Shown here: one piece after another, positions 1-64,000 of the stretch | How positions within the stretch are numbered: the first letter of the stretch is position 1 | Layout of the letters: each line of letters opens with the position of its first letter | Assembly (NCBI RefSeq): GCF_007004645.1 | Contig: NZ_ML660019.1 | Coordinates: forward strand, 516,437-580,436 | Length of the DNA stretch: 64,000 bases | Direction of reading: 5' to 3' | Origin: Aliiroseovarius halocynthiae | GTDB taxonomy: Bacteria > Pseudomonadota > Alphaproteobacteria > Rhodobacterales > Rhodobacteraceae | Position numbers and translations under genes: made by a program | The notes under the pieces: generated by a model | The model's database searches: none | Told to the model about the DNA's origin: nothing | What the model saw: the letters and a program-made list of their open reading frames with translations, nothing else

Positions 1-711
1 GATAGATCCGTCTGCATTCTGACGCGAGTTCTCGAAACCGATCCGGCATTTCCCGCCCATCTGCACAGCGCGAACGAGGGCAGGGGTCTCGTTCTGGCCA
101 AAGGCGCAGACGGCCCAATCGGGCGATAGGTCGGATTTTTTCAGCCAGTCCAGGAACGGATCCAGCTCTCTCGGGTCGGACTTCTGCCCGACCGCATAAC
201 GGCCCAGCACGAAGATCAGTTGCAGTTCAGGGGCGCCTAGAAACCGGTCATCCAGCACGCGGGTCAGAAGCTTGGCGTCATCGACATCATAGAGGATGTG
301 CTGCACGGCAATGCCGCGCTGATGGCACTCGTTATAGAACGCGCGCGTCGTGTTGTGATCATCTCGGCACAGCTCGCGGACCGAGGCCGAGACCATATTC
401 GCCCCTGACTTCAAGGCGACATGCCGTTGGTGCGCCGGGTCATACATGCCAACGGCCTCGGTCGTGATTTGCACGGGAAAGCCGGGCATTTCAGCGCGGA
501 ACAGATCAAGCGCGCTGGCGTAAGCGCCAGCATCCAGAAGATGTTTTCCATGCGCATCCCGCAAATGCAGGTGCAGCCCGTCGACGCCTTCAGCGTGACA
601 GGCCTGCGTGGTTTCCAAAATCTCTTCTGGGGTCATTGGAAGGGCAGGGTGGTCGGCCTTGGTCAGACGCGCGCCATTGGGGGCGAGCATGATCTTGGGA
701 AGGGGCGTCAC
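1..711 (-). CDS. BKACE-family beta-keto acid cleavage enzyme (DUF849), 3' end outside window
   Basis: Partial gene; its C-terminus lies beyond the left edge. The first 237 residues are visible. Residues 45-52 read GLHLHLRD, matching the HxHxRD metal-binding motif (His47, His49) of the 3-keto-5-aminohexanoate cleavage (Kce/BKACE) family. Members use a divalent metal to condense a beta-keto acid with acetyl-CoA, giving acetoacetate and a new CoA thioester. The frame opens at a GTG whose first bases overlap the TGA stop of the upstream aminotransferase gene (GTGA), so the two are probably translationally coupled. Inference: the aminotransferase supplies the keto acid. The substrate cannot be read from the sequence, because BKACE specificity varies widely. 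Confidence 0.88.
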   Translation of the reverse strand, partial: MTPLPKIMLAPNGARLTKADHPALPMTPEEILETTQACHAEGVDGLHLHLRDAHGKHLLDAGAYASALDLFRAEMPGFPVQITTEAVGMYDPAHQRHVALKSGANMVSASVRELCRDDHNTTRAFYNECHQRGIAVQHILYDVDDAKLLTRVLDDRFLGAPELQLIFVLGRYAVGQKSDPRELDPFLDWLKKSDLSPDWAVCAFGQNETPALVRAVQMGGKCRIGFENSRQNADGSI

Positions 712-2027
712 AGTACCTGCTCCAGTGACTTGGACAGTTTGCCCACCAGCTCGTCAATCTGATCATCCGTAATGATGAAGGGGGGCGCCAGCAACACATG
801 ATCTCCAAGCTGCCCGTCAATCGTTCCGCTCATCGGGTAACAGATCAGGCCGTTCTCGAACGCCTGTTTTTTCAGACGCCCCGCGACGCCGCGCGCCGGG
901 TCGAAAGGTGCTTTGCTATCACGATCTGCCACGATCTCGAGCCCGCGGAACATACCACGTCCGCGGATGTCGCCGATATGAGGGTGCTGACCGAACTCGG
1001 CCTGCAAGGCGTCGTTCAGACGATCCCCCATCTTGGCGGCGCGCGCAGTCATTCCGCCTTCGGTCAACTTGCGCACAACGGCATCTGCAGCCGCCGACGC
1101 GACCGGGTGGCCAATATAGGTGTGCCCGTGTTGAAAAAAACCGCTGCCTTGTGCAATCGCATCATAGATCGTGTCCGTACACAGCATGGCCCCGATCGGC
1201 TGATAGCCGGCCCCAAGCCCTTTGGCGATTGTGATAATGTCGGGCGACACGTCGTCTTGTTCGCAGGCAAACAGCGTCCCTGTGCGACCCATGCCGCACA
1301 TGACTTCATCCAGAATCAGTAGGATTTCGTATTTATCGCAAATCTCGCGGATGCGCTTCAGATAGCCTTTGACAGCAGGAACCGCCCCCGCAGTCGCGCC
1401 CACGACAGGCTCGGCCAGAAAGCCAACGACGGTCTCGGGACCGAGGCGTAGAATCTCGTCCTCTAATGCATTTGCCGAGCGAAGACCGTATTCCTCTTCT
1501 GTTTCGCCATCGTGTCGCAGTCGGTACTCATAGCAAGGGTCGATATGGCTGGCAGACATCATCAAAGGGTCGAACGGAGCGCGGCGCCACATGTTGCCAC
1601 CGGTGCCCAAGGCGCCCAGCGTGTTGCCATGGTAACTTTGTTTTCGGGCGATGAATCGCGTGCGCTGCTCCTGCCCGGTCTCGATCATATATTGGCGTGC
1701 CAGTTTCAGCGCGGCCTCGACCGCTTCGGACCCGCCGGACACCAAATAGACCCGCTCGATTCCCTCGGGCGCATGGGCAACCAGACGATCTGCCAGTGAT
1801 TCTGCGGGCTCTGATGTAAGAAAACCAGTATGCGCAAAGCTAAGTTTGTCGATCTGATCGTGCATCGCCTGTGCCACGTCGGGATCCGAATGACCAAGGC
1901 AAGACACGGCTGCGCCACCGGATCCATCAAGGTATCTTTTCCCTTCGGAATCAATTAGGTAAATTCCTTCCCCACGCGTCGCGACAGGAAGGTTTGATTT
2001 GCAATGACGTGGGAAAATATGTGACAT
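708..2027 (-). CDS. Class III (omega-type) PLP-dependent aminotransferase
   Basis: A 439-residue fold-type I aminotransferase, about the usual length for class III. It has the N-terminal YLDGSGGAAVSCLGH segment, a LILDEVMCGMGRTG stretch containing the PLP-contacting Asp, and the PLP-lysine motif IAKGLGAGYQP. The ATG at 2027 is chosen because GGGGGT lies 5-7 bases upstream; the frame stays open 30 codons further but without ribosome-binding support. Class III enzymes act on terminal amines, beta- or omega-amino acids and similar donors, usually with pyruvate or 2-oxoglutarate. The gene overlaps the BKACE gene by 4 bp and diverges from the RpiR regulator. A catabolic role on an imported amine or amino acid is inference; the substrate is unknown. 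Confidence 0.9.
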   Translation of the reverse strand: MSHIFPRHCKSNLPVATRGEGIYLIDSEGKRYLDGSGGAAVSCLGHSDPDVAQAMHDQIDKLSFAHTGFLTSEPAESLADRLVAHAPEGIERVYLVSGGSEAVEAALKLARQYMIETGQEQRTRFIARKQSYHGNTLGALGTGGNMWRRAPFDPLMMSASHIDPCYEYRLRHDGETEEEYGLRSANALEDEILRLGPETVVGFLAEPVVGATAGAVPAVKGYLKRIREICDKYEILLILDEVMCGMGRTGTLFACEQDDVSPDIITIAKGLGAGYQPIGAMLCTDTIYDAIAQGSGFFQHGHTYIGHPVASAAADAVVRKLTEGGMTARAAKMGDRLNDALQAEFGQHPHIGDIRGRGMFRGLEIVADRDSKAPFDPARGVAGRLKKQAFENGLICYPMSGTIDGQLGDHVLLAPPFIITDDQIDELVGKLSKSLEQVL

Positions 2028-2064
2028 GGTACCCCCTTGCACACCCCAATGATTTTGATGCCAT

Positions 2065-2104
2065 TGAAACAAATAATGCTGCAATTGACAATAAGTGAAA
2101 CAAA
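2065..2104. promoter_or_regulatory. Direct repeat TGAAACAAA x2 in the divergent aminotransferase/RpiR promoter region
   Basis: Two identical 9-bp copies of TGAAACAAA (2065-2073 and 2096-2104) lie 31 bp apart, about three helical turns, in the 116-bp AT-rich gap between the divergent genes. A candidate operator for the adjacent RpiR-type regulator; no binding evidence exists in the sequence itself. Confidence 0.35.
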
Positions 2105-2143
2105 GGGAACACTGCACATGTCCAAGCAGGGAGGCATCTGGAC

Positions 2144-3019
2144 GTGAGCACGCGTGAACGCGAAAGCTTCGAAAAGAGGCTGGCTTTGGCCTATGGTGAC
2201 CTCAGTGGCGCATTGCGTACTGCGGCGGATTATCTTGTGGCCAATCCGCTTGATGCGGTGTCTCGCCCTTTGCGTACCGTGTCGAGCCAAAGCGGTGTAT
2301 CGCCTGCAACGTTTTCACGGTTGGCCCGCGCGCTGGACTATCCTGGGTTTGACGAGCTGCGCGATGACATGCGTGCAAAGCTAGATCGCAAGGTGAATAA
2401 TTTTGCCGACCGGGCAGGGCAGCTTCAAAAAGACCACGCTGACGGTAAATCGGATTTCGTGCAGGCCCATTTCGCAGCGTGCGAGAACAACCTGAAACAG
2501 ACCATGGACGGGTTGGATCGGGATGCGATTCGCGAAGTCGCCGACCGTCTGGCGGCGTCGCGTAAAGTATTATTGCTGGGTGCGTTGGGGTCGACAGGCG
2601 TCGTAGAGTACCTGTCATATATGGTTAATTTTTGCGCGGATAACTGGATTTTGGCCAACCGCATGGGTGCCTCGTTAGGAGGAGCCTTGTCAGGTCTCGA
2701 TAAACGTGATGCACTACTTATAGTTACCAAGCCGCCATTTGCTGTTTCAGTGATCAAGGCAGCCAGGCTTGCGCGTGAGTTAGGGGTTTTTGTCGTGGTG
2801 ATCACGGATACGCATACATGTCCTGCGCTGGAATACGCGTCGACAGGGTTCACCGTGTCGACCGAAAGCCCGCAGTTTTATTCGTCCTACGTGTCGACGA
2901 TCTTTTTGATCGAGGCCATCGTCGGAATGGTGGTCGGACGCTCTGGCGTCGCCGCGCAGGACCGAATAGCAGAAGTCGAACTTCACAACCGGCAGCTTGC
3001 CGAAGTGTGGAGCGAGTAA
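2144..3019 (+). CDS. RpiR/MurR-family transcriptional regulator (HTH + SIS domain)
   Basis: A 291-residue protein with an N-terminal RpiR-type helix-turn-helix (about residues 1-80, including VSSQSGVSPATFSRLARAL) and a C-terminal SIS sugar-isomerase-like domain (about residues 125-260), the usual layout and length. It starts at GTG 2144 behind GGGAGG with 9-bp spacing; the ATG at 2118 is out of frame. It lies between the divergent aminotransferase/BKACE genes and the TAXI-TRAP genes, so it probably controls both in response to the transported compound or an intermediate. Many SIS domains bind phosphosugars, but RpiR proteins next to transporters of other solutes are known, so the effector is open. 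Confidence 0.9.
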   Translation: MSTRERESFEKRLALAYGDLSGALRTAADYLVANPLDAVSRPLRTVSSQSGVSPATFSRLARALDYPGFDELRDDMRAKLDRKVNNFADRAGQLQKDHADGKSDFVQAHFAACENNLKQTMDGLDRDAIREVADRLAASRKVLLLGALGSTGVVEYLSYMVNFCADNWILANRMGASLGGALSGLDKRDALLIVTKPPFAVSVIKAARLARELGVFVVVITDTHTCPALEYASTGFTVSTESPQFYSSYVSTIFLIEAIVGMVVGRSGVAAQDRIAEVELHNRQLAEVWSE

Positions 3020-3046
3020 CCAAACATCAATCAAGGGAGAAAACTG

Positions 3047-4015
3047 ATGTTTCAAGGATTCAAGATTGCATTTGCAGGTGTTACCGCCGCTGCGGTGATG
3101 GCACCGGCTGCTTTCGCAGAAGAATTCATCACCATTGGCACCGGCGGTGTCACAGGTGTTTATTATCCGACCGGTGGTGCGATCTGCCGTTTGGTAAACA
3201 AAGGCCGTAAAGACCACGGCGTGCGCTGCTCGGTCGAATCGACCGGTGGTTCGGTGTACAACATCAACACCATTCGCGAAGGCGAACTGGAATTTGGTGT
3301 GGCTCAGTCGGATTGGCAGTACCACGCCTATAACGGCACGTCGAAATTCGAAGATGCTGGCAAGTTTGAAGGCCTGCGCGCTGTATTCTCGGTTCACCCC
3401 GAGCCCTTCACCGTCGTGGCCCGTGCCGACAGCGGCATCAAGACTTTCGAAGATCTGAAAGGCAAACGCGTCAACATCGGCAACCCCGGTTCCGGTCAGC
3501 GCGGCACCATGGAAGTTCTGATGGAAGCTCTGGGTTGGACTTCGGCTGACTTCGCACTGGCAACCGAGCTGAAAGCCTCGGAACAGTCGGCTGCGCTGTG
3601 CGACAACCAGATCGACGCCATGGTTTACACCGTTGGCCACCCCTCGGGTTCGATCCAGGAAGCCACCACCGCGTGTGACTCGGTTCTGGTTGAAGTGTCG
3701 GGTGACGTTGTGAACAAGCTGGTCGAAGACAATTCGTTCTATCGTACAGCCACCATTCCTGGCGGCATGTATCGCGGCAACGATGCTGACACCACTACCT
3801 TCGGCGTAGGCGCGACCTTCGTCAGCTCGGACGCCGTATCGGAAGATGCAGTTTACGCCGTTGTGTCGTCGGTCATGAACAACATCGAAGACTTCAAAGG
3901 CCTGCACCCGGCTTTCGCCAACCTTGACCCTAAGGAAATGGCAACTGCTGGTCTGTCTGCTCCTCTGCACCCCGGTGCCGAGAAGTACTATAAAGAAGCT
4001 GGTATCATCGAGTGA
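3047..4015 (+). CDS. TAXI-family TRAP transporter solute-binding protein
   Basis: A 322-residue periplasmic binding protein. A signal peptide (residues 1-24, ending AAFA before EE) is followed by the TAXI-type opening [19 protein letters not shown], which names the family. Further signatures are [20 protein letters not shown] and the late [15 protein letters not shown] segment. It starts at ATG 3047 after a GGGAGA ribosome-binding site, 27 bp past the regulator gene. It delivers a small, probably anionic or zwitterionic solute to the fused permease downstream; known TAXI ligands include glutamate and other carboxylates. The ligand here may be the substrate of the aminotransferase/BKACE pair (inference). 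Confidence 0.93.
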
Positions 4016-4033
4016 TCCGCTAACAAAAACCAG

Positions 4034-4058
4034 TCGGGGGGCGTTTATCGCCCCCCGA
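4034..4058 (+). terminator. Strong intergenic hairpin between binding-protein and permease genes
   Basis: Perfect 10-bp inverted repeat TCGGGGGGCG/CGCCCCCCGA with a 5-base loop, but no clean T-run follows. More likely an attenuator or a 3' mRNA-stabilising element that lets the binding protein be made in excess of the permease than a full terminator. Confidence 0.6.
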
Positions 4059-4137
4059 TTGCATGACCCGGCGAAAGATCGGGCTAGGTTTGAGAATGAA
4101 CAAGTGAGGTCGCTTTGGTGACCGAGGGAGATACCAA

Positions 4138-6753
4138 ATGTCCACGAAAGAAGAACGCGCGCTAAGCGAAGAGGAGCTTCAAGAGCTCGTCGCCGCCAGC
4201 GATACCGGTGCGCGAAACCCGCATGGTGCAGTGGGGCTGATGATCGCCGCCGTTGCGCTGATCTGGTCGATATTTCAGGTGCTTCTGGCGTCGCCCGTTG
4301 CGCCTTATGTGCTGCCCGGTGACCTAATCAACAACTCGCGCCAGTTCCATCTGGCCTTCGCAATTTTCTTGGCCGCGATGGCCTATCCTTTGTTTAAGTC
4401 CAGCCCGCGCGACTATATCCCGTGGTATGACTGGGTGCTTGGGATTGGCGGGGCGTTTTTGGCGCTTTATGGCTATTTCTTCTATGACAAGATCGTCGCA
4501 AATGGCGGTCTGGCCGACCAGTCTGACGCCTATTTCGCGCTTGCGGGTCTGACCTTCCTGTTCATCGCCGCGTATCGCACGCTTGGCCCCGTTATGGTGG
4601 CCCTTGCGATCGTATTCCTTTTCTATGTGTTCTTCGGTTCATCCGAAGTTGTGCCTGACCAGATCCGCTGGGCCGGTGCGTCGCTTCGCAAAGCCATGAG
4701 CCATATGTGGATCACATCCGAAGGTGTCTTTGGTATCGCGCTGGGCGTGTCGACCAAGTTCGTCTTCCTGTTTGTTCTGTTCGGCGCCCTTTTGGACCGA
4801 GCTGGGGCAGGCAATTACTTCATCAAAATGGCGTTTGGTGCCCTTGGCCACCTGCGCGGCGGCCCCGCGAAAGCGGCGGTTGTCGGCTCGGCGGCCACCG
4901 GCCTGATCTCGGGTTCGTCGATTGCAAACGTTGTGACCACCGGTACCTTCACCATCCCGCTGATGAAGCGCGTTGGCTTCTCGGCTGAGAAAGCTGGTTC
5001 GGTTGAGGTTGCATCGTCCGTGAACGGTCAGATCATGCCGCCCGTTATGGGCGCAGCCGCGTTCCTGATGGTGGAATATGTGGGCATCTCGTATGTCGAG
5101 GTCATCACCCACGCCTTCCTGCCTGCGATCATTTCCTACATCGCGCTGGTGTACATCGTGCATCTGGAAGCGGTGAAGAACAAAATGCCGACTATTGGCA
5201 ACAAGGTCGTGTCGATGGGCAAGACCATCGGCGGGATGTTCGCCTTCTTCGCAGGCTTCGCGCTTCTGTGCTATGCCACGCAGTACCCGGTTGGCTGGAT
5301 CGTTTCGCTGTTCCCGGAAGGCTCGGGCTGGATCTTGTCGATCCTGCTTTTCGTGATCTACGTGGCGCTGATCTATTTGGCGTCACAGGTTCCCGATTTG
5401 GAACCTGATGATCCCAATGCCGAAGTGGTCGAGCTGCCGGACGTGGCCAAGATTTACAAGTCGGGTCTGTACTATCTGATGCCGATTATTGTGCTGGTCT
5501 ATTTCCTAATGATCGAACGCAAGTCGCCCGGCCTGTCGGCCTTTTGGGCCACGTTCCTTCTGTTCGGTATTCTGCTGACACAGAAGTCGTTCAAGGCGTT
5601 CTTCCGGGGTGAAAGCAACCCTGCCGGGCGCCTGCGCGATGGCGTGATGGACTTGATCGAAGGTATGATCGACGGCGCACGCAACATGATCGGGATCGGT
5701 CTAGCGACGGCTACGGCGGGTATCATCGTCGGCACCGTATCGCTGACCGGGATTGGTCAGGTGATGGCGGACTTTGTCGAGTTCCTGTCCGGCGGCAACC
5801 TGATCCTGATGCTGGTCTTCGTGGCGATCTTGTCGCTGATCCTTGGGATGGGCCTGCCGACCACGGCGAACTATATCGTTGTGTCCTCGCTGATGGTGGG
5901 CGTTGTTGTTGAACTGGGCGCGCAGTCCGGCCTTGTTGTGCCGCTGATCGCTGTACACCTCTTCGTCTTCTATTTCGGGATCATGGCGGACGTGACGCCC
6001 CCTGTGGGGCTCGCAAGTTTCGCGGCAGCAGCTGTGTCGGGTGGTGACGCCATTCGAACCGGTTTCACTGCGTTCTTCTATAGCTTGCGCACCGTGGCCT
6101 TGCCGTTTGTCTTTATCTTCAACACGGATCTTCTGTTGATTGATGTGACGATCACGCAAGGGATTATCGTCTTCATCGTCGCAACCATCGGCATTCTGGT
6201 CTTCACGGCAGGCACCATGGGCTTCTTCCTGACGAAGTCGCGCATCTGGGAAACTGTTGCCCTTCTGGTCATTGCGTTCGCGCTGTTCCGTCCGGGCTTC
6301 TTCATGAACCAGATTCAACCGCCCTTCACGCAGATCGAACCCGCTCAGCTTGAGCAAGCGATTGGCGACGCCAATCCCGGTGATCCGCTGCGTGTCGTGA
6401 TTTCTGGTCCAGACTTTGACACGCTTGAAGTCAAAGACCTGACAGTGGTTCTGAACGTGCCGGAAGCCGAAGGCGGCGCGGCCCGTCTTGATGCGTCAGG
6501 TATTGCGCTGATGCCGGAAGGTGACGTGATGCGGATTGACGAACCGATGTTCGGCACCCCGTTGTCTGACAAGCTGTCGACCTTCGATTTCTACGGGGAT
6601 GATCCCGTTCAGATCTCGGCAGTGCAGGCGCCTTCGAACCAGATGCCGAAAGAGCTGATCTTCATCCCGGCACTGCTGCTGCTTGGCCTTGTGGCCTTCC
6701 TGCAGTCGCGTCGCGCCAAGGAAGAAGAAATCATGGAAGGAGAAGTGGCATGA
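4138..6753 (+). CDS. TRAP transporter fused permease (DctQ-DctM type, DUF3394 C-terminus)
   Basis: An 871-residue inner-membrane protein, the length of the 4TM/12TM fusion permeases that pair with TAXI binding proteins. It holds many hydrophobic helices, the DctM-like core (GSAATGLISGSSIANVVTTG and LGMGLPTTANYIVVSSLM), and a soluble C-terminal segment (about residues 725-840) between late helices that resembles DUF3394. It uses the sodium gradient to import the solute handed over by the binding protein. The start follows a GGGAGA site. Its last 4 bp overlap the UspA gene, so the two are co-translated. Confidence 0.92.
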   Translation: MSTKEERALSEEELQELVAASDTGARNPHGAVGLMIAAVALIWSIFQVLLASPVAPYVLPGDLINNSRQFHLAFAIFLAAMAYPLFKSSPRDYIPWYDWVLGIGGAFLALYGYFFYDKIVANGGLADQSDAYFALAGLTFLFIAAYRTLGPVMVALAIVFLFYVFFGSSEVVPDQIRWAGASLRKAMSHMWITSEGVFGIALGVSTKFVFLFVLFGALLDRAGAGNYFIKMAFGALGHLRGGPAKAAVVGSAATGLISGSSIANVVTTGTFTIPLMKRVGFSAEKAGSVEVASSVNGQIMPPVMGAAAFLMVEYVGISYVEVITHAFLPAIISYIALVYIVHLEAVKNKMPTIGNKVVSMGKTIGGMFAFFAGFALLCYATQYPVGWIVSLFPEGSGWILSILLFVIYVALIYLASQVPDLEPDDPNAEVVELPDVAKIYKSGLYYLMPIIVLVYFLMIERKSPGLSAFWATFLLFGILLTQKSFKAFFRGESNPAGRLRDGVMDLIEGMIDGARNMIGIGLATATAGIIVGTVSLTGIGQVMADFVEFLSGGNLILMLVFVAILSLILGMGLPTTANYIVVSSLMVGVVVELGAQSGLVVPLIAVHLFVFYFGIMADVTPPVGLASFAAAAVSGGDAIRTGFTAFFYSLRTVALPFVFIFNTDLLLIDVTITQGIIVFIVATIGILVFTAGTMGFFLTKSRIWETVALLVIAFALFRPGFFMNQIQPPFTQIEPAQLEQAIGDANPGDPLRVVISGPDFDTLEVKDLTVVLNVPEAEGGAARLDASGIALMPEGDVMRIDEPMFGTPLSDKLSTFDFYGDDPVQISAVQAPSNQMPKELIFIPALLLLGLVAFLQSRRAKEEEIMEGEVA

Positions 6754-7184
6754 CCAAGACCATTCTATGTGCCGTTGATATCAACCGCCCGAAAGCCGAA
6801 GCGAAAGTGCTTGAGCAAGCTTTCAAGCTGGCACAGGTCGAAGATGCCCAACTTGATGTGATCACGGTCGTTCCTGATTTCGGAATGAGCGTGGTCGGAG
6901 CATTCTTCGATGAAAGCCACGCGCAGAAAGCCAAAGACAAAGCGCATGCGCTTCTGTCCGAAATGGTTGAAAACACCATCGGGGCCGAGGCGAACGAAAA
7001 AGTTCGTCATATCATCGGGGTTGGCAAAGCCTATCATGTCATCCTGACCACTGCAGATGCGGATGGGGCGGATCTGATTGTACTGGGCGCGCATAAGCCA
7101 GAGGTCTCGGACTATCTTCTGGGGCCGAACGCGGCACGGGTTGTGCGTCACTCGACCTGCTCGGTCTATGTGGTGCGCGGCTGA
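6750..7184 (+). CDS. Universal stress protein (UspA family), TRAP-associated
   Basis: A 144-residue single-domain Usp protein with the ATP-binding glycine pattern near the end (VLGAHKPEVSDYLLGPNAARVVRHSTCSVYVV, shown here as the LGAHKP...LGPNA...H elements). The ATG overlaps the permease stop (ATGA). The arrangement recalls TeaD, the Usp protein encoded with the ectoine TRAP transporter TeaABC, which binds ATP and tunes transport. A similar role here is inference. Confidence 0.88.
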   Translation: MTKTILCAVDINRPKAEAKVLEQAFKLAQVEDAQLDVITVVPDFGMSVVGAFFDESHAQKAKDKAHALLSEMVENTIGAEANEKVRHIIGVGKAYHVILTTADADGADLIVLGAHKPEVSDYLLGPNAARVVRHSTCSVYVVRG

Positions 7185-7206
7185 CAGGTCGCCTGATAGG
7201 AAACTG

Positions 7207-7242
7207 AAACGGGCGCGGCGCAGGCTGCGCCCGTTTTGTCTT
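7207..7242 (+). terminator. Rho-independent terminator of the TRAP operon
   Basis: A 10-bp stem AAACGGGCGC/GCGCCCGTTT with a 10-base loop, followed by a T-rich tail (TTTTGTCTT). Confidence 0.8.
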
Positions 7243-7302
7243 GGGCTTCCCCTTGCAGTGCGACGCACGTAGAAAGGCGCAAGCACATCAAAGGATCATA
7301 CC

Positions 7303-8508
7303 GTGACCGCGCAGCGCTTTCGGCAAGACAGTGACAGTCAAGTTCATCTGCCCGGCCTGAATGGCCCGGCGCAGGCGCGACGTGCGGCCTTGGCGGTTCA
7401 GGATTTGATTGCGGGGCTGCGTGATGGGGCCAGCCTTTGCGCCCGCCAGATCGCCGACCCACCGATTGTGCTGTGGCAGACCAAGGACGGGCAGCAGGTT
7501 TTGCAATGTCAAAGCTCTGGCTCTAGTGGAGCGCCCAAAACGATCCAGCGCCGCCCTGAAAGCTGGATCAGCAGCTTCGAGATTACGCGCGATCAGTTCG
7601 GTGCGGGAGCAGATACGCCCTATGCGGTGCTGGGCGATCCGGGGCATTCCTTGGTGTTGTTCGCCATTTTGGAGGCATTTCATCTTGGGGCGGATCTGGC
7701 GGTGCTTGCGGGCCTCTCTCCGCGTTCTCAGCTGTCTGAAATGGCCGGGGCAGGCACGCAGATCCTGTACGCCACACCCGCGCAACTGCGGCTGCTTCTG
7801 AAGGTGCAAACTGCGTCGCTTGATGACATGCAGCTGGTTTTCTCGGGCGGGGGTAAGCTGGATGCGGATACGGCAGAGGCTTTGGGCGAGCTTTTCCCAA
7901 ACGCAAAGCTGTGTGAATTTTTCGGGGCGTCCGAAACCAGCTTTATGACCATCGCGCCCAGTGGAACGCCCATCGCCTCGGTCGGGCGGGCCTATCCGGG
8001 GGTCCAGATTGATCTGCGCGACACGCAGGGTGGATCGGTTGGGCAGGGACCGGGCGAGCTGTGGGTGAAAAGCCCGTACTTGTTTGATGGTTACAGTGAC
8101 GGTGATAGTCCTGACACGTGTTGGCAAGATGGTTGGTTAACAGTAGGCGAGATGGCGCAGTTGGATGATGACGGCTTTCTGTATCTTCTGGGCCGCAAGT
8201 CGCGCATGGTGACGGTTGCGGATCACAATGTTTTCCCGGAAGCGGTTGAGGCCGCGATCTTGCAGCTTTGCAAACGGAGATGCTCGGTTGTCGCGGTGCC
8301 GGATGCTGCACGGGGGCAGTCGCTTGTGGCTGTAGTCGAAAACGCTCCATCAGATGCACTGGCTGTAAGAATCAAGGATCATTGCCGCATCGCTTTGGGT
8401 GTTCCATCGACCCCTCGCAAGGTGCTGTTTGTCGAAGCCCTGCCAATGCTGCCTGCTGGCAAGCCGGACCTGCCCGCGATTGAACATATGGCAAAGGGGG
8501 CGTCATGA
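7303..8508 (+). CDS. Short AMP-forming acyl-CoA ligase-like protein (ANL superfamily)
   Basis: A 401-residue adenylate-forming enzyme, about 100-150 residues shorter than typical acyl-CoA synthetases; the N-terminal part is reduced. The P-loop SSGSSGAPKTIQR (about residues 70-83), the adenine motif FFGASET and the C-terminal lysine motif LPAGKPD are present. The usual TGD motif whose Asp contacts ribose reads VGE (WLTVGEMAQLDDDG), an Asp-to-Glu change. It starts at GTG 7303 after AAAGGA. It overlaps the thiolase gene by 4 bp, so ligase and thiolase probably act in sequence on one acyl group. Substrate unknown. Confidence 0.8.
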   Translation: MTAQRFRQDSDSQVHLPGLNGPAQARRAALAVQDLIAGLRDGASLCARQIADPPIVLWQTKDGQQVLQCQSSGSSGAPKTIQRRPESWISSFEITRDQFGAGADTPYAVLGDPGHSLVLFAILEAFHLGADLAVLAGLSPRSQLSEMAGAGTQILYATPAQLRLLLKVQTASLDDMQLVFSGGGKLDADTAEALGELFPNAKLCEFFGASETSFMTIAPSGTPIASVGRAYPGVQIDLRDTQGGSVGQGPGELWVKSPYLFDGYSDGDSPDTCWQDGWLTVGEMAQLDDDGFLYLLGRKSRMVTVADHNVFPEAVEAAILQLCKRRCSVVAVPDAARGQSLVAVVENAPSDALAVRIKDHCRIALGVPSTPRKVLFVEALPMLPAGKPDLPAIEHMAKGAS

Positions 8509-9608
8509 GCACTGCTTGGATTATCGGCGCGTGCCGTACGGCTGTTGTCCCACGTGGCGGCGCATTTGCGGCGCTGGAAATCCATGACCTTGCCGCGCCG
8601 GTGATCCAAGACCTGCTGGCCCGCACAGGCCTTGCCCCTGAGGATGTGGGAGAGGTCATCTTGTCCAACGCGCTGGGTGCCGGCGGCAACCCGGCCCGCG
8701 TCGCGGCTTTGGCGGCGGGATTGCCGCAAACCGTCGGCGGGCTGAGCATTGATCGTCAATGTTGTGGTGGCCTGGACGCGGTGATGCTGGCGCAGGCCAT
8801 GGTGTTGTCAGGGCAACATGATGTGGTGATCGCGGGCGGTGCGGAAAGCTATTCCCGCCGTCCTTTGCGATATCGGACCTTTGCGGATGGGCGCGGCCCG
8901 GAACCCTATGACCAGGCGCAATTCACCCCTTGGACTGACCGTGATCCCGATATGACCGAAGCGGCCGAGGCGTTGGCCCGGAAGTTGGGCATCTCGCGTC
9001 AGGCGCAGGATGACTGGGCCGTGGCCAGCCATCAGGCCGCCGTGACCGGACATCATAGGGACGAGATTGTTCCGCTTGAACGCCAAGAGCGCGATGCCTT
9101 CACGCGAAATCTTACGCAGCGCCTTTGTGACCGCGCCCGTGTGGTGACAGGCAGTATAACGGCGGCCAATATGGCAGTTGCTGCAGATGGTGCCGCCTTC
9201 GTTCTGGTGGTGTCCGATCGCATTGCATCGCGGCTTTCCACCCCGAAAATCCGGATCGAGGCCGGATCCAGCCTTGGCGGCAGCCCGGAACTGCCGGGCA
9301 TTGCTCCGGTCGCCGCGATTAACGCCGCCATGGCGCGTGCGAACCGCACGCTCGGCGACCTAACCCAGGCAGAGATTATGGAGGCCTTCGCTGTGCAGGC
9401 CATCGCCTGTCAGCAGGGGGCGGGGCTGCCGCGTGAGCTCGTTAACCCCAACGGAGGCGCATTGGCGCGGGGCCATCCCATCGGCGCATCGGGTGCGATC
9501 CTTGCCGTGGGATTGTATCACGCGCTTTTGAGGCAGGGTGGGGTTGGCGTTGCTGCTATTGCGGCTGCGGGGGGGCTGGGCAGCGCGCTGATCTTGTCTG
9601 CGCCTTAG
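8505..9608 (+). CDS. Thiolase-superfamily protein with altered catalytic residues
   Basis: A 367-residue thiolase-fold protein. The nucleophile motif DRQCCGGLDAV (Cys86) and the histidine motif ARGHPIGASGA (His324) are kept. Two other catalytic positions differ: the NEAF motif is MEAF (Met292 in place of Asn), and the C-terminal CxGGG(M/L)G motif reads AAAGGLG, with Ala353 where the second catalytic Cys should be. Canonical reversible acetyl-CoA acetyltransferase activity is therefore doubtful. An altered condensing or acyl-transfer role, fed by the overlapping ligase gene, is more likely (inference). The gene ends inside the convergent nitroreductase gene. Confidence 0.82.
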   Translation: MSTAWIIGACRTAVVPRGGAFAALEIHDLAAPVIQDLLARTGLAPEDVGEVILSNALGAGGNPARVAALAAGLPQTVGGLSIDRQCCGGLDAVMLAQAMVLSGQHDVVIAGGAESYSRRPLRYRTFADGRGPEPYDQAQFTPWTDRDPDMTEAAEALARKLGISRQAQDDWAVASHQAAVTGHHRDEIVPLERQERDAFTRNLTQRLCDRARVVTGSITAANMAVAADGAAFVLVVSDRIASRLSTPKIRIEAGSSLGGSPELPGIAPVAAINAAMARANRTLGDLTQAEIMEAFAVQAIACQQGAGLPRELVNPNGGALARGHPIGASGAILAVGLYHALLRQGGVGVAAIAAAGGLGSALILSAP

Positions 9609-10285
9609 TCGTCGAACCCATGAAAGCGGGTGAAGACGTCCAGCGGATCACGCTCTGTGCGGAATTGGTTTACCGGTGCGGCCTCGTCCTTCTTTCCGAC
9701 GGCAATGCCACAAACCACCAAATCATCCTCGGGCAAGTCAAGATGGTCATGTACAATATGTCCGTAATTGGCCAACGCGCCGATCCCCGTCGCGCCATAT
9801 CCCAGATCCTCTGCCGCCAGAAGGAAGGCCATCAGCGACATGCCCAGATCCATGAAGCAGCCCTTGCCCATGTTTTGGTCAATGGTCACGACCAAGCCGA
9901 CGGGGGCCTCGAAGAACGCATAGTTCCGCGCAAACTGCGCGCGTCGACCCGCCACATCGCGTTTAGCAATCCCCAGCGCTTGATACAGGGCGTATCCTGC
10001 GGCCCGTTGACGGGCCTTCAGCTCGGTCGGCATCGGGATCGGGAAATAGGAATACGCGCTGACAGGCTGTTCATTCCGGTCCAGCGCAGCCTGTAAAGCA
10101 TCCGTCAGCCCGGACAACGCAGTTCCCGTTAAGATGTGGAACTTTCCGGGTTGAAGATTTGCCCCGCTGGGCGCTTTGCGTGCAGCTTGGCAGATCTGTT
10201 CAAGATCGGCCTTTGGAACCGGGTCATTTGTGAAGGCACGCACGGAATGGCGCTGTGACAGAAGGTCTTGGAACGAGCTTTGCAT
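9605..10285 (-). CDS. Nitroreductase-family flavoprotein
   Basis: A 226-residue FMN-dependent oxidoreductase fold: RHSVRAFTNDPV near the start, APSGANLQPGKF (FMN phosphate and substrate region), and GYGATGIGALANYG late. Family members reduce nitro compounds, quinones or enones with NAD(P)H. The ATG at 10285 is preferred; an in-frame GTG at 10312 would add nine residues, and neither has a good ribosome-binding site. The stop codon overlaps the convergent thiolase stop. No clear link to the flanking ligase-thiolase pair. Confidence 0.85.
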   Translation of the reverse strand: MQSSFQDLLSQRHSVRAFTNDPVPKADLEQICQAARKAPSGANLQPGKFHILTGTALSGLTDALQAALDRNEQPVSAYSYFPIPMPTELKARQRAAGYALYQALGIAKRDVAGRRAQFARNYAFFEAPVGLVVTIDQNMGKGCFMDLGMSLMAFLLAAEDLGYGATGIGALANYGHIVHDHLDLPEDDLVVCGIAVGKKDEAAPVNQFRTERDPLDVFTRFHGFDD

Positions 10286-10691
10286 GATTGGGGATGTGCC
10301 TTGCTGGGCCACTGGGTGTCAAGCCACGGGTGACTCTAAGTCAAGGCCGGGAGTATGGGTGTAGGTGGTGATAGAGTGGATTTGTTCGCCTTATGGGATC
10401 ATTATGGTCGGAATAATATCAGCGATATGGGCTGCTATGGGGATGGGTATTTTTACATTTCCAAACTTGTCGACTTCACTATATTAACAAGCATAAACAG
10501 TATATTAAGAAGTTATTGGAGGTAAAATTAACAAGTCTGATTGGGGTAGTTAAACAAGTTTACACAAAATCTGTTGTTTAGATGTGATTAATCCTCCAGT
10601 TTTCAAGGCAAGTTGCGGAATAATCCTTATTGGCGAATTCCCGGCCCACGCGCTCCGGTCGCGTTTGGAGGAAAATCTGGGAGGAACCTGA
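10286..10691. promoter_or_regulatory. 406-bp AT-rich region upstream of acs with TTAACAAG repeats
   Basis: No convincing gene. From about 10440 to 10600 the sequence is much richer in A+T than its surroundings. It carries three similar elements in the same orientation: TTAACAAG at 10484 and 10528, and TTAAACAAG at 10550, spaced 44 and 22 bp. They precede acs, whose expression in other bacteria is strongly controlled by carbon source, so they are candidate regulator sites. A good ribosome-binding site (GGGAGG) precedes the acs ATG. Confidence 0.45.
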
Positions 10692-12662
10692 ATGTCGTCG
10701 CAAGCTACGGCTGATAAGACCTATGCTCCGTCTGCGGAGTTTGTCTCGAATGCGCATATTGATGCCGCGAAATACCAAGAGATGTACGCTGCATCGGTGA
10801 ATGATCCAGATGCCTTCTGGGCCGAGCAAATGACGCGCTTGTCCTGGACGAAGACACCGACCAAGATCAAGAACACCACCTTTGAGCATCCTGACGTGTC
10901 GATCAAATGGTTCGAAGACGGCGAACTGAACGTCTCGGCGAACTGTATCGACAGGCATCTTGAGACGCGTGGCGACCAGGTTGCGATCATCTGGGAATCG
11001 GATGATCCGAACCTTGATAAGAAAATCACGTATAACGAACTGCACGAGAAAGTCTCGAAACTGGCCAACGTGATGAAAGGCATGGGCGTCGGCAAAGGCG
11101 ACCGCGTCATTCTTTACATCCCGATGATCCCCGAAGCGTCTTACGCGATGCTGGCCTGTGCCCGCATCGGAGCGATCCACTCGATCGTATTCGCGGGCTT
11201 CTCGCCCGAGGCACTGGCGGCTCGCGTTGAAGGCTGTGGCGCTTCGCTGGTGATCACCGCTGACGAAGCCCCCCGTGGTGGCCGCAACACGCCCCTGAAA
11301 ACCAACGTCGACGCCGCCTTGGCCCATGGCGATCTGGGCAACACCCCGGTTCTGGTGGTCGAGCGTACCGGGGGTGATGTGCCGATGGTGGATGGTCGTG
11401 ACCATTCTTACACTGCGCTGATGGCAGACGCGTCTGCTGACTGCCCGCCCGAGGTCATGAACGCAGAAGATCCTTTGTTCATCCTGTACACGTCGGGGTC
11501 GACCGGCCAGCCGAAGGGTGTTCAGCACTGCACTGGCGGCTATCTGCTTTGGGCTGCGATGACCCACGAGTATGTCTTCGACTATCATGAAGGCGACATT
11601 TACTGGTGTACCGCTGACGTCGGCTGGGTCACCGGCCACAGCTATATCGTCTATGGCCCGCTGGCCAACGGCGCGACCACGCTGATGTTCGAAGGCGTTC
11701 CGACCTATCCGGATGCTGGCCGTTTCTGGGCCGTGTGCGAAAAGCACAAGGTGAACCAGTTCTACACCGCCCCCACCGCAATCCGTGCCCTGATGGCACG
11801 TGGCGAAGAATTTGTGACCAAATATGATCTGAGCGACCTGAAGGTGCTGGGCACCGTGGGCGAGCCGATCAACCCCGAAGCCTGGAATTGGTACAACGAC
11901 GTTGTCGGCAAAGGAAATTGCCCGATCGTTGACACCTGGTGGCAGACGGAAACCGGTGGTCACCTGCTGACCCCGCTGCCCGGCGCGACCGCAACCAAGC
12001 CCGGTTCGGCCACCACGCCTTTCTTCGGCGTGCAGCCTGTGATCCTTGAGCCGACCACCGGCGAAGAGATCGTTGATACCGAAGCCGAGGGCGTTCTGTG
12101 CATGAAAGACAGCTGGCCCGGCCAGATGCGCACGGTCTATGGCGACCATGACCGTTTCGTCGCGACCTATTTCGCGGACTATAAGGGCTATTACTTCACC
12201 GGTGACGGCTGCCGCCGTGACGCGGATGGCTATTACTGGATCACCGGCCGAGTGGACGATGTGATCAACGTATCGGGCCACCGCATGGGTACTGCCGAAG
12301 TGGAAAGCGCTCTGGTCGCGCATGCCAAGGTCTCAGAGGCCGCCGTGGTTGGCTTTCCGCACGACATCAAGGGGCAGGGCATCTATTGCTACGTCACCTT
12401 GATGGACGGCGAAGAGTATACCGACGATCTGAAGGTCGAGCTGCGCAACTGGGTCCGTCAGGAAATCGGCCCGATCGCCAGCCCCGATCACATCCAGTGG
12501 GCCCCGGGCCTGCCGAAAACACGTTCGGGCAAGATCATGCGCCGCATTCTGCGCAAGATCGCCGAGGATGACTTTGGGTCGCTGGGCGACACCTCGACAC
12601 TGGCCGATCCGTCAGTGGTTGAAGATCTGATCGACAACCGCATGCAGAAGGCTGGCGCATAA
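10692..12662 (+). CDS. acs: Acetyl-CoA synthetase (acetate-CoA ligase, AMP-forming)
   Basis: A 656-residue enzyme of normal length, converting acetate, ATP and CoA to acetyl-CoA, AMP and pyrophosphate in the cytosol. Visible motifs are [22 protein letters not shown], the ribose motif [25 protein letters not shown], and the C-terminal [10 protein letters not shown], whose lysine is the site of regulatory acetylation in known Acs enzymes. It starts at ATG 10692 behind GGGAGG. Its stop shares one base with the adk start. The downstream adenylate kinase and acetate-type symporter make this an acetate-uptake and activation operon. Confidence 0.97.
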
Positions 12663-13345
12663 TGGACGTTGCGACGACAACCGCCGCGCCCGTTCTGATC
12701 CTTCTCGGCCCTCCGGGCGCCGGGAAGGGCACGCAGGCCCGGATGCTGGAAGACAAGTTCGGACTTGTTCAGCTGTCCACCGGAGATCTTCTGCGCGCAG
12801 CAGTCGCAGCAGGGTCTGACGCGGGCCTTGCTGCAAAAGCCGTTATGGAAGCAGGTGAGCTGGTCTCGGACGAGATCGTGATCAATATTCTGCGTGATCG
12901 TCTGGCAGATGCCGATGCGGCCCGCGGCGTGATCCTTGACGGTTTCCCCCGCACCACCGTTCAAGCCGAGGCGCTGGACGCCCTGCTTGCGGAAAGCGGT
13001 CAGAAGATTAACGCAGCCGTCAGCCTTGAGGTTGATGACGCTGCAATGGTGACCCGTATTTCGGGCCGTTACACCTGTGGCGGTTGCGGTGAGGGGTATC
13101 ACGACGAATTTAAGCAGCCCGCCAAGGATGGCGTCTGCGACAAATGCGGCGGCACGGACATGAAACGCCGAGCCGACGATAACGCCGAAACCGTGGGAAG
13201 CCGCCTAGTGGCCTATCACGCACAAACGGCACCGCTCATTGCCTATTACGCGGGCAAGGGCAGCTTGCAGAAGGTCGATGCCATGAAGGCCATCGATACC
13301 ATTGCAGGTGACCTTAGTGAGATCGTTCAGGAAGCGATCGCATAA
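12662..13345 (+). CDS. adk: Adenylate kinase with zinc-type lid
   Basis: A 227-residue long-form adenylate kinase: P-loop GPPGAGKGTQA, STGDLLRA, LDGFPRT, and a lid with four cysteines (Cys139, Cys142, Cys159, Cys162) in the zinc-binding arrangement. It interconverts AMP + ATP and 2 ADP. The start overlaps the acs stop by one base. Because Acs releases AMP, co-translation with an AMP-recycling kinase makes metabolic sense (inference). The usual adk lies in the ribosomal-protein operon beside secY, so this could be a second copy; the rest of the genome would tell. The 64-bp gap to the next gene holds a short GC-rich hairpin. Confidence 0.95.
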   Translation: MDVATTTAAPVLILLGPPGAGKGTQARMLEDKFGLVQLSTGDLLRAAVAAGSDAGLAAKAVMEAGELVSDEIVINILRDRLADADAARGVILDGFPRTTVQAEALDALLAESGQKINAAVSLEVDDAAMVTRISGRYTCGGCGEGYHDEFKQPAKDGVCDKCGGTDMKRRADDNAETVGSRLVAYHAQTAPLIAYYAGKGSLQKVDAMKAIDTIAGDLSEIVQEAIA

Positions 13346-13409
13346 GAAAGGGAAGGGCGGGGGCGCAAGCGCGACCCCGTTGGAGGAACTTCACAGGGAG
13401 GAGGCTTTC

Positions 13410-13670
13410 ATGGCCGACAACTCATCAAACGACGCATATTGGTCCGCCAATTTGCGCATCATTGTGATCAGCCTGATTATCTGGGCGATCGTATCATTCG
13501 GATTCGGCATTCTGCTGCGCCCGATGCTTTCCGGCATCGCGGTGGGCGGAACCGATCTTGGTTTCTGGTTCGCTCAGCAAGGGTCGATCATTGTCTTCTT
13601 GATTTTGATCTTCAACTACGCGTTCCGCATGAACAAGCTCGACCGTGAACACGGCGTAGACGAAGAATAA
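13410..13670 (+). CDS. DUF4212 small subunit of a sodium/solute symporter
   Basis: An 86-residue membrane protein with two helices (about residues 13-35 and 50-72) and the family ending FNYAFRMNKLDREHGV. Such proteins accompany VC_2705-type sodium:solute symporters and are annotated as their small subunit. ATG 13410 is chosen because GGGAGGAGG sits just upstream; an upstream in-frame extension overlaps adk and is unlikely. The symporter starts 15 bp downstream. Confidence 0.9.
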   Translation: MADNSSNDAYWSANLRIIVISLIIWAIVSFGFGILLRPMLSGIAVGGTDLGFWFAQQGSIIVFLILIFNYAFRMNKLDREHGVDEE

Positions 13671-13685
13671 AGGGGCCAGAAACAG

Positions 13686-15473
13686 ATGGATCAGTTTACG
13701 ATCAACCTGCTGTTTGTGGGCGCGAGCTTCGCGCTTTACATCGGCATCGCAATTTGGGCCCGTGCGGGCTCGACCTCGGAATTCTACGCCGCAGGGCGTG
13801 GTGTTCACCCGGTCACCAACGGTATGGCGACGGCTGCTGACTGGATGTCGGCTGCATCGTTCATTTCGATGGCTGGCCTTATCGCCTTTACCGGTTACGA
13901 CAACTCGTCGTTCCTGATGGGCTGGACCGGCGGCTATGTGCTGCTGGCTCTGCTGCTTGCGCCTTACTTGCGTAAGTTCGGCAAGTTCACCGTGTCGGAA
14001 TTCATTGGTGACCGCTTCTACTCGCAGACGGCCCGTATCGTGGCTGTTGTCTGCTTGATCGTGGCCTCGACTACTTACGTTATCGGTCAGATGACCGGCG
14101 TTGGTGTCGCATTTGGTCGCTTCCTGGAAGTTGACAACACAACCGGTCTGCTGATCGGTGCTGCTGTTGTGTTCGCCTATGCCGTTTTCGGCGGCATGAA
14201 GGGTGTTACATACACTCAGGTTGCTCAGTACGTTGTGCTGATCATGGCCTACACCATTCCGGCGATCTTCATCTCGCTGCAACTGACGGGCACTCCGATC
14301 CCGGCGCTGGGCCTGTTCGGCGAGCATGCTGCTTCGGGTGAGCCGCTTCTGGCGAAACTGGACGCAATCGTGACAGAGCTTGGCTTTAACGAGTACACCG
14401 CGCACCACGCCGACACGTTCAACATGGTTCTGTTCACCCTGTCGCTGATGATCGGTACCGCTGGTCTGCCGCACGTCATCATGCGCTTCTTTACCGTACC
14501 TAAAGTATCGGACGCCCGTTGGTCGGCCGGTTGGGCCTTGGTATTCATCGCTCTGCTGTATCTGACTGCTCCGGCAGTTGGCGCCATGGCGCGTCTGAAC
14601 ATCTCGGAAATGATGTGGCCGAATGGCGGCGTCAATGGCGAAGCTGTAAGCGTCGAGCAGATCGAGAACGAAGAGCGTTACGACTGGATGAAAACGTGGC
14701 AGAAAACTGGTCTTCTGAACTGGGAAGACAAGAACGGCGACGGCAAGATCCAGTACTATAACGACAAGTCTGAAGCTATGCAGGCAATGGCCGCTGAAAA
14801 AGGCTGGACCGGTAACGAGCTGACCAAGTTCAACCGTGACATCCTGGTTCTGGCCAACCCCGAAATCGCCAACCTGCCGGGTTGGGTGATCGGTCTGGTT
14901 GCTGCTGGTGGTCTGGCTGCTGCGCTGTCAACCGCTGCTGGTCTGCTTCTGGCGATCTCGTCGGCTGTATCGCATGACCTTATCAAAGGTGCGATCAACC
15001 CGCAGATCTCGGAAAAAGGCGAACTGTTCTCGGCACGTGTGGCCATGGCAGTTGCAATCGTTGTCGCAACCTATCTGGGTCTGAACCCACCGGGCTTCGC
15101 AGCACAAACCGTGGCACTTGCCTTCGGTCTGGCCGCCGCGTCGATCTTCCCGGCTCTGATGATGGGTATCTTCTCGACCAAGATCAACAACACCGGTGCT
15201 GTTGCAGGCATGATCGCAGGTATCTCGGTTACCTTGATCTATATCTTCCTGCACAAAGGCTGGTTCTTTGTTCCGGGCACCAACAGCTTCACCGATGCTG
15301 ATCCGCTTCTGGGCACCGTTAAGTCGACTTCGTTCGGCGCAATTGGTGCAGCGATCAACTTCACTGTTGCATACGTTGTCTCGGGCATGACCAAGCCGCT
15401 TCCGGCAGAGATCAAAGAGCTGGTTCAGTCGGTTCGCGTTCCGCGCGGCGCCGGTTCGGCTCAGGATCACTAA
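13686..15473 (+). CDS. VC_2705-type sodium/solute (cation/acetate-like) symporter
   Basis: A 595-residue inner-membrane protein of the SSS family, related to ActP. Signatures include EFYAAGRGVHPVTNGMATAADW, the helix-rich core, and GLPHVIMRFFTV. Between helices, residues 348-360 read DKNGDGKIQYYND, an EF-hand-like calcium-loop pattern in a hydrophilic insert of about 80 residues. In this operon (acs, adk, DUF4212) acetate or another short carboxylate is the likely substrate, imported with sodium. That is inference from context; substrates of the VC_2705 branch are not all established. Confidence 0.93.
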   Translation: MDQFTINLLFVGASFALYIGIAIWARAGSTSEFYAAGRGVHPVTNGMATAADWMSAASFISMAGLIAFTGYDNSSFLMGWTGGYVLLALLLAPYLRKFGKFTVSEFIGDRFYSQTARIVAVVCLIVASTTYVIGQMTGVGVAFGRFLEVDNTTGLLIGAAVVFAYAVFGGMKGVTYTQVAQYVVLIMAYTIPAIFISLQLTGTPIPALGLFGEHAASGEPLLAKLDAIVTELGFNEYTAHHADTFNMVLFTLSLMIGTAGLPHVIMRFFTVPKVSDARWSAGWALVFIALLYLTAPAVGAMARLNISEMMWPNGGVNGEAVSVEQIENEERYDWMKTWQKTGLLNWEDKNGDGKIQYYNDKSEAMQAMAAEKGWTGNELTKFNRDILVLANPEIANLPGWVIGLVAAGGLAAALSTAAGLLLAISSAVSHDLIKGAINPQISEKGELFSARVAMAVAIVVATYLGLNPPGFAAQTVALAFGLAAASIFPALMMGIFSTKINNTGAVAGMIAGISVTLIYIFLHKGWFFVPGTNSFTDADPLLGTVKSTSFGAIGAAINFTVAYVVSGMTKPLPAEIKELVQSVRVPRGAGSAQDH

Positions 15474-15482
15474 GTTGGTTCT

Positions 15483-15552
15483 GGCGGGTGGCCCAATGCG
15501 GCGACCCGCCCCCTTTTAAATTTGTCCCGTCCGGTGTCATATCGGGCGGGAC
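15483..15552 (+). terminator. Two consecutive hairpins after the symporter gene
   Basis: First hairpin: GGCGGGT (15483-15489) with ACCCGCC (15504-15510), then CCCTTTT, terminator-like. Second: a 10-bp stem with one G-T pair (15524-15533 with 15543-15552), close to the next gene. Together they may partly uncouple the DUF294 gene from acs-symporter transcription. Confidence 0.6.
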
Positions 15553-15576
15553 TAACTTTTACAGAAGGCAGCGAAT

Positions 15577-17412
15577 ATGCCCCTGAGCACAGATCAGATT
15601 TTCCGGTTTCTGAAATCCGTTCACCCTTATGACGCTCTGCCTGCCGAGGTGATCGAGACTTTGGTCCCGACCCTTCAAACCCGCGCCATCAGCGCCGCGG
15701 ATCAGGTCTATGCTTTCGGTGACACGCTGCCCGGCGTCTTCATCATCTATGAGGGCGAGGTCGAGGTCACGGACGAGAACGGTTCGGTCGTGTCACATCT
15801 GGGGTTACGCAATTCTTTTGGCGAACGTGGGCTTTTGCGGGATGGCACAGCCGTCACCAATGCACGCGCTGCGACGGATGCCACGCTTCTGATCCTGCCG
15901 GTAAATCAGGTCCACGCCCTGATTGCCGCCGAAGACAAGGTGAAGCGTTTCTTCGACCGCTCGCGCGCGGACCGAGTTTCCAAGCAGGATCATCAAGACC
16001 TCGCGACCACGCAAGTAGACACGCTGATGGCCGCCAATCCTGTGACCTGCCCCCCTGCGACCACGGTGCAAGAGGCCGCGATCTTGATGCGTGACCGCCG
16101 CGTGTCATCGCTGTGCGTCACCGAGGGTGATACCTTGAGCGGCATTCTGACCACACGCGATATGTCGGGCAAAGTGCTTGCCGCCGCATTGCCGGTCGAA
16201 ACGCCTGTATCGCAGATCATGACATCTAATCCCATTACCCTTGCGCCATCCGCCATCGGGTCGGATGTGCTGCACGTGATGATGGAGCGGCGTGTCGGTC
16301 ATGTGCCCATCGTCGAAGGCGGCAAACTGGTCGGCATTGTCAGCCAGACCGACCTGACCCGCTTTCAGGCCGTCAGTTCCGCCGAGTTGGTGCGCGAGAT
16401 TGCGCAGGCCAGGACGGCCGAGGAAATGCGCAAGGTTACCGCCCGCATTCCGCAGCTTCTGGTGCAGTTGGTTGCAGGTGGACGTCCCCATCAGGTGGTC
16501 ACACGACTGATCACCGACATTGCCGACACCTGTACCCGACGCCTTCTGGCACTGGGCGAAGCCGCGCTTGGACCGGCGCCAGTGCCCTATTTGTGGGCTG
16601 CCTGCGGATCGCAGGGGCGGCAAGAACAAACCGGCGTGTCCGATCAGGATAACTGCATGATTTTGCACAACGATGTGACGGATGCAGATCGCGACGGATA
16701 CTTTGCCGAGCTCGCCAAATTCGTCTGTGACGGGCTGGATGTCTGCGGCTATTTCTATTGTCCCGGCGACATGATGGCGACGAACCCACGTTGGTGCCAG
16801 CCGCTATCTGTGTGGAAAGGCTATTTCGACGGCTGGATCGCCAAGCCCAGCCCGGAAGCGCAGATGCTGGCCTCGGTCATGTTTGATCTGCGGGCGATTT
16901 CGGGGGATGAAAGCCTGTTTGAAGGTCTTCAGAAAGACACGCTGGCGATGGCGGCGAAGAATTCAATCTTTGTGGCGCATATGGTGTCGAACTCATTGAA
17001 GCACACGCCGCCCCTTGGCCTTTTGCGCGGCTTTGCCACGATCCGCTCGGGCGAGCATAAGAACCAGCTGGATATGAAGCATAATGGTGTTGTGCCCATC
17101 GTCGATCTCGGCCGCGTTTATGCGCTGCAGGGCGAGTTGAAAGAAGCCAACACCCGCGCCCGGCTTGAGGCTGCGATCCATGCCGGCGGCCTTAGCCAAT
17201 CGGGCGGGCAGGATCTGTTGGACGCTTATGACCTGATCGCCGACACGCGGCTGGAACATCAGGTCGCTGAAGTTAAAGCCGGTGGAAAGCCGGACAATTA
17301 TCTGTCGCCCTCGGATCTGTCCGAGTTTGAACGTAGCCATCTGCGCGATGCATTTGTGGTGGTGAAATCCATGCAAAGTGCGATCGGGCATGGGCGCGGG
17401 ATTTTGGGCTAA
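15577..17412 (+). CDS. cNMP-binding/CBS/DUF294 nucleotidyltransferase-like signalling protein
   Basis: A 611-residue cytoplasmic protein with, in order, a cyclic-nucleotide-binding domain (about 10-135), a CBS pair (about 145-270), a DUF294 putative nucleotidyltransferase domain with GSQGRQEQTGVSDQDN (near residue 345, the G-S...D-x-D pattern of GlnD-like enzymes), and a DUF294 C-terminal domain. The same gene set (DUF4212, VC_2705 symporter, DUF294 protein, exonuclease) occurs around VC2705 in Vibrio. It probably senses an adenine nucleotide and modifies or controls the symporter; target and reaction are unknown. Confidence 0.9.
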   Translation: MPLSTDQIFRFLKSVHPYDALPAEVIETLVPTLQTRAISAADQVYAFGDTLPGVFIIYEGEVEVTDENGSVVSHLGLRNSFGERGLLRDGTAVTNARAATDATLLILPVNQVHALIAAEDKVKRFFDRSRADRVSKQDHQDLATTQVDTLMAANPVTCPPATTVQEAAILMRDRRVSSLCVTEGDTLSGILTTRDMSGKVLAAALPVETPVSQIMTSNPITLAPSAIGSDVLHVMMERRVGHVPIVEGGKLVGIVSQTDLTRFQAVSSAELVREIAQARTAEEMRKVTARIPQLLVQLVAGGRPHQVVTRLITDIADTCTRRLLALGEAALGPAPVPYLWAACGSQGRQEQTGVSDQDNCMILHNDVTDADRDGYFAELAKFVCDGLDVCGYFYCPGDMMATNPRWCQPLSVWKGYFDGWIAKPSPEAQMLASVMFDLRAISGDESLFEGLQKDTLAMAAKNSIFVAHMVSNSLKHTPPLGLLRGFATIRSGEHKNQLDMKHNGVVPIVDLGRVYALQGELKEANTRARLEAAIHAGGLSQSGGQDLLDAYDLIADTRLEHQVAEVKAGGKPDNYLSPSDLSEFERSHLRDAFVVVKSMQSAIGHGRGILG

Positions 17413-17463
17413 GGCAGGTCAGAACTGGGCCGAAACCGGCCAAACGGGTAGGGAGGAAACGTG

Positions 17464-17991
17464 ATGTTCTTTGAGATGGTCGCCACACTGGTATCAGGCT
17501 TTGCAGGCGCAGGTGTGGTGCTGCTTCTGAACAAGATCAGCGGCGGGCGCTTGCCGAAATGGGCCATGCCCGTTGGTGCGGGGCTTGCCATGATTTCGAC
17601 AACGATTGCCAACGAATACGCGTGGTACGACCGCACGCAAGCAACCTTGCCCGAAGGAATGGTCGTCATTCACACGGTTGAAAAACAAACGTTCTATCGC
17701 CCTTGGACCTATGTGAAGCCCTTCACCGAACGGTTCATCGCCCTGGACGAGCCGTCGGTGCGCACCCACGACGCCCGGCCGTCCATGCGTATGGTAGACA
17801 CATATTTCCTTGGCCGTTGGTCCGCGCCAGAAAAGATGGTGATGCTGGCGGATTGCGATGCGGGAAAACGCGCCCCGTTGATCGATGGCGTCTCGTTTGA
17901 TGCGGACGGCGAGATCAGCGGCGTAGATTGGTTCGCCCCGGAAGAGGGGGATCCGCTGCTAACAGCCATCTGCAAGCTTGAGGTGTCGTGA
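17464..17991 (+). CDS. Membrane-anchored protein of unknown function
   Basis: A 175-residue protein with one or two N-terminal hydrophobic segments (about residues 5-25 and 35-50) followed by a soluble domain rich in acidic and aromatic residues. No family is recognised. The adjacent GTG at 17461 could also serve; a GGGAGGA site lies just upstream of both. It sits between the DUF294 protein and the exonuclease, overlapping the latter by one base (TGATG), so it belongs to the same unit and may act with them at the membrane. Confidence 0.75.
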   Translation: MFFEMVATLVSGFAGAGVVLLLNKISGGRLPKWAMPVGAGLAMISTTIANEYAWYDRTQATLPEGMVVIHTVEKQTFYRPWTYVKPFTERFIALDEPSVRTHDARPSMRMVDTYFLGRWSAPEKMVMLADCDAGKRAPLIDGVSFDADGEISGVDWFAPEEGDPLLTAICKLEVS

Positions 17992-19406
17992 TGCAGATCC
18001 TGACCAAATTGTCGCTTCGATTGCGTGTCTTCCTTTTCTTCGCCCTGATGGCTGTTGCATCGGTGTTGTTGGTTCTTGGGGCGCTCTTTGTCGGGGCCAG
18101 CCGCGCCACGCCGGAAGACATCGCGTCGGGTTTTGTCTTTGCAGGGGTTTTGTCGGGCTTTGGCCTTCTGGCGCTGATTGCTGGTGTGTGGTTCCTGTTC
18201 GATGAAAACATCGCCCGCCCGATCGAACGTCTGGCCTCGGGACTAAGGACCAAGGCCCATGCTGGCTCTGGGGACGTCGACACGCACAGCGCACGTTTTC
18301 TGGGCGATTTGGCACCTGCGGCTGAAGCCATGTCAGAACAGTTGATGAAATCCACTATGGATCAGGCCAGCATTGTCGCCGCGGAAACGCAGCGCCTGTC
18401 AGCAGACAAGGCGCGCCTAACGGCTTTGCTGTCAGAAATCCCGGTGGCCATGGTGCTGATCAATCCCGCCCATCAGATCGTTCTTTATGACAAACAGGCC
18501 GCCGCTGTGTTGTCCCAGGTCAGCCCGGCCCGTCTGAACGCCTCGATCTTTGATTATTTTCAGAAAACCCCGTTTATGGCGGCTTATAAGAAGATGATCT
18601 CGACAGGGTTTGAGCAGAGCTTTACGGACCTATCCGCCGCCAATGGGCTTGAATTCGACGCCCGTCTGAAGCCACTTGCGCCGGGCGAAGGTTATTTGCT
18701 GATAATTGACGATGCACATACCACCATTGCGCCCGACGAAGGCCGCCCTGTGGTATTCGATTTTGATCTGATGGAAGGTCAGGCGACAGGTGATCTGATG
18801 CAGATGAGCCTGCGCGACCTGACCTATGTGGTGTTTGATACCGAAACCACGGGGCTATTGCCACATAAGGACGAGATCGTACAGATCGGTGCCGTGCGCG
18901 TGGTGAAAGAAAAGATCGTTCCCGGGGAAGAGATTAACCAGCTTGTGGACCCGGAAATGCCGATCCCTCCGGCGTCGACCAAGGTGCACAAGGTCACGGA
19001 TCGGATGGTGGCAGGCAAGCCAACAATTCGCGAGGCAGGCAAGACCCTGCACGAGTTTTCGCGCGGCGCCGTATTGGTTGCTCATAATGCGCCTTTCGAC
19101 ATGGCGTTCTTGCGCCGTCACGCCGAAGCTTGTGATGTCGAATGGACCCATCCAATTCTGGACACGGTTTTGTTGTCTGCCGTGTTGTTTGGCACGACCG
19201 AGGTGCACACGCTGGATGCGCTATGTGATCGTCTGGGCGTGGTGATCCCACCTGAACTGCGCCATACCGCGCTGGGTGACGCCCGCGCCACCGCAGATGT
19301 GTTGTGCAAGATGCTGGCGATGCTTCATTCCAAAGGGATCGAGACGCTGGGTGGCGCAATTGCTGAGGCGAAGAAACACAAACGCCTTTTGGAAGACTTG
19401 AACTAA
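17991..19406 (+). CDS. Membrane-bound PAS/3'-5' exonuclease (DnaQ-like) protein
   Basis: A 471-residue protein. Two N-terminal membrane helices (about 12-32 and 45-65) are followed by a HAMP/linker region, a PAS-like domain (about 140-240) and a C-terminal DEDDh exonuclease domain. The catalytic pattern is complete: FDTETTG (Asp283, Glu285), HNAPFDMAFL, and HTALGDARATADV. DnaQ-like domains in polymerases proofread DNA; here the membrane anchor and PAS domain suggest signal-dependent nuclease or nucleotide-hydrolase activity (inference). GTG at 17988 is an alternative start. Similar genes accompany VC_2705-type symporters. Confidence 0.9.
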   Translation: MQILTKLSLRLRVFLFFALMAVASVLLVLGALFVGASRATPEDIASGFVFAGVLSGFGLLALIAGVWFLFDENIARPIERLASGLRTKAHAGSGDVDTHSARFLGDLAPAAEAMSEQLMKSTMDQASIVAAETQRLSADKARLTALLSEIPVAMVLINPAHQIVLYDKQAAAVLSQVSPARLNASIFDYFQKTPFMAAYKKMISTGFEQSFTDLSAANGLEFDARLKPLAPGEGYLLIIDDAHTTIAPDEGRPVVFDFDLMEGQATGDLMQMSLRDLTYVVFDTETTGLLPHKDEIVQIGAVRVVKEKIVPGEEINQLVDPEMPIPPASTKVHKVTDRMVAGKPTIREAGKTLHEFSRGAVLVAHNAPFDMAFLRRHAEACDVEWTHPILDTVLLSAVLFGTTEVHTLDALCDRLGVVIPPELRHTALGDARATADVLCKMLAMLHSKGIETLGGAIAEAKKHKRLLEDLN

Positions 19407-19427
19407 TGCACCATTGATCGTGCAGGG

Positions 19428-20195
19428 TTAGCGGCTTTCATCCGCCCCCATGCGTCGTTCCAGCCAGCGCACCCCGGCCGAGATAATCAGGACCAGTACC
19501 AGATATTCCAGGATTAACAGCGTATAGATCTCAAGCGGGCGGTATTCGGTCACGACCAGCTCGTTTGCGCGGCGGGTCAGTTCCTGCATGCCGATCACGG
19601 AGGCAAAGGCGGACATCTTCACGATATAGATGAACTGGTTCGCCAGTGGGGGCAGAATACGCCGCACGGCTTGCGGCAGGATGACATAGCGCATCGCCTT
19701 GGCGCGGCTCAACCCGATGGTCTGCGCGGCTTCAGCTTGCCCGCGCGGGACGGATTGAATGCCCGCGCGGAAGATCTCGGCGGTGAAGGCGCTGTCGGAT
19801 AGGGCGAGTGTGATTACCGCGCCCCAGAATGGATCGATGGATATATTGATCCCCATACTGCGCGTGACAACGGGCAGGCCATAAAAGACCCAAAACAGCA
19901 TTGGCAACAGCGGGATTGCACGGATGAATTCGACATAAATTCGGTTGGGCAGACGCAGCCAACGGTTCTGCGCGAAGGCCGGAAGCGCGACCAGAAGCCC
20001 GATGCCGATCGACGCCACCGCAGCGAGTACCGAGATTTGGATGGTTGCCGTGAACCCACGGATCAGGAAGCGGATGTTGGTCCATCCGGTGTCCGTCGAG
20101 GGGTCGATGACATACCATCCCCACGTGCCCGGAGCAGCAGAGCAAGCTGTCAGCGTCGTCAGCGCCGCGATCAGGGCGATTGTTCGAAATTTCAT
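19428..20195 (-). CDS. Polar amino-acid ABC transporter permease (HisM/GlnP type)
   Basis: A 255-residue inner-membrane permease with the EAA-loop segment (GQAEAAQTIGLSRAKAMRYVILPQA) typical of the polar amino-acid family. Unusually, the N-terminus looks like a lipoprotein signal: a hydrophobic stretch ending LTAC at residues 15-18, then about 20 polar residues before the first permease helix. It follows the ATPase gene by 10 bp and ends convergent with the exonuclease gene. It works with the ATPase and the divergent binding protein. Confidence 0.92.
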   Translation of the reverse strand: MKFRTIALIAALTTLTACSAAPGTWGWYVIDPSTDTGWTNIRFLIRGFTATIQISVLAAVASIGIGLLVALPAFAQNRWLRLPNRIYVEFIRAIPLLPMLFWVFYGLPVVTRSMGINISIDPFWGAVITLALSDSAFTAEIFRAGIQSVPRGQAEAAQTIGLSRAKAMRYVILPQAVRRILPPLANQFIYIVKMSAFASVIGMQELTRRANELVVTEYRPLEIYTLLILEYLVLVLIISAGVRWLERRMGADESR

Positions 20196-20205
20196 ATCGG
20201 TCCCG

Positions 20206-20970
20206 CTAGTGCTTCAGGATTTTGTCAAGGAAAAGTGCGAAACGTTCAGATTTCGGTGCTTGGAAAACCTGCTCGGGCGCACCGATTTCGACGATCTCGC
20301 CCGCGTCCATAAATGCGATGCGGTCGGCGACGCGACGCGCGAATCCCATTTCATGGGTGACGCAGATCATGGTCATGCCATCGGCGGCCAGATCCTCCAT
20401 CACCTCCAAAACCTCGGCAATCATCTCGGGATCCAGCGCGGAAGTAGGTTCATCAAACAGCATCAGCTTGGGTTCCATACACAAGGCGCGTGCGATTGCG
20501 ACGCGTTGTTGCTGGCCGCCGGACAGTTGCGCGGGGCGTTTATCGGCCTGTTCAGGGATACGTACACGTTCCAGATAGGCGCGCGCACGTTCTTCGGCAT
20601 CGACCCGGGACAGGCCAAGCGCCTTCACCGGGCCAAGGGTCAGATTATCCAAAACCGTAAGATGTGGAAACAGGTTAAAGCTTTGAAATACCATGCCTAT
20701 GTCGCCGGGGCGCTGGGTCTTCATCCCCCCACCTTGCAAGTGGATCCTCCCCTCTTGATGAGTTTCAAGCCCGGCCAAAAGGCGCACGACCGTGGATTTT
20801 CCAGATCCTGATGGGCCGCAGATGACCAATTTCTCGCCAACCTCGACCGTCAACGAAATGTCTTTCAACACCTGAAAGTCGTCATACCACTTCGAGACGT
20901 CCGTCATTTCAACGGCGGTGTTCGCTTGATTTTTGTTCTGCACTTGTTCCACGCGCCATTTTTTGTTCAA
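20206..20970 (-). CDS. Polar amino-acid ABC transporter ATP-binding protein (GlnQ type)
   Basis: A 254-residue ATPase with Walker [10 protein letters not shown], signature [15 protein letters not shown], Walker [14 protein letters not shown], and the switch His in CVTHEMGFA. Family length is about 240-255. The first available start is TTG 20970; internal GTG codons (20952, 20943) are possible, and none has a clear ribosome-binding site. It lies upstream of the permease gene in one transcription unit and diverges from the binding-protein gene. Confidence 0.93.
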
Positions 20971-21061
20971 CTCATCGTGATTGATGATCCATTTCGAATA
21001 CGATCACGTAACCTATATGGATGAGAATTCGTATTTATAACCACCAAAAGGACACGGTGCG

Positions 21062-21838
21062 ATGAACTTTTTGAGAACTCTCGGTGCAGGACTGCTGGCT
21101 TTGGCGACGCTGACAGGGGCCGCCGCGGCACAATCTGCATTGAACGAGATCCTGTCAGGCGGGGTCCTGAAGGTGGGGACAACCGGTGACTGGAACCCCA
21201 TGTCGGTGCGCGATCCGGCGACCGAAAGCTATAAGGGTTATGACATCGACGTGATGACCGAGCTGGCAAAAGACCTTGAGGTGAAGCTGGAATTCGTGCC
21301 CACCGATTGGAAAACACTGGTGAATGGCATCGTGGCCGGCAATTACCACATGACCGGATCTGCGTCGATTTCGCCGTCGCGGATGAAGGTTGCGGGCTAT
21401 TCGGACCCGTATATCTCGGTCCAGATTTTGCCCTTTACCACGTCGGACAAGCTGGCGGGGTTTGATGGTTGGGATGCGATCAACGCGCCCGAGGTGAAAG
21501 TCGCAACGACGCTGGGCACCTCGTTCGAGAAAATGGTGAAAGAGTGGTTCCCAGACGCGGATATCAAAGTCGTTGAAGCCCCCGCGCGTGGCTATCAAGA
21601 GGTTTTGTCGGGGCGTGCAGATGTGTTCATCACCTCGAACATCGAAGGGGCGACGCTGACGCAGAAGTTCCCGCAGGTGACGGCCATTCCCGTGGAAGCC
21701 CCACGTGCACCGACCCCGATTGCGATGCTTCTGCCCCAGAATGATCAGGTCTGGATCAACTATGTGAACAGCTGGATCAAGCTGAAGCAGGAAAAGGGTT
21801 TCTTTGAAGAAACCGCAGCGAAATGGGGCCTGAAATAA
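21062..21838 (+). CDS. Amino-acid-type ABC transporter substrate-binding protein (SBP_bac_3)
   Basis: A 258-residue periplasmic protein with a signal peptide (cleavage near AAAA-QS, residues 20-24) and the family-3 opening LKVGTTGDWNPMS, then GYDIDVMTELAKDL. It is divergent from the ATPase/permease genes and is presumably their binding protein. The ligand is not evident; the family binds amino acids and also includes cyclohexadienyl dehydratase relatives, to which the opening bears some likeness. ATG 21062 lies about 10 bp behind AAAGGA. Confidence 0.9.
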   Translation: MNFLRTLGAGLLALATLTGAAAAQSALNEILSGGVLKVGTTGDWNPMSVRDPATESYKGYDIDVMTELAKDLEVKLEFVPTDWKTLVNGIVAGNYHMTGSASISPSRMKVAGYSDPYISVQILPFTTSDKLAGFDGWDAINAPEVKVATTLGTSFEKMVKEWFPDADIKVVEAPARGYQEVLSGRADVFITSNIEGATLTQKFPQVTAIPVEAPRAPTPIAMLLPQNDQVWINYVNSWIKLKQEKGFFEETAAKWGLK

Positions 21839-21855
21839 TCCGTCCCTCCAAACAG

Positions 21856-21884
21856 AAAAGGCCGGGCATGTCCCGGTCCTTTTT
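21856..21884 (+). terminator. Terminator after the binding-protein gene
   Basis: Hairpin of AAAAGG-CCGGG against CCCGG-T-CCTTTT with a one-base bulge and a CATGT-type loop, ending in a T-run. It reaches the stop codon of the convergent methyltransferase gene. Confidence 0.7.
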
Positions 21885-22998
21885 ATGGAAGTGGGGCGGT
21901 TTGATAGAGCTTGACCTTGGTCCCACCATGATCGACTGGCGGGCCGGGTTGCTGAAAAGGTAGACCCGTTGCCTTGGCCAACCCGCCATCCGATGTGATG
22001 ATCGCTACGCGCCAACCTTTGAACCGGTCCTGAAACACTTTTCCCATCGTGCCATAAAGCGCAAAGAGCAGTTTTTTGTTCCCGATCCGAGCCCCGTAAG
22101 GTGGGTTCACGATGATCAGGCCGGGATCCGTGTCTGGCCGCACGATGTCGCTGATCGAGGCCTCGGTAAACTGGCAAATTCCTGCGACACCCGCGCTTTC
22201 GGCGTTTTTTTGACTGTTCGCGATCGCCCCTGCGTTTCTGTCAGATCCGAAAAATCGAACATCCTCGGAAAAGGCCGGAGTGTTTGACAGCTTCAGAGCT
22301 CCAAACAGTTCAGCGTCAAAACTTGCAAGTTTTTCAAAGGCGAAGCCACGGCTGCGACCGGGCAATAGCCCCACTGACATCTCGGCGGCTTCAATGAGAA
22401 ATGTTCCAGATCCGCACATTGGGTCCAGAATCGGCTCGCCTCCGTCATATCCGGCAGCACGCAGAAAAAGTGCTGCTAGGTTTTCGCGCATCGGTGCCTT
22501 ACCAGTCGCGGTTTTATGGCCGCGCTTGTGCAAGCTTTCGCCCGAACTGTCCAAACTGATGGTCACCAGATTGTCGTCGATCCGCACCTTGATCACCAGC
22601 GGGGCGTCTTTGCTGATCGGTGCGCCCAATGTCTCGGAAATCGCACGTTCGACCCGCTGTGCCGCGCCCTTGTGGTGATAGATCTTCGATCGTTTGCAGA
22701 CGGCCTCGACCCGAATGGGCACATCTGCGCGCAGCACGTTGCCCCAAGGAAACTTGCGTGCGCGTTTGTCCAGCTGCGCCATGTGAAACGCGCGAAATTC
22801 GCCCAAGCGGACCAGCACGCGCGTTGCACCGCGCAGGGTCAAGTTGGCACGCCAGACTTCAGACCAGTTGCCACGCGTCGTCACGCCGCCGGGGCTGACC
22901 ACGGGCGTCGCAAAACCTGCTGCACGGGCTTCGTCCGCCAGATGGGGTTCAAGGCCAGGAGGCGCAACAAAGAATATTTCAAGATCATCGGTGCTCAT
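21883..22998 (-). CDS. THUMP-domain class I RNA methyltransferase (RlmL/RlmK-like N2-guanine type)
   Basis: A 371-residue protein: an N-terminal THUMP RNA-binding domain (about residues 50-150) and a SAM-binding catalytic domain with DPMCGSGTFLIEAA and NPPYGARIG, the NPPY motif of base-amino methyltransferases. It most resembles the enzymes that make N2-methylguanosine in 23S rRNA (YcbY/RlmL N-terminal half). ATG 22998 is chosen because residues upstream of it show no family likeness. Exact target nucleotide is not certain. Confidence 0.9.
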   Translation of the reverse strand: MSTDDLEIFFVAPPGLEPHLADEARAAGFATPVVSPGGVTTRGNWSEVWRANLTLRGATRVLVRLGEFRAFHMAQLDKRARKFPWGNVLRADVPIRVEAVCKRSKIYHHKGAAQRVERAISETLGAPISKDAPLVIKVRIDDNLVTISLDSSGESLHKRGHKTATGKAPMRENLAALFLRAAGYDGGEPILDPMCGSGTFLIEAAEMSVGLLPGRSRGFAFEKLASFDAELFGALKLSNTPAFSEDVRFFGSDRNAGAIANSQKNAESAGVAGICQFTEASISDIVRPDTDPGLIIVNPPYGARIGNKKLLFALYGTMGKVFQDRFKGWRVAIITSDGGLAKATGLPFQQPGPPVDHGGTKVKLYQTAPLP

Positions 22999-23051
22999 GC
23001 GGCCTTCTATCCCATGTGCCGTGCCGCGACGAGCGAAATGCGACGCTTTGG

Positions 23052-23654
23052 TCAGCAGAGGCCGTCGGTTGGGATCAGCGGAAAGAATTTCCCATCCGAC
23101 CAGACGCCAAACCACGAGGCTCCGTTATGATCTTCAGCGACACCCTGATCGATCATGCGATAGAAGGTCTTGCGGTCGATTAGTGCCTCGAGCCCCGCTC
23201 GGACTTCGACATAGGGGCAAGGGGCGTCAAGGGTGCAGGCCAGACGCAACGGGTGTTCTGGTCCGGCGGTGACGCGACCTCCGACCTTAGTGGTGAAGGT
23301 TAGCCGTTGATCGCGACCTTCGCCCGTGATGGACATATCCGTGGCGACAAAAGGTGCGTCGTCGACCGTGATGCGCCACTTTTCAACTGGGGTTACCAGA
23401 TAATAGGCCCCGTCTTCACGCTTCAGAATGGACGCAAAAAGCCGCACCAAACCTTCGCGTTTGATCTCTCCGCCTTCGTGAAACCACGTCCCATCGCGAG
23501 CGATGCGGATATCAATCTCGCCGCTGTAATTGGGGGTCCACAGATGCACCGGGGGCAGGGATCTATCAGTGTTGGCTGTGACGGCCTTGGACACTGCATC
23601 CATGTCAAACATGCGACTTTCCGTCGATTTTCCGGCATTTGGCGATTTTGTCAT
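23052..23654 (-). CDS. DUF1285 domain protein
   Basis: A 200-residue soluble protein with the DUF1285 pattern: IDIRIARDGTWFHEGGEIKRE, YYLVTPVEKWRI and the C-terminal FYRMIDQGV. The family is widespread in alpha- and gammaproteobacteria; structures exist but the function is not settled. It begins with ATG 23654 behind GGGGA and diverges from the moxR gene, with 58 bp between them. Confidence 0.9.
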   Translation of the reverse strand: MTKSPNAGKSTESRMFDMDAVSKAVTANTDRSLPPVHLWTPNYSGEIDIRIARDGTWFHEGGEIKREGLVRLFASILKREDGAYYLVTPVEKWRITVDDAPFVATDMSITGEGRDQRLTFTTKVGGRVTAGPEHPLRLACTLDAPCPYVEVRAGLEALIDRKTFYRMIDQGVAEDHNGASWFGVWSDGKFFPLIPTDGLC

Positions 23655-23712
23655 TTGGTCCCCATGATAAACTGGCCTTAAATGAACTTAGGAGCCACGC
23701 AGAGGAATTGCC

Positions 23713-24717
23713 ATGCAAAGCGATGATTTACTACGCGACGTCGAAGCACTTGGGGCCAAACTGTCCGAGGCACGCCAGATGGTCGGGCGCCGGATCATGG
23801 GGCAAGATCAGGTGGTGGATCTGACGCTTGCAGCCATTCTGGCAGGCGGACATGCTTTGCTGATTGGCCTGCCCGGGTTGGGCAAAACCCGTCTGGTCGA
23901 GACATTGGGAACAGTTATGGGGCTGCATGATGGGCGGATCCAGTTCACACCCGATTTGATGCCATCAGATGTTCTGGGCGCCGAAGTGCTTGAGGAAAGC
24001 GACACAGGTGCGCGGTCGTTTCGGTTTATCAAAGGCCCGGTATTCTGCGAATTGCTGCTCGCAGACGAAATCAACCGCGCCAGCCCACGCACTCAGTCGG
24101 CACTGCTGCAAGCCATGCAGGAACACGAGGTTTCGGTCGCGGGGCAGACCCATGATCTGGGGCAGGTGTTCCACGTTCTTGCAACGCAAAACCCGCTTGA
24201 GCAAGAGGGCACCTATCCGCTGCCCGAAGCACAGTTAGATCGGTTTTTGGTGCAGATCGATGTCGATTACCCGGACCGCGATGCTGAACGGGATATTCTG
24301 CTTGCCACAACGGGGACAGAAGACGCGCAGGTTTCGCCGGTGTTTGGTCGTGACGATTTGATTGCAGCGCAGACTTTGTTGCGACGGATGCCCGTGGGGG
24401 ACAGCGTGGTCGAGGCCATTTTGGATCTGGTTCGCGCCTGTCGCCCGGACGATCCAAGCGCCCCGCAGATTATTCGCGATGCGGTCAGCTGGGGGCCGGG
24501 TCCACGCGCGACGCAGGCGTTGATGTTGCTTGCGCGGGCGCGGGCATTGTTGGATGGGCGCTTGGCGCCAGGGATCGACGATATTCACGCGCTGGCCGCG
24601 CCGGTGCTGGGTCATCGAATGGCGCTGGGATATGCCGCGCGGGCCGAAGGGCGCTTGTTGTCTGATGTGATCGGTCAAACGGTTACTGAAGTGCTGGATA
24701 AAAAGGCCGCGGCGTGA
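23713..24717 (+). CDS. MoxR-family AAA+ ATPase
   Basis: A 334-residue MoxR chaperone-like ATPase: Walker A GLPGLGKTRLVE, Walker B LLADEINRASPRTQSALLQAM, sensor ATQNPLEQEGTYPLPEAQLDRF. It begins with ATG 23713 behind GAGGA. It overlaps the DUF58 gene by 4 bp (GTGA), the standard MoxR-DUF58 pairing seen with von Willebrand-type Bat proteins. It probably remodels or assembles a membrane complex formed by the next three gene products; the client is unknown. Confidence 0.95.
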   Translation: MQSDDLLRDVEALGAKLSEARQMVGRRIMGQDQVVDLTLAAILAGGHALLIGLPGLGKTRLVETLGTVMGLHDGRIQFTPDLMPSDVLGAEVLEESDTGARSFRFIKGPVFCELLLADEINRASPRTQSALLQAMQEHEVSVAGQTHDLGQVFHVLATQNPLEQEGTYPLPEAQLDRFLVQIDVDYPDRDAERDILLATTGTEDAQVSPVFGRDDLIAAQTLLRRMPVGDSVVEAILDLVRACRPDDPSAPQIIRDAVSWGPGPRATQALMLLARARALLDGRLAPGIDDIHALAAPVLGHRMALGYAARAEGRLLSDVIGQTVTEVLDKKAAA

Positions 24718-25592
24718 CCTCAACGGAAACTCCCCTGCAGCTTCGGTCCCGTGCCGAGGCCTTGGCGTCGCGTCTTCCACCACTATTGGTGGCTGCACAG
24801 CATCTGGCCCAATCGGTCGAGCTGGGCGAACATGGGCGGCGTCAATCCGGGCAGGGCGAGGCATTTTGGCAGTACCGTCGTGCTCAGCCTGGGGATCCGG
24901 CGCATCGGATCGACTGGCGGCGGTCGGCGCGGTCGGACCGGCACTATGTGCAGGAAAAGGAATGGCAGGCGGCCCATTCGGTCCAGCTTTGGGTGGACCC
25001 GTCGCCTTCACTTGCATTCGCATCTGATGCGGCTTTGCCTGAGAAGCGCGAACAAGCGCAGTTGATCGCCTTGGCGCTTGCCGCGCTGCTTTTGCGCGGA
25101 GGCGAGCGCGTTGGCCTGCTGGGAGGGGCTGAGGTCCCAAAGCGCGGTCAGATGACACTGTCACGCTTGGCGGATCAGTTGATGTTCCCCAGCAGGGACG
25201 TGCCATTATCCGCCCATTTCGCACATCGGCGGGCACGACAGGTGGTGTTTTCTGATTTTCTTGGGTCCCTCGAGACTACGCGTGCGTTCGTAGAAACGGC
25301 GCAGGGCCGCGGCCAACAAGGCGTGTTGTTTCAAGTGCTTGATCCAATGGAGGAACTGTTTCCCTTTCAGGGCCGTGTCTTGTTTCAGGATGTAGCGGGC
25401 GGGGTGCGCCACGACACGCGCGAGGCAGCAGATTTGCGCAATCGATATTTGGACCGGCTCGCCAGCCGTAAGGACGAATTGAGGGATCTTGCGAACCGTG
25501 CGGGCTGGCGTTTCTACAGTTATCACACACAGGATCCGGCTTCTGCAGCGCTGCTGTGGTTGTGGAACGCAATTGGGGAGCCGAGCCGGTGA
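24714..25592 (+). CDS. DUF58 domain protein
   Basis: A 292-residue protein with the DUF58 signature YRRAQPGDPAHRIDWRRSAR and a following vWA-like region. It begins with GTG 24714 overlapping the moxR stop and ends overlapping the next gene's GTG. DUF58 proteins are regular partners of MoxR ATPases; no enzymatic activity is established. Confidence 0.93.
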   Translation: MTSTETPLQLRSRAEALASRLPPLLVAAQHLAQSVELGEHGRRQSGQGEAFWQYRRAQPGDPAHRIDWRRSARSDRHYVQEKEWQAAHSVQLWVDPSPSLAFASDAALPEKREQAQLIALALAALLLRGGERVGLLGGAEVPKRGQMTLSRLADQLMFPSRDVPLSAHFAHRRARQVVFSDFLGSLETTRAFVETAQGRGQQGVLFQVLDPMEELFPFQGRVLFQDVAGGVRHDTREAADLRNRYLDRLASRKDELRDLANRAGWRFYSYHTQDPASAALLWLWNAIGEPSR

Positions 25593-28348
25593 ACATTTTA
25601 GGCATAGGCTTCACCGCGCCACTTTTGTTGTTTGGCCTTTTGGTGCTTCCCATAATTTGGTGGCTGCTTCGTGCGGTGCCACCTGCGCCACGTAAACAGG
25701 TTTTCCCGGCGGTCACACTGCTTTTGGGGCTTGAAGATAAGGTCGTGCAGGCGGACCGCACCCCGTGGTGGCTATTACTTTTGCGACTTTTGGCTATGGC
25801 GACCATAATTATTGGATTTGCTGGTCCTGTGCTGAATCCCGACACTTCTGGACCGCGTGATGGGCGGTTGTTGGTCTTTGTGGATGACTTCTGGCCTGCT
25901 GCGTCAGACTGGCCGCAGAGGGTGCAGGCGATTGGGAATGCACTTGATGAAGCTGGCGTCAATGCCCGCCCAACGGCGATCGTATTGGCAAGTTCTGCAG
26001 TGCGAGCCGACGCCGCACCAAACGTGGACTGGCAACCGGCAGATGTTTGGGAAAGTGCCCTTCCGGGGCTGGCTCCGGTTGCGTGGGACGGCGCGTATGA
26101 TTGGGATTGGGTGACGGCGGTTGGCGATGCCGACGTTCTGTGGCTGTCGGATGGGGTCGCACGTGCTGGCCGAGAGGACCTGATTGCAAAATTCGAACAA
26201 TTGGGCCAGCTCGACGTGCGAGAGCCTTCAGCGCCTCGATTGGGCATATTGCCTGCGGTGCTGGATGGCGGGGATTTGGTGGTGTCGGTGTTGTCGACAG
26301 GGCCTGGCCCGGTCTCTGACGTCACATTAGAGGCGCTTGGCCCGGATCCCGAGGGGATCGACCGGGCGCTGTTGTCTGCGTCCGTCGCATTTGACGCCGG
26401 GGCACGTCGCGCGGATTTGCGCCTGACTGTTCCAAGCGAGTTGCGCAACCGTATTGACCGCATTCAGATCGCAAATCACCGGGCATCAGGTGCGGTGACG
26501 CTGGCGGATGACAGCCTGCGCCGCCGTAAGGTGGGGCTCTTGAACACTGCGGGTGAACGCGAGGGGCTAGAGCTGCTGTCTCCGCTTCATTACCTGCGCG
26601 AAGCATTGGTGACCACGTCCGAGGTTATCGAACTGCCTGCGCTGACCGAGCTGATCAAGGCCGGGCCGGATGTGGTGATCCTGCCTGACGTGGCTAACTT
26701 TGCGGAAGCCGACCGTAAGGCCCTTGTGGATTGGGTCGACGGCGGGGGGCTTTTGTTGCGATTTGCCGGGCCTCGGTTGGCGGCATCTGATCTGACGCAA
26801 CGAGAGGCTGATGAACTGCTGCCCGTCCGATTGCGTGCGGGCGGGCGCGTCGTTGGCGGTGCGATGAGTTGGGGCGACCCGCGCGTGCTTGCGCCATTCC
26901 AAGAAAGCTCGCCTTTCTTCGGCCTTCCGCTCCCTGACGATGTACAGATCGAGGCGCAAATTCTGGCTCAGCCCGGCCCGGATCTGGCCGAGCGTACGAT
27001 TGCCACCTTATCAGATGGCACACCCATCGTGACGCGCAATACGCTGGGCGCGGGCCAGATCGTATTGTTTCACATTTCGGCCAATGCCGAGTGGTCTACG
27101 CTGCCTTTGTCCGGCCTATTTGTCCAAATGTTAGAGCGGCTGGCCATCGCATCCAAGGGGCAAACACGCGACAGTGTTGCGCTGGACGGCACCACATGGG
27201 TCGCAACCCACAAGTTGGACGGGTTTGGCATCTTGTCGCCAGAAGATGCCGCGCCCGGCGTGCCGGGTCCGAAGTTGGTCGATCCCGTCGGACCTGATTT
27301 GGCGCCGGGGCTGTATGCTGACGGTGACAGGGTGCAAGCGGTGAACGTGTTGCGTGCAGACAGTGTGCTGGATCGTGCTGTGTGGCCCGCCAGGGTGGAG
27401 CCGCGGTGGGATGTTCAGTCGCAACGGCAAGAACTTGGTCCATGGCTGTTGGCGCTTGCATTGCTGTTGGGCGCGCTTGATGTGGTTCTGACGCTGTGGC
27501 TGGCGGGACGGCTTTTTCCGGGTGTGCAACGGGGGGCGGCCAGCGCGCTTGTGGGGCTTGCATTGGTGATCGCACCTCAGGCATCAGACGCGCAAACCGA
27601 GACCCCCCCCAGCGTTCTGGATGCGGCCAATATTGTGACACTGGCACATGTCCTGACCGGCGATACGCAAGTGGATCAGGTGGCGCGCGCTGGGCTTCTG
27701 GGGCTGACGGACCAGTTGTATCTGCGCAGCTCGGTCGAACCTGCACCGCCTGTGGGTGTGGATATCGAGATCGACGATCTTTCCGTATACCCCATGCTGT
27801 ACTGGCCTTTGACGGATACAGCGCCGATCCCCAGCCCTGATGCGATCCTGCGTCTGAAGCGGTATCTTGCGGCGGGCGGTTTGATCTTGTTTGACACACG
27901 CGATGCCGGAGTCGGCGGAGGCACAGCAGCCAGCCGCCGCCTTCGGTCCGTGGCATTGCCACTGAACCTGCCGCTTTTGGATCAGGTACCTTATGATCAT
28001 GTGCTGACACGCAGTTTTTACCTGCTGCAAGAATTTCCAGGCCGCTACCGAGGTCCGGTTTGGGCCGAAGCCGCGCTGGCGGATGCCGAACAAGTCGAGG
28101 GCATGCCATTTCGCAACCTGAACGATGGAGTGACGCCGGTGATTGTTGGCGGAAATGACTGGGCCAGTGCATGGGCCATCCGTGCAGATGGTCGCCCCAT
28201 GTTTCCAGTCGGACGTGGGCAGGCGGGGGAACGTCAGCGCGAAATGGCGGTCCGGTTCGGTGTGAATCTGGTGATGCATGTGCTGACAGGAAATTACAAA
28301 TCCGATCAGGTTCACGTGCCTGCCTTGCTTGAGAGGTTGGGGGAATGA
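25589..28348 (+). CDS. BatA-like membrane protein with DUF4159 C-terminus
   Basis: A 919-residue protein. The N-terminus (about residues 1-80) is the BatA/aerotolerance-type membrane segment with two helices (PLLLFGLLVLPIIWWLLRAVPP is the first). A vWA/GATase-like periplasmic middle follows, then helices near residues 615-660, and a C-terminal DUF4159 domain (about 700-915). GTG 25589 overlaps the DUF58 stop, fixing the start. A run of eight C residues at 27603-27610 does not disturb the frame. It is probably a scaffold of the MoxR-dependent membrane complex. Confidence 0.9.
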   Translation: MNILGIGFTAPLLLFGLLVLPIIWWLLRAVPPAPRKQVFPAVTLLLGLEDKVVQADRTPWWLLLLRLLAMATIIIGFAGPVLNPDTSGPRDGRLLVFVDDFWPAASDWPQRVQAIGNALDEAGVNARPTAIVLASSAVRADAAPNVDWQPADVWESALPGLAPVAWDGAYDWDWVTAVGDADVLWLSDGVARAGREDLIAKFEQLGQLDVREPSAPRLGILPAVLDGGDLVVSVLSTGPGPVSDVTLEALGPDPEGIDRALLSASVAFDAGARRADLRLTVPSELRNRIDRIQIANHRASGAVTLADDSLRRRKVGLLNTAGEREGLELLSPLHYLREALVTTSEVIELPALTELIKAGPDVVILPDVANFAEADRKALVDWVDGGGLLLRFAGPRLAASDLTQREADELLPVRLRAGGRVVGGAMSWGDPRVLAPFQESSPFFGLPLPDDVQIEAQILAQPGPDLAERTIATLSDGTPIVTRNTLGAGQIVLFHISANAEWSTLPLSGLFVQMLERLAIASKGQTRDSVALDGTTWVATHKLDGFGILSPEDAAPGVPGPKLVDPVGPDLAPGLYADGDRVQAVNVLRADSVLDRAVWPARVEPRWDVQSQRQELGPWLLALALLLGALDVVLTLWLAGRLFPGVQRGAASALVGLALVIAPQASDAQTETPPSVLDAANIVTLAHVLTGDTQVDQVARAGLLGLTDQLYLRSSVEPAPPVGVDIEIDDLSVYPMLYWPLTDTAPIPSPDAILRLKRYLAAGGLILFDTRDAGVGGGTAASRRLRSVALPLNLPLLDQVPYDHVLTRSFYLLQEFPGRYRGPVWAEAALADAEQVEGMPFRNLNDGVTPVIVGGNDWASAWAIRADGRPMFPVGRGQAGERQREMAVRFGVNLVMHVLTGNYKSDQVHVPALLERLGE

Positions 28349-30435
28349 ACGCGACGTCTCTGCACTTCGCCCCCGGGCTGCCGTGGTCTGTGATCGCAAT
28401 GTTGGCTGCGCTTGCGGGCGTGTCGTTGGTGTGGGCCATCTGGCGCGGGCTGCCGGGGTGGCCCCTGCGGGCCTTCGCTGCTTTGGTTTTGCTGGCGGCC
28501 CTGACGGGTCCGTCGTTGCAACAAGAAGAACGTGACCCGCTGACAGATCTTTTGTTGGTGCTCGAGGATGACAGTGCCTCGCAATCCCTGTCAGATCGGC
28601 CAGCACAAAACGCAGCCGCTCGTGATGGGCTGATGGCGCAGATCTCGGCACGTGCTGGGGTGGAACCAGTGTTGCGTACCTTGTCAGATCTGGTGCCTCG
28701 GACAGAAGACACCGATGACAGTACGCGCCTTATGGCCGCGCTGAAACAGGCATTGGCCGAGCTTCCGGCGAACCGTTTGGCCGGTGTTTTGCTGATCACT
28801 GATGGTGTGGTGCATGATCTGGATGGCGCCCCCGGCGTGCCTGTGCCGATGCATGCCATGATTTCAGGGCGTGCAACGGATTGGGATCGGCGGATCAGCG
28901 TTGTGGATGCCCCTGCTTTTGCCATTCTCGGTGAAGAAATCGAGCTGCGCTTGAAGGTGGAAACGCTTGGTCGTGCCCCAGCAGCGCAGGCCCCGACGCG
29001 ACTTTCTATGTCCCATGACGAAGTGGTTTTGCCCGATATTCCGGTGATTGACGGGCAGGACATCGTAGTTCCGCTGACCTTGCAACATGCGGGCCGCAAT
29101 CTGATCCATGTGACATTGCCCGAGGGCGAAGGAGAGCTGACTGGCCGCAACAACGAAGCGGTGATCGAATTGAATGGGGTGCGTGACCGGTTGCAGGTGC
29201 TTCTGATCTCGGGCACGCCGCATCCCGGAACGCGCACCTGGCGTAACCTTCTAAAGTCCGACAGCGCCGTGGATCTTGTTCATTTCACCATTTTGCGCCC
29301 GCCTGAAAAACGCGATGGTGTTCCAGTGAACGAGCTAAGCCTGATTGCCTTCCCAACGGATGAGTTGTTCATCAACAAGATTGACGAGTTCGACCTGATT
29401 ATTTTCGACCGCTACCAATTGCGAGGCATCCTGCCCAGCTTTTATTTGGCGAGCGTGCGGGACTATGTGCACCGGGGCGGGGCGGTGTTGGTTGCAGCGG
29501 GACCGTCCCTGGCAGGCGTCGACAGCATCGCGCGAACTGGGCTTGCCGATATTCTACCTGCACGGCCAACGGGCCGGCTGTATGAAGAACCATTCCTGCC
29601 GGAGGTGACTGAAGATGGCCAGCGCCATCCGATTACGCGCGATTTAAGGCAATTCGCCCCTGAAGGGGGCTGGGGGCCGTGGATGCGTCAAATCGGGGTT
29701 ACGCCCCAGCAAGGCCATGTGATCATGTCCGCACAGGACGAAGAGCCATTGTTAATTGTGGACCGCAGCGGCGAGGGACGCGTGGCGCTTCTGGCCTCGG
29801 ACCATGCGTGGTTGTGGGCACGCGGACATCAGGGCGGGGGGCCGCAGCTTGAGCTTTTGCGCCGTTTGGCCCATTGGCTGATGCGCGAACCCGAACTCGA
29901 GGAAGAGGCACTGTCGGCACTGGCAACCGAAACCGGTGTCACCGTCCGGCGCACGACAATGCAAACCGATTTGCCGGACGTTACGTTGATTGATCCAAGC
30001 GGAGGAAGTCAGTCCGTGACGTTGAAACAAGCAGTCCCCGGAGTGTTCGAGGCAACGGTCCCAACGGATGTCACGGGGTTGTTCCACGTCACGCAGGATG
30101 ACTTGTCGACGGTTGTCGTCCGCGGGGCTGCGACCTCGGTCGAGTTCAGCAATCCCTTGGCGCAGACCGACGACATCGGCCCGATTTTGGCCGCCAGCAA
30201 CGGCGTGGCGCGGCGTATGGAAGACGGCTTGCCCAGTTTGCGTGCTGTGCGTGCGGGTCAACCTTCGGCAGGGCGCGGGTGGCTGGGATACGTCCCGCGC
30301 GACGCCTATGTCACGACGGCAATTCGCCTGCGCGCGTTGGCCCCGCCTGCGCTGTTTTTGATACTGGCTGCGATTGCCTTGGTGCTTGCATGGCTTTGGG
30401 AAGGTCGCGGGGGTGCGGCACACCGCAGCGACTGA
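28345..30435 (+). CDS. Membrane protein with glutamine-amidotransferase-like domain, MoxR operon
   Basis: A 696-residue protein with two N-terminal helices (about residues 15-55), a vWA-like region (FAALV...LLLVLEDDS, then GVLLITDGVVHD), a GATase1-like region (about residues 275-500, LIIFDRYQLRG and VLVAAGPSLAG) and a C-terminal helix (about 662-685). The catalytic cysteine of true amidotransferases is not obvious. It overlaps the DUF4159 gene by 4 bp and closes the operon, 5 bp before the convergent DUF599 gene. Confidence 0.85.
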   Translation: MNATSLHFAPGLPWSVIAMLAALAGVSLVWAIWRGLPGWPLRAFAALVLLAALTGPSLQQEERDPLTDLLLVLEDDSASQSLSDRPAQNAAARDGLMAQISARAGVEPVLRTLSDLVPRTEDTDDSTRLMAALKQALAELPANRLAGVLLITDGVVHDLDGAPGVPVPMHAMISGRATDWDRRISVVDAPAFAILGEEIELRLKVETLGRAPAAQAPTRLSMSHDEVVLPDIPVIDGQDIVVPLTLQHAGRNLIHVTLPEGEGELTGRNNEAVIELNGVRDRLQVLLISGTPHPGTRTWRNLLKSDSAVDLVHFTILRPPEKRDGVPVNELSLIAFPTDELFINKIDEFDLIIFDRYQLRGILPSFYLASVRDYVHRGGAVLVAAGPSLAGVDSIARTGLADILPARPTGRLYEEPFLPEVTEDGQRHPITRDLRQFAPEGGWGPWMRQIGVTPQQGHVIMSAQDEEPLLIVDRSGEGRVALLASDHAWLWARGHQGGGPQLELLRRLAHWLMREPELEEEALSALATETGVTVRRTTMQTDLPDVTLIDPSGGSQSVTLKQAVPGVFEATVPTDVTGLFHVTQDDLSTVVVRGAATSVEFSNPLAQTDDIGPILAASNGVARRMEDGLPSLRAVRAGQPSAGRGWLGYVPRDAYVTTAIRLRALAPPALFLILAAIALVLAWLWEGRGGAAHRSD

Positions 30436-30440
30436 ACAGA

Positions 30441-31139
30441 TCAGGCGTCAGGCTGCATTAGTACGGCACGTGAATGCGAGTTGAATTCGCGGCGCCACAA
30501 AACGGCAAATGTGAACAAGGTGGCGATGATCAGGCTGATCGGTCCAACCAGCCACGCCAATGCCGCCATCGCGAAATAGACTGAACGCAGCCCCCGATTG
30601 AAGCTGCGCGCTGCGGTGATATTGATCTCGCCCGCCTTTCGTGCGCGGGGCAGGGCCGTGGGGTCGGTTTCGTCATTGGGCACGGATGCCATCACCACTG
30701 CGCAATATCCAAACAGCCGATACGACCAGACAAATTTGAGAAACGCGTTGGCCAAAAACAGCATGACCAGAAGGATCTTCACCTCCCACACCAGTTCAGG
30801 CGCGCTGGTTTGGGTCAAGTCCTGCGCGACACCGCGCAACCGTTCAGTATTTCCAAGCAAAGCCAACCCGCCGCCAGTGGCGATCATTGTGGCCGAGGCA
30901 AAGAAGCTTGCCCCTTGGCGCAAGTTGGACAGGATTGCGCTGTCAAAGATACGCGGCTGGCGCGTGATAAACTGAACCATCCAATCGCGCCGATACTGGG
31001 CCACGATTTTCGAAACGGATTGCTTTTCACCCGTGGCGCTTTCGATACGCCATCCAATTGCAACCCAGGCCAGCAGGATCAAACCAACGGCCCCCAGATC
31101 AAGTATCGAAAACAACGAGTAGCGGTCAGCAAAAGTCAT
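30441..31139 (-). CDS. DUF599 family membrane protein
   Basis: A 232-residue protein with four to five predicted helices and the DUF599 pattern RQPRIFDSAILSNLRQGASFFASATM and AGEINITAARSFNRGLRSVYFAMAALAW. Function is unknown; the family is common in proteobacteria and plants. It is divergent from glcD and convergent with the MoxR operon. Confidence 0.9.
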   Translation of the reverse strand: MTFADRYSLFSILDLGAVGLILLAWVAIGWRIESATGEKQSVSKIVAQYRRDWMVQFITRQPRIFDSAILSNLRQGASFFASATMIATGGGLALLGNTERLRGVAQDLTQTSAPELVWEVKILLVMLFLANAFLKFVWSYRLFGYCAVVMASVPNDETDPTALPRARKAGEINITAARSFNRGLRSVYFAMAALAWLVGPISLIIATLFTFAVLWRREFNSHSRAVLMQPDA

Positions 31140-31166
31140 GTTTCACGCATAAGCCGTTCCTAGTGG

Positions 31167-31205
31167 TTGCTAAAGTGAAAAATTGGTTATATTTTCTTAC
31201 CAATT
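31167..31205 (+). promoter_or_regulatory. glcD promoter with embedded AATTGGT/ACCAATT inverted repeat
   Basis: A plausible sigma-70 promoter is TTGCTA (31167-31172), 17 bp, TATTTT (31190-31195). A perfect 7-bp inverted repeat AATTGGT (31181-31187) and ACCAATT (31199-31205), with an 11-bp spacer, covers the -10 region. The half-site equals that of GntR/FadR-type regulators such as PdhR and LldR, although their spacer is normally about 3 bp. It ends 20 bp before the glcD ATG, a position suited to repression. Confidence 0.5.
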
Positions 31206-31225
31206 CAGAGTCGCGGAGAAATTCC

Positions 31226-32656
31226 ATGCAAATGCCGACACCAGATCAAGGGATCGTTGCACGCAAAGATCACATCGTTGCGCGGTTGGAGGCTGTTTTG
31301 CCCCGGGGGGCAGTCGTGCATGACCCGATCCAGACTCGTGCTTACGAATGTGACGCGCTGACGGCTTATAAATGCCCGCCGCTTTGCGCGGTTCTGCCGG
31401 CCTCGACTGACGAGGTCGCGGCGGTCATGCGTATCTGTCACGAGGAAGGTGTACCCGTGGTGCCGCGCGGGGCAGGGACGTCGCTTGCGGGTGGCGCACT
31501 GCCCACCGCTGACAGCGTTATTCTTGGCGTCGCCCGTTTGAATGATGTGCTTGAGACGGATTATGACAATCGGTTCATTCAGGTGCAGTCTGGTCGCACC
31601 AATCTGTCAGTGACTGGCGCCGTCGAGGAAGATGGTTTCTTCTACGCCCCTGATCCGTCCTCGCAATTGGCCTGCGCGATTGCGGGGAATATCGCGATGA
31701 ATTCTGGCGGGGCGCATTGTCTGAAATACGGCGTGACCACCAACAATCTGTTGGGCGTGACCATGGTCATGGCGGATGGCGAGGTGGTTCAGATCGGCGG
31801 TGCGTATCTGGATGCAGGCGGGCTGGATCTGTTGGGGCTCATTTGTGGATCCGAGGGCCAGCTTGGCATCGTCACCGAAGCAACATTGCGCATCCTTGCC
31901 AAGCCCGAAGGCGCGCGGCCAGTGCTGGTTGGGTTCGACAGCAATGAAGTCGCGGGCCATTGCGTGTCCGATATCATTAAGTCTGGCATCCTGCCCGTCG
32001 CGATCGAGTTTATGGACCGCCCCTGTATTCGCGCGACCGAGGCATTCGCCGGTGCCGGCTATCCTGATTGCGAGGCGCTGTTGATCATCGAAGTCGAAGG
32101 CTCGGACGCCGAGATCGACGACCAGCTTGCCCGTATTGTCGAGATTGCCAAGCGTCACAATCCGGTGGAAGTGCGCGAAAGCAACTCAGCCGAGGAAAGT
32201 GCTGCGATCTGGCTGGGGCGTAAGTCGGCTTTTGGTGCGATGGGGCAGATCAACGACTATATGTGTCTGGACGGAACGATCCCGGTCAATGAGCTGCCCT
32301 TGGTGCTGCGCCGCATCAGCGAGATGAGCAAAGACTATGGGCTGGATGTGGGCAACGTCTTCCATGCGGGCGACGGTAACATGCACCCGTTGATCCTGTT
32401 TGACGCCAACAAACCGGGCGATCTTGAGAAATGCGAAGCCCTTGGTGCCGACATCTTGACCCTGTGCGTCGAGGTAGGGGGCTGTTTGACGGGTGAACAT
32501 GGGGTTGGTGTGGAAAAGCGCGACCTGATGGCCAAACAATATGGCCCGGAGGATTTGGATATCCAGATGGCCGTGAAAGACGTTTTTGATCCCAAATGGC
32601 TTCTGAACCCGGCCAAAGTGTTTCCACTTGAAGCTTCGGAAGGTCGGCGCGGATGA
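31226..32656 (+). CDS. glcD: Glycolate oxidase FAD subunit
   Basis: A 476-residue FAD enzyme: an N-terminal PCMH/FAD-binding domain (VPRGAGTSLAGGALP, about residues 70-85) and a C-terminal FAD-oxidase domain ending GGCLTGEHGVGVEKRDLM. With GlcE and GlcF it oxidises glycolate to glyoxylate and passes electrons to the respiratory chain at the membrane. ATG 31226 has GGAGA upstream; a longer frame reaching back to 31058 would overlap the divergent gene. It overlaps glcE by 4 bp. Confidence 0.96.
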   Translation: MQMPTPDQGIVARKDHIVARLEAVLPRGAVVHDPIQTRAYECDALTAYKCPPLCAVLPASTDEVAAVMRICHEEGVPVVPRGAGTSLAGGALPTADSVILGVARLNDVLETDYDNRFIQVQSGRTNLSVTGAVEEDGFFYAPDPSSQLACAIAGNIAMNSGGAHCLKYGVTTNNLLGVTMVMADGEVVQIGGAYLDAGGLDLLGLICGSEGQLGIVTEATLRILAKPEGARPVLVGFDSNEVAGHCVSDIIKSGILPVAIEFMDRPCIRATEAFAGAGYPDCEALLIIEVEGSDAEIDDQLARIVEIAKRHNPVEVRESNSAEESAAIWLGRKSAFGAMGQINDYMCLDGTIPVNELPLVLRRISEMSKDYGLDVGNVFHAGDGNMHPLILFDANKPGDLEKCEALGADILTLCVEVGGCLTGEHGVGVEKRDLMAKQYGPEDLDIQMAVKDVFDPKWLLNPAKVFPLEASEGRRG

Positions 32657-33813
32657 CAAAACTGATCCCTCAAAGCGAGCAAGAGCTGGCAGATTTGGTA
32701 CGTGCGGCGGATGGTCCTGTGCGGATTGTCGGGGGCGGCACGCGGTCCGCTGAGCAACTAGCGGGGCGCCAAGAATTGTCGACCACGTCGCTTTCGGGCA
32801 TCACGCTGTATGAGCCGGGCGCGCTGACACTGGTCGCCCAAGCCGGGACACCAGTTGGCGAAATTGAAGCCGTTCTGAGGGCAGAGAACCAGATGCTGGC
32901 CTTTGAACCTTATGATCTTTCAGATGTCACGCGTGTGAAAGGCGCTTCGACCATTGGCGGGGTGGTTGCCACCAATGCAAGCGGCGCACGTCGCGTGCAG
33001 GCAGGCGCGGCGCGGGATTTCCTGTTGGGTGTTCGCTTTGTTGATGGGCAGGGGCAGGTGTTGAAGAACGGTGGCCGGGTCATGAAGAATGTGACCGGCT
33101 ACGACTTGGTCAAACTGATGGCTGGCAGTTGGGGCACGCTTGGTGTCTTAAGCGAGGTAAGCCTGAAGGTTCTGCCAATGCCCGAACATGTGATGACCGT
33201 AGGGATCGTGGGGCTAAGCGACGAGAACGCGGTTGCGGCCATGTCAGCAGCATTGGGATCTCCTTTTGACGTGACCGGGGCAGTGCATGCCCCAGCCTGC
33301 ATCGAAGAAGAGCCCTTTACGATGGTCCGTATTGAAGGCTTTGAAAACTCGGTCAGATATCGTGCTGAAAAGCTGAAAGATCTGCTTGGGCGCTTTGGTG
33401 AAGTGATAACGTCTGAGAATGCCGAGGGTTGGAAAGTTATGCGCGACATGGTCACCTTTTCCCAATCCGCACGCGGGCCGGGTGGGGCGTTTTGGCAATT
33501 ATCGCTTAAGCCAAGCGATGCAGCACCGATCATGGCCGGGATCTCGGATCAGTTTGATGTTCAGTTCTGCTATGATTGGGGTGGCGGACGGGTTTGGGTT
33601 TGGGCCGGTGAAGATGTGGATCAAGAAGCTTTGCATGGTGCGCTCCAAGACAATGCTGCACGGGTCGGGGGGCATGCGACACTCATCCACAGCGAAACCG
33701 CGCTTGCGGTGCCAAAGTTTCAACCGCTATCCCCTGCCTTGTCGCGTCTGACCCAAGGCCTGCGTCAAAAATTCGACCCGCGCGGCATTCTGAACCCCGG
33801 CCTGATGGAGTAA
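32653..33813 (+). CDS. glcE: Glycolate oxidase subunit GlcE (FAD-binding)
   Basis: A 386-residue protein, similar to the FAD-binding half of GlcD: VRIVGGGTRS, then GGVVATNASGARRVQAGAARDFLLG and GRVMKNVTGYDLVKLMAGSWGTLGV. It is required together with GlcD and GlcF for glycolate oxidase activity in E. coli. It starts at ATG 32653 inside the glcD stop (ATGA). Confidence 0.95.
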   Translation: MTKLIPQSEQELADLVRAADGPVRIVGGGTRSAEQLAGRQELSTTSLSGITLYEPGALTLVAQAGTPVGEIEAVLRAENQMLAFEPYDLSDVTRVKGASTIGGVVATNASGARRVQAGAARDFLLGVRFVDGQGQVLKNGGRVMKNVTGYDLVKLMAGSWGTLGVLSEVSLKVLPMPEHVMTVGIVGLSDENAVAAMSAALGSPFDVTGAVHAPACIEEEPFTMVRIEGFENSVRYRAEKLKDLLGRFGEVITSENAEGWKVMRDMVTFSQSARGPGGAFWQLSLKPSDAAPIMAGISDQFDVQFCYDWGGGRVWVWAGEDVDQEALHGALQDNAARVGGHATLIHSETALAVPKFQPLSPALSRLTQGLRQKFDPRGILNPGLME

Positions 33814-33816
33814 CCC

Positions 33817-34190
33817 ATGGATGTGATCATACTGTTTCTGCTGGGGGTGCCGGTTTTCGTTGCCTTGTCATTGATCCCGCATGCAAAGCTTGGGATTGTC
33901 GCCGGGATTGGAGCCGCCGTTCTGCTGTGCGTGCTGTGGATTGGCGAGCCGATGATCACGTCAAATGACCCGGCGGGGAATGCGATGGCCATGGGATTCC
34001 AAGCCTTCGCTTATGTTTCAGCTGCCGGTGGGGGGGGGTCGCCGCGCTCTATCATCTGACACGGTTGATCTGGCCCGTGCAGGGGCGTGTTCTCCCAAAT
34101 GCCATCCGCTATGTGATCTTTCTGGTGCTTAGCGTGCCGACAGGCGGGCTGTGCCTGTTGATCATCGAAGAAATGCGTTTCGCGATTTAG
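33817..34190 (+). pseudogene. Small membrane protein gene interrupted by a frameshift in a G9 tract
   Basis: From ATG 33817 the frame encodes a hydrophobic protein that stops prematurely at 34057-34059 (80 residues). After the run of nine G (34030-34038), another frame continues without stop to a TAG at 34188-34190 with further hydrophobic sequence (RLIWPVQGRV, AIRYVIFLVLSVPTGGLCLL). One extra G, or two fewer, would give a continuous protein of about 121-124 residues with three or four helices. The gene lies 3 bp after glcE and 10 bp before glcF. It may be a sequencing error, a true mutation or a slippage switch. Confidence 0.65.
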
Positions 34191-34200
34191 GGGCCGGACT

Positions 34201-35493
34201 ATGCAAACTCACTTCACCGAAGACCAGTTGCGCGATCCTGCCATCAAGCGCGCGAACGAGATCCTGCGATCCTGCGTGCATTGTGGATTCTGTACCGCCA
34301 CATGCCCCAGCTATCAGGTACTGGGGGACGAGTTGGACAGCCCGCGGGGGCGGATCTATCTGATCAAAGATATGCTGGAAGCGGGACGCCCTGCCGACAA
34401 GAAAACGGTCGAGCATGTGGACAAATGCCTGTCCTGTCTGGCCTGCATGTCTACCTGCCCATCAGGCGTGCATTACATGCACCTGGTCGACCATGCCCGT
34501 GCGCATATCGAAAAGACCTATAGACGCCCGCTGTTTGATCGGCTGCTGCGCTGGACGCTGGCGCGGATTATTCCCTATCCGGGGCGGTTCCGCTGGGCCA
34601 TGCGTGGCGCGCGACTTGCGCGTCCTTTGCGGAAGTTCATGCCTGATCCGCGACTTGAGGCGATGTTGGAAATGGCGCCTCCGAAACTGCCACGCCCGTC
34701 CGCCAATGACGTGCCGCAGGTCTTTCCGGCCAAGGGCGTGCGTCAGAAACGCGTGGCCCTGCTGACCGGCTGTGCGCAAAAGGCGCTGGATACTGACATC
34801 AACGACGCAACGATCCGTTTGCTCACCCGATTGGGTTGCGAGGTCGTGGTCGCCAAGGGCATGGGGTGTTGCGGGGCATTGACCCATCACATGGGCAAGG
34901 AACGCGAAAGCCACGCTCAGGCAGCCGCGAATATCAACGCATGGATGCGTGAAAAACGTGGCGACGGGCTGGACGCCATCGTGATCAACACCTCGGGCTG
35001 CGGCACCACGGTGAAGGATTACGGCTTCATGTTTCGCAATGACAGGCTGGCCGAAGATGCGGCGGCAGTTTCCGGTATGGCAAAGGACATCAGCGAACTG
35101 TTGATGGAGCTGGATGTGCCAACAGCAGATATGGGACAGAGGGTGGCCTATCATTCTGCGTGCAGCCTTCAGCACGGGCAGCAGGTAAAAACCCATCCAA
35201 AAACGTTGTTGAAAAGGGCGGGGTACGAGGTAGTTGAACCCGCTGACCCACATTTGTGTTGTGGATCAGCCGGGACATATAACCTGATGCAGCCCGAGAT
35301 CTCGAAAGAACTGCAAAAGCGCAAAGTGACCAATCTGGAAGCCAAGACGCCCGACATAATTTCAGCCGGCAATATCGGCTGTATGATCCAGATCGGGTCG
35401 GGGACGGGCATCCCGGTGGTCCACACGGTCGAGCTGTTGGACTGGGCGACCGGCGGACCGAAACCCCGCAAATTATCGCCCACCGCGCATTAA
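34201..35493 (+). CDS. glcF: Glycolate oxidase iron-sulfur subunit
   Basis: A 430-residue protein with two N-terminal 4Fe-4S motifs (CVHCGFCTATCP at residues 25-36 and CLSCLACMSTCP near 76-87) and two C-terminal CCG domains (GMGCCGALTHHMG and HLCCGSAGTYN). It carries electrons from the GlcD/GlcE flavins toward the quinone pool at the cytoplasmic membrane. ATG 34201 has a weak GGGG upstream. All ligand cysteines are present. Confidence 0.96.
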   Translation: MQTHFTEDQLRDPAIKRANEILRSCVHCGFCTATCPSYQVLGDELDSPRGRIYLIKDMLEAGRPADKKTVEHVDKCLSCLACMSTCPSGVHYMHLVDHARAHIEKTYRRPLFDRLLRWTLARIIPYPGRFRWAMRGARLARPLRKFMPDPRLEAMLEMAPPKLPRPSANDVPQVFPAKGVRQKRVALLTGCAQKALDTDINDATIRLLTRLGCEVVVAKGMGCCGALTHHMGKERESHAQAAANINAWMREKRGDGLDAIVINTSGCGTTVKDYGFMFRNDRLAEDAAAVSGMAKDISELLMELDVPTADMGQRVAYHSACSLQHGQQVKTHPKTLLKRAGYEVVEPADPHLCCGSAGTYNLMQPEISKELQKRKVTNLEAKTPDIISAGNIGCMIQIGSGTGIPVVHTVELLDWATGGPKPRKLSPTAH

Positions 35494-35569
35494 ACCTTTC
35501 TTCATCCCTGAGTTTCGCCGTACAACTGCGGGGAGGGTGGGAAAACTGCTCCGTTCAAAGGCAGTATGT

Positions 35570-36397
35570 ATGAGATATCTATTGGCAATCCTGGTGGCGG
35601 CTCTTTTGCTAACCAGACCTTTGGGGGCGTCTGATCCGTCGCCTTTGCGCACCCTGATGACCGGGGACGAAAGCAAGGGATGGGAAGCCGTTGGGCGTTT
35701 GAATATAGGCGGTGGCAGTTTCTGCACCGGGGCTCTGATCGGTGAAAATCTGGTGCTGACTGCCGCACATTGCCTCTTTGACCGAGACAGCGGAGAGCGG
35801 TTCAAGCTGTCTGAAATCGAGTTTTTGGCCGGTTGGCGTGGGGGGCGGGCCTCGGCCTATAGGGGCGTTCGGCGTGCAGTCGTGCATCCAGACTATGCTT
35901 ATACCCCATCAAAACAATCGCCCAACGTGGCCAAGGATTTGGCACTTCTTGAACTGGAAAAGCCGATCCGCAACAGCTCAATTATACCGTTCCAGACTTT
36001 TTCGCGACCGCGTAAGGGGGATGAGGTGGGCGTCGTCTCCTATGCTCATGATCGCACGGAAAGTCCTGCGCTGCAGAAAACCTGCAAAGTTCTGGCGCGT
36101 CAAAGCGGAGTGCTGGTTCTAAACTGCACTGTGGATTTCGGATCTTCGGGTGCGCCGGTTTTTGTTGTCGAGGGTGGTGAACCACGCATAGTGTCCGTGA
36201 TTTCGGCCAAAGCAATGGTTCGGGATATTCCAGTATCTTTGGGCACTGATTTAGAGACGCCGCTGGCCGAGATGTACGAAATGCTGGCTGCTGGCGACGG
36301 TGTGTTCACTCGGGTCGAGACCGTGCAGGAACCGAAAGTCCGAAAATTTGGAACAGGCGCGGCGGGCCCCGGTGGGGCCAAATTCATGCGCCCTTAA
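35570..36397 (+). CDS. Secreted trypsin-like serine protease, copy 1
   Basis: A 275-residue S1-family protease with a signal peptide (residues 1-20, RYLLAILVAALLL core). The catalytic triad is complete: His67 (LTAAHC), Asp123 (KDLALLEL) and Ser193 (FGSSGAPVF). ATG 35570 is chosen over the upstream GTG at 35537, which lies too close to its purine tract. The C-terminus ends GGAKFMRP, echoing the neighbour. A periplasmic or exported peptidase; the target is unknown. The next gene begins 12 bp later. Confidence 0.9.
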   Translation: MRYLLAILVAALLLTRPLGASDPSPLRTLMTGDESKGWEAVGRLNIGGGSFCTGALIGENLVLTAAHCLFDRDSGERFKLSEIEFLAGWRGGRASAYRGVRRAVVHPDYAYTPSKQSPNVAKDLALLELEKPIRNSSIIPFQTFSRPRKGDEVGVVSYAHDRTESPALQKTCKVLARQSGVLVLNCTVDFGSSGAPVFVVEGGEPRIVSVISAKAMVRDIPVSLGTDLETPLAEMYEMLAAGDGVFTRVETVQEPKVRKFGTGAAGPGGAKFMRP

Positions 36398-36409
36398 CTG
36401 ACGGCTGCC

Positions 36410-37219
36410 ATGAAACTTATTCTGCCTTTTCTGTTGTCAGTATGGCTGGTGCCGCATATCGCGCATGCGCAAGACAGCGCCGCCGGATTGAAGCGGTTGA
36501 CCCTCCGCAGCGATCTTCTGGGGTTCGAAGCCGTGGGGCGTTTGGATATGCCCGGCGGGTTCTGTTCAGGTGCGTTGATCGCAAGCGACTTGGTTCTGAC
36601 TGCGGCCCATTGCATCGAAGATGCAGTGGCGAAAGGGTCGCTTGAGGGCCTGAAGTTCTTTGCGGGTCTGCGTGACGGAGAATTCGTGGAAGCCAGCGCG
36701 GCGAAGCTTGCTGTGATGCATCCAAGTTATGATACGGGCCCAAATCCCGGTGTTCGAAACATCCGATATGACATTGGCCTTGTGGTGCTGGAAGCCCCCA
36801 TTTCAACCGGGACGGCTGCTCCGTTCGCGGTCGAGGCTCTGTCCCAAAGTGAGCATGAAATCTCGGTCGTCAGCTATGCCCGCGGTCGGGCTGATGCTTT
36901 GTCCCGCGAGGCACGCTGTTCGGTGATGGATCGCGATCGCGATTTGATCGCGTTTGACTGCGATATCTGGTTCGGGTCTTCGGGTGCCCCGGTGTTCAAC
37001 ACATCAGGACGACGTCCACGGATTGTTTCGGTGGTATCTGCTGTTACGAACTATCAGGGGCAAAAAGCTGGGCTTGGCATGATGCTGCCGACGCGCCTTG
37101 CCGAGGTGAAACAGGCCCTGCGCGCAGGACGCGGCGTCGTTGGTGGCGCTGAGGTTAAGTCGCGCCGCATCGGTGTCGGAGGGCGCAGTGACGCCGGCGC
37201 TCGGTTTGTGAAACCCTAG
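36410..37219 (+). CDS. Secreted trypsin-like serine protease, copy 2
   Basis: A 269-residue S1 protease, paralogous to the preceding gene: a signal peptide (about 1-20, ending AHA), then the same FEAVGRLDMPGG-type opening. His67, Asp121 and Ser191 form an intact triad (LTAAHC, YDIGLVVLE, FGSSGAPVF). Both copies share a C-terminal pattern GA(K/R)F(V/M)(K/R)P, here GARFVKP. Tandem duplication is the obvious origin; divergence is considerable, so it is not recent. A heat-shock promoter starts 5 bp after the stop. Confidence 0.9.
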   Translation: MKLILPFLLSVWLVPHIAHAQDSAAGLKRLTLRSDLLGFEAVGRLDMPGGFCSGALIASDLVLTAAHCIEDAVAKGSLEGLKFFAGLRDGEFVEASAAKLAVMHPSYDTGPNPGVRNIRYDIGLVVLEAPISTGTAAPFAVEALSQSEHEISVVSYARGRADALSREARCSVMDRDRDLIAFDCDIWFGSSGAPVFNTSGRRPRIVSVVSAVTNYQGQKAGLGMMLPTRLAEVKQALRAGRGVVGGAEVKSRRIGVGGRSDAGARFVKP

Positions 37220-37224
37220 CAGGT

Positions 37225-37252
37225 CTTGAACCTGCAAAAACCACACATATCT
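37225..37252 (+). promoter_or_regulatory. RpoH (sigma-32) heat-shock promoter of hsp20
   Basis: CTTG (37225-37228), 17 bp, then CATATCT (37246-37252), against the alphaproteobacterial RpoH pattern CTTG-N17/18-CYTATnT, one mismatch. Expected transcript start is near 37258-37260, giving a leader of about 83 nt before hsp20. Confidence 0.75.
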
Positions 37253-37260
37253 CTATTCCA

Positions 37261-37337
37261 CGGATGCCGCCGGGCGGGTCCGTAAACTGCCTGTCCCAAT
37301 TGGGAAGGCCTAATATTTGTCGCTTTGTGAAAGGACA
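37261..37337 (+). promoter_or_regulatory. ROSE-type RNA thermometer in the hsp20 leader
   Basis: The leader can form three successive hairpins. I: CGGA/TCCG enclosing CCGC/GCGG (37261-37282). II: GCCT/AGGC enclosing TCCC/GGGA with an AATT loop (37289-37309). III: TGTC-G-CTTT with AAAG-GACA (37318-37337), loop GTG. Hairpin III contains UCGCU (the conserved UYGCU of ROSE elements) paired with the AGGA Shine-Dalgarno, with the G bulged exactly as in known ROSE thermometers. Heat would open it and free the ribosome-binding site 4 bases before the hsp20 ATG. Confidence 0.85.
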
Positions 37338-37341
37338 CCCA

Positions 37342-37794
37342 ATGCGTAATTTTGATATGTCGCCCCTGTACCGCGCCACCGTTGGCTTTGATCAGATTGC
37401 TGATCTGATGGACCGGGTTTTGACCAATGATGTCAGCCGCGACAGCTATCCCCCGTATAATATCGAGAAGACCAACGAAGATGCATGGCGCATCTCGATT
37501 GCCGTGGCCGGGTTCACCGAGGACGAGCTGTCGGTCGAACTGCGTGACAAGGCATTGTTTGTCACCGCCAAGAAGGCCAAGGAAGAAGAGCGGACCTATT
37601 TGCACCGCGGCATCGCGACCCGTGCATTCGAGCGTCGCTTCCATCTGGCCGATCACGTCCGCGTCTCGGGCGCGATCCATGAAAATGGCATGCTGCATAT
37701 CGACCTGCTGCGCGAAGTGCCCGAAGCCCTAAAACCGCGCCGGATTGAGATTGCCGGTAAGAATGATGTCGAAGCCAAGGCCATTGAAGCCTAA
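37342..37794 (+). CDS. Small heat-shock protein, Hsp20/IbpA family
   Basis: A 150-residue sHSP. The alpha-crystallin domain (about residues 30-130) has WRISIAVAGFTEDELSVELRD and RAFERRFHLADHV, then GAIHENGMLHIDL, matching the conserved AxxxNGvL site. The N-terminus MRNFDMSPLYRATVGFDQ resembles IbpA. ATG 37342 has AAGGA upstream. It is an ATP-independent chaperone holding unfolding proteins, controlled at two levels here: an RpoH promoter and a ROSE leader. Confidence 0.95.
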   Translation: MRNFDMSPLYRATVGFDQIADLMDRVLTNDVSRDSYPPYNIEKTNEDAWRISIAVAGFTEDELSVELRDKALFVTAKKAKEEERTYLHRGIATRAFERRFHLADHVRVSGAIHENGMLHIDLLREVPEALKPRRIEIAGKNDVEAKAIEA

Positions 37795-37815
37795 TCCGAC
37801 GGACCAGATTTAAGG

Positions 37816-37846
37816 AAGGGCGCGGCATGATTCCGCGCCCTTTTTT
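37816..37846. terminator. Bidirectional terminator between hsp20 and ribN
   Basis: A 10-bp stem AAGGGCGCGG/CCGCGCCCTT with a 7-base loop, followed by T6 on the plus strand; the minus-strand copy ends in TTCCTTAAAT. It lies 3 bp after the ribN stop. Confidence 0.85.
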
Positions 37847-37848
37847 GT

Positions 37849-38727
37849 TCAGGCCGCTTGGCGCCGTTCTTGTTCTAAAAGCCAGAAACTGGCCGCCAGA
37901 ATGATCGCAGTGCCGATCCACATGGAGCCTGTGGGCAGAAACCCGAAGACCACAAATCCCAACGCCACGTTGAAGACCAGTTTCAGGTGATCAAACGGCT
38001 GCAGGAACGCCGCATCTGCCATTGAATACGCCCGGGCAAGTACGTGCTGGGCAAAAGCCGTCAACAGGCCGGCCCCCACGACCAACCAGATCGCGGATGA
38101 GGGCAGCGTGAACCCGGTGCCAAGCGCGAGACCTGCGTTGATCGGGCTGAGCAGCAGCAACAGATAGATGGTGATCGTTTCCGTGCTGTCGCGATGGGTC
38201 AGGAATTTGGTGACGACCGAGCTGGCAGCCCACAGCGCTGCCGCGCCCACGGGCAGCAGGGCCGCCAGCTGGAAGCGATCCGACCAAGGTTCCAGGATAA
38301 TCGCACCGCCGATGATGCCAAGCAGGACCGCGCCCCAACGATGGACCGAGACGTCCTCTCGCAGCACCAGCCCTGCGCCCAGCGTCACAAAGAAGGGTGA
38401 CAACAGGATCAGCGCAATTGCTTGCCAGATCGGTACATGGGCCAGCCCCAGCGTCCAAAGCTGCACGCCTCCTGCCGCCAATGCGACCCGTAATATGTGC
38501 AGCCATACCTGCCCGGTTTTCATCACCGCAGCCCGATGACGAAACACCCATGGCAGGTAAAAGCCAAGCGCGATCAGATATTGCCAGAAAGTGACGGCAG
38601 GGGCCGACGCGCCCTTGCCCATGGTTGCCGATTGCAACCCCGTATTGACCAGCGCAAACGTCGCGCCCGCCAGAACCATAAGCCCCGCCGCGTGGGCAGG
38701 TTGAGTAAGATAAGTTGACTGAGTCAT
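37849..38727 (-). CDS. ribN: Riboflavin transporter RibN (DMT/EamA family)
   Basis: A 292-residue protein with about ten helices and two EamA-like repeats (DMT superfamily). The family alone would not give a substrate, but its mRNA carries a complete FMN riboswitch, the hallmark of RibN, a riboflavin importer known from alphaproteobacteria such as Rhizobium and Ochrobactrum. ATG 38727 is 7 bases after AAGGAC; a longer open frame upstream is the riboswitch region read as codons. It imports riboflavin across the inner membrane. Confidence 0.88.
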   Translation of the reverse strand: MTQSTYLTQPAHAAGLMVLAGATFALVNTGLQSATMGKGASAPAVTFWQYLIALGFYLPWVFRHRAAVMKTGQVWLHILRVALAAGGVQLWTLGLAHVPIWQAIALILLSPFFVTLGAGLVLREDVSVHRWGAVLLGIIGGAIILEPWSDRFQLAALLPVGAAALWAASSVVTKFLTHRDSTETITIYLLLLLSPINAGLALGTGFTLPSSAIWLVVGAGLLTAFAQHVLARAYSMADAAFLQPFDHLKLVFNVALGFVVFGFLPTGSMWIGTAIILAASFWLLEQERRQAA

Positions 38728-38734
38728 GCGAGAT

Positions 38735-38773
38735 GTCCTTTCTTCCTTACGCAATGACCCAAGGCAGAAGGAC
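38735..38773 (-). promoter_or_regulatory. Shine-Dalgarno-sequestering hairpin of ribN (riboswitch expression platform)
   Basis: On the minus strand GTCCTT (38768-38773) can pair with AAGGAC (38735-38740), the ribN ribosome-binding site, with an inner CCTT/AAGG stem. Formation would block translation, suggesting translational control by FMN. A further GC-rich stem with three wobble pairs lies between this and the aptamer, without a T-run. Confidence 0.65.
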
Positions 38774-38803
38774 AGGGCACACGGATCCCGCGCACCCCAA
38801 CCC

Positions 38804-38977
38804 ATTCTCTTCCATCCGGACTTTAACCGTCGGCTCTGGAGTTGCACCAGATCTGCTGTCCCAAGTGTTTCGCCAGAAACACGAAGCGCTCGCGGGCTTT
38901 GTTTTTGTGCGAGACACATGAAAATGATCCCGCAAAAAACTTACCGCCGGTGGGGAATTCCACCCCGCCCTGAGAAT
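38804..38977 (-). promoter_or_regulatory. FMN riboswitch (RFN element)
   Basis: All conserved blocks are present in order on the minus strand: ATTCTC (P1 5' side), CAGGGCGGGGTG, CCCCACCGGCGGTAA, AGCCCGCGAGCG, GGTGCAACTCCAGAGCCGAC, GGTTAAAGTCCGGATGG, and GAGAAT (P1 3' side). FMN binding would fold the aptamer and favour the downstream hairpin covering the ribN ribosome-binding site. Confidence 0.97.
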
Positions 38978-39007
38978 GTCACCACCCCGGCTGGGGCAGC
39001 GATGGGG

Positions 39008-39036
39008 ACCGTAGGGTGGGGGAAGGGGAGGGTCAA
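39008..39036 (-). promoter_or_regulatory. Candidate sigma-70 promoter of the ribN transcript
   Basis: Minus-strand TTGACC (39031-39036), 17-bp spacer, TACGGT (39008-39013), placing the start about 25-30 nt before the riboswitch. The -10 is weak, but position and spacing fit. Confidence 0.45.
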
Positions 39037-39131
39037 GTGGATCGCGCTTATGACGTTAGGCTTGCTTGGGAGCCAACGATGACTATTTGTGCTATGAGCG
39101 TTCGCAAAATGTTTGAGTTAGGTCACTAAAA

Positions 39132-39395
39132 TTGAGCACAGATCCCTACGAGTATCGAGGCTGGCGGGACACAGTGGTTGGCACCGCCGTGGTATTCATT
39201 ACTCTCCCCCTATTGGCGCTTGACCTGCTTCACGTGATCGCGCCTTTCAGCATTGACTATCTGCTGTACACGCTGGGCGTGTCTCCACGATGGGCTATGA
39301 TCCTGACCGTTCTTGTTTATCCCTTTGGCGTTGCAGCGGTAATTGAGTTGATCTGGCCAAGACGAGGTCGCGGTTCAAAGGGGGTTGATCCTTAA
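39132..39395 (+). CDS. Small membrane protein of unknown function
   Basis: An 87-residue ORF beginning with TTG (SerThrAspPro follow), with two hydrophobic stretches (about residues 16-36 and 52-74) and a basic tail RRGRGSKG. No family recognised. There is no strong ribosome-binding site; a short ORF (ATG near 39094) stops 3 bases before the TTG, so translational reinitiation is possible. It is transcribed away from ribN and ends before a bidirectional hairpin. Confidence 0.55.
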   Translation: MSTDPYEYRGWRDTVVGTAVVFITLPLLALDLLHVIAPFSIDYLLYTLGVSPRWAMILTVLVYPFGVAAVIELIWPRRGRGSKGVDP

Positions 39396-39400
39396 AGGAA

Positions 39401-39424
39401 AAGAGGGAGCCGAAGCTCCCTCTT
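39401..39424 (-). terminator. Terminator of the phytase-like gene with UUCG tetraloop
   Basis: Perfect 10-bp stem AAGAGGGAGC/GCTCCCTCTT; on the minus strand the loop is TTCG closed by C-G, a very stable tetraloop, followed by TTCCTTT. The same stem may end the small plus-strand gene just upstream. Confidence 0.85.
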
Positions 39425-39446
39425 GCTGGTTCTAGGTGATTGACGA

Positions 39447-41633
39447 TCAGTTCACCACGGCGTCATCAATTTTGCCGATGTTGAAAAACATCGTCTCGCC
39501 CGAGTGGTCGTCGACACCGTCATTGTCGGTCGACACCCAAGCAGTGCCGTCAGCCGCGATGGCCAGACCTTCGACCTTGTCCAGAACGTAGCCTCCGGTG
39601 GCGGTCAGGTCGGGCAGCAGGTCGCGCACTTCCTCTTTCGTCACAACCGGCAGGTCACCACCCAGCGGCGCAGGCACCATGTCGGCGGCCGGGATGCGAT
39701 AGATCTTTTTGGTCACGGCGCGGTGGTCGTGCTGGTTGTCACGCTCGATCACGTAGAAATAATCACCGTGGGCCACGATTTCCGACAGGCCAACCCAACC
39801 GGTGTCGGGCTCGGCTTTCGGATAGTGCACGGCGCCCCATTCCTTGGTCTCAAGGTTATAGGCAACCAGTTTCACGTGGTTCTTCGGGTCGTCTTTCCAT
39901 TCGCGCTGCACGGCCATCCACAGGGTGTTGTCCACCTTGGTGATGCCTTCAAAGCCAAAGCGTTTCTCGACCGCGGCCAGTTCCGGCGGGATGCCGATCT
40001 CGCCCTTCAGGTTCTTGATCGAGCCATCGGCCTTCACGTGATAGATCGCGTGCGGGATCAGGCGCTCGGTGCGGCCTTCCGAGGCGACATAGAAGCCACC
40101 CTTGCCGTCCAGCGTGATGCCCTCTAGGTCCAGCTTCTGCGCGGGTGCGCCGTTGCGGGTGATGCGGATCACGTCGGTGATGCGGGCGGGGGTGGCGTTC
40201 GTGTCGATCTTGAAGATTGAGGGCTGAAAGCCATAGAAGCTGTCCGAGACGGCCCAGACGATACCGCCTTCATCCGCCACCATGCCCGAGATTGCGCCCC
40301 AGCCGATCAGCTCGTCCGCGCCGTCCGAAGTCAGCATTGGATAGCTGGCGGGGGCGTCCTGAAGTTCATAGATCATGACATGGGCACGGGCGCCCTTGTC
40401 GTCGATCAGATCTTTTTCGTTGGCCGATACCAACAGGTTGCGCCCGGGGATGGTCACGTAACCCTCTGGACCCACGCCCGAAGGTAGCAACTGTTTCAGA
40501 ACGGGGTTGGTAAGGTCCGCGACGTCATAGACCCCAACGACCGAGCCGCGTTCCGATCCAACAAAGGCCAGGTCCATGTCGCCATATGTGGCGGCAGTCA
40601 CGCTTTCCGGTTCAACGCCTTTGCTATCCGACCGCTTATCCGGATAGTGGCCGATTTGCACAATCGCGTGCTCGAACGACGCGCCACTTTCATAGACGAC
40701 GGTGCCGTCCTGATGAAAGATCGTCCAGCCGCGCGATCCGCCTTCATAGTCGCCTTCGTTGGCGGTGGCGAAGTGGTCTTTGTCCAGCCATTTTACTGCG
40801 TCGGGCTCGCGTTTTCGGCCCTGCTGGCTTTCGGTAAAGATCAACGCGCCGCGTTCGTCTGTGGCGTCGATGCCTTCCAGATCCACGGCCCCGGCTGAGA
40901 AGTGGCTGAGCAGCTCGCCGTCCTTCGAAACAACCGCGATGTGGTTGTTTTCTTGCATCGTGATGACGATTTCGCCCTCGGCGTTGATGTCGACATATTC
41001 AGGTTCGGGATCCGAGGGGGCAACTTCCGCCAGACCGGTCAGGTCAACGCGGGTGATGCCGCCACAGTCCAGCTTGCCGTCGTTCAGAGCGGCCAGAACA
41101 AGATCGCCTGCGGGGCCCTGCGGGATGATGCCGTCATTCAGATCTTCGTCACGCTCGTTCTCGATGGCAACCGCGATGAAGCTGCCGTCCTGGGCCTTGG
41201 CCACGCTGTCGGGCTGTCCACCCAAATCGCAAGATGCCAGTACTTTACCGGTCACCACATCGATGGCGTTCAGTTTGCCCGACGGAGCAGTGTAGCTTTC
41301 CGAGGTGTTCACGCCAACAAACGCGGTCTGGCCAATCACAGCGACCGAGGTCGGCTCGCCCGGAAGGGCGATGTTGCCCAAGGGCTTGGGGTTGGCGGCG
41401 TCAGTGATGTCGATGCGGCCCAAAACACCCAGTGGGCTGTCGGTATAAACCAGCGTCATGCCGTCTGCGGTGACGTCAATAATCTCGGGGCTGGTTTCGC
41501 GCTTGCTGTCTTCACCTTCAGCCATGTTTTTGACGACTGGGAAAGAGGCAATGCGGTTGAAATTCATCTCGGCCTGTGCAGCTCCTGCGCTCAGCGCAAG
41601 AATAGAGGTCAGGCAAAGGGTGCGATGCAGCAT
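39447..41633 (-). CDS. Secreted phytase-like (esterase-like activity of phytase) beta-propeller protein
   Basis: A 728-residue exported protein: a signal peptide (residues 1-21, ending AQA), an N-terminal beta-propeller of choice-of-anchor/LVIVD-type repeats (about 30-430) with SKGVEPESVTAATYGD, and a C-terminal phytase-like domain (about 440-720) with DLEGITLDGKGGFYVASEGR and KVEGLAIAADGTAWVSTDNDG. Such proteins are usually periplasmic or surface-associated and often phosphate-regulated; enzyme activity is not proven. Pho-box-like repeats lie upstream. Only single-gene transcription is likely, since a terminator follows and gabD is ended before it. Confidence 0.87.
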   Translation of the reverse strand: MLHRTLCLTSILALSAGAAQAEMNFNRIASFPVVKNMAEGEDSKRETSPEIIDVTADGMTLVYTDSPLGVLGRIDITDAANPKPLGNIALPGEPTSVAVIGQTAFVGVNTSESYTAPSGKLNAIDVVTGKVLASCDLGGQPDSVAKAQDGSFIAVAIENERDEDLNDGIIPQGPAGDLVLAALNDGKLDCGGITRVDLTGLAEVAPSDPEPEYVDINAEGEIVITMQENNHIAVVSKDGELLSHFSAGAVDLEGIDATDERGALIFTESQQGRKREPDAVKWLDKDHFATANEGDYEGGSRGWTIFHQDGTVVYESGASFEHAIVQIGHYPDKRSDSKGVEPESVTAATYGDMDLAFVGSERGSVVGVYDVADLTNPVLKQLLPSGVGPEGYVTIPGRNLLVSANEKDLIDDKGARAHVMIYELQDAPASYPMLTSDGADELIGWGAISGMVADEGGIVWAVSDSFYGFQPSIFKIDTNATPARITDVIRITRNGAPAQKLDLEGITLDGKGGFYVASEGRTERLIPHAIYHVKADGSIKNLKGEIGIPPELAAVEKRFGFEGITKVDNTLWMAVQREWKDDPKNHVKLVAYNLETKEWGAVHYPKAEPDTGWVGLSEIVAHGDYFYVIERDNQHDHRAVTKKIYRIPAADMVPAPLGGDLPVVTKEEVRDLLPDLTATGGYVLDKVEGLAIAADGTAWVSTDNDGVDDHSGETMFFNIGKIDDAVVN

Positions 41634-41688
41634 GGGACGCTCCTGTTAAATTGGTCCCGGACATCATCGCGCTTGACGTAAAGTAAAT

Positions 41689-41717
41689 TTAACAGATTTG
41701 TTAAAGATGCATGACAT
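41689..41717 (-). promoter_or_regulatory. Pho-box-like 11-bp repeats upstream of the phytase-like gene
   Basis: Three 7-bp units on the minus strand, ATGTCAT (41711-41717), CTTTAAC (41700-41706) and CTGTTAA (41689-41695), recur every 11 bp with 4-bp AT-rich spacers, as in PhoB sites (CTGTCAT-N4-CTGTCAT). The first matches 6/7, the others 4-5/7. The same bases also form a perfect inverted repeat TTTAACA-N4-TGTTAAA (41688-41705), so a different regulator is possible. Confidence 0.4.
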
Positions 41718-41727
41718 CTGAAGCGCA

Positions 41728-41753
41728 AAAAGGGAGGGGTGGCCCCCTCCCTT
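41728..41753 (-). terminator. Terminator after gabD
   Basis: A 10-bp stem AAGGGAGGGG/CCCCTCCCTT with a four-base loop; read on the minus strand it is followed by TTTTTGCG. Confidence 0.85.
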
Positions 41754-41773
41754 CGTTTTGACTGTGGATCCGA

Positions 41774-43252
41774 TCAGACCGACATGCAGATATACTTCAT
41801 TTCAAGGAAATCCTCGATCCCGTGGCGCGAACCTTCGCGGCCGAGGCCTGACTGTTTCACGCCGCCGAACGGTGCGGTCTCGGTCGAGATGATACCAGTG
41901 TTCACACCAACGATGCCATATTCCAGCGCCTCGGCCACTTTGTAAACGCGGCTTAGGTTGTTGGCATAGAAATACGATGCCAGACCAAAGATCGTGTCAT
42001 TGGCTTGCGTGATCACGTCGTCTTCGTCTTTGAACTTGAACAAGGGTGCCATCGGGCCGAAGGTCTCGTCCGTGGCGACGTCCATGTCGCGTGTGGCGTT
42101 TTTGATGATGGTGGGTTCAAAGAACAGACCGCCTTTTTCGTGCTCTTTCCCGCCAAGGATCACTTCGCCGCCTTTCGACGTCGCGTCCGCCACATGTTCG
42201 CGCACTTTCTGAACAGCAGCGGGCGAAATCAGCGGGCCAAGAGCGATGCCTTCGTTCAGACCGTCGCCCACGGGCAGGGCGGACACTGCCTTGGCAAAGC
42301 GTTTGGCGAATTCGTCATAGACACCTTCCTGCACATAGATCCGGTTGGCGCAGACGCAGGTCTGGCCGTTATTGCGGAACTTACAGGCGATGGCGCCTTC
42401 CACGGCGGCGTCCAGATCGGCGTCGTCAAAGACGATGAATGGCGCGTTGCCACCCAGCTCCATCGAGCATTTCAGAACCTGATCAGCAGCCTGACGCAGC
42501 AGGATACGACCCACATTGGTTGACCCGGTGAAGGTCAGTTTGCGCACCAACGGGTTCTCGCAGAATTCTTTGCCGATGTCCGAGCTGCGCGAGCTGGGTA
42601 CGATGTTGAACACGCCAGCAGGTACGCCCGCACGTTCAGCCAGAACCGCAAGGGCGGTGGCCGACAGCGGGGTCAGCTCTGCCGGGCGTCCGACAAAACC
42701 ACATCCTGCGGCAATGGCGGGGCCGCATTTGCGTGTGATCATCGCGTTGGGGAAGTTCCACGGGGTGATCGAGGCCACAACACCGATTGGCTGACGGATC
42801 ACCATCAAGCGTTTGTCGGGCTGGTGACCGGGAATGGTTTCGCCATAGATACGTTTGGCTTCTTCGCCGAACCATTCAATGAAGCTTGCGCCATAGGCGA
42901 TCTCGCCCATGGCTTCGGGCAAAGGCTTGCCCATCTCGGCAGTCAGGATAATGGCCAGATCGCCCTGATTTTCCATCATCAGATTGAACCATTTGCGCAT
43001 GACATTGGCGCGGTCTTTGGCGGTGCGCTTGGCCCATTCACGGCCAGCTTTGTCTGCCACTTCGATGGCGCGGGCCACTTCGGTGCGTGACAGATCAGCC
43101 ACCTGTGCGATGACGTCACCGCGTGCGGGATTAACCACATCAAAGGTGGCCCCATCATCGGCATCAATCCATTCGCCATTCACATAGGCGCGGGTTTCGA
43201 CCAGCGACGGATCTTTCAGAAGCTTCTTCAGCTCGGTGGCATTTGCGGCCAT
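41774..43252 (-). CDS. gabD: Succinate-semialdehyde dehydrogenase (NAD(P)+)
   Basis: A 492-residue aldehyde dehydrogenase with MELGGNAPFIVFDDADL (general base Glu) and NNGQTCVCANRIYV (catalytic Cys), closest in pattern to GabD; the Cys-Val-Cys pair is typical of GabD enzymes. It oxidises succinate semialdehyde to succinate, the last step of GABA catabolism. ATG 43252 has GGGAG in front; an in-frame ATG 15 bases upstream begins within this site. No gabT is nearby, although the class III aminotransferase at the window start could be one. Confidence 0.9.
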   Translation of the reverse strand: MAANATELKKLLKDPSLVETRAYVNGEWIDADDGATFDVVNPARGDVIAQVADLSRTEVARAIEVADKAGREWAKRTAKDRANVMRKWFNLMMENQGDLAIILTAEMGKPLPEAMGEIAYGASFIEWFGEEAKRIYGETIPGHQPDKRLMVIRQPIGVVASITPWNFPNAMITRKCGPAIAAGCGFVGRPAELTPLSATALAVLAERAGVPAGVFNIVPSSRSSDIGKEFCENPLVRKLTFTGSTNVGRILLRQAADQVLKCSMELGGNAPFIVFDDADLDAAVEGAIACKFRNNGQTCVCANRIYVQEGVYDEFAKRFAKAVSALPVGDGLNEGIALGPLISPAAVQKVREHVADATSKGGEVILGGKEHEKGGLFFEPTIIKNATRDMDVATDETFGPMAPLFKFKDEDDVITQANDTIFGLASYFYANNLSRVYKVAEALEYGIVGVNTGIISTETAPFGGVKQSGLGREGSRHGIEDFLEMKYICMSV

Positions 43253-43470
43253 GTTCGTGTCTCCCATGTCGTGTCTTGCAGGTAGATCAGTGCATGATTG
43301 CCCATTAGTTAACAAGGCAATAATTTGCGGAGTCTTTCATCCCTGCGTCAAATCTGGGATAGCGCAATGACAAGCGAAATTCATCCCGATTGGTGAGGGA
43401 ATTTGATCATTTTTTCAATTTGAGGATGCCGGAGTGTCTTGGCTGTGCAAGATTCTTCCGAAAACGGAAA

Positions 43471-43493
43471 GGCGGGCACCGATATTGCCCGCC
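43471..43493 (-). terminator. Terminator after the secreted protein gene
   Basis: An 8-bp stem GGCGGGCA/TGCCCGCC with a 7-base loop; on the minus strand TTTCCGTTTT follows. Confidence 0.75.
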
Positions 43494-43515
43494 TCAATAC
43501 TGTCCCGTGCAGGAA

Positions 43516-44073
43516 TCAGCGCCCGAAATCTTCCAGTGCGCGATGATCGATTTCTGTCAGGATGGTCTTCATGGTTTCGATCGATGTGCCTTTTGCCTGG
43601 ATCAAGATGCGCCCGTCGACGATGCCTGACAGCTCTCCATCTTGGTTCAGGTACTTCATCCGCCCCACACGTTCCAATTTCATACCCATGAGGCCGGCAT
43701 TCTGCATCATGCCCGACAATGCCCCCACCATCGGGTTGTCTGCCATGATAGTAATCGTAAAGCTTTCGGACCCATCGCTATAGGTTGCTTCGGACCCCGC
43801 ACCGCCGCCAAAGATCGCCATGCCTGCGCTGACTTCGGTCGAGACTTCGCGCGTCCAGCCTTCAGGGGCCTCTGGCAGGAATTTCGCCAAATCGGCGGTC
43901 TTCATTTCCTGCATCAACTGTTTGGCAAATTCCAATTCTTCCAGCGCGTAAGACAGATCGCCTTCTTCATAGGCTGTCAGGGCGGATTTCAGGGTGTCGG
44001 ACACCTCATCCGCATGTGCGAAACCTGGGGTTAGAAGCGTGGCTGCCAGGGCCAGACTGCGTAAATAGGACAT
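43516..44073 (-). CDS. Secreted protein of unknown function
   Basis: A 185-residue protein with a signal peptide (residues 1-21, ending AHA before DEV). The mature part starts with an alpha-helical stretch (SALTAYEEGDLSYALEELEFAKQLM) that looks like one TPR-like unit, then a glycine-rich centre (AIFGGGAGSEATY) and a C-terminal beta-rich part. ATG 44073 has AGGAGGG in front. It follows the P1 peptidase gene by 35 bp, so the two are likely co-transcribed. No function is assigned. Confidence 0.8.
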   Translation of the reverse strand: MSYLRSLALAATLLTPGFAHADEVSDTLKSALTAYEEGDLSYALEELEFAKQLMQEMKTADLAKFLPEAPEGWTREVSTEVSAGMAIFGGGAGSEATYSDGSESFTITIMADNPMVGALSGMMQNAGLMGMKLERVGRMKYLNQDGELSGIVDGRILIQAKGTSIETMKTILTEIDHRALEDFGR

Positions 44074-44108
44074 GCGTCCCTCCTTATTGAAATTGGGCAT
44101 CGGGCCCT

Positions 44109-45095
44109 TCATGAAAATTTTTGCGCCCATGTGGGCAAATTGTCCCCTGGATAAGGGCGCGCAGCGTGGACGCCGCGTGCAATGGCACGCGCCAAGCATG
44201 TGGCCGCCGCATGGCCTAGTCTTAACGCATCAAAGCCGGGATCGGATAGGGTCATTTTTCCCGTAGAGGCTGCAAAGATCAGATCGCCGTCAAACGGTGT
44301 GTGGCTGGGGTGGATGGCGCGGGCCATGCCGTCATGGGCAGCGGTGGCAAGCCGTGTGCATTGCGCCTGATCCAGATCAGCATCGGTGGCGATGATGGCG
44401 ATTGTGGTGTTTTCGCCCAACTGCGCTTCGGGGCGCGGTTCAAGCCCTGGATTATGCTGCCCCATCCCGCGCGCGCCGAATTCGCCGTCCATCTCCCACG
44501 GGGCGGCCCAGAACGCGGCGCCGTCGCCCATCGTAACAGACCCCAGCGCGTTAACGGCGACCAAAGCCCCCACTGTAACGCCATTGTCCAAAACCAAAGA
44601 CGCCGATCCAAGCCCGCCTTTCAGGCCTGCAGTGGTTGCGCCAAACCCGGCGCCATGACTGCCAATCATGAATTCGGTCGATGCCGACGAATAGGCTGCG
44701 CGCCCAAACCCCTTATAGGGGTTCTGGGCCCAACCCTTGTCGCCACCATTCAGAAGGTCAAACAGGATGGCTCCGGAAACGATGGGCACGTGTTGGTCGC
44801 CCACCTGAAACCCGCGCCCTTCTTCGCGCAACGCATCCGCGACACCTGACGCGGCGTCCAGCCCGAAGGCAGACCCGCCGGACAACACTAAGGCGTCCAC
44901 CTGTTGCACCAGTTTGTCCGGGGCCAGCAGATCCGTCTCGCGCGTGCCGGGGGCACCGCCCATGACATGGACACCTGTGGTAAAGGGCGCATCGCCCACC
45001 AAGACTGTGGCGCCGGTCTTGATGACCGGATCGTCAGCATTGCCAACACGCAGCCCTGCGACGTCTGTGATCAGATTTCGGGATCCCGGTTTCAT
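44109..45095 (-). CDS. P1-family (S58) N-terminal nucleophile peptidase, DmpA/BapA-like
   Basis: A 328-residue protein with NLITDVAGLRVGNADD, ALVLSGGSAFGLDAASGV and GENTTIAIIATDADLD; the last is the region of autocatalytic cleavage and the nucleophile in DmpA and beta-aminopeptidase BapA. Family members release N-terminal residues, including D- and beta-amino acids. No signal peptide is evident, so it is cytoplasmic or exported by another route. Confidence 0.9.
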   Translation of the reverse strand: MKPGSRNLITDVAGLRVGNADDPVIKTGATVLVGDAPFTTGVHVMGGAPGTRETDLLAPDKLVQQVDALVLSGGSAFGLDAASGVADALREEGRGFQVGDQHVPIVSGAILFDLLNGGDKGWAQNPYKGFGRAAYSSASTEFMIGSHGAGFGATTAGLKGGLGSASLVLDNGVTVGALVAVNALGSVTMGDGAAFWAAPWEMDGEFGARGMGQHNPGLEPRPEAQLGENTTIAIIATDADLDQAQCTRLATAAHDGMARAIHPSHTPFDGDLIFAASTGKMTLSDPGFDALRLGHAAATCLARAIARGVHAARPYPGDNLPTWAQKFS

Positions 45096-45182
45096 GGGCG
45101 GTCCTTCCGTTGCTTACCAATTTCTAACGCGATGTGGCGTGCAACAGAAGGATCAACTTAAACGCGGGTCATTGGGGTCGGC

Positions 45183-46394
45183 CTATAGCTGGTCCACCGC
45201 AATGTCGCGATCATGGAAGCGCAGGATTTCTATGTTGCGCAACGTATCAGTTCCAATTCCGTCACCACTGACCTGAACACCCGCGGCGTTTTTGCTTACG
45301 GTCACTTGTGACGATGCCATGTCGAACTGCACCACATCCTGTCCGGCCTGCCCGTCGATCATATTGTCGCCTGCATTGCCGATCAGGATGTTGTCGTGGT
45401 CATTGCCTGACAGGCCAGAGGGCAGATCGCCCAGAAGTCGCGCGTTCAGCAGATATTGCGATTTATGCGTATAGGGCTGGTCAGAGTTCAGGCTCATGTC
45501 GAAGGTGCCGCTGAAACTCGGGTCGATCCGGGCCATATAAGTGATCATGTCGGGCAGGAAGCTTTCGACCAGTGCGGTGCCCTGCGGGTCCAGCTTGCGG
45601 ACATCCGCGCGCGTCTTCGGCTCGTAAATCCCCCACATGCCATATTGGCCGTCCGTCCAGCCTGCCCAATAGCCATAATAGCTGTCCAAAATGGCAGCGA
45701 GGTATTCTTGCTGCAGACTGCCTTCAGCGCCCAGCTCTTTGATCCAGCCCGCGATGTCGGGCATGCGTTCGGTGCTTCCCCACACACCGCTTTCCATTGC
45801 GTCCGCAGTGGCCTTGGCGGCCTCCACCTGGAACGTATCTTTCAGTGCGCCATCTGTGTTGCGGGTTCCGATGCCATAGTCATGGACCATGTGGAAGATT
45901 TCTTCGAAACCGGCGTCTCGCTGCTCGTAGTCATTGGTCAGATAGGGCAGGGATCCTTCGACGGGGAATTCAAGTTCGTAAAGGGGTTGGCCGACCAATG
46001 CCCAGCCCCAAATCGGGCTGCTGCCGTCGGCGCCGCCGGGCAGGACCATTTGCGCACCGTTTTCGGCCATGGTGTTTGCAACAGCAGTTTTGTCTGCACC
46101 ATAGCGAGAGCCGGGAACATCAGTCAGATAAAAGTCCAGAATGTTATACGCGCGCAACAATTGCTCGTCCGAGACATCATCTGTCGCCAGAAGTGGGACG
46201 GTGCCACCATTCGGGGTCTTGTAGGCGATGAACTTGTCATAGTTGCGTCGCACGATAAGCCCGAATTCCCCAAGATCTCGCTGGATCAACGAAGGTTCGG
46301 GATAGGAAGTATAGTTCGGGTTTTCATAGGTTTGTGCAAGTGCACCAGATGCGGCGCAAATTGCGATTGCGGTCGCTGCATAGACACGTTTCAT
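45183..46394 (-). CDS. Exported protein with C-terminal RTX-type repeats
   Basis: A 403-residue protein with a Sec signal peptide (residues 1-20). The large middle domain is not recognised; it contains a histidine-acid cluster, EEIFHMVHDYG (residues 164-174), that could bind metal. The C-terminus has degenerate RTX nonapeptides (GNDHDNILIGNAGDNMIDG) and a tail (SGDGIGTDTLRNIEILRF) common to haemolysin-type proteins of Rhodobacterales. ATG 46394 follows GAGGA; the frame stays open much further upstream but without coding likeness. Having both a signal peptide and RTX tail is unusual. Confidence 0.8.
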   Translation of the reverse strand: MKRVYAATAIAICAASGALAQTYENPNYTSYPEPSLIQRDLGEFGLIVRRNYDKFIAYKTPNGGTVPLLATDDVSDEQLLRAYNILDFYLTDVPGSRYGADKTAVANTMAENGAQMVLPGGADGSSPIWGWALVGQPLYELEFPVEGSLPYLTNDYEQRDAGFEEIFHMVHDYGIGTRNTDGALKDTFQVEAAKATADAMESGVWGSTERMPDIAGWIKELGAEGSLQQEYLAAILDSYYGYWAGWTDGQYGMWGIYEPKTRADVRKLDPQGTALVESFLPDMITYMARIDPSFSGTFDMSLNSDQPYTHKSQYLLNARLLGDLPSGLSGNDHDNILIGNAGDNMIDGQAGQDVVQFDMASSQVTVSKNAAGVQVSGDGIGTDTLRNIEILRFHDRDIAVDQL

Positions 46395-46525
46395 ATTTTC
46401 ATCCTCGATGATGCGCGTTCTCAGAGATGTCGTGATTGAGATGTGTAAGCGTTTGAGAAAAATCAACGTTGGGCAGGGCGTTTTAGCTTTCCCATTGCGG
46501 TCAGCAGCGGAATTTTGCCGCCGCC

Positions 46526-47266
46526 TTAAATACAACGCCCGCCGTCGACTTCCATTGCCACGCCCGTCACCATCGACGCTTCGTCGGAGCAAAGGAAACA
46601 TGCCGCATTCCCCATATCCTCGGGGGTCGAGAAGCGCCCGATCGGAATGGTCGACACGAACTTTTCGCGCATCTCGGGCGTGTCTTCCCCCATGAAGCTG
46701 GACAACAGCGGAGTTTCCCCAGCAACCGGGCAGATCGCGTTCACGCGGACGCCATGCGGGGCCAGTTCGACGGCCATGGTCTTGGTCGCAGTGATCATCC
46801 AGCCTTTTGAGGCGTTGTACCAATTCAGGTTCGGGCGCGGACTGAGGCCAGCCGTCGAGGCGACGTTCAACACGGCCCCGGTGCCAGCGGCCTTCATGCC
46901 CGGTACGAAATAGCGGGCGGTTAGGTAAACGGATTTGGCATTCACAGCCAACACGCGGTCAAATTCACCCTCATCGACCTCTTCCATCGGTTTGGGCAGG
47001 TGGGTGATGCCCGCATTGTTCACCACGATGTCCACATGGCCCCACAGCTCGTGCGCGGCGCGTGCCATCTGGGCAACGCTGTCCCCGGACGAGACATCGA
47101 CATGATGTGCCACGCCTTCGATGTCAGCAGCGACCGCGCGGGCCAGTTCGTCATTCAGATCGGCAACCATGACGCGGGCGCCCTCGGCTGCGAATTTGCG
47201 CACGATGCCAGCACCAAAGCCTGACGCGCCGCCTGTGATGATGGCTGTTTTGTCCTGAAGCCGCAT
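46526..47266 (-). CDS. SDR-family oxidoreductase (FabG-like)
   Basis: A 246-residue short-chain dehydrogenase: NAD(P) motif TGGASGFGAG, NNAG, catalytic Ser in ASTAG and the YNASK motif (WYNASKGW). ATG 47266 is 5 bases behind AGGAGGT; the GTG two codons upstream falls in this site. An Asp-type acidic residue after the second strand (VADLND) suggests NAD+ preference. It follows ycaQ by 53 bp and is the last gene of the long minus-strand unit; the substrate is unknown. Confidence 0.92.
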   Translation of the reverse strand: MRLQDKTAIITGGASGFGAGIVRKFAAEGARVMVADLNDELARAVAADIEGVAHHVDVSSGDSVAQMARAAHELWGHVDIVVNNAGITHLPKPMEEVDEGEFDRVLAVNAKSVYLTARYFVPGMKAAGTGAVLNVASTAGLSPRPNLNWYNASKGWMITATKTMAVELAPHGVRVNAICPVAGETPLLSSFMGEDTPEMREKFVSTIPIGRFSTPEDMGNAACFLCSDEASMVTGVAMEVDGGRCI

Positions 47267-47319
47267 GGTCACCTCCTGATTTTACGGGCAGCTTGCGCCC
47301 AATCGGATCGATGTGCAAG

Positions 47320-48477
47320 TCAGCTGCGCGGGGTGTGCCAAGTGGTGTTGGTCAGCCCTGCAAATCGCGCAAATCGAGTCAATTCAGCGTCAAGTTTTGC
47401 GTGGCGTGCCGCGCCCCAGCGGGTGCCGGATTCGGGCCAAAAACCGATGACGGACAAGTCGCCACTTTTGCGATCCGCTTTCAACTCGATCCGGCCGACG
47501 AAACGGTCGCCCTCCAGCAGCGGATAGACATAGTAACCCCAGCGCCGTTTGGCTTTCGGTACGAACATTTCGTTTCGGTAATCAAAGCCAAACAGCTTCT
47601 CAAGCCGCGCGCGGTCGCGGATGGCGGGGTCAAATGGGTTGAGAATGCGCAGGCGCGTTGTTGGGGCTGGCAGGGTTTCGAGGCGCACCTCGATATCCTG
47701 TGGGGCGAGCGCGGCATAGATGTTCCCGTCCGCGGTTTCGATCTGAACCGGAATCAGGTCGGCATGCTCGCACCACGCCTTTGCCTCGTGCGCACGCATC
47801 GCGTCCCAGAAGCGTCCAATTTCGCCCGTCGTACCAAAGGATAACCGATCCAGCGCGGCGCTGCACAGCCAATCAACGGCATCCGAGTCCGGTATTGGAT
47901 CATGGGTGGGGAAGACCCGCTTCCCCAGATCATAGAACTTCACGAAATTCTTTCGGTGGCAGGTGGCAAGCTCGCCTGCATACCACATCTGATCCAACGC
48001 TTTTTTATGCGGAGGTCGCGCCCACATCTCGCGCTTTTCGACCTTGGTGTCGAAGGCATGGGTGGACAAGGCACCTTCGCGTTCGATGCGATCCCGGATC
48101 TCGGTGATTTGCGCCTTGGCAAGGCCAGACTGATACCACTCGCTGCGCCCAACATGTGCGCCCAGACGGTCAAACTGCCGCGTCCAGTATGGCAAGACAC
48201 GTATGTCGATCAAGCTGGCATCATGGGTGAAATGTTCGAAGATTGTGCGATCCGAAAGCTGCTTCCAAATCGCGCCCTCGCGGACGTTCTGGTTGCGGCT
48301 CCACAGGATGTGATTATGCGCACGGGTCACGTTTCGGATCGTGTCGATCTGCACGAAACCGAGCCGCCAGATCATGTCTTGCAGATCGAACGCTCCCGTC
48401 GGCGTTTCCGCCAACAGGTTCGTTGACAGCCAAAGGTGCCGCGCCTGCCGGTTCGAGATCTTAAACGCGGCGCTCAT
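47320..48477 (-). CDS. YcaQ/AlkX-type winged-helix DNA glycosylase
   Basis: A 385-residue member of the HTH_42 (AlkZ/YcaQ) family. The catalytic site motif is QID (Gln43-Asp45, in RLGFVQIDTI), the Q-hydrophobic-D form typical of E. coli YcaQ, which unhooks interstrand crosslinks and removes bulky N-alkyl bases. The N-terminal segment and the tandem winged-helix region follow. It sits 2 bp after the thioesterase gene, inside a metabolic operon, an unexpected place for a repair enzyme. Confidence 0.9.
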   Translation of the reverse strand: MSAAFKISNRQARHLWLSTNLLAETPTGAFDLQDMIWRLGFVQIDTIRNVTRAHNHILWSRNQNVREGAIWKQLSDRTIFEHFTHDASLIDIRVLPYWTRQFDRLGAHVGRSEWYQSGLAKAQITEIRDRIEREGALSTHAFDTKVEKREMWARPPHKKALDQMWYAGELATCHRKNFVKFYDLGKRVFPTHDPIPDSDAVDWLCSAALDRLSFGTTGEIGRFWDAMRAHEAKAWCEHADLIPVQIETADGNIYAALAPQDIEVRLETLPAPTTRLRILNPFDPAIRDRARLEKLFGFDYRNEMFVPKAKRRWGYYVYPLLEGDRFVGRIELKADRKSGDLSVIGFWPESGTRWGAARHAKLDAELTRFARFAGLTNTTWHTPRS

Positions 48478-48479
48478 GA

Positions 48480-48902
48480 TCAGCCCTCGACCAGAAAGGC
48501 TTGCATCTGAGTTTTTAGATCCTCGTCGATCACCGTGGCTTTGCGCGCCTTAAGATCCATTAATACGCATTTCGCCGTCACATCGAACAAGAGCGTGTCA
48601 TCTGCCCCGCGATACATCCAGTGCTGGAACGTTGCCGAGCGACGCCCGACATCTGCAATCCCCGAACGCATATAGATCCATTCGCCCGCCAGAACCTCGC
48701 GGTGATAGGTGGCGTCAGAATGGACCATCGCAAAGGCTTGGCGACGCCCGCCTGTCAGCTGGTCATGCCCCAGCCCGAAGGCCGTCATCAAGCCCAGACC
48801 TGCATCCGAAACACAGCCAAAATAGCGGCTGATGTTCATATGCCCCAGCATGTCACAGTCAGTTGGGTCGATCACCCGGCGGTAGGTTTCGATGATGGCC
48901 AT
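48480..48902 (-). CDS. Hotdog-fold acyl-CoA thioesterase (4HBT type)
   Basis: A 140-residue hotdog protein with the 4HBT active-site pattern DCDMLGHMNISRYF (catalytic Asp17, His21, Asn23), the usual length of a single-domain enzyme. It hydrolyses acyl-CoA to acid and CoA; the chain length is not predictable. It lies between the aldehyde dehydrogenase and ycaQ genes with gaps of 11 and 2 bp. Confidence 0.88.
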   Translation of the reverse strand: MAIIETYRRVIDPTDCDMLGHMNISRYFGCVSDAGLGLMTAFGLGHDQLTGGRRQAFAMVHSDATYHREVLAGEWIYMRSGIADVGRRSATFQHWMYRGADDTLLFDVTAKCVLMDLKARKATVIDEDLKTQMQAFLVEG

Positions 48903-48913
48903 TGGGCCTCCTG

Positions 48914-50353
48914 TCAGTCGTGTTTCGCGGCGACGGTTTTCAGTTGCGAGAACCCATAAAGCGCCTCGAACCCTTTTTCGCGTCCATGGCCCGATTTGCC
49001 AACCCCGCCGAAGGGCAATTCGACGCCGCCGCCCGCACCGTAATTGTTGATAAAGACCTGACCGGCGCGCAGGCGTTTGGCCAGCCGCATTTGCCGTGCA
49101 CCATTGGCAGTCCAGATGCTGGCGACCAAACCATAGTCGGTGTTGTTGGCGATGTGGACGGCGTCCTCTTCTGTGTCAAACGGGATGATGACCTGAACCG
49201 GGCCGAAGATCTCGTCGCGGGCCAAGGGGTGATCCGGTGGAACATCGGCGAAAAGGGTGGGGGCCACATAGTGTCCGCCGTCCGGCGCGTTGGTGACCTT
49301 GCCTTGGCCGACGCGTCTCAAATCTGCGCCCTGTGCCAAGAAGCCCTCGACAATTTCTTTTTGTCGGGCCGAGATCAGCGGCCCGACATTCAAATCGGCG
49401 GTTGCGGGGCCGACCCGCAGCGCGCCATAGGCGGCCCCCAAACGCGTGACCAAGTCGTCATAAACGCTGCGCTGGACCAAAATACGCGAGCTGGCCGAGC
49501 AGGTCTGCCCCGCGTTCTGAATGCAGGCCCCGACAAGGAAAGGCAGGGCTGCATCAAGATCGGCGTCTTCAAAGACCAGTTGAGGCGACTTGCCCCCAAG
49601 CTCTAGCGTCACGGGCACCACGTTTTGGGCCGCCGCGGCCTGCACCAGACCACCCACCGGAACTGACCCGGTGAAGCTGATATGATCGACGTCTGGATGC
49701 GCTGACAGGGCGGCCCCAGCTTCCTCGCCTAGACCCGTCACGACGTTGAGCGCGCCTTTGGGTAGGCCCGCTTCCTCGGCCAATCGCGCGAAGGCGAGGG
49801 CGGTCAGGCAGGCCTCTTCCGCAGGTTTCAAGACGCAGGCATTGCCCATCGCCAATGCCGCCCCGACCGACCGCCCGATGATCTGCATGGGGTAATTCCA
49901 CGGCACGATATGACCCGTCACGCCATGCGGTTCACGTAGGGTATAGACGGTGTAGCCGTCTAGATAAGGGATCGTCTCGCCCATCACCTTGTCCGCCGCG
50001 CCGCCGTAGAATTCCATATATCGGGCCAGTGCAATGGCGTCGTTTCTGGCCTGTGTCAGAGGCTTGCCGACATCGCGGGCTTCCAGCGCCGTCAGATCGT
50101 CAATGCGGGTCTGAACCAGCTGGCCGATACGTGTCAGGATGCGGCCACGTTCGACCGCTGTCATGCGGCCCCAATCGCCATCCAAAGCGGTTCGCGCAGC
50201 TAAGACCGCCGCGTCCACATCCTTTGCGCTGCCCCGGCCAATACGGGTGAATTTTTCGCCAGTCGAGGGGTCTTCGACAGGCAAAGTATCCGTCGCCTTT
50301 TGCCAGTCTCCGCCGATCAGGATTTCCGTGGGATCAAACCAAAGCGCGTCCAT
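48914..50353 (-). CDS. NAD(P)+-dependent aldehyde dehydrogenase
   Basis: A 479-residue ALDH superfamily enzyme with LELGGKSPQLVFEDADLDAA (general base Glu) and NAGQTCSASSRILV (catalytic Cys). The Rossmann segment reads VPWNYPMQIIGRSVGAALAMGN. It directly abuts the ABC-transporter ATPase gene, so the aldehyde may derive from an imported compound (inference). It differs clearly from gabD in this window. Confidence 0.92.
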   Translation of the reverse strand: MDALWFDPTEILIGGDWQKATDTLPVEDPSTGEKFTRIGRGSAKDVDAAVLAARTALDGDWGRMTAVERGRILTRIGQLVQTRIDDLTALEARDVGKPLTQARNDAIALARYMEFYGGAADKVMGETIPYLDGYTVYTLREPHGVTGHIVPWNYPMQIIGRSVGAALAMGNACVLKPAEEACLTALAFARLAEEAGLPKGALNVVTGLGEEAGAALSAHPDVDHISFTGSVPVGGLVQAAAAQNVVPVTLELGGKSPQLVFEDADLDAALPFLVGACIQNAGQTCSASSRILVQRSVYDDLVTRLGAAYGALRVGPATADLNVGPLISARQKEIVEGFLAQGADLRRVGQGKVTNAPDGGHYVAPTLFADVPPDHPLARDEIFGPVQVIIPFDTEEDAVHIANNTDYGLVASIWTANGARQMRLAKRLRAGQVFINNYGAGGGVELPFGGVGKSGHGREKGFEALYGFSQLKTVAAKHD

Positions 50354-51931
50354 TCAAGCCGTCCTCCACGCAGGCGGGATTTTCGGCGCCGCGTTTATCA
50401 GGTTTCGAGTGTAGTCATGTTGTGGGGTGGTGAACACGGTTTCCGTTTCACCTTCTTCCACGATCTGGCCTGCGCGCATCACCAAAACGCGGCCGGTGAC
50501 ATTGCGCACAACGCCAAGATCGTGGCTGATAAACAGATAGGCCAGCCCGTGCTTGGCCTGTAAATCTGCGAGCAGGTCAAGAATATCTGCGCGGATCGAG
50601 ACATCCAGCGCCGATACGGCCTCGTCCAACACAATCAGTTCGGGGCGCAGGATCAAGGCGCGGGCAATGGCGATGCGCTGACGTTGACCGCCGGAAAACT
50701 CGTGCGGATAGCGTGTCATGGCCTCACCCGGCAAGCCGACCTCGGCCAGCGCTTGACGCACCTGATCACGCCAATCTTCGGGCCGCGCGCCCAGCAGATG
50801 GAATGGCTCGGCCACCAGTTTTTCAACCTTCCAGCGCGGGTTGAAGCTGCCATAGGGGTCTTGGAACACGACCTGAAGTCCAGCGCGTCGCGCCGTGTCC
50901 ATGTCGGGCGAGATCGGGTCTCCGTTCAACAGGATGTCCCCACCTTGCAGCGCCTCAAGCCCCAAAATCGCGCGGCTGAGTGTAGACTTTCCACAGCCGC
51001 TTTCCCCCACCAGACCAAGGCTTTCGCCCTTGTTCAGCGTAAAGCTGACGCCATCCACCGCGCGAAACTGCGGGGCAGGGCCCAACAGCCGTGTGCGGGG
51101 CAGGGGGTAGTCGCGGATGGCGTTGTTTACTTGCAGAAGTGGAGCGGCACTTGGCTGCGCGATGCCCGCAGGCGCGTGGTTGGAAGCCTCAAGCAGTTGG
51201 CGCGTATAGGGGTGTGACATGGTGCGAAACAGTATCTCGGTTTCGCCCTGTTCGACGATCTTGCCTTTGCGCATGACCGCAACGCGATCGGCCATGCCCG
51301 CGACCACGGCCAGATCGTGGGTGATCAGAAGCAGGCCCATGCCTTCTTCCGCGACGAGTTCTTTCAACAAATCGAGGATCTGCGCCTGTGTGGTCACATC
51401 CAGCGCGGTGGTCGGTTCGTCCGCGATCAAAAGGTCGGGGTGCAGCGCGATGGCCATGGCGATGCAGACACGCTGGCGTTGCCCGCCCGACAGCTCGTGT
51501 GGGTAACGATCCAGTGGGACGCGATCTTGTGGCAGGCCAACACGGGTCAGTTTCTCGGCCGCCAGACGCAGTGCGCCGTCGCGCGAGATGGTCCTGTGGA
51601 TACGTGCGCATTCCGCGACCTGATCACCAATTGTTTGGACAGGATTTAGCGCGGTCATCGGTTCCTGAAAGATCATCGAGATCCTGCGCCCCCGCAGAGA
51701 ACACAACGCGTCATCGTCCAACCCGTTCAGGTCCAGCCCATCAAACATGATCTGGCCCGAGGCTTTTGCCCCGCGCGGCAAAAGGCCCATCACAGCCAGC
51801 GCTGTCATCGACTTGCCCGACCCGCTTTCGCCCACCAAGCCGATCACCTGGCCTGGCGCAATCGACAGGCCCACGTCTTGCAGAATGGGCGTATCGTGGA
51901 TCGACACCGAAAGGTTTTGCAGATCAATCAT
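50354..51931 (-). CDS. Opp/Dpp-type ABC transporter dual ATP-binding protein
   Basis: A 525-residue protein with two fused ATPase domains: Walker A GESGSGKS and GESGCGKS, signatures [14 protein letters not shown] and [14 protein letters not shown], and both Walker B DE pairs. This DppD-DppF fusion is usual for peptide/nickel/oligosaccharide importers. ATG 51931 overlaps the stop of the preceding permease gene. The upstream out-of-family residues of a longer frame are rejected. Confidence 0.93.
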
Positions 51932-52752
51932 TCGCGCGCCCTTCTGATCCGTGGGTCCAGAAGATCGCGCAGTCCGTCGCCGATCAGGTTCAGCCCAAGA
52001 ACCATGGCAACAATCGCCAGTCCGGGTGCGATGGCAAGGCGAGGCGTGGTATAGATCATGGTTTGTGCGTCCGCCAGCATCCGGCCCCAACTGGGCGTGG
52101 GCGGCTGCGCGCCAAGGCCAACATATGAAAGACCCGCTTCGGCCAGAATGCCCAGCGAGAACTGGATTGTTCCCTGCACGATCAACAGGTTGGCGATGTT
52201 GGGTAGAATGTGTTCGACACTGATCCGGATCTTTCCTTTTCCGGCCACCTTCGCCGCCATAATGAACTCTCGCGTCCAGATGGTCAGCGCGCCGCCACGG
52301 GCGACACGGGCGAAGACTGGGATGTTGAAAATTCCGATGGCGATGATGGCGTTGGTGGCTGATGGACCAAATGTGGCGGTGATCAGGATCGCGATGACCA
52401 GCGACGGGAAGGCGAAGATCAGGTCATTGCCGCGCATGATGACCTCGTCCAGCCAACTGCCGCGATTGGCGGCGGCCATCAGCCCCAAGGGAACGCCCAG
52501 CCCCATGCCAATCCCAACAGCCAGCACGGCCACCGAAATGGAGATCCGCCCGCCCTCCATCAGCATGGACAGAAGGTCTCGGCCAAAGTGGTCCGTACCA
52601 AGAAGATAGCTGGCCGACGGGGCTTTCAGCTTCTCTGCAATGTTCAGCGTCGTAACGTCATACGGGGTCCAAAGAAACGAGATCAACACAGCGGCAAGCA
52701 GCGACGTGCTGAGCGCGGCGCCGATCCAAAGCTGAACAGGGAGGCGGGTCAT
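51928..52752 (-). CDS. Opp/Dpp-type ABC transporter permease (DppC/OppC)
   Basis: A 274-residue inner-membrane permease with six helices expected. Family features are LGTDHFGRDLLSMLMEGGRIS near residue 50, and the EAA loop near GKGKIRISVEHILPNIANLL. It overlaps its neighbours by 4 bp on both sides. Confidence 0.92.
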   Translation of the reverse strand: MTRLPVQLWIGAALSTSLLAAVLISFLWTPYDVTTLNIAEKLKAPSASYLLGTDHFGRDLLSMLMEGGRISISVAVLAVGIGMGLGVPLGLMAAANRGSWLDEVIMRGNDLIFAFPSLVIAILITATFGPSATNAIIAIGIFNIPVFARVARGGALTIWTREFIMAAKVAGKGKIRISVEHILPNIANLLIVQGTIQFSLGILAEAGLSYVGLGAQPPTPSWGRMLADAQTMIYTTPRLAIAPGLAIVAMVLGLNLIGDGLRDLLDPRIRRARE

Positions 52753-53696
52753 GCGCGCCTCCTAAGCCGGGGGTCCACGACCGCATAGGCGACGTCAACA
52801 AGAAAGGTGACAAGGATGACCGCGAAAACCAAAAGCATCACCACGCTTTCGACTACTACAAGGTCGCGCTGGGTGATGGCCTGAAAGATCAATCGCCCTA
52901 GGCCGGGCAGGAAGAACACGTTCTCGATGATGATCGCGCCGGCCAGAAGGAAACTGAATTGCAGGCCGATGATGGTCAGAACCGGGATCAACGCATTGCG
53001 CAGCGCGTGGCGACGGGTGGCCTGTGCGATGCTTAACCCCTTGGCACGGGCGGTGCGCATATAATCTTGGTGCAGCACATCCAGAAGAGACGAGCGCATA
53101 ACGCGGGCGAGGATCGATGCTTGAGGCAGCGCCAGCGCGATGGCGGGAAGGGTGAGGGATTTCAACGCTGGGCCAATCCCCGCGTCCCAGCCGGGAAAAC
53201 CGCCGGCCGAGAACCACCGCAGCTGCACGGCAAAGACCAAGACCAGCAGCATGGCAAACCAGAAATTTGGAACGGCAATGCCCATCTGGGTCGCGCCCAT
53301 GATGGTGTAATCCGTCATCTCGCCGCGCCGTGTGGCTGCGATCAACCCAACAGGAATGGCAATCAGCGTGGACAGTAACAGCGCAAAGATGGCGAGCGGG
53401 AGCGAGACTTGAAGCCGCTCAACTACAAGTTCGGCGACAGGTACGCGATAGGTATAGGATGTCCCGAAATCCCCGGCCACAAGCCCGCCAATCCAATTCA
53501 GATAGCGTGTGCTTAGGGTCCCATTCAATCCCAGCTCATCACGTAGCGCGGCAACGGTGTCTTCAGACGCGTTCAAGCCCAGCATGAAGGATGCGGGGTC
53601 GCCGGGGATGACCTCGATCATAGTGAAGATCACCAGCGAGGCCACGACGAGGCTGGCCCCTAGCGACAGGGCGCGGGTGATCAGATACCTTAACAT
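52749..53696 (-). CDS. Opp/Dpp-type ABC transporter permease (DppB/OppB)
   Basis: A 315-residue permease: the N-terminal MLRYLITRALSLGASLVVASLV helix, then EVIPGDPASFMLG, and EAA-loop region ARAKGLSIAQATRRHALRNALIPV. It is the first gene of the ABC-ALDH-thioesterase-ycaQ-SDR unit. No solute-binding protein gene is next to it, which is atypical. The start is 62 bp after mipZ. Confidence 0.92.
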   Translation of the reverse strand: MLRYLITRALSLGASLVVASLVIFTMIEVIPGDPASFMLGLNASEDTVAALRDELGLNGTLSTRYLNWIGGLVAGDFGTSYTYRVPVAELVVERLQVSLPLAIFALLLSTLIAIPVGLIAATRRGEMTDYTIMGATQMGIAVPNFWFAMLLVLVFAVQLRWFSAGGFPGWDAGIGPALKSLTLPAIALALPQASILARVMRSSLLDVLHQDYMRTARAKGLSIAQATRRHALRNALIPVLTIIGLQFSFLLAGAIIIENVFFLPGLGRLIFQAITQRDLVVVESVVMLLVFAVILVTFLVDVAYAVVDPRLRRRA

Positions 53697-53758
53697 GGGC
53701 CGAGCCTAGCCCCCGAAAATGCCAGCGAAAAGAGAATTCTGCAGAATACGGGACCGTG

Positions 53759-54571
53759 TCAGATCTTGACCTCGACACCAGGCAGGTTCAGGGCCTTCAT
53801 CAGCTCGCGCAGTTCCTGACGTGCGGCCACGTTGGAAATGTTCATTTGCCCCATCACACCGATGTCGCGCAGGTCCAAAAGGGTCAAGCCGCGGGTGAAC
53901 AGCTCGCGGAAAATGACACGCTCGTTAAAGCCAGGGGCCGCGCGGAAGCCGATGCGGCGCGAGAGCTCTTCGATCGCATCCCCCATCTTCTTCTTGTTGT
54001 GCATCATCTGAGCGCCCAGACGGTTGCGCACGACGACCCAATCCATCGGCTTTAATCCAGCTTTTGCACGCAGTTGTCGGGCGTTCCAGACCATCTCGGA
54101 ATAGACCGAGGGGCCGGTTACTTTGCCAGTGGTTGGCTCGGTCCGTGCCAGCAGGTCGAAGTCTACGAAACTGTCATTCAATGGGGTAATCAGTGTATCA
54201 GCCAACGAATGCGCCACTTGGCTAAGGCGGGTATGCGATCCGGGGCAGTCGATCAGGATGAAGTCCTGACTGTTCTCCAGTGATGCGATGGCCATGGCCA
54301 AACGGCGGTCATAAGGGTTCTCGCCCTCTTTCAGATCCGCAGGGTCGACCTCGGGCAGCTCGTGATACTCTGGCGAGGGCAGCTCTTTGCCTTCACGTTC
54401 CATCGTGATCTTGCGATTTTCGATAAAGCGGCCAAAGGTTTGCTGGCGAAGATCCAAATCCAGCACACCCACGCGGTGCCCCAATCGCGACAGAGACGTT
54501 GCCACATGCATCGACACGGTGGACTTGCCCGCACCGCCCTTTTCGTTCCCGACAACAATAATATGTGCCAC
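53759..54571 (-). CDS. mipZ: Division-plane positioning ATPase MipZ (ParA family)
   Basis: A 270-residue P-loop ATPase with the deviant Walker A EKGGAGKST (Lys11, Lys16), and MipZ-specific sequence (DLDLRQQTFGRFIENR, LNDSFVDFDLLARTEP, VVVRNRLGAQMMHNKKKM). In Caulobacter it binds ParB at the poles and inhibits FtsZ, placing the division site. Many alphaproteobacteria carry it. It is divergent from the Lin0512 genes across a 266-bp gap. Confidence 0.93.
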   Translation of the reverse strand: MAHIIVVGNEKGGAGKSTVSMHVATSLSRLGHRVGVLDLDLRQQTFGRFIENRKITMEREGKELPSPEYHELPEVDPADLKEGENPYDRRLAMAIASLENSQDFILIDCPGSHTRLSQVAHSLADTLITPLNDSFVDFDLLARTEPTTGKVTGPSVYSEMVWNARQLRAKAGLKPMDWVVVRNRLGAQMMHNKKKMGDAIEELSRRIGFRAAPGFNERVIFRELFTRGLTLLDLRDIGVMGQMNISNVAARQELRELMKALNLPGVEVKI

Positions 54572-54744
54572 GCCACTATCCCCGGTATCTTGAGTGTTTT
54601 TATCTTTCGGCCACTATATGTCGCATCATTCGCAGGGGGAAGAGGCACAAAACCAATTTGTATAACTCTTTCTTGAAGGCGTTTCATTTTTGTCTAACGG
54701 CAGCCTCAAGGGTAGACATTCCACATCTAATCAACGTTGGTAGT

Positions 54745-54772
54745 GTTTCTGGACAGATGCCTGCCCAGAAAC
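54745..54772 (+). other. Hairpin in the leader of the Lin0512 operon
   Basis: GTTTCTGG (54745-54752) can pair with CCAGAAAC (54765-54772), an 8-bp perfect stem with a 12-base loop, about 65 bp before the first Lin0512 ATG. No known riboswitch matches; significance is uncertain. The rest of the 266-bp divergent gap (54572-54837) shows no gene. Confidence 0.35.
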
Positions 54773-54837
54773 ATCTCAGCTGGCTCTATGATCACAGATG
54801 GGCAGCGGTAAGCATGCCCGGAACCCAAGGAGACCCG

Positions 54838-55182
54838 ATGGAAAAGAAACGCGTACTTGTTGAGTTTGGCATGGGCACATCGCTGCGCCGCGCAGACTAT
54901 ACTGAAGCCGCCGCCCGCGCGATCCGGGATGCGCTGTGGCACAACTCGGTCAATATGGCCGAACTGTTCGGGTTCGAGAAGACCGATATGATTGTGGATG
55001 TCGAGATCGCCGTTCAAGCGCCTGATCAGGTCGATACCAGCCGGCTGGCCAAGGATTTTCCCTATGGCAATATCTCGTTCGTTGTGACGCAGGGCGGTCT
55101 GGACATCGACAAACCGCAGGGCGGCAAGACGGTGATCGCCAACGTTGCCATTGCCGTATCCTTCATGATGGAGGCCGCGTGA
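54838..55182 (+). CDS. Lin0512 family protein, first copy
   Basis: A 114-residue protein with the family layout: EFGMGTSLRRADYTEAAARAIRDALWHNS at the start and NISFVVTQGGLDIDKPQGGK late. ATG 54838 has AAGGAG at good distance; a longer frame lacks support. The Lin0512 family is small and of unknown function, structurally a compact alpha/beta fold. It overlaps the second copy by a base or more (GTGATG), so the two proteins are probably made in equal amounts and may form a heteromer. Confidence 0.85.
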   Translation: MEKKRVLVEFGMGTSLRRADYTEAAARAIRDALWHNSVNMAELFGFEKTDMIVDVEIAVQAPDQVDTSRLAKDFPYGNISFVVTQGGLDIDKPQGGKTVIANVAIAVSFMMEAA

Positions 55183-55547
55183 TGGGCGAGAAACGTATGA
55201 TCCTTGAGATGGGGATGGGCAACGATCTGTATGGTCAGGACTATACCAAAGCGGCGTGCCGTGCGGTGCAGGATGCGCTGCATCATTCGTCAATCACGTT
55301 GTTTTCCACGTTGGGGCTGGATCACCAAGACATGCGCGTGTCGGTGACCATTGGCGTCGCCGAGCCCGAGAAACTGGACCTGGAAGTCGTCCGCGCCGAA
55401 CTGCCCCGTGGTCGCGCCGAGGTGCGCGCGGTGAAGGGCGGGATGAACACAGATAGCGCTGGGCAGGTGCATGTGGTGGCGACGGCCGCAATCGAGGCAT
55501 GGTTGCCGGATCAAGCGGGGAAGTGGAAGGTTGCATCTAGCGCCTGA
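55182..55547 (+). CDS. Lin0512 family protein, second copy
   Basis: A 121-residue paralogue of the preceding protein (LEMGMGNDLYGQDYTKAACRAVQDALHHSS; the later part AEVRAVKGGMNTD replaces VVTQGGLDID). Either GTG 55179 or ATG 55182 could start it; both overlap the first copy's stop. Conservation of spacing between the two suggests a partner pair. Function unknown. Confidence 0.85.
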   Translation: MGEKRMILEMGMGNDLYGQDYTKAACRAVQDALHHSSITLFSTLGLDHQDMRVSVTIGVAEPEKLDLEVVRAELPRGRAEVRAVKGGMNTDSAGQVHVVATAAIEAWLPDQAGKWKVASSA

Positions 55548-55627
55548 TTGTCAGGACATCCATTCGGTGGTATTTCAGGTAAAGCAGAACGCCGGGTTCA
55601 CGGCGCTGTTTATCTGAAAGACTGACT

Positions 55628-55882
55628 ATGACGCTTATGACGTTTGCTGCTTACGAGCAGCCGTTGAAGTGGATCGCGTTTGGCCTTGGACTGGCCAGCA
55701 CGATCTCAATCGTGCAGGGGTGGCAGCTTGCAGCAATGTGCCTAAGCCTGCCCTTTTGCCTGATCTGGATCTACTGCGCATGGCTGCGCACTGAGAAGCA
55801 GCTAAAATACATCAACATCTTGTTTGCTGGGCTCTATGTCTATGGCATAGCGCGGCATTTTGTGTTGGCTCAGGTGGCCTGA
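55628..55882 (+). CDS. Small membrane protein of unknown function
   Basis: An 84-residue protein with three hydrophobic segments (about residues 12-32, 34-53 and 60-80) and a compact loop LRTEKQLKYIN. No family is recognised with certainty. An AGACTG-type purine tract precedes the ATG at 55628. It ends immediately before a bidirectional terminator. Confidence 0.75.
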   Translation: MTLMTFAAYEQPLKWIAFGLGLASTISIVQGWQLAAMCLSLPFCLIWIYCAWLRTEKQLKYINILFAGLYVYGIARHFVLAQVA

Positions 55883-55884
55883 AA

Positions 55885-55914
55885 AAAACGCCGCTTCGAT
55901 TGAAGCGGCGTTTT
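55885..55914. terminator. Bidirectional terminator between the small membrane protein and rpmE
   Basis: A perfect 13-bp stem AAAACGCCGCTTC/GAAGCGGCGTTTT with a GATT loop; T-runs on both strands serve both convergent genes. Confidence 0.93.
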
Positions 55915-55934
55915 CCATTCGAAAGAGGCGTGGT

Positions 55935-56156
55935 TTAGAAGCCAAAGCCTTCGTATTTCGATTTGAACTTCGACACGCGACCGCCGGTGTCCAGAAGACG
56001 GGTGCTGCCGCCGTTCCATGCCGGGTGTGCCGTGGGGTCGATGTCCAGCGCCAGTGTGTCGCCTTCGTTGCCCCAAGTCGATTTCATCTGAACGACGGTG
56101 CCGTCGGTCATTTTGACGTCGATCAGGTGGTAGTCGGGATGCAGATCCTTTTTCAT
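55935..56156 (-). CDS. rpmE: Ribosomal protein L31
   Basis: A 73-residue L31 protein ([38 protein letters not shown]). It lacks the CxxC zinc pair, so it is the zinc-independent form. It follows rplS by 11 bp and shares its transcript, and is located in the 50S subunit near the central protuberance. Confidence 0.97.
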
Positions 56157-56167
56157 ATCGACGCTCC

Positions 56168-56542
56168 TTAAGCTTTTTTGGCTTTGTATGTGGTGTCTTC
56201 AGCGATACGTGCCGACTTACCACGACGCGAACGCAGGTAGTACAGTTTGGCGCGACGTACGCGGCCACGACGAACTACGGTGATCGAGTCAATATTGGTC
56301 GAGTGCAGCGGGAATACACGTTCCACGCCTTCACCGAAGGAAATCTTACGAACGGTGAACGAGCCGGCAATGCCTTCGCCGTTCTTACGGCTGATGCAAA
56401 CGCCTTCATAGTTCTGAACACGGGTGCGCGAGCCTTCGGTCACCTTAAAGCCTACGCGAACAGTGTCGCCGGCTTTGAAATCGGGGATGTCTTTCCCCAG
56501 GGCGGCAACTTGTTCCGCCTCTAGCTGTGCGATCAGGTCCAT
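56168..56542 (-). CDS. rplS: Ribosomal protein L19
   Basis: A 124-residue L19 ([58 protein letters not shown]). It sits at the 30S-50S interface. ATG 56542 has GGAGA upstream; the frame extends 23 codons further, but these match no L19. The classical neighbour trmD is here more than 2 kb upstream on the same strand. Confidence 0.97.
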
Positions 56543-56711
56543 CTGATCATCTCCTATCTGCTTGCGGTTGGTCCGCAAAGTTGGTGCCGTCCAAGAGCTC
56601 CGCGTCTTCACCGGGTCCGTTTTTCACGCCCGCGGGAGGGTAGTCCGTCGTTTCTTTGTCTGTTCCCCTGTGCTGTATGGCTGCCGAAGAAAGGCATCAG
56701 CCCAAAGGAAA

Positions 56712-56746
56712 ACGGCCCGTGCGACTCGAAAGAGCGCCGGACGGGC
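56712..56746 (-). terminator. Terminator of the TetR gene
   Basis: A compound hairpin: GCCCGT/ACGGGC outside, GCG-CTC/GAG-CGC inside, followed on the minus strand by CGTTTTCC. It separates tetR from rplS. Confidence 0.6.
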
Positions 56747-56760
56747 GGTGTATAGGCGCT

Positions 56761-57357
56761 TTAGCCCTGTGGATCAAGCGCTTTGGCAGGGTGAAGCCAC
56801 AGTTCAAGATAGGGGCGCAACCGGTCATGGACAGAGCGCTGATTGTTTATCGCGCAGAAGTTCAAAGCAAGGGCCTGGAACATGAAGGCTTGCACGCCTT
56901 CGGCAAGCGTCGCCGGGTCGGCGTCTTGTCGAAACGGCCCGTCGATGAACCAATCCGACAGCACCAACACGAAGCGTTCAAATGTTGCAGCAATCGGTCC
57001 AATTTCTTCTACCGTTGTGGCGCCTGAATAGCGCAGAATGACCCCGAAGACCTCACGTTCGCTGCCGATGAAGGTCATCAGCGGTGTCAGGGCGACCATA
57101 ATCTGATCCACCGATGTCGGTGCGGCCCCTGCGCCAATTTGATCAAGGTGTTGGTCGATGATTTCCCCGATCATTCGGTCCAGAAGCGCGTCTTTGTCTT
57201 TGAAATGGGCAAAGAACGTACCTTTGGCAACGCCAGCACGACGCACAACTTCTTCAACCCGTAACTCGGTAAAGCTGCTGTCTTCGACAATGGCAGTTGC
57301 GGCCTCGATCAGGCGTGCGCGGGTTTTCAGAGTTCGGGGTTGGATGGCGGTCGTCAT
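56761..57357 (-). CDS. TetR/AcrR-family repressor
   Basis: A 198-residue TetR regulator with the HTH region VVRRAGVAKGTFFAHFKDKDALLD (about residues 35-65), and a helical ligand-binding domain. It is divergent from the flavodoxin-fold oxidoreductase gene, with three palindromic operators between them, so autorepression and repression of that gene are likely. The ligand might be a quinone or electrophile (inference). Confidence 0.92.
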   Translation of the reverse strand: MTTAIQPRTLKTRARLIEAATAIVEDSSFTELRVEEVVRRAGVAKGTFFAHFKDKDALLDRMIGEIIDQHLDQIGAGAAPTSVDQIMVALTPLMTFIGSEREVFGVILRYSGATTVEEIGPIAATFERFVLVLSDWFIDGPFRQDADPATLAEGVQAFMFQALALNFCAINNQRSVHDRLRPYLELWLHPAKALDPQG

Positions 57358-57375
57358 GGCGCTTTATCCCACATA

Positions 57376-57446
57376 TTTTGACCATGGTCAAAATTCATTA
57401 TTGACCGCGGTCAATTTTGTGTGCGAAGAAAATGACCGTGGTCAAT
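57376..57446. promoter_or_regulatory. Three palindromic TetR operators
   Basis: O1 TTTTGACCATGGTCAAAA (57376-57393) is a perfect 18-bp palindrome; O2 ATTGACCGCGGTCAAT (57400-57415) a perfect 16-bp palindrome; O3 ATGACCGTGGTCAAT (57432-57446) has the same core TGACC-GT-GGTCA. The consensus is TTGACC-NN-GGTCAA. Centre spacings are 23 and 31 bp. They fill the 101-bp divergent gap. Confidence 0.9.
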
Positions 57447-57458
57447 TTGGAGAGTGAC

Positions 57459-58043
57459 ATGACGCAGAAACGGATATTGGTGTTGAACGGTCATCCCGCC
57501 GAAACATCGCTGAACAAGCACTTGGCAGTGCAATATGCGGACGCGGCCAAGGCGGCAGGGCACGATGTTCGCATGCTGCATATTCACGACATGGCGTTTG
57601 ATGCGGATTACGGCTTTGGTGGATACAAACAGAACAAACCGCTTGAGCCGGTGCTTGAGCAGTTTCTGGAGGATTTGAAATGGGCGGGTCACGTGGTGAT
57701 CGTCAGCCCGATGTGGTGGGGCGGATTGCCTGCCAAACTGAAAGGCTTGATTGACCGCACGTTTCTGCCGGGCATCGTCTTTGATTCGCGCGGTAAGGGC
57801 CTGCCGAAGCCCCTGTTGACGGGTCGATCGGCACGGGTCATCCTGACCTCGGACAGCCCGTGGTGGTATTTCCGTTTCTTCCTGCATCGCCCGCTGTTTT
57901 GGCAGCTCAGGAAACAAATCCTAGAGTTTGTGGGGCTAAAGCCTGCCCGTGTGATCCACTTCGCACAGGCCAGCCACCCTACCGATAAACAGGTTGAAAA
58001 ATGGGAGCACGCGGTTGCCGCGCTTGGGCATCGCGGGGAATGA
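57459..58043 (+). CDS. NAD(P)H-dependent flavodoxin-fold oxidoreductase (MdaB/KefF-like)
   Basis: A 194-residue FMN/FAD protein: LNGHPAETSLNKHLA at the start (nucleotide-phosphate loop), VSPMWWGGLPAKLKGLIDRTFLPG as the family hallmark. Members reduce quinones or similar compounds by two electrons. ATG 57459 follows GGAGA; an earlier start would run into operator O3. It probably serves detoxification under the divergent TetR repressor. Confidence 0.9.
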   Translation: MTQKRILVLNGHPAETSLNKHLAVQYADAAKAAGHDVRMLHIHDMAFDADYGFGGYKQNKPLEPVLEQFLEDLKWAGHVVIVSPMWWGGLPAKLKGLIDRTFLPGIVFDSRGKGLPKPLLTGRSARVILTSDSPWWYFRFFLHRPLFWQLRKQILEFVGLKPARVIHFAQASHPTDKQVEKWEHAVAALGHRGE

Positions 58044-58080
58044 GCGACTGACCCGCGCATAAAGCCCGCGCATAAAGAAA

Positions 58081-58107
58081 GAGGCCGCGTCTTTGCAGAG
58101 CGGCCTC
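58081..58107 (-). terminator. Terminator after mscS
   Basis: An 8-bp stem GAGGCCGC/GCGGCCTC with an 11-base loop; minus-strand continuation TTTCTTTA. It may also serve the convergent oxidoreductase gene. Confidence 0.75.
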
Positions 58108-58135
58108 GTCCAACTTGGCGCAGGGGAAGGCGGGA

Positions 58136-58942
58136 TTACGCCTCTTTCTTGATTTCCACCGAATGCGGATAAGGGATCGAGATGCCCTTGGCGTCGAACG
58201 CCTCTTTCACCGCTTTGGTCAGTTCGAACTTCACATTCCAGTATTCCGCGTTGTCGCACCAGACACGGGTGGTCAGGTCGACGCTGCTGTCACCCAGATT
58301 GGTCACGCGGACCCATGGGGCAGGGTCGGCGTGGATGCGGTCGTCTGCTTGTGCCAGTTCGGTGATGATCTGCATCGCCTTGTCGATGTCGTCAGCATAA
58401 TCAATGCCAAAGACCAGATCGACGCGACGCGTATCGTGATGCGAGAAGTTGCGGATGATCGAGCCCCAGGCCTGTCCGTTTGGCACAATCACCTGCACGT
58501 TATCCGGGGTCACCAGCTCGGTCACGAAGAGGTTCAGGTCTTTCACCGTACCCGCCGTGCCGCCGATATCGACGAACTGTCCCAGCTTGTAGGGGCGAAA
58601 GAGCGTCAGCATGAAACCAGCCGCAATGTCGCTAAGCGTGCCCTGCAGTGCCAGACCAATGGCCAGCGTCGCCGCACTGAGCATGGCAACCAGGCTTGTC
58701 GCCTGAATGCCAAAGATGCTCAGAACAGCAGCAAGGACCATCAGAAGAATGACCCATCTGACCATCGAAGCGATGAAATTACCAAGGGTCGGGTCAATGT
58801 CGGGTGTGTTGTTCACCTTGCGACGGGCCAAGGATCCAAGGGCGTTGGCGACGATCCAGCCGATGATCAGCGTGGCAAAAGCCTTGGTAACGCTCAGGGC
58901 CAAAGGTCCATAGCTTTGGACCTGTTCAAGAAGGGTTTCCAT
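58136..58942 (-). CDS. mscS: Small-conductance mechanosensitive channel (MscS family)
   Basis: A 268-residue channel close to the E. coli MscS length, with three N-terminal helices. The pore helix region GIQATSLVAMLSAATLAIGLALQGTLSDIAAGF is the family mark, and a beta domain with VIVPNGQAWGSII follows. It opens under membrane tension to release solutes in osmotic downshock. It follows trmD start-side neighbours at 36 bp, on the same strand. Confidence 0.93.
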   Translation of the reverse strand: METLLEQVQSYGPLALSVTKAFATLIIGWIVANALGSLARRKVNNTPDIDPTLGNFIASMVRWVILLMVLAAVLSIFGIQATSLVAMLSAATLAIGLALQGTLSDIAAGFMLTLFRPYKLGQFVDIGGTAGTVKDLNLFVTELVTPDNVQVIVPNGQAWGSIIRNFSHHDTRRVDLVFGIDYADDIDKAMQIITELAQADDRIHADPAPWVRVTNLGDSSVDLTTRVWCDNAEYWNVKFELTKAVKEAFDAKGISIPYPHSVEIKKEA

Positions 58943-58978
58943 TGTTGTGCAACCTTTAGAAAGTCAAAGAGAACGTGA

Positions 58979-59827
58979 TCAGGTGTCGTCCTGATCCGGC
59001 GACAGGGCATCCCACAGATCTGGCCTGCGCTCACGGGTAATTTTCTCGCTCATTTCCCGTCTCCACGCGGCAACTTTGCCATGGTGGCCCGAGGTCAGGA
59101 CCTCGGGAATTGTGCGGCCACGCCATTCGGCGGGGCGGGTGTATTGCGGATGTTCAAGAAGCCCGGCTGAAAAGCTTTCTTCTTCGGTCGAGGCCTCGTT
59201 GCCCAGAACGCCGGGAAGCAGTCGGACGGTGGCATCCAGCATGGCTTGGGCGGCGATCTCTCCACCTGTTAGAACGAAGTCGCCAAGGCTGATCTCTTCG
59301 ATCTGGTATTCTTCCAGCACGCGTTCGTCGACACCTTCGAAGCGCCCGCACAAGATGGTCATTCCGTCGCAATCTGCAAACCGGCGCGCGGTGGCCTGAT
59401 CCATTGGTTTCCCGCGTGGCGACATGTAGACGATTGGCCATTTCGCCCGATCCGACGGCACGCCACGCTGCGCCATGTCGATGGCGCGGCCCAGAATATC
59501 CGCGCGCAGCACCATACCGGCCCCGCCACCAGCGGGCGTGTCATCCACGTTGCGGTGTTTGCCTTCACCAAAGACGCGCAGGTCAATGGGCTCTAAGGCC
59601 CAGCCGCCGTCTTTCAGGGCCTTTCCGGTCAGGCTTTCGCCAAGCACACCGGGAAACGCGCCCGGGAACAGCGTGATCACCTTGGCCGTCCATGTGCCCG
59701 CAATACGCGGTGTATCCGTCATCAGCTCGCGCGGCTTTAGGCTTGCCGAAATGGCAAGGCGGCCATGAGAACGGCCACGGGATTTCGGGGAACGAGACGG
59801 CGCGCTATTTTTGTTGACCTTGGACAT
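58979..59827 (-). CDS. trmD: tRNA (guanine37-N1)-methyltransferase
   Basis: A 282-residue SPOUT methyltransferase: [32 protein letters not shown] and the knot segment [30 protein letters not shown]. It makes m1G37 in tRNAs, preventing frameshifts. The ATG at 59827 gives an Arg/Ser-rich leader of 35 residues seen in related Rhodobacterales; ATG 59722 would give the minimal enzyme. Neither has a clear ribosome-binding site. It is no longer adjacent to rimM, from which a plus-strand gene separates it. Confidence 0.95.
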
Positions 59828-59878
59828 GTCGGCTATCTACGACAGTCAGAGTGAAATGCAAACCGTCGAGGTGCTCTT

Positions 59879-60865
59879 TTGCGCGAAGTTGAAGATTGCC
59901 ATTCTGTCGAGAGCCAAGCGCGAGTGATTGCTGCCCAACATGATTGGCTGCGTCCGCATCTGGCCCACCTGACGTCGGTGGTTTTGGCACATCGGGTGTC
60001 GAACAAAGGGCGGCGGTTCGTTGTGCGCCTGACCAATCTTGATTGTGTGGATGATGTAGATGCCGTTGATGTCGTTCTAAAGGCCTTTGCAAGTGGGGAT
60101 TCACTGGAAGAGTTCGAGCGCTGCCTAGGCGGGCATCAGAAGGCCCTCGACAATCTCGGACCGTGCGCGGTTCCCGAGATCTTATCGATCCATCCCGAAA
60201 CGCGAAGTCTGCTCATGCGTCACATCGGAGGCAGAACCGCACATGACATGCTTGGACTGGCCGAATTGGGTTTGGCTAAATCTGACGACATACTGGAAGC
60301 CTGCGGTCGGTGGATCGGCCGTTTTCATCGGTCGACCTTGCAAAGCCCGCGCCCCATCGACCCGAATTTTATGCTGCGCTGGGTTGCCACAATGCGGTCC
60401 GAGGTCATGGATCGCAGTCACGATGTGCCTAGGCGGGACCTTTTCATGGCCTATGTCGATCAGATCCCTGCGATGGCCGAGGCCGTCACAGGGGAAGAAA
60501 CCCCAATCGCCGTGGCACACGGAGACTTGCATCTGCGCAATCTATTGATCACGGAGAAGGGTGCCCTCGGATTGGATTTCGATGGGGTTCGAACCGTGAC
60601 TACCGCGCATGACCTTGCGAAGTTTCTGGTGCGTTTCCATGGCTGGTTTGACGCCGACCCAGATACGCCAGCGCTGGATCCGTTCTGGCGGGGATATGGG
60701 GGCGATCTGAAAGACCTGTCACAGCCCGCGCTGCGCTACATCCTGCCCATTCGCCTGTTGGGGGACTGGCGGGATATTCCGAAGCAGCGCACTGACCGGC
60801 GGTCCGGGCAGCAACACCGGTTTCGGAACATCCTGAAATGCGCTGAAAAGGTATTCCGGCTTTAG
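59879..60865 (+). CDS. Aminoglycoside-phosphotransferase-like kinase
   Basis: A 328-residue APH-fold protein. The catalytic [11 protein letters not shown] (with Asp and Asn) and the metal-binding LDFDGVRT match the family. TTG 59879 is the first start after an upstream in-frame stop, and GAGG lies 7 bases before it. It likely phosphorylates a small molecule; an antibiotic is only one option. The gene lies on the plus strand between trmD and rimM, overlapping rimM's stop by 4 bp, so it interrupts the ancestral ribosomal/tRNA operon. Confidence 0.8.
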
Positions 60866-61386
60866 GCGCCGTCTGCGTCGGGGAAAACGCCTTCGGGCGG
60901 ATCCGCGACAATCCGACCTGATGCCAAATCGACCGTTGGGACCGCCTCCAACGTGAATGGCAAAAGAGCGGTGGCCGAGCTTCCGGGCAGTCTGATTTCA
61001 AGCACATCAGATGCGCCGTGATTGTGCACGGCATGGACTTTGCCAAGTTCCTGCCCGCCAGTGTCCAATACAGTCAGGCCGACCAGATCGGTGTGATAGT
61101 ATTCGTCATCCGGCAAACTGGGCAGGGCATCACGGCTTACGTAAAGCTTTACGCCTTTCAGGGCGTCGGCCTCTTCCTTCGTTGCAACGCCGTCGATCCG
61201 CACAGAGAAACCGTTCTTGATCGGACGCAGCAACGTCAGGCGAATGCTGTGTTTTCCGTCTTCCGACGCAAGCGGGCCGTAATCCGCAATGGCCGTCGGT
61301 TCGGCACAGAAGCTTTTGATGCGCACATCGCCCTGAACGCCATAAGCGCCCGCGATGCTTCCTACACAAATCCGGTCGTCACTCAT
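60862..61386 (-). CDS. rimM: 16S rRNA-processing/ribosome maturation factor RimM
   Basis: A 174-residue protein: [46 protein letters not shown] and the PRC-barrel part ([18 protein letters not shown]). It binds S19 in the 30S head during assembly. ATG 61386 overlaps the stop of a 49-codon gene (ATGA), so the two are coupled. Confidence 0.95.
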
Positions 61387-61532
61387 TTTGCACCTATGCA
61401 GACACCTTGTTCCATTTTGCCACCGCGCGCCTCGCACTTATCGCCCAAGACGCCGCGTTCATAGACCACGCCGGCGGTAAACCCTGCGCTGACAAGTATG
61501 ATCAACTTCACCGGATGAAAAAGCAAACCCAT
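61383..61532 (-). CDS. Small membrane-anchored protein coupled to rimM
   Basis: A 49-residue gene. The product has one hydrophobic helix (residues 3-23, [20 protein letters not shown]) followed by a short hydrophilic tail with two cysteines (Cys33, Cys45: [10 protein letters not shown] and GVCIGAK). It starts 6 bases after the bluB stop behind AAGG, and its TGA overlaps the rimM ATG (ATGA). Codon use and tight packing argue for a real gene. Similar short YER-motif proteins occur in Rhodobacterales. Function unknown. Confidence 0.8.
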
Positions 61533-61538
61533 TTGGCA

Positions 61539-62168
61539 TCACCTTATATCGACAGGAAGCGAACCACGGCGGCGTTCCCACCCGGCCTTTTCCAGTTCAG
61601 GACTATCGGCGGTTTCCTCGGGCCAGCCAAGGCAGAAATAACCGACAAGGCTCCAGTTCTTGGGCACGTCCAGATCGCGGCAGAGTTGGTCAGGATTAAG
61701 GATCGACACCCAACCCAGCCCCAGCCCGCGCGAGCGCACTGCCAGCCAGAACAACATAATGGCCGAGACAACGGAATAGCGCCGCATCTCGGGCATAGTT
61801 TTTGCGCCAAGACCCGCGCCTTTGTCGGTTGCGTCGTCGCAGAAAATCGCCAGTTGGATGGGGGCGTTCTCCATCCCGGACAGTTTCAGGCCAGAATAAA
61901 GCTGCGCCTTGTCGCCGGAATAGCCGGACAGTGCATCAGCGTTGGCGGCCTTGAAATTCTCAAGCGCGGCGGCGCGGGCTGGGTCACTTTGGACCCGCAC
62001 CACCCGCCACGGTTCGGACAACCCCACCGAAGGGGCCATCAAAAACGCGTCGAGGCACTGCGTCAGCAATGCCTCGTCCACAGGATCCGTGCGGAAGCGG
62101 CGCACGTCGCGCCGCCAACGCATCAGATCTTCCAGATCCGACTGAAACTCGTCTGAAAAGGCGTGCAT
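61539..62168 (-). CDS. bluB: 5,6-Dimethylbenzimidazole synthase BluB
   Basis: A 209-residue nitroreductase-like enzyme with RRDVRRFRTDPV, APSVGLSEPWRVV and GLGAKTMPEMRRYSVVSAIMLFWLAVRSRG, the BluB pattern. It uses FMNH2 and oxygen to cut the flavin ring system into dimethylbenzimidazole, the lower ligand of cobalamin. No cobalamin riboswitch precedes it; it follows rpsP by 21 bp and so is part of the ribosomal transcript. Confidence 0.93.
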   Translation of the reverse strand: MHAFSDEFQSDLEDLMRWRRDVRRFRTDPVDEALLTQCLDAFLMAPSVGLSEPWRVVRVQSDPARAAALENFKAANADALSGYSGDKAQLYSGLKLSGMENAPIQLAIFCDDATDKGAGLGAKTMPEMRRYSVVSAIMLFWLAVRSRGLGLGWVSILNPDQLCRDLDVPKNWSLVGYFCLGWPEETADSPELEKAGWERRRGSLPVDIR

Positions 62169-62189
62169 GTCAGATCCAGTCCGAAGGAT

Positions 62190-62579
62190 TTATTCCTCGG
62201 CAGCAGCTTCTTCAGCCGGAGCAGCGGCAGCTTCAGCAGCGGCAGCAGCTTTTTCAGCTTTCTCGGCAGCACGATCCTTGGCTTTCTGGCCCGGCTCGGC
62301 TTTTTTCATGTTGGCGCGCTCTTTCTTGGCCAGAACACCGGCGGCTTCCAGGAAGCGGCTTACGCGGTCCGACGGCTGTGCGCCTTGGTCCAGCCAGTAC
62401 TGAACGCGTTCCATGTCCAGCTTTACGCGCTCTTCCGAATCTTTCGGCAGCAGCGGGTTATAGGTGCCCAGCTTTTCGATGAAACGGCCATCGCGCGGCA
62501 TGCGCGAGTCTGCAGCAACAACGCGATAGAAGGGACGTTTTTTCGAGCCACCACGGGCAAGACGGATTTTCATAGCCAT
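62190..62579 (-). CDS. rpsP: Ribosomal protein S16
   Basis: A 129-residue S16 ([33 protein letters not shown]). It has an Ala/Glu/Lys-rich C-terminal tail (residues 100-129, with [15 protein letters not shown]), longer than the bare S16 core of about 85 residues. ATG 62579 has AAAGGA upstream. It is the first gene of the rpsP-bluB-small ORF-rimM unit. Confidence 0.97.
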
Positions 62580-62623
62580 GAGAGTTTTCCTTTTTACTAG
62601 CTATTTGAAGGGCGTGTGCCCTG

Positions 62624-62920
62624 TCATTCCTGATGTTTTTTGTGATGCCTGATGACCTCATCAATGATGAAGTTCAGGAATTTCTTGGCGAATTCGGGGT
62701 CCAGATTGGCGCGGGTGGCCAGATCTTCCAGACGTTCGATTTGTTTGGCTTCCCGATCCGGGTCGGATGGGGGCAGGGCGTGTTCGGCTTTCAATTGACC
62801 CACGGCTTGCGTATGCTTGAACCGCTCGCCCAGCGTATAGACAAGGATCGCGTCCAGCCGATCAATCGACTCGCGATGTTCTTTAAGAAGGTCAGCAGCG
62901 CGGGTGGATGCGTCGGTCAT
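62624..62920 (-). CDS. Chorismate mutase (AroQ type)
   Basis: A 98-residue all-helical enzyme: RESIDRLDAILVYTLGERFKHTQAVGQLKAEHALPPSDPDRE, with the Arg/Lys/Glu residues of the AroQ active site. It converts chorismate to prephenate, the entry to Phe and Tyr. It overlaps the preceding acetyltransferase gene by 4 bp and lies 44 bp before rpsP. Confidence 0.93.
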   Translation of the reverse strand: MTDASTRAADLLKEHRESIDRLDAILVYTLGERFKHTQAVGQLKAEHALPPSDPDREAKQIERLEDLATRANLDPEFAKKFLNFIIDEVIRHHKKHQE

Positions 62921-63441
62921 AAGAAGCTTCCCTTTGGGTGACGAAAGACATTCAGGTCATCATATTTCGGCCACGGGGTGGCGGTTGGATCCTGCGTCGC
63001 ACCAATGCGCAGTACAAGCGCCGCCGAACGGTGATTGTCCGGGGCGATATAGCTGACCAGAGTGTCAAGCCCAAGCGCCCCAAATCCCCACTCACGCAGA
63101 GCAACCGCAGCCTCCGAGGCAAACCCTTGCCCCTCGTGATCTGACGAATACAGCGCGTATGCGATCTCGGCTTCCGGGCGGTCATCGCCACTTCGGATAC
63201 CTGCACGGCCGATGGTTTCGCCGGTATCGCGCAGCGCGATGGACAGGTAACATTCGCCTTGCGAAGCTGCGTCGGCCATGGACATCCAAGTGTCGAAAGC
63301 ATCGCGTGCGTCGGATGAGGTCAGCGGTCCACCGAACCATTTTGAACGCTCATCCATGCAGAAGCCAACAAAGGCATCGCGGTCACGCGCTTCGGGGGCG
63401 CGAAGGATCAGGCGATCGGTGGTCAGGACTGCGGGGCTCAT
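62917..63441 (-). CDS. GNAT-family N-acetyltransferase
   Basis: A 174-residue GNAT protein of the RimJ/RimL type (TTDRLILRAPEARDRDAFVGF, the A motif LYSSDHEGQGFASEAAVALREWGF). It transfers an acetyl group from acetyl-CoA to an amine; the substrate is unknown. It overlaps both neighbours by 4 bp and resembles the next protein, so the two probably arose by duplication. Confidence 0.9.
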   Translation of the reverse strand: MSPAVLTTDRLILRAPEARDRDAFVGFCMDERSKWFGGPLTSSDARDAFDTWMSMADAASQGECYLSIALRDTGETIGRAGIRSGDDRPEAEIAYALYSSDHEGQGFASEAAVALREWGFGALGLDTLVSYIAPDNHRSAALVLRIGATQDPTATPWPKYDDLNVFRHPKGSFL

Positions 63442-63992
63442 GCGTAAGCCTCCGGGGTGCCATCCGTATCGGGTGCCGGGTGGCGCCAGATGTGATAGGG
63501 GGCGTCTTCCCCCATCTCTTCATCATCCTCGAAACGCCGGGCGTTCGGGTCGATTTCGCAGCCCAAGCGCCGGGCCAGCGCGGCCGAACGGGTGTTGGCT
63601 TCGTCGATATAGCTGACGGCAGTGGTCCAGCCCAATTCTGTGAACGCCCAGTCGCGGGTCGCCAATGCCGCCTCATGGGCCAGCCCGGTTCCCTCGGCCT
63701 CTTCTGCCCAGACGGACCATGCAATTTCGTGCTCGGGCCAGCCTTCGGGATACCACGGACCGGCAGATAGAACTGGCTGGCTGCTGGCCTTGTCGACACC
63801 AACAAAAATGCCAAAGCCGCGCAGGGTCCAGTGGCCGACCATGTGGCCAAAACCGCGCCATGCATTGCGACGGGTATAGGGCCCACCGATCATACGCGCA
63901 CGATCCGACCCAAGAAAGGCGGCGATGGCCTCCCAGTCGCCCATTTCGGGCTGGCGCAGCAACAGGCGCGGGGTTTCGATCGTGACGGTCAT
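63438..63992 (-). CDS. GNAT-family N-acetyltransferase
   Basis: A 184-residue GNAT protein (TPRLLLRQPEMGDWEAIAAFL, WAEEAEGTGLAHEAALATRDWAF). It is a tandem relative of the downstream acetyltransferase and overlaps it by 4 bp. Only 8 bases of sequence remain upstream of its ATG, so whether it begins the operon cannot be told. Confidence 0.9.
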   Translation of the reverse strand: MTVTIETPRLLLRQPEMGDWEAIAAFLGSDRARMIGGPYTRRNAWRGFGHMVGHWTLRGFGIFVGVDKASSQPVLSAGPWYPEGWPEHEIAWSVWAEEAEGTGLAHEAALATRDWAFTELGWTTAVSYIDEANTRSAALARRLGCEIDPNARRFEDDEEMGEDAPYHIWRHPAPDTDGTPEAYA

Positions 63993-64000
63993 GCGGGGTT

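Follow-up and report, generated by a model that had tools for sequence, protein, structure and literature searches.

The leader of hsp20 in the 64,000-nt stretch of DNA analyzed here (the window) is, with a probability of about 0.88, a ROSE-type RNA thermometer placed behind an RpoH promoter. This pairing of promoter and leader had been proposed from the DNA letters without any database search, which we call the sequence-only reading, and it fits every comparative test. The Hsp20 protein has its nearest named relatives in Aliiroseovarius species, at up to 96-97% identity, and by that similarity the window belongs to Aliiroseovarius, in the marine Roseobacter group. The features of the locus are collected in Table 1; the terminator given there was absent from the output of a simple terminator scanner.

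Table 1. Features of the hsp20 locus in window coordinates, with bulged bases in square brackets.
Feature	Coordinates	Strand	Basis
RpoH-type promoter: -35 CTTGAA 37225-37230, 13-nt spacer, -10 CACATAT 37244-37250	37225..37250	+	84/88 family leaders
Hairpin I, bulged G37266, U[G]CC / GGG motif	37260..37283	+	comparative pairing; -11.4 kcal/mol at 37 C
Hairpin II, GCCU[G]UCCC-AAUU-GGGAAGGC, bulged G37293	37289..37309	+	comparative pairing; -11.6 kcal/mol at 37 C
Hairpin III, presumed thermosensor, UGUC[G]CUUU-GUG-AAAGGACA, bulged G37322, covers Shine-Dalgarno (SD)	37318..37337	+	RNAalifold and comparison; -4.4 kcal/mol at 37 C
AGGA ribosome-binding site, 6 nt 5' of start codon	37332..37335	+	sequence
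hsp20, 150-aa small heat-shock protein, ATG at 37342	37342..37794	+	Pfam PF00011, E 3.2e-19
Probable intrinsic terminator, GGGCGCGG-7nt-CCGCGCCC-TTTTTT, 3' of hsp20	37818..37846	+	by eye from sequence

The three hairpins lie where the sequence-only reading had put them, and there is covariation in all three. Its length of 77 bases for the element does not stand, as the leader comes to about 82-85 nt given the predicted transcription start near 37257-37260. Hairpin III has the ROSE pairing, U(U/C)GCU against AGGA with a bulged G. Here UCGCU at 37320-37324 faces AGGA with the G bulged, the outer pairs being U37318-A37337, G37319-C37336, U37320-A37335, and C37321-G37334, and the pairs inside the bulge C37323-G37333, U37324-A37332, U37325-A37331, and U37326-A37330. 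The spacing of 6 nt from AGGA to ATG is the commonest among 88 orthologous leaders. Of 97 leaders, 96 have hairpin III as their weakest, and the median energies at 37 C are -12.6, -12.6, and -4.2 kcal/mol for hairpins I, II, and III. A subgroup of seven leaders (L027, L046, L047, L048, L059, L074, and L105) has a longer hairpin III loop, and ATGAGGAT replaces GGAGGAT, giving UCGCUC...AUGAGGAU; the bulged G and the SD pairing are retained in it.

The promoter had been described as near-consensus, which is too generous about its -10. CTTGAA with a CCCANAT-like -10 is found in 84 of the 88 family leaders; with the upstream bases shuffled, the count averages 1.6 and reaches 6 at most. The -10 of hsp20 itself scores only 5/6 against the family consensus and is only moderately close. 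By the sigma32 consensus of PMC3669281, which we used as the measure (CTTGAA, 13-18 nt, and a CNCCATAT-type -10), the sequence qualifies as an RpoH-type promoter with an imperfect -10. The strict pattern CTTGAA-N13-CACATAT has only 2 matches in the 3.39-Mb genome and none when the pattern is read backwards across it; the second match (C10:36088) has no evident heat-shock gene 3' of it. In sister Aliiroseovarius species, the spacer sequence drifts while both hexamers and the stems are kept. In most leaders, TTGA stands 36-40 nt 5' of hairpin I, and from this near-fixed distance it follows that transcripts should start just 5' of hairpin I and contain hairpins I-III; a start 3' of hairpins I and II, which would have spoken against the sequence-only reading, is not borne out. 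The genome has an RpoH gene (370 bits against a cut-off of 323), and in R. sphaeroides both RpoH paralogues require TTG in the -35 (PMC3441632). From the promoter sequence, we infer that hsp20 would be transcribed in an RpoH-dependent manner from CTTGAA/CACATAT.

A skeptic might take the hairpins for a chance fold of a GC-rich leader, and could cite the folding-energy z-scores of the window leader, which at -0.1 and -0.7 are not above chance, and the lack of a match to the Rfam ROSE models in the window. The comparative evidence makes this explanation next to impossible, as it is ruled out by the covariation, by the single match in the genome, and by the breadth of occurrence among genera. Relatives of hsp20 were found in 246 of 248 family genomes, each genome a different genus, and the 88 family leaders were taken from the best-scoring of these relatives. 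From 38 leaders aligned by plain MAFFT, and with no prior structure, RNAalifold recovered hairpin III with the same bulge, so the UCGCU/AGGA pairing named in the sequence-only reading is arrived at unprompted. Hairpins I and II were not recovered from this first alignment because hairpin I loops differ in length, a problem overcome with short sequence-motif anchors and model-based realignment. When the 3' partners are shuffled in a sequence-anchored test, there is excess pairing at the outer pairs of hairpins I and II, and for most of the hairpin I outer pairs none of 2000 shuffles matched the observed pairing. In hairpin III, the pair outside the core occurs as A-U, G-U, and G-C, and the pair inside it as C-G, U-A, and U-G.

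A first covariance model, R1, was built from 13 leaders including that of the window, and it recovered the remaining leaders. In the 97-row alignment that this gave, standard pairs fill 93.8% of the cells. Both-sided change is seen at 21 of 24 pairs and affects 284 cells, where shuffles give 69; the signal collapses once partners are slid by 1-3 columns. Model-based alignments lean to their own structure, and more weight should go to the anchored tests and the slid controls. A second model, R2, has 60 rows without the window row, on an alignment made by R1, which did have the window. R2 scores the window element at 62.7 bits (E = 8e-11 in 134 kb), and across the 3.39-Mb genome that element is the sole match up to E = 10 (E = 2e-9). 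R2 finds a match in 224 of the 248 genera of the family, so the combination of RpoH promoter and ROSE-type leader is near-universal before hsp20 in the Roseobacter/Rhodobacter family. The family matches come one per genome, in all but one case among the matches listed, and at the family loci inspected the element directly adjoins the hsp20 start.

Across the class, R2 has a match in 81 of 337 genomes, and almost all the loci inspected beyond the family encode an Hsp20 downstream, L124 being an exception. In 65 elements from other alphaproteobacterial families, pairing extends to 96.3% of cells and both-sided changes number 277, where shuffles give 76, so that the comparison of orthologous leaders for compensatory changes, offered as a check by the sequence-only reading, finds the structure conserved in both sets. 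R2 also matches named gammaproteobacteria, such as Thiorhodococcus, at E = 5e-7 to 4e-6. One Hsp20 leader, in a planctomycete-labelled Candidatus Kuenenia MAG (L182), is very like that of an alphaproteobacterial Hyphomonadaceae MAG (L185), and its contig is probably a binning error.

The proposed mechanism is that in the cold hairpin III would pair UCGCU with the AGGA ribosome-binding site and block initiation. It would be the weak hairpin because of its bulged G and A-U-rich stem, and warming would open it while hairpins I and II remain folded, as a 5' scaffold or as mRNA protection. Heat would raise RpoH activity too, with the effect that transcription and translation of hsp20 increase together. 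Melting of hairpin III and heat-induced translation are what we infer for this leader. In P. putida ibpA, whose comparable two-hairpin leader follows a sigma32-type promoter, such a course was demonstrated, as the SD hairpin melts and hairpin I does not (PMC3669281), and in the ROSE-like element of P. stuartii oppF removal of the bulged G reduces heat induction (PMC11342760).

Energy-based folding complicates the cold state. With 15 coding bases included, the window leader has an SD pairing probability of 0.12 at 25 C, which is not dominant, because UCGC can pair instead with GCG at the start codon; below about 30 C, this is the preferred fold, with AGGA in the loop. An alternative would then be two exclusive repressed folds, in which UCGC pairs either with the SD or with the GCG straddling codons 1-2 (AUGCGU), so that cold may hide the start codon, not the SD, and warming frees both. 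The start-codon fold is the predicted minimum for the window at 10-30 C, and at 25 C the SD is paired with a probability under 0.5 in 31 of the 88 orthologues; 57 of the 88 prefer the SD hairpin. We consider this alternative improbable, in that the start-codon fold needs an Arg codon CGN where at least 4 of the 88 leaders use AGA, SD pairing is backed by covariation at the core-flanking pairs x1-w1 and y1-z1, and energy models underrate ROSE hairpins. By these predictions, either fold, SD-paired or start-codon-paired, would hinder initiation. In silico melting of the window leader alone gave a predicted SD accessibility that does not rise with temperature; the energy model is without the non-canonical pairs described for ROSE, for whose NMR structure we follow PMC11342760, and the outcome is treated as a limit of the method and not as evidence for or against.

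The same leader might also be conserved for mRNA stability, or for protein or sRNA binding, with no real temperature sensing and with heat control by RpoH only. The high GC content and great stability of hairpins I and II would suit this explanation, as would the capacity of 5' hairpins to protect mRNA. Against it, the SD-pairing motif with its bulged G is absolutely conserved, and in other ROSE-like elements heat induction falls or disappears when the bulged G is removed (PMC11342760, PMC3669281). The explanation is very improbable, and a thermometer remains the preferred reading.

The covariance-model search with ROSE families that was suggested as a check does not reach the thresholds. Neither the window nor the element itself is matched by Rfam RF00435 (ROSE, gathering 45 bits), which also has nothing above the cut-off in 190 class genomes. 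RF01832 (ROSE_2, gathering 65 bits) likewise leaves the window without a match, and its best score among six loci scanned is 22.9 bits. Relaxing the search to E ≤ 10 brought up no ROSE match either. Working in the other direction, R2 matches 7 of 8 sub-threshold RF00435 loci in other alphaproteobacteria (L094-L101), at E = 2.5e-7 to 2.7e-3; hence, as judged by these model scores, the element is likely homologous to RF00435 ROSE, the Rfam models being narrow. Because public RNA models miss the element, genome annotations are without it. The element otherwise has the makeup of the ROSE-like class, being a 5' leader of a small heat-shock gene that overlaps the SD, with an imperfect pairing of U(U/C)GCU and SD around a bulged G, and with hairpins within the range of two to four, the 5' ones stable and the last weakest.

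Like RF00435, the Bradyrhizobium hspA type, it leads a small heat-shock gene, its hairpin I has the same bulged G before CC/GGG, and its 3' hairpin sets U(U/C)GCU against AGGA with a bulged G. It differs in that the Rfam consensus has a long, bulge-free middle hairpin where hairpin II shows its conserved bulged G, and a last hairpin extended by CCAU/AUGG and a closing helix where hairpin III is short. With the short ROSE-like thermometers of Pseudomonas ibpA, it shares the RpoH-type promoter, U(U/C)GCU over the SD, and a stable 5' hairpin, although those have two hairpins in about 62 nt and not three in about 82-85 nt (PMC3669281). The ROSE-G motif likewise has a bulged G in the anti-SD strand, but it reads CUGCU, has another G bulged out of the SD strand, and stands before ABC transporter genes (PMC12857270).

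A 2014 paper cites over 40 ROSE-type elements from alpha- and gammaproteobacteria (PMC4166951). Within the Roseobacter clade, a 2011 paper devotes one sentence to ROSE-like motifs 5' of ibpA and hspD of Nautella sp. R11, its main text giving no sequence, structure, conservation, or promoter (PMC3230580), and combined sigma32 and ROSE-like control was published for P. putida ibpA (PMC3669281). The novelty claimed for this lineage in the sequence-only reading was therefore overstated. ROSE-like leaders in one strain of the clade and RpoH-plus-ROSE control in Pseudomonas are already known, and the hsp20 leader is a further well-supported ROSE-type case.

What may be less familiar is that the bulged G recurs in every hairpin. 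A single G is inserted between the halves of the 5' arm in 94, 85, and 97 of the 97 rows for hairpins I, II, and III, and in 63, 57, and 65 of the 65 elements from other alphaproteobacterial families. The UYGCU/AGG hairpin with its bulged G is present in all 97 rows of the first set and all 65 elements of the second. In unconstrained folds at 25 C that form the three hairpins, the single-base 5' bulge is a G in 65/74, 73/76, and 78/80 cases in the first set (hairpins I, II, and III) and in 36/40, 36/39, and 52/53 in the second. We came across no description of bulges in all ROSE hairpins in the literature examined, with the founding papers (Nocker 2001 and Chowdhury 2006) outside its scope, and we offer the three-hairpin bulged G as a lead, not as a priority claim. 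It could mark an undescribed alphaproteobacterial ROSE subfamily, with the ROSE-type bulged G held in all three hairpins while the neighboring pairs vary; on that view, the upstream hairpins would not be passive scaffolds and would share in sensing, in stepwise melting, or in tertiary packing. We regard this as tentative and somewhat unlikely. The role of the ROSE 5' hairpins is not fully understood (PMC3669281), and the all-hairpin bulged G turns it into a clean, testable question.

The neighborhood of hsp20 holds two similar trypsin-like protease genes in tandem immediately 5' of it (35537-36397 and 36410-37219, + strand), the second confirmed by Pfam PF13365. On the other side, an FMN riboswitch at 38800-38981 (- strand; RF00050, 108.7 bits) lies upstream of an EamA-family transporter gene at about 37849-38724 (- strand), probably for a RibN-type riboflavin transporter.

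Elsewhere in the genome, contig C8 has a second Hsp20 gene (L002/L240, about 54170-54700, - strand) with its own RpoH-like promoter. Its leader reads CTTGCA...CCCATATT, has a single 5' hairpin, with GUGUCGCUUAUUCAAGGACGUGU ahead of the ATG, and is a compact two-hairpin ROSE-like leader that the three-hairpin model barely detects (17.9 bits, E = 0.1). It is conserved in sister Aliiroseovarius (L241-L246) and more diverged in L255-L257. Two Hsp20 genes with ROSE-like leaders in one genome match the arrangement in Nautella R11, also of the Roseobacter clade, where each of two small heat-shock genes has such a leader (PMC3230580).
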